From Deltaproteobacteria bacterium (GTDB taxonomy: Bacteria > Myxococcota > Polyangia > Haliangiales > Haliangiaceae), in the NCBI GenBank assembly GCA_018262455.1, contig JAGSPR010000240.1, positions 1 through 10,095 of the forward strand: 10,095 bases of DNA, written 5' to 3'. The position numbers and the translations under genes are program-made. Position 1 is the stretch's first letter; each line of letters opens with the position of its first letter. Shown piece after piece: positions 1 to 10,095 of this stretch. The notes below the pieces were generated by a model, which had not been told where the DNA came from, made no database searches, and worked only from the letters and a program-made list of their open reading frames with translations.

Positions 1-621
<621 letters not shown>

Positions 622-677
622 CGGGCTCGGCGCGCGGCGCGCGGCGCGGAAGATCAGCAGGTCCGACGTGCGGAACA

Positions 678-709
678 GGGGCCCGGTGACCACGCCGGGC
701 CTCGGCTTT
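678..709 (+). terminator. Possible rho-independent terminator after rpoD
   Basis: A perfect 7-bp GC stem (GGCCCGG at 680-686 with CCGGGCC at 695-701) closes an 8-base loop. It extends by a G-T and a G-C pair to bases 678-703. Only a short TTT (707-709) follows, so the U-tract is weak. The element lies between rpoD and the channel gene, where transcription would be expected to end. It could equally be incidental structure in GC-rich DNA. Confidence 0.35.
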
Positions 710-724
710 CGATAGGATCGCCCG

Positions 725-2266
725 GTGGGTTTCTGGGCCACGATTGTGTCGTACCTGTGGTTCGCGCGAACCCCGTTCCTGATCGTCGCGTACTTCGTGA
801 CCGTCGCGCTCGTGCGGCGGATCCCGAAGACCGAGCTCGAGCGCTATCACATGCGTGCAGCGGGCACGCTGATCGTCGGACACCTGGTGGCCGTCGCGAT
901 CGGCGCCGGTCAGGCCGAGGGCGGCTACGACGACACGATCGCGGAAGTCTCGGCACTCGCGTTCCAGCTGCTCGCGTTCCTGTCGCTCGGCATGACCGTC
1001 GCCTTCCGGGCACTGCTCCCGCGGATCGGCTTCACGCTGCCACGGATCATGATCGACCTGCTGACGTTCGTCGGCGTGCTGGTCATCTTCATCGTCGTGG
1101 GCAAGCGTGCGGGGTTCTCGGTCGCCGGCCTCATCACGACCAGCGCGGTGCTGACGGCCGTGATCGGCTTCTCGTTGCAGGACACGCTCGGCAACGTGAT
1201 GGGTGGCCTCTCGGTCCAGCTCGACAAGTCGATCAAGGTGGGAGACTGGGTGGCGCTCGGCCCCAACCTGCCGACCGGGAAGGTCACCGAGATCCGGTGG
1301 CGCTACACCGCGATCGAGACGCGCAACTGGGACACCGTGATCGTCCCGAACGGCACGCTGGTGAAGAGCCAGATCACGATCCTCGGCCGGCGCACCGGCG
1401 AGCCGATCCAGACCCGCCGCACGATCGACTTCTTCGTCGACTTCCGCACGCCCCCGACCGAGGTGATCACGGCCGTCGAGGAGGCGATCCGCAAGGATCC
1501 GGTCGCCAAGATGGCGCGCGAGCCCGCACCCCACGTGCTGTTCCTGGGCGTTCGCGACAGTTATGCCAACTACGTGGTTCGCTACTGGCTGACCGATCTC
1601 GCGACCGACGACCCGCCCGACAGCGCGGTCCGGACCCGGGTGTGGTTCGCGCTCCGGCGCGCGGGCATCCCGATGTCGATCCCGGCGAGCACGGTGTTCC
1701 TGACCCACGAGACCCCGGAGCGCGAGTCCCGCAAGGCGGAACAGGAGCTCGCCCAGCGGATGAATGCACTCGGCTCCGTCGATCTGTTTCGCGGCTTACC
1801 CGAGAACCTGCGCAAGGATCTCGCCGACCAGCTGGTCTACATGCCGTTCGCCGCCGGTGAAGCGGTGACGCGCGAGGGGGATCGCGACGATGGGCTCTAC
1901 ATGCTCGTCAAGGGTGAGGCCGTGGTGCGCATCGGGGCCGGCGACGATGCCCGGGAGGTTGCCTCCCTGATCCCCGGCCAGTTCTTCGGCGAGATGTCGC
2001 TGATGACCGGCGAGGCCCGGACCGCCAGCGTCGTCGCGATGACGGACGTGGTGTGCTACCGGGTCGACAAACCTGCCTTCCAGCACATCCTGCGCGAGAC
2101 CCCATCGATCGCCGACCAGATCGCGGATGTCCTGGTGACGCGACGGACCGCGCTCTCGGCCGTCCGCGACGAGCGCGATGATCTCAAGCGCAACCGGACC
2201 GAGACGGCGAAGCAGGATCTGCTCGGTCGGATCCGAGGCTTCTTCGGAATCAACGACGCCCACTAG
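725..2266 (+). CDS. MscS-family channel with C-terminal cyclic-nucleotide-binding domain (bCNG type)
   Basis: The 513-residue inner-membrane protein is predicted to be an ion or osmolyte channel with a cytoplasmic ligand-binding domain. Hydrophobic segments lie near residues 6-30, 45-64, 72-98 and 108-128. A Gly/Ala-rich pore helix typical of MscS (about 133-165, including GFSLQDTLGNVMGG) follows, then the MscS beta domain (IKVGDWVALG, VTEIRWRYTAIETR, VIVPNG) and the alpha/beta region to about 330. Residues 351-470 form a cNMP-binding domain whose phosphate-binding cassette, FGEMSLMTGEARTASV, keeps the ribose-binding Glu (423) and phosphate-binding Arg (432). The basic tail ends in RIRGFFGI. 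This architecture matches the bacterial cyclic-nucleotide-gated subgroup of MscS proteins, known for poor or absent mechanosensitivity. The GTG start is chosen because AGGA (714-717) sits 7 bases upstream and the first membrane helix begins just after it. The ligand is unknown; Thr after the cassette Arg is compatible with cAMP or cGMP. It appears to be a single-gene unit. Confidence 0.9.
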   Translation: MGFWATIVSYLWFARTPFLIVAYFVTVALVRRIPKTELERYHMRAAGTLIVGHLVAVAIGAGQAEGGYDDTIAEVSALAFQLLAFLSLGMTVAFRALLPRIGFTLPRIMIDLLTFVGVLVIFIVVGKRAGFSVAGLITTSAVLTAVIGFSLQDTLGNVMGGLSVQLDKSIKVGDWVALGPNLPTGKVTEIRWRYTAIETRNWDTVIVPNGTLVKSQITILGRRTGEPIQTRRTIDFFVDFRTPPTEVITAVEEAIRKDPVAKMAREPAPHVLFLGVRDSYANYVVRYWLTDLATDDPPDSAVRTRVWFALRRAGIPMSIPASTVFLTHETPERESRKAEQELAQRMNALGSVDLFRGLPENLRKDLADQLVYMPFAAGEAVTREGDRDDGLYMLVKGEAVVRIGAGDDAREVASLIPGQFFGEMSLMTGEARTASVVAMTDVVCYRVDKPAFQHILRETPSIADQIADVLVTRRTALSAVRDERDDLKRNRTETAKQDLLGRIRGFFGINDAH

Positions 2267-2453
2267 CCCTGGAGACACCTCCGTGGTCCGACCGTGTGCG
2301 TAGCTCGTTATGCACCTGGCGAGCTCTTACACACCCAGATGGGCGTGAGTGACTAGACCCGAGCGTCAGCGGGCGGCTCACCGGCCGCGATTTCGTGCAC
2401 TTGTCCGCGTCCAGCACCTGGCACAGCGAGTGCTCAGGAGACCACTCGCACCT

Positions 2454-2627
2454 ATGACCGATCGCGAAGCAAAGTCCCGTGCGGTGAAGATCCTCGCGAA
2501 GTCGATCTACCGGGACCTCGAATCGCAGGGATTTGACGAGAAACAGATCGTCTCGCTCGCGACCGAGCTCATCAGCGAGGTCACCAGCAAGATGTCGCGC
2601 ACGACCGAGAAACTCCAGCTCGCGTAA
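2454..2627 (+). CDS. Small conserved-looking hypothetical protein, 57 residues
   Basis: The 57-residue acidic/basic protein has no signal peptide, membrane helix or cysteine, and I do not recognise a named family. It reads as helical throughout: an N-terminal basic helix (about 5-22, with KSRAVKILAKSIYRDL), a short turn with QGFDEKQ (25-31), and a second amphipathic helix (31-47, with IVSLATELISEV). That is compatible with a two-helix hairpin or a small oligomeric adaptor. The ATG at 2454 is preferred. AGGAG (2436-2440) lies 13 bases upstream, slightly far, and the in-frame extension back to a GTG at 2349 is Arg/Pro-rich and looks untranslated. Lower GC and clean codon use from the ATG onward support a real gene. 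It sits 105 bp before gap and has no overlap with either neighbour. The GFDEKQIVSLA turn looks like a conserved motif, but this is inferred without a search. Confidence 0.72.
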   Translation: MTDREAKSRAVKILAKSIYRDLESQGFDEKQIVSLATELISEVTSKMSRTTEKLQLA

Positions 2628-2732
2628 GTGCGCCATCACGTTGCGTCGCGCTGCGGCAGTCGATCTGCACTCGTGATTCTGCGCCTGCGCTGCGGCTAGC
2701 TCTGCTGCGCGATCCGATCTAGGGTGCGCGCC

Positions 2733-3740
2733 ATGGCGAAGGTCCGACTCGGAATCAATGGCTTTGGTCGTATTGGGCGTGGCGTGGTCCGCTGCATGGC
2801 GGATCAGCTCGACGTCTTCGACCTCGTGGTGATCAACGATCTCACCGACGTGAAGACGCTCGGTCACCTGCTCAAACACGACTCGATCCACGGCAAGTTT
2901 CCCGGCACGGTCGAGATCCAGGACGGCTCGCTCGTGATCAACGGTGACAGCGTGAAGATCACCGCCGAGAAGGATCCCGCGGCGATCAAGTGGAAGGACG
3001 CCGGCGTCGACATCGTCCTCGAGTGCACGGGCAAGTTCGTCGACAAGGCCGGCGCGAGCAAGCACCTGACCGGCGGCGCCAAGAAGGTGCTGATCTCGGC
3101 GCCCGCCAAGGACCCGGACGTCACGCTGTGCATGGGGATCAACCTCGCCATGTACAAGCCGGCCGAGCACCACATCATCTCGAACGCGTCGTGCACGACG
3201 AACTGCCTCGCGCCTGTCGCGAAGGTGCTGCACGAGACGTTCGGGATCGTGACCGGGCTGATGACCACGATCCACTCGTACACGAACGATCAGCAGATCC
3301 TCGATCTGCCCCACAAGGATCTGCGACGCGCCCGCGCCGCGGCGCTCTCCATGATCCCGACCACCACCGGTGCGGCGAAGGCGCTCAAGGAAGTGCTGCC
3401 CGCGATGGCCGGCAAGCTCGACGGCATGGCGATCCGCGTGCCGACCCCCAACGTCTCGCTCGTCGATCTCACGGTGCGGCTCGAGAAGCCAGCCGATGCC
3501 AAGACCGTCAACGCGGCGCTGCGGGCCGCCGCCGAGGGCCCGCTCAAGGGCATCCTCGTCATGTCCGACGAGCCGCTGGTGTCGTGCGACTTCAACGGCG
3601 ATCGCCATAGCTCGATCGTCGACACCGCCCTCACCACCGCGCTCGGCGACATGGTGAAGGTCAGCGCCTGGTACGACAACGAGATGGGCTACTCGCAGCG
3701 CCTGTTCGACCTCGCGAAGTTCGTCTCGGAGCGCCTGTAA
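2733..3740 (+). CDS. gap: Glyceraldehyde-3-phosphate dehydrogenase, NAD-type
   Basis: The 335-residue cytoplasmic enzyme is of the usual length. It oxidises glyceraldehyde-3-phosphate to 1,3-bisphosphoglycerate with phosphate and NAD+. The Rossmann nucleotide-binding start is KVRLGINGFGRIGR, and NDLTD (residues 36-40) lies in the dinucleotide-binding region. The catalytic site is SCTTNCLAP with Cys154, and the paired His is at 181 in TTIHSYTNDQ. The LDLPHKDLRRARAAA stretch carries the Leu-Pro pair typical of NAD-dependent GapA enzymes rather than NADP-dependent GapB. The end is WYDNEMGYSQRLFDL. The ATG at 2733 is chosen over the GTG at 2724 because it begins the canonical MAKVRLGINGFG sequence and AGGG (2721-2724) lies 8 bases upstream. 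The stop codon overlaps the pgk start, so the two are translationally coupled. No -35/-10 pair is obvious upstream, although a TAGGGT box lies at 2720-2725. Confidence 0.98.
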   Translation: MAKVRLGINGFGRIGRGVVRCMADQLDVFDLVVINDLTDVKTLGHLLKHDSIHGKFPGTVEIQDGSLVINGDSVKITAEKDPAAIKWKDAGVDIVLECTGKFVDKAGASKHLTGGAKKVLISAPAKDPDVTLCMGINLAMYKPAEHHIISNASCTTNCLAPVAKVLHETFGIVTGLMTTIHSYTNDQQILDLPHKDLRRARAAALSMIPTTTGAAKALKEVLPAMAGKLDGMAIRVPTPNVSLVDLTVRLEKPADAKTVNAALRAAAEGPLKGILVMSDEPLVSCDFNGDRHSSIVDTALTTALGDMVKVSAWYDNEMGYSQRLFDLAKFVSERL

Positions 3741-4939
3741 TGGCGCTGCCCGGCGGGATCAAGCACGTCCAGGAGCTGCCGGTCGAGGGCAAGCGCGTGT
3801 TCGTGCGGGTCGACTTCAACGTCCCGCTCGACAAGGCAACCCGTCGGATCACCGACGACGCGCGGATCACCGCGACGTTGCCGACCCTGCGTCACCTGAT
3901 GGAGCGTGGCGCCCGCATCGTGCTCGGCTCGCACCTCGGCCGGCCCGACGGCCAGGTCAAGCCCGAGCTCTCGCTCGAGCCGGTCGCGGTCAAGCTCGCC
4001 GAGCTGCTCGGCATCGATGTCGTGCTCGCGGACGAGCCGGTCGGCGATGGCGCGCGCAAGGTCGTCAGCGACCTCCGCGACGGTCAGATCGCGATGCTCG
4101 AGAACCTGCGGTTCCACCCGGGCGAGGAGGCCAACGACGAGCAGCTCGCGCGGACCCTCGCGTCGTACTGCGATATCTACGTCAACGACGCGTTCGGCAC
4201 CGCCCACCGCGCCCATGCTTCGACCGCCGGGATGGTGAAGTTCGTCGGCGAGAAGGGCGCCGGCTTCGTCATGGCCAAGGAGATCGACTTCCTGTCGCGT
4301 CTGCTCGGCGAGGTCGACCGGCCCTACGTCGCGGTGCTCGGCGGCGCCAAGGTGTCCGACAAGATCGAGGTGCTCGACGCGCTGCTCGAGCGAGTCAACG
4401 CGATCGTGATCGGCGGCGCGATGGCCAACACGTTCCTCGAGGCCCAGGGCAAGAACCTCGGCAAGAGCAAGGTCGAACGCGAGAAGCTCGCGAACGCCCG
4501 CAACTTCCTCCGCAAGGCCGTCGAGAAGAACATCGCCGTGCACCTGCCGACCGATGTCATCGTCGCGACCGGGCTCGACGACGATGGATCGAAGGCGGTC
4601 ATGGTCGATGCGATCCCCGCGGAGTCGATGGCGCTCGATATCGGGCCGATGACGGTCGAGCTGTTTCGCAGGGTGCTCGGTGCCGCGCGGACGGTGTTCT
4701 GGAACGGCCCGATGGGCGTGTTCGAGAAGCCGCGATTCGCGGCGGGGACGGTCGCGGTCGCGCGCGCGCTCGCCGACAACAAGCTCGCGCTCACCGTGGT
4801 CGGCGGCGGCGATTCGGCCGCGGCGATCGCGCAGGCCGGGCTCGCCGACAAGGTCAGCCACGTGTCGACCGGCGGCGGCGCGAGCCTCGAGTTCGTGCAG
4901 GGGCTCGACCTGCCGGGCATCGCGGCGCTGCGTCCCTGA
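3740..4939 (+). CDS. pgk: Phosphoglycerate kinase
   Basis: The 399-residue cytoplasmic enzyme, of normal bacterial length, transfers phosphate from 1,3-bisphosphoglycerate to ADP, the step directly after Gap. N-domain substrate-binding motifs are FVRVDFNVP (21-29), GSHLGRP (63-69), ENLRFHPGEE (121-130) and VNDAFGTAHRAHAS. C-domain nucleotide-binding motifs are GGAKVSDK (201-208), GGAMANTF, WNGPMGVFE (321-329), GGGDSAAA (355-362) and STGGGASLEF (376-385). All the expected basic and glycine-rich elements are present, so it should be active. The ATG overlaps the gap stop codon as TAATG, and GGAG (3728-3731) sits 8 bases upstream inside gap, indicating tight co-translation. Codon use matches gap. 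After the stop, a 163-bp gap with a perfect hairpin separates it from the next gene. This suggests the gap-pgk transcript may be processed or attenuated there before the downstream genes. Confidence 0.98.
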   Translation: MALPGGIKHVQELPVEGKRVFVRVDFNVPLDKATRRITDDARITATLPTLRHLMERGARIVLGSHLGRPDGQVKPELSLEPVAVKLAELLGIDVVLADEPVGDGARKVVSDLRDGQIAMLENLRFHPGEEANDEQLARTLASYCDIYVNDAFGTAHRAHASTAGMVKFVGEKGAGFVMAKEIDFLSRLLGEVDRPYVAVLGGAKVSDKIEVLDALLERVNAIVIGGAMANTFLEAQGKNLGKSKVEREKLANARNFLRKAVEKNIAVHLPTDVIVATGLDDDGSKAVMVDAIPAESMALDIGPMTVELFRRVLGAARTVFWNGPMGVFEKPRFAAGTVAVARALADNKLALTVVGGGDSAAAIAQAGLADKVSHVSTGGGASLEFVQGLDLPGIAALRP

Positions 4940-4969
4940 TTCGACGCGACGGGGCGATGTCAGGGTCTC

Positions 4970-4999
4970 CTCGAAAATCTGAGCGATCAGATTTTCGAG
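4970..4999. repeat. Perfect 13-bp inverted repeat with GCGA loop, 30 bases after pgk
   Basis: CTCGAAAATCTGA (4970-4982) and TCAGATTTTCGAG (4987-4999) are exact reverse complements around the tetraloop GCGA, which fits the stable GNRA class when transcribed on the + strand. The element is clearly more AT-rich than its surroundings. There is no T-tract after it, and the inner stem is AT-rich, so it is a poor standard rho-independent terminator. It could be an mRNA 3'-end stabiliser for gap-pgk, a protein-binding palindrome or a dispersed intergenic repeat. No second copy is seen in this window. Confidence 0.85.
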
Positions 5000-5102
5000 C
5001 CAGCGTGACCTCCGTGGCGTGGATCGCGCACAGCGACTGAGGTGTCGGCCGCATGATCCCCGCGGGTTACCTCGCGGCACATGGCTTGAAACTGCGCTCC
5101 CC

Positions 5103-5726
5103 ATGCGCGTAGCCATCCTTGCCGTCCTCGGTCTCATCGTTGCGGATGTCTCGGTCACTCGTGCCGAGCCGCCGGGACTGGTGATCCCGGTGCCGGAGGG
5201 CAGCGACATCCAGGGCGCGCCGACGATCCTGGTCGTGATGCCCGAGGCCGCCCCGCCGACCGAAACGTCGAGCTACCGCTGGCAGCTCGTCGCGGCAGAC
5301 GCGGCCGCCGTGGGCTCGCTCGCCCTCGCCTTGCGGGACGGCAACCGGGGCAATGACTGGGGCACGCTCGGGCTTGCCACCTATGCCCTCGGCCCGCCGA
5401 TCGTCCATGCCGCCAACGGCCACGGCGGCCGTGCGCTCGGCAGCCTCACACTCCGGGTGGGGCTGCCGCTGATCGGTGGCCTGGTCGGCGCGAGCCTCGA
5501 CGCGCCCCCGAGCTGTGCACCGAACGTACAGGGCAACGACAGCTTCTGTGATGGCAGCTTCCCGGGCAACGGCCTCGCCAAGGGGCTCGCTCTCGGTGCG
5601 GTCGCCGCGATGGCCCTCGATACCTGGCTGCTCGCGCGTCCCGAGCGCAGGCCTGCCCGGGGCTGGTCGCCGAACGCATCCGCGCTTCGCGGCGGCGCCT
5701 CGTTCGGGGTCTCGGGCGCGTTCTAG
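5103..5726 (+). CDS. Hypothetical exported or membrane protein
   Basis: The function is not recognised. The 207-residue product begins with a short basic N-terminus and hydrophobic stretch (MRVAILAVLGLIVADVSVTRA), with a likely signal peptidase cleavage after Ala21. A Pro-rich segment (24-52) follows. Hydrophobic Gly/Ala-rich segments lie near 61-77, 88-101, 110-131 and 157-177, compatible with several short membrane helices. Two cysteines (138 and 149) flank a polar loop and could form a disulfide outside the cytoplasm. The YRWQLVAADAAAVGSLAL and YALGPPIVHAANGH stretches look like conserved motifs of an uncharacterised family common in myxobacteria-like genomes; this is from memory, without a search. 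The ATG at 5103 is preferred because it begins the signal peptide. The longer in-frame start at 5019 adds Arg-rich non-signal sequence. No good ribosome site is visible. It lies between pgk and the signalling gene, 48 bp before the latter. Confidence 0.75.
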   Translation: MRVAILAVLGLIVADVSVTRAEPPGLVIPVPEGSDIQGAPTILVVMPEAAPPTETSSYRWQLVAADAAAVGSLALALRDGNRGNDWGTLGLATYALGPPIVHAANGHGGRALGSLTLRVGLPLIGGLVGASLDAPPSCAPNVQGNDSFCDGSFPGNGLAKGLALGAVAAMALDTWLLARPERRPARGWSPNASALRGGASFGVSGAF

Positions 5727-5774
5727 CAGGAGCCGGGAGCGCGCGGTTCGCGGCCATCTAGCTTATGATGGGCT

Positions 5775-8597
5775 GTGTCTTCGAAGCGACTCGCGGTCTT
5801 CGATCCATCGGGTCGACTGATCGCGGATCTGGCAACGGTGGCGCAACGAGCGCGCGTCACGCTGGTCCCGATCACTCCCAAAGATCCGATCACCCGCTGC
5901 GCCGCGATCTTGATCGCTCCCGCGGTGGCCAGCGAGCTCGGGCCAGTGCCCGTGGAGGGTCCTCCGCGCTGGGTGGTAGGCGATGGGGCCAACGCCGCAC
6001 GAGTGGCCGGAGCCGCGGCGCAGGCCGGCGCAGCGGGCGTGCTGCTCGCGCCGATCTCGCAAGTCGCGCTCGAGGCCATCTCACATGACGAGCCGATCTC
6101 CCCCGACTTCGATCTCGCCAGGGCGCGCGGCCTGATCGCGACCTCGCTCATCGATCTCGCGGGTGCGGCCGCACAGACGCTGATGGCGGTCGCCGAGGGC
6201 TTCACCGCGAACGATTGCATCGTGTGGTGGCGCGATGGCAACCAGATGGCCCCGACCGCCGCGCGGCCCTCCCCCACCGATAGTTATCGCGTCGAGATCG
6301 CGAGCGCCGCACGGATCGCGGCCGCGGCCTCCGGCACGGTCATCACGAGTGGACCGAGCTCGCGCTCGGTGATCGCCGAGGCCCTGCGCTCGACGCCGAC
6401 CGAGGTCGCGGGCCTGGTCGCGGTGATCTCGGACACCGGGCGCAGGTTCTCGGCCTCGGAGCGCACCGACCTCAAGGCCATCGCGGCGCGGCTGACGCGC
6501 GAGCTGTCGTGGCTGTCGAGCCATCGCCGGCTGGTCGCCGAAGGCGAGCGCCTGCTCGCGTCGAGCCTCCACGACCCGCTGACCGGCGCGATGACCCGGG
6601 GTGCATTCGAGCAGACGATCACGCACGAGGTCGCCTCGGCGACGCGCCGCAACGAGAAGGTCACGCTCGCCTTGATCGATGTCGTCGGGCTGCGCCGGAT
6701 CAACCTGTCGCACGGCCACAAGGCGGGCGACGAGGTGCTCGCGCAGCTCGCCAACCGGATCCGCGCCACCGTGCGCGGCAACGATCCGATCGGTCGGCTC
6801 GGTGGCGACGAGCTGGCCGTGCTGCTCGTCGGCGCGCCCGAGGAGCAAGCGGTGATCGTCACCCGCAAGCTGATCGCCCGGATCCAGAACGAACCGATCA
6901 AGCTCGACGACAGCACCCACCTCGCGATCCAGATCCGCGCCATCGCGACCGAGCTCGCCCCGGGCGAGCGGAGTGGAGAGGCTGCGTTCGCGCGGTGCTA
7001 CGCGGAGCTCCGGGCGGCCCCGATCGGAGACATCCACATCGTCGCGTATGGCGATCGGCCCGGCGATGCAGATCAAGGTGAGGACACCCGATCGATGTCC
7101 GCAGGGACGGTGCTGGGCGGCACGTACCGCGTGGTGCACGAGCTGTCGCGTGGCGCGATGGGCGTCGTCTATCGCGGGGAGGACCTCGGGCTCGGACGCC
7201 CGGTCGCGATCAAGGTGTTGCGGTCGGACCTCGCGTCGGATCGCGACCTGGTCGTGCGATTCCGCGCCGAAGCCTCGATCCTCGCCTCGCTCCACCACCC
7301 GAACCTCGTCCAGGTGTTCTCGCTCGGCGAGCATGCAGGCGATGTCTACTTCGTGATGGAGCTCGTCGAGGGTCAGCCTGTCTCCGAAGTGCTGCGTGCC
7401 TCGATCGAGGCCAAGGAGTGGCTCCCGGTCGCCGCGATCGCGCAGGTCGCTCTCGAGATCGGCGACGCGCTCGATGCGATGCACGCGCTCGGCGTCATCC
7501 ATCGCGACGTCAAGCCCGCCAACATCCTGCTCGACCGCGAACGCGACCGGGCGGTGCTCGTAGATGTCGGGGTCGCGGTCAGGGCGGGGGACCAGCGCGA
7601 TGCCGCCGGCACGCCGGGGTTCGCCCCACCGGAGTCGTTTCTCGAGAGCGTCGACTCGCCGATGACCGACGTGTACGGGCTCGCTGCGACGGTCTACTGC
7701 ATGCTCACCGGGCGCCCGCCGTTCGGCTCGGGACCGGCGCCTCAGGTCGTCCACCGCCAGCTCTCCGAGCCGCTCGTCCCGCCGTCATCGGTCCGCCCCA
7801 CGCTGTCCGAGGCAGTCGATGAGGTGATCGCCAAGGCGCTGTTGCCCTCGGCCAAGAAGCGCTGGGCCTCGGCTTCGACGTTCGCGTTCGCGCTCGCCCG
7901 CGCGCTCGAGCGCTTGCCCGTGAACCGTCCCGTGACCAGCCATGGCAGCGATGATGATCCGATGAAGCAGGCCGAGGCGCTGTTCGCCCCGACCTCGGGC
8001 CTCGAGGTCGAGAACCCGCGCAGCCGGCCGAACTCGCGCGTCGTGACCGGGCAGGTTCGCGCGGCGCACCTCCGCGTGCTGTCGCGGCTGATGCAGCACC
8101 ACCTCGGAGAATCGGGGATGGCCAAGCTCATCAACGAGCGGCCCCAGCTCGCGCACATGTTCGCCAGCTCCCTCGCCCCGCTGGCCTGGATCGACCTCGC
8201 AGATCTCGTCACGGCGCTCGAGAGCGCACGGGTCAACGTCCCCAGCCAGCTCGTACCTCGCAAGGTCGGCCGCGGCACCATGAGCGCGACGTTTGCGCAG
8301 CTATTCGGCGCCGAACCGACCGAGGTCGCCGCCGAGACCGTGCTCGGCGCGCTACCCAGCTTCTGGGCGCGCTATCACGAGTGGGGTGACATCGACGTCA
8401 GCGTGCATCCCGGCATGGCCGATATCGCGCTGCGTGGCTACCCTGGTTCGATCGATGTCTGCTCGATGGTCGGTGCCGAGCTCGAGCGGATCGTCGAGCT
8501 CACCGGCGCCCATGCGGTCGGCGCGACCCACACGTCGTGCGCGTGCAACGGCGCCAGCCACTGCGAGTACCGTCTGACCTGGACGCCGGTCGCCTGA
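5775..8597 (+). CDS. Multidomain signalling protein: sensory N-terminus, GGDEF-type domain, Ser/Thr kinase, V4R-like C-terminus
   Basis: The 940-residue protein is apparently soluble, with no signal peptide or membrane helix. Residues 1-105 are an Ala-rich alpha/beta region, possibly a degenerate receiver. About 114-250 looks GAF-like and is followed by a helical linker (232-262). A GGDEF-type domain spans about 265-425: DPLTGAMTR, Asp302, Asn310, Asp319, GGDEL at 343-347, and the c-di-GMP inhibitory-site motif RGND (334-337) exactly five residues before it. A Hanks-type kinase spans about 448-714: glycine loop SRGAMGVVY, VAIK Lys480, Glu499, HRDVKPAN with Asp578 and Asn583, DVG (597-599) in place of DFG, GTPGFAPPE and Asp632. 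The last 180 residues end in a CAC-x5-C cluster and resemble a V4R or myxobacterial sensory domain. Kinase catalytic residues are all present. Cyclase activity is uncertain because Phe is Leu in the signature and the domain's end is degenerate. The GTG start has no clear Shine-Dalgarno sequence; a TATGAT box lies 5 bases before it. It sits 51 bp before tpiA. Confidence 0.9.
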   Translation: MSSKRLAVFDPSGRLIADLATVAQRARVTLVPITPKDPITRCAAILIAPAVASELGPVPVEGPPRWVVGDGANAARVAGAAAQAGAAGVLLAPISQVALEAISHDEPISPDFDLARARGLIATSLIDLAGAAAQTLMAVAEGFTANDCIVWWRDGNQMAPTAARPSPTDSYRVEIASAARIAAAASGTVITSGPSSRSVIAEALRSTPTEVAGLVAVISDTGRRFSASERTDLKAIAARLTRELSWLSSHRRLVAEGERLLASSLHDPLTGAMTRGAFEQTITHEVASATRRNEKVTLALIDVVGLRRINLSHGHKAGDEVLAQLANRIRATVRGNDPIGRLGGDELAVLLVGAPEEQAVIVTRKLIARIQNEPIKLDDSTHLAIQIRAIATELAPGERSGEAAFARCYAELRAAPIGDIHIVAYGDRPGDADQGEDTRSMSAGTVLGGTYRVVHELSRGAMGVVYRGEDLGLGRPVAIKVLRSDLASDRDLVVRFRAEASILASLHHPNLVQVFSLGEHAGDVYFVMELVEGQPVSEVLRASIEAKEWLPVAAIAQVALEIGDALDAMHALGVIHRDVKPANILLDRERDRAVLVDVGVAVRAGDQRDAAGTPGFAPPESFLESVDSPMTDVYGLAATVYCMLTGRPPFGSGPAPQVVHRQLSEPLVPPSSVRPTLSEAVDEVIAKALLPSAKKRWASASTFAFALARALERLPVNRPVTSHGSDDDPMKQAEALFAPTSGLEVENPRSRPNSRVVTGQVRAAHLRVLSRLMQHHLGESGMAKLINERPQLAHMFASSLAPLAWIDLADLVTALESARVNVPSQLVPRKVGRGTMSATFAQLFGAEPTEVAAETVLGALPSFWARYHEWGDIDVSVHPGMADIALRGYPGSIDVCSMVGAELERIVELTGAHAVGATHTSCACNGASHCEYRLTWTPVA
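7075..7097 (+). promoter_or_regulatory. Possible internal ribosome binding site and ATG start inside the signalling gene
   Basis: AAGGTGAGGA (7075-7084) precedes an in-frame ATG at 7095 by 10 bases. The site is much stronger than that at the gene's annotated GTG. Translation here would give a 500-residue product beginning MSAGTVLGGTYRVVHEL, which looks like the natural N-terminus of a stand-alone Ser/Thr kinase. It may be a working internal start or a relic of two once-separate genes. Confidence 0.4.
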
Positions 8598-8648
8598 GCT
8601 GGAGGCCGGTCCAGGCGTACTCCGCGCGCGGCGCTGCGGAAAAATGTT

Positions 8649-9422
8649 ATGTCGCTGCCCATGCGCATCCCGTTCGTGGTCGGCAATTGGAAGCTCCACA
8701 AGACGATCAGCGAGTCGGTCGCACTCGTCACCGAGCTGAAGAACCAGCTCGCTGCGATCAAGGGCGTGCACGTCGGCGTGGCTCCGACCTTCCTGTCGCT
8801 GGCCGCGGTGGCCAAGCGCCTCGAAGGCTCGCCGATCCTGACCTGCGCGCAGGACTGCTTCTGGGAGTCGTCGGGCGCGTGGACCGGCGAGGTGTCGGCA
8901 CCGATGCTCGGCGATGCCGGGGCGAGCTGGTCGATCGTCGGACACAGCGAGCGCCGCCAGTTCTTCGGTGACACGCCGGAGTCGGTCGGCAAGAAGGCGC
9001 GCGCCGTGCTCGCGGCCGGGCTCGGGGCGATCGTGTGCGTCGGCGAGTCGCTCGCCGAGCGCGATGGCGGGCGGACGCTCGCGGTGGTCGACGAACAGCT
9101 GGCCGGAGGGCTCGCGGGCATCGACGCCGCGAGCGCGGCCCGGCTCGTCATCGCGTACGAGCCGGTGTGGGCGATCGGCACCGGCCGCACCGCCACGCCC
9201 GGTCAGGCGCAGGAAGTCCACGCGCACATCCGCGGTCGGCTCGCCGAGCGGCTCGGGGCGGCGGTCGCGGACACCATCCGCATCCAGTACGGCGGCTCGG
9301 TCAAGCCGGGCAACGCGGAGGCCTTGATCGCCGAGAAAGACATCGACGGCGCCCTCGTCGGCGGCGCATCGCTCGAAGTCGCTGATTTCGTTGCGATCGT
9401 CAAGGCAGCCCGCGGCGTCTAG
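8649..9422 (+). CDS. tpiA: Triosephosphate isomerase
   Basis: The 257-residue cytoplasmic TIM-barrel enzyme, of usual length, interconverts dihydroxyacetone phosphate and glyceraldehyde-3-phosphate, feeding Gap. The active-site Lys15 is in VVGNWKLHKT, the electrophilic His99 in IVGHSERRQFFGD, and the catalytic Glu171 in IAYEPVWAIGTG, the start of the flexible loop 6 region. The phosphate-binding end is IQYGGSVKPGNA and ALVGGASL. All three catalytic residues are present. The ATG at 8649 is chosen because GGA (8638-8640) lies 8 bases upstream; the second Met, four codons later, has no ribosome site. It lies 51 bp after the signalling gene with no recognisable terminator between, so read-through is plausible. 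It is followed by secG after 44 bp. Family membership is certain; whether its main promoter is inside the signalling gene or further upstream is unknown. Confidence 0.98.
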   Translation: MSLPMRIPFVVGNWKLHKTISESVALVTELKNQLAAIKGVHVGVAPTFLSLAAVAKRLEGSPILTCAQDCFWESSGAWTGEVSAPMLGDAGASWSIVGHSERRQFFGDTPESVGKKARAVLAAGLGAIVCVGESLAERDGGRTLAVVDEQLAGGLAGIDAASAARLVIAYEPVWAIGTGRTATPGQAQEVHAHIRGRLAERLGAAVADTIRIQYGGSVKPGNAEALIAEKDIDGALVGGASLEVADFVAIVKAARGV

Positions 9423-9425
9423 CGC

Positions 9426-9454
9426 TTGCGCGCGTCACGCCGCTGGGCTAGAAG
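9426..9454 (+). promoter_or_regulatory. Sigma-70-like promoter before secG
   Basis: TTGCGC (9426-9431) and TAGAAG (9449-9454) are separated by exactly 17 bases, and the element begins just after the tpiA stop codon. Transcription would start around 9461, giving a leader of only about 6 bases before the secG ATG. The AGG at 9457-9459 could alternatively act as a weak ribosome site on a longer tpiA-secG transcript. The -10 lacks the final T, so strength is uncertain. Confidence 0.45.
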
Positions 9455-9466
9455 CTAGGTCCGTCC

Positions 9467-10095
9467 ATGTCCACGCTGATCACGGTCCTGCACGTCATCG
9501 TGTGCCTGTTTCTGATGCTCACGGTGCTCCTGCAAAGTGGCAAGGGCGGCGGAATGGGCGCGGCCTTCGGTGGTGGTAACGCCGCCACCGTCTTCGGGGG
9601 CTCCGGCGCATCGGGCTTCCTCAAGCGGCTGACCGCCATCGCCGGCTCGATCTTCATGGTCACCTCGATGGTCCTCGCGTTCCTGTCGAGCCGAAACTCG
9701 GCCGACTCGCTCGAGAGTTTCGGCAAGAAGGAAGCCTCGATCGCCCTGGAGAAAGACAAGGCCAAGGCTGAGGTGCTCAGGGCCGCCAAGAAGGCCAAGG
9801 AAGCGGGCTCGGGCTCGGCGGGCTCGGGTTCCGCGGGTCAAGGATCCTCGTCCTCGTCGATGAGCCCCCCGACCACGGTGACGCCTGACCAGCCGGGCAC
9901 TGCCGGTTCCGCGGTCGCGCCGAGCGAGTCGCCAATCCCGAACGGCAGCGCGGCTGCGCCCGTGACGCCCACCCCGCCCAAGGCCGACACCACGCCGACG
10001 ACCACGCCCAAGGCCGACACCACGCCGACGACCACGCCCAAGGCCGACACCACGCCGACGACCACGCCCAAGGCCGACACCACGCCGACGACCAC
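9467..10095 (+). CDS. secG: Preprotein translocase subunit SecG with long low-complexity tail, 3' end outside window
   Basis: SecG is the accessory membrane subunit of the SecYEG translocon and assists SecA-driven export. The family core occupies residues 1-75: first membrane helix about 3-22, then the conserved cytoplasmic loop LLQSGKGGGMGAAFGGG with TVFGG and GFLKRLTAIAG, and a second helix about 55-73. A charged, Lys/Ala-rich probably helical linker (76-112) follows, then a Gly/Ser/Ala stretch (114-131), a Pro/Thr/Ser stretch, and from residue 172 identical ten-residue repeats KADTTPTTTP. The frame is still open at base 10095 after 209 codons, already about twice a typical SecG. By the known SecG topology both ends face the periplasm, so the tail would lie outside the cytoplasm. 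It follows tpiA by 44 bp, a common bacterial gene order. The core assignment is secure; the final length and whether the tail is full in-frame sequence are unknown. Confidence 0.93.
   Translation, partial: MSTLITVLHVIVCLFLMLTVLLQSGKGGGMGAAFGGGNAATVFGGSGASGFLKRLTAIAGSIFMVTSMVLAFLSSRNSADSLESFGKKEASIALEKDKAKAEVLRAAKKAKEAGSGSAGSGSAGQGSSSSSMSPPTTVTPDQPGTAGSAVAPSESPIPNGSAAAPVTPTPPKADTTPTTTPKADTTPTTTPKADTTPTTTPKADTTPTT
9980..10095 (+). repeat. 30-bp tandem repeat coding KADTTPTTTP, three complete units plus 26 bases
   Basis: Identical 30-base units begin at 9980, 10010, 10040 and 10070; the last is cut after 26 bases by the window edge. The unit length is a multiple of three, so copy-number change keeps the secG frame. 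The bases just before (9964-9979) look like a degenerate half unit. The perfect identity points to recent expansion by slippage or recombination. Confidence 0.97.

Follow-up and report, generated by a model that had tools for sequence, protein, structure and literature searches.

From our analysis of a 10,095-nucleotide stretch of DNA (the window) of a relative of the myxobacteria, we found one gene whose 940-aa product is a conserved, lineage-specific multi-sensor Hanks-type Ser/Thr kinase, and which sits between pgk and tpi in a glycolysis gene cluster (Table 1). Judging by the residues kept and lost, the GGDEF domain of this protein is probably a nucleotide receptor for the kinase and not a cyclase. 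The explanation that we favour as a whole, with only a little more confidence than doubt, is a multi-sensor kinase with a GGDEF nucleotide receptor and a substrate linked to glycolysis.

Table 1. Features of the kinase gene and its neighbours (nucleotide positions in the window)
Feature	Residues	Positions	Strand	Basis or remark
gap (glyceraldehyde-3-phosphate dehydrogenase)		2724..3740	+	
pgk (phosphoglycerate kinase)		3740..4939	+	
Whole kinase gene		5775..8597	+	940-aa multidomain Ser/Thr kinase: receiver-like, GAF, GGDEF, kinase, H-NOX/V4R-like
N-terminal receiver-like domain	1-105	5775..6089	+	Alternating strand/helix in low-confidence model; Response_reg matches of relatives
GAF domain	113-245	6111..6509	+	GAF_3 fragment match in query; PF01590 in relative L111
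Long helix joining GAF to GGDEF	227-263	6453..6563	+	Secondary structure, low-confidence model
GGDEF domain	265-423	6567..7043	+	PF00990 match and fold
I-site motif RGND	334-337	6774..6785	+	R334 and D337 in 121/121 close members (best-listed)
GGDEL signature	343-347	6801..6815	+	Sequence, residue census
Hanks-type kinase domain	451-698	7125..7868	+	PF00069 E 1.7e-38; PknE/PknA/PknB best PDB sequences
Catalytic loop HRDVKPAN	576-583	7500..7523	+	Sequence, residue census
DVG replacing DFG	597-599	7563..7571	+	V598 in 121/121 close, 114/120 distant (best-listed)
C-terminal domain, H-NOX/V4R/DUF2378 type	755-940	8037..8594	+	Profile matches in relatives, structure searches
Candidate zinc/redox site	C896, H919, C922, C930	8460..8564	+	Residue census; hhalign to H-NOX protein of L145
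tpi (triosephosphate isomerase)		8649..9422	+	Starts 51 bases past kinase gene stop

The open reading frame begins with GTG and runs without interruption, and all the motifs on which the original prediction rested are present (DPLTG, R334-GND, G343-GDEL, VAIK with K480, HRDVKPAN, and GTPGF-APPE). With the frame intact and both PF00990 and PF00069 significant, the predicted coupling of a GGDEF domain to a complete Ser/Thr kinase downstream of it in one polypeptide holds. Both domains are annotated in a precomputed domain table for 120/120 relatives (best 120 of 2183), whose lengths range from 882 to 1035 aa, with 118/120 between 900 and 1000 aa. Because these listed relatives share both domains and a similar length, a fusion artefact or a frameshift splitting two genes is ruled out. 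For the residue census we took the window protein with all 240 listed proteins, of which the close members are the window protein plus the best 120 of 2183 relatives (121) and the distant members the best 120 of 1614; neither list is a sample. One of the 241 rows was dropped for coverage, and the other 240 were reduced to 72 representatives below 70% identity, of which the close set supplied just 4. A further alignment (A1) joined the window protein with 40 of the 120 listed close proteins. The full-length structure model, built from 41 close sequences, was poor (mean pLDDT 60.4) and was used solely to judge how the GGDEF domain folds and where helices and strands roughly lie, its kinase part being left out. 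No clear transmembrane segment was found, the best 19-residue hydropathy window (1.64) lying within the receiver-like domain, and the kinase is probably cytosolic.

As far as its residues indicate, the kinase domain is the output of the protein. The VAIK Lys, alphaC Glu, HRD, DxG and APE elements are all present; K480, E499, H576-R-D578, K580, N583, D597, G599 and E620 are found in 121/121 close and 119-120/120 distant members (best-listed), and across the 72 representatives the mean column entropy is lowest for the kinase among the five domains (1.27 vs 2.00 for GGDEF). The DVG in place of DFG and a Ser at the position of the first Gly in the Gly-rich loop are points that we counted against the favoured explanation. 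Phosphorylation of the activation loop was considered as the switch and set aside, as the counts do not decide it: among the best-listed proteins, the activation-loop residues 600-611 hold no Ser, Thr or Tyr in 99/121 close members, and hold at least one in 65/120 distant members. Although PknB, PknA and PknE rank first among PDB sequences (E 2e-37 to 1e-35) and their catalytic residues are kept, the window protein differs from them in having no PASTA match, no clear transmembrane segment, the DVG variant, extra sensor domains in the same chain, and an activation loop which is mostly devoid of such residues in the close members.

The placing of a GGDEF domain at residues 265-425 was borne out by PF00990, which matches residues 265-383 (E 4.3e-24; 85.5 bits vs a curated cut-off of 23.8), and by the full GGDEF fold in the predicted structure. 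Residues of the cyclase type are present (GGDEL, the metal ligand D302, N310, D319), with Leu, Ile, Val or Met at the Phe position of the signature, and an RxxD I-site lies five residues ahead (RGND-PIGRL-GGDEL). The base-binding N310 and D319 are kept in 241/241 proteins (window and 240 best-listed) and in 72/72 representatives, ranking 2 and 6 of 159 columns (resampling p 0.002). Likewise, the two I-site residues are kept in all close members (best 120 of 2183 and window), in 105/120 distant members (best 120 of 1614) and in 64/72 representatives (resampling p 0.016). The pair E346/416 is conserved like random columns (72 representatives, resampling p 0.36), and E346 is lost in 24/72. Position 416, which we take to be the phosphate-binding Lys of the C-terminal helix in cyclases (PleD K442) and whose placing depends on the alignment within a variable stretch, is Lys or Arg in 0/121 close members (best 120 of 2183 and window), where it is Pro, Ala, Thr or Glu throughout, vs 102/120 distant members (best 120 of 1614). 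Remote orthologues found at this locus also show an eroded GGDEF domain alongside retained kinase motifs: L106 has no signature, L098 and L100 carry Asp for its Glu, and the I-site Arg is gone from L103 and L105. These patterns suggest that cyclase activity is most likely lost or being lost. Of the two halves of the earlier proposal that c-di-GMP binding or synthesis is coupled to phosphorylation, ligand binding is thus favoured by the base and I-site residues, and synthesis is the less likely half in view of position 416.

An active diguanylate cyclase, whose c-di-GMP synthesis is switched by the kinase or its autophosphorylation state in a bifunctional protein with two outputs, is in our judgement unlikely. 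It would be in keeping with D302, N310, D319 and D345 in 121/121 and E346 in 119/121 close members (best-listed), with the complete fold of the model, with the cyclase-like stretch ALKQAKRGR (by eye) around position 416 in the early-branching L113, and with the Thermotoga GGDEF structures 4urs/4urg, which in the alignment also have no second Asp of DxD. However, the missing Lys/Arg in the best-listed close members, the loss of E346 among representatives which keep the base residues and mostly the I-site, and the lost or altered signatures at the same locus all argue against it. The joint retention of the metal ligands D302, D345 and E346 in 119/121 close members (best 120 of 2183 and window) is unneeded by a pure receptor and counts against the receptor reading. 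Since 29/72 representatives keep every scored residue, Lys/Arg included, early family members may be cyclases. Even less probable, in our view, is a folded relic serving solely as a dimerisation or spacing module in which nucleotides play no part; GAF-helix-GGDEF units generally dimerise, and remote orthologues do lose I-site residues or the signature, but base residues and I-site pair are conserved above random GGDEF columns in the representatives. A further point against the receptor reading is that degenerate sites occur in roughly a quarter of the known cyclases and that an AGDEF enzyme is active (abstract of PMC3974145). The reading that we prefer is still a receptor, in which nucleotide binding by the GGDEF domain would control the kinase.

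The further domains proposed for both ends were mostly recovered through relatives and are weak in the query itself. No Pfam receiver match (PF00072 included) was found with the whole protein or its fragments, and a PDB sequence search with the N-terminal 262 residues gave no match at E 1. Response_reg matches in the relatives L113, L114 and L111 range from E 7e-7 to 2e-3, all under the cut-off (L113, E 7e-7, reaches 29.8 bits vs 30.2), and P0121 and other relatives carry PF00072 in the precomputed table. Similarly, the query fragment matches GAF_3 at E 1.1e-4, under the Pfam cut-off, and L111 matches GAF PF01590 at E 1.2e-9. By these profile matches the GAF domain is clear only in relatives and the receiver-like domain is putative, likewise best seen in relatives, and the helix at 227-263 of the model may be signalling-helix-like.

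At the C-terminus, the confident structure model of the domain has the H-NOX fold, and H-NOX proteins came first in both structure searches; the fold was seen only by structure, as a PDB sequence search with the domain alone or as a profile returned no meaningful match. The original prediction, which had made no remark on this fold or on the pgk-tpi location, guessed a V4R/TIGR02265 domain. This assignment is supported because relatives match those families: at E 0.01, 15/31 C-terminal domains (alignment A2, the window and 30 locus sequences) match V4R, 8/31 TIGR02265 and 4/31 DUF2378. For the domain of the window protein itself, no match to any of the three reached E 0.01; its V4R (PF02830) fragments are not significant (E 0.07-0.09; best 13.7 bits vs a cut-off of 31), and those of relatives score up to 30.9 bits. 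As a fragment, the copy L112 exceeds the TIGR02265 cut-off (27.5 vs 25) and, with the orthologue L111, the DUF2378 cut-off of 22.2 (22.7 and 23.7, respectively), whereas in the full-length scan for DUF2378 L111 scores 19.9, under that cut-off, and L112 is not listed. The window's domain differs from DUF2378, TIGR02265 and V4R in staying below their cut-offs, the first two of which some relatives' fragments exceed.

The domain is probably heme-less, because W864 replaces the proximal His of H-NOX and YxSxR, which falls on G888/P890/S892 as read from the alignment, is not kept; in 18 H-NOX proteins the proximal His, Tyr and Arg are invariant and the Ser nearly so. The Cys-His-Cys-Cys set, found in 118/121 close members (window and best 120 of 2183), aligns with the same residues in the H-NOX protein of L145 (hhalign) and matches the H-NOX zinc/redox site, which makes it a candidate metal site. 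It is missing in 10/33 C-terminal domains from the loci and was found in just 2/18 H-NOX proteins compared. Zinc-binding H-NOX proteins use a Cys-His/Gln-Cys-Cys ligand set, and compared with those of Shewanella oneidensis and Vibrio cholerae (excerpt of PMC7108781) the window domain is distinguished by W864, the altered YxSxR and its fusion to a Ser/Thr kinase. Conceivably, a small organic ligand is what the domain detects, in the way that the V4R domains of MopR, DmpR and PoxR detect phenols, with a zinc site that is structural only, although we regard this as somewhat doubtful. The V4R matches and the near-invariant W864 (68/72 representatives) and H868 (65/72) point that way, as V4R phenol sensors use His and Trp, with structural zinc on three Cys and a Glu (excerpt of PMC10715001). 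On the other hand, most of the 72 representatives have His (45) or Gln (9) as the fourth-ligand residue and just 5 have Glu, as in zinc-binding H-NOX, and MopR, PoxR and DmpR were absent among the 50 rows listed of each structure search, which H-NOX proteins led.

We then compared the location of the gene across genomes. The kinase gene occurs in 30/35 genomes of a relative's order (G265 has only an elsewhere-type copy and G012 only pieces), and in a draw of 235 genomes from the phylum matches were found only in members of that order. In these 30 genomes, 5 (pgk) and 4 (tpi) of which were not judged, mostly for contig ends, tpi lies within 1 kb downstream in 24/26 assessable genomes and pgk within 1 kb upstream in 19/25. 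From 57 tpi matches the loci of 30 were taken, and after leaving out two within the order, pgk was less than 0.5 kb upstream of tpi in 27/28 loci outside the order (at most 100 bases in 24, 0.4-0.5 kb in three). The pgk-tpi neighbourhood is ancestral and the kinase gene has been kept inside it. Kinases of the same architecture also occur outside the locus (L108-L110, L112, L114), and the tree, in which several long branches are unsure, does not set the locus group cleanly apart, as L108, an elsewhere copy in G004, falls inside that group. In a scan of 4850-8750 there was no promoter-like site, and a weak terminator-like site (0.6 expected in shuffles) lies at 5754-5771, between a small ORF and the kinase gene.

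Because the gene lies in this ancestral neighbourhood and has been kept there, the kinase is likely to act on an enzyme of glycolysis or on a regulator of carbon flow. In the mechanism that we propose, the GGDEF domain would bind a guanine nucleotide, with either the RxxD I-site taking c-di-GMP or the base pocket taking GTP or an alarmone, and would pass this binding on to the kinase behind it. The receiver-like domain, the GAF domain and, through a Cys3His redox or metal site, the heme-less domain of H-NOX type would supply further inputs, such that nucleotide and redox signals probably steer the kinase. The location may instead be incidental, the gene having landed in a strongly expressed cluster with its target outside glycolysis, a possibility that we take seriously while leaning against it. 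The same-architecture kinases elsewhere, the 6/25 assessable genomes without pgk within 1 kb upstream (2/26 for tpi) and a promoter/terminator scan giving no evidence of co-transcription are consistent with it, but L103, L105, L106, L111 and L113 retain the neighbourhood at 36-43% protein identity, and there is the precedent of Myxococcus xanthus Pkn4, where pfk and pkn4 form an operon and phosphofructokinase is the Pkn4 substrate (excerpt of PMC2887360). Pkn4 is likewise a myxobacterial Ser/Thr kinase whose gene adjoins a glycolytic gene in conserved synteny, although it adjoins pfk and its substrate is known; the comparison with Pkn4 is one of gene place.

PopA, SgmT and CC3396 are GGDEF-based receptors of c-di-GMP or GTP, and the window protein resembles them in its GGDEF fold, in its I-site and base residues, and in a catalysis which is probably lost, whereas its signal would leave through a Ser/Thr kinase on the same polypeptide. 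That GGDEF proteins and Ser/Thr kinases usually belong to separate pathways was a fair premise of the original prediction, but a fusion was already listed in 2005, in a Clostridium thermocellum protein with a kinase, 6 TPRs and a GGDEF domain (excerpt of PMC1262709). In that protein the kinase is N-terminal and the GGDEF domain C-terminal, the TPRs lying between them, whereas in the window protein the GGDEF domain precedes the kinase and the receiver-like, GAF and H-NOX-like domains are its own. This domain listing was the only in-chain link from GGDEF to a Hanks-type kinase found in our literature search, and the present architecture with its pgk-tpi place was not found in that search.

Known c-di-GMP signalling acts through many receptors, and if the GGDEF domain gates the kinase, two large signalling systems of these kinase-rich bacteria would meet in one molecule. 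The place of the gene gives three candidate substrates (Gap, Pgk and Tpi), which makes the question of the target directly testable, and with a heme-less domain of H-NOX type the control of Ser/Thr kinases would join the processes governed by redox-zinc sensing. The most specific form of this account, in which the kinase is gated by its own GGDEF domain (c-di-GMP or GTP/(p)ppGpp) and by oxidation of the heme-less H-NOX zinc site and phosphorylates the glycolytic enzymes of its cluster, is improbable in all its parts together; if true, a single protein would connect a second messenger with the redox state and with central carbon flow throughout a bacterial order.

The original prediction placed a GGDEF domain and a Hanks-type Ser/Thr kinase in one uninterrupted frame, and both its coordinates and its motifs for this 940-residue protein are correct. 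In our analysis the ORF was intact and both Pfam domains were significant, with GGDEF at residues 265-383 (E 4.3e-24) and the protein kinase domain C-terminal to it at residues 451-698 (E 1.7e-38). The relatives bear out the single frame, as both domains were present in all of the best 120 of 2183 relatives (68-100% identity), 118 of these 120 being 900-1000 residues long. The close relatives that bear names were annotated as Kofleriaceae, Myxococcales, and other deltaproteobacterial or Myxococcota metagenome bins. The window protein is a real, conserved multi-sensor Ser/Thr kinase. Fusion of a kinase to a GGDEF domain was known before: a protein with a kinase, six TPR and a GGDEF domain was listed in 2005 (PMC1262709). 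Within the titles and abstract openings of the open-licence literature on GGDEF-kinase proteins, c-di-GMP in Kofleriaceae, and DUF2378, no description of this particular protein was found.

We then compared the kinase domain in the close members (the window protein and the best 120 of 2183 relatives) and in distant members (the best 120 of 1614). The catalytic residues were retained in all 121 close members and in 119-120 of the 120 distant members, and the DFG motif was replaced by DVG in 121/121 and 114/120, respectively. The activation-loop residues 600-611 were devoid of Ser, Thr or Tyr in 99 of the 121 close members, while 65 of the 120 distant members carried at least one such residue. 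From the sequences, the lack of these residues in most close members makes it plausible that the kinase is controlled by the other domains of the protein. The GGDEF domain is probably a nucleotide receptor.

The outer domains were less readily matched to profiles. The N-terminus of the query gave no Pfam match and its GAF match was weak; divergent relatives revealed more of the architecture, with a Response_reg-like domain, GAF, GGDEF, Pkinase, and V4R/DUF2378, although some of these domains are missed in individual members. The proposed V4R-like sensor domain was recovered at the C-terminus of relatives but not in the window's own C-terminal domain, which matched none of V4R, DUF2378 and TIGR02265 at E 0.01. 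Across the 31 C-terminal domains compared at this threshold (the window's own and those of 30 locus sequences), V4R matched 15, TIGR02265 matched eight and DUF2378 matched four, and in some relatives the domain, scored as a fragment, exceeded the DUF2378 and TIGR02265 cut-offs. This C-terminal domain is probably a heme-less redox or ligand sensor of the H-NOX type. A sub-branch of the pgk-tpi locus type (L095, L097, L098, L100, and L102) was without the Cys-His-Cys-Cys set in this domain.

The gene order in the window was sigma-70 (3' part), mechanosensitive channel, gap, pgk, a small ORF, the kinase gene, tpi, and secG. The small ORF begins, by eye, with what resembles a signal peptide; it had no match in Pfam or NCBIfam, and tblastn against loci L001-L027 returned no match of at least 50 residues.

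Features of the window around the kinase gene
Feature	Position	Strand	Remarks
Sigma-70 gene, 3' part			First in gene order
MscS-type mechanosensitive channel	725-2266	+	C-terminal cyclic-nucleotide-binding domain; PF00924, PF21082, PF00027
Small ORF	5094-5726	+	210 aa; between pgk and the kinase gene
Kinase gene	5775-8597	+	GGDEF domain, then Ser/Thr kinase
secG	9467-10095	+	SecG with long low-complexity tail
Tandem repeat	9971-10095		30-base unit, 4.2 copies, 98% match; reaches the window's end

A match to the kinase protein at E 1e-60 was found in 30 of the 35 genomes in the order of genome G001 (the match in G265 being a copy away from the pgk-tpi locus), and in 27 of the 30 genomes of its family. 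In a draw of 235 genomes from the phylum only three had matches, all belonging to the same order. This multi-sensor kinase has thus far been seen in one order only. Several genomes of the order also carried kinases of the same kind away from the pgk-tpi locus (L108, L109, L110, L112, and L114), with more such copies in G004, G014, and G266, two of them close together on one G004 contig. In the tree, the copies at the pgk-tpi locus clustered, with the relocated copy L108 falling among them and the other four loci lying outside the group; several long branches make the details of this tree unsure.

In 24 of the 30 matching genomes, tpi was found downstream of the kinase gene, on the same strand and no more than 1 kb away (absent there in two, four not assessable); pgk was present upstream, again at no more than 1 kb, in 19 (absent there in six, five not assessable). 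The neighbourhood persisted down to 36-43% protein identity (loci L103, L105, L106, L111, and L113). In G019 (locus L007, about 1881-4802), roughly 2.9 kb with an opposite-strand kinase-like piece parts pgk from the kinase gene. Of 28 loci from outside the order, 27 (all but L140) had pgk upstream of tpi on the same strand, at a distance of at most 0.5 kb. The arrangement is most simply explained if an older pgk-tpi pair was split by the kinase gene, which was then retained at this site. A myxobacterial precedent for the operon logic of a kinase beside glycolytic genes is the operon of pkn4 with pfk, whose synteny is conserved in seven myxobacteria (PMC2887360). In essence, the place of the gene suggests a link of this kinase to glycolysis.
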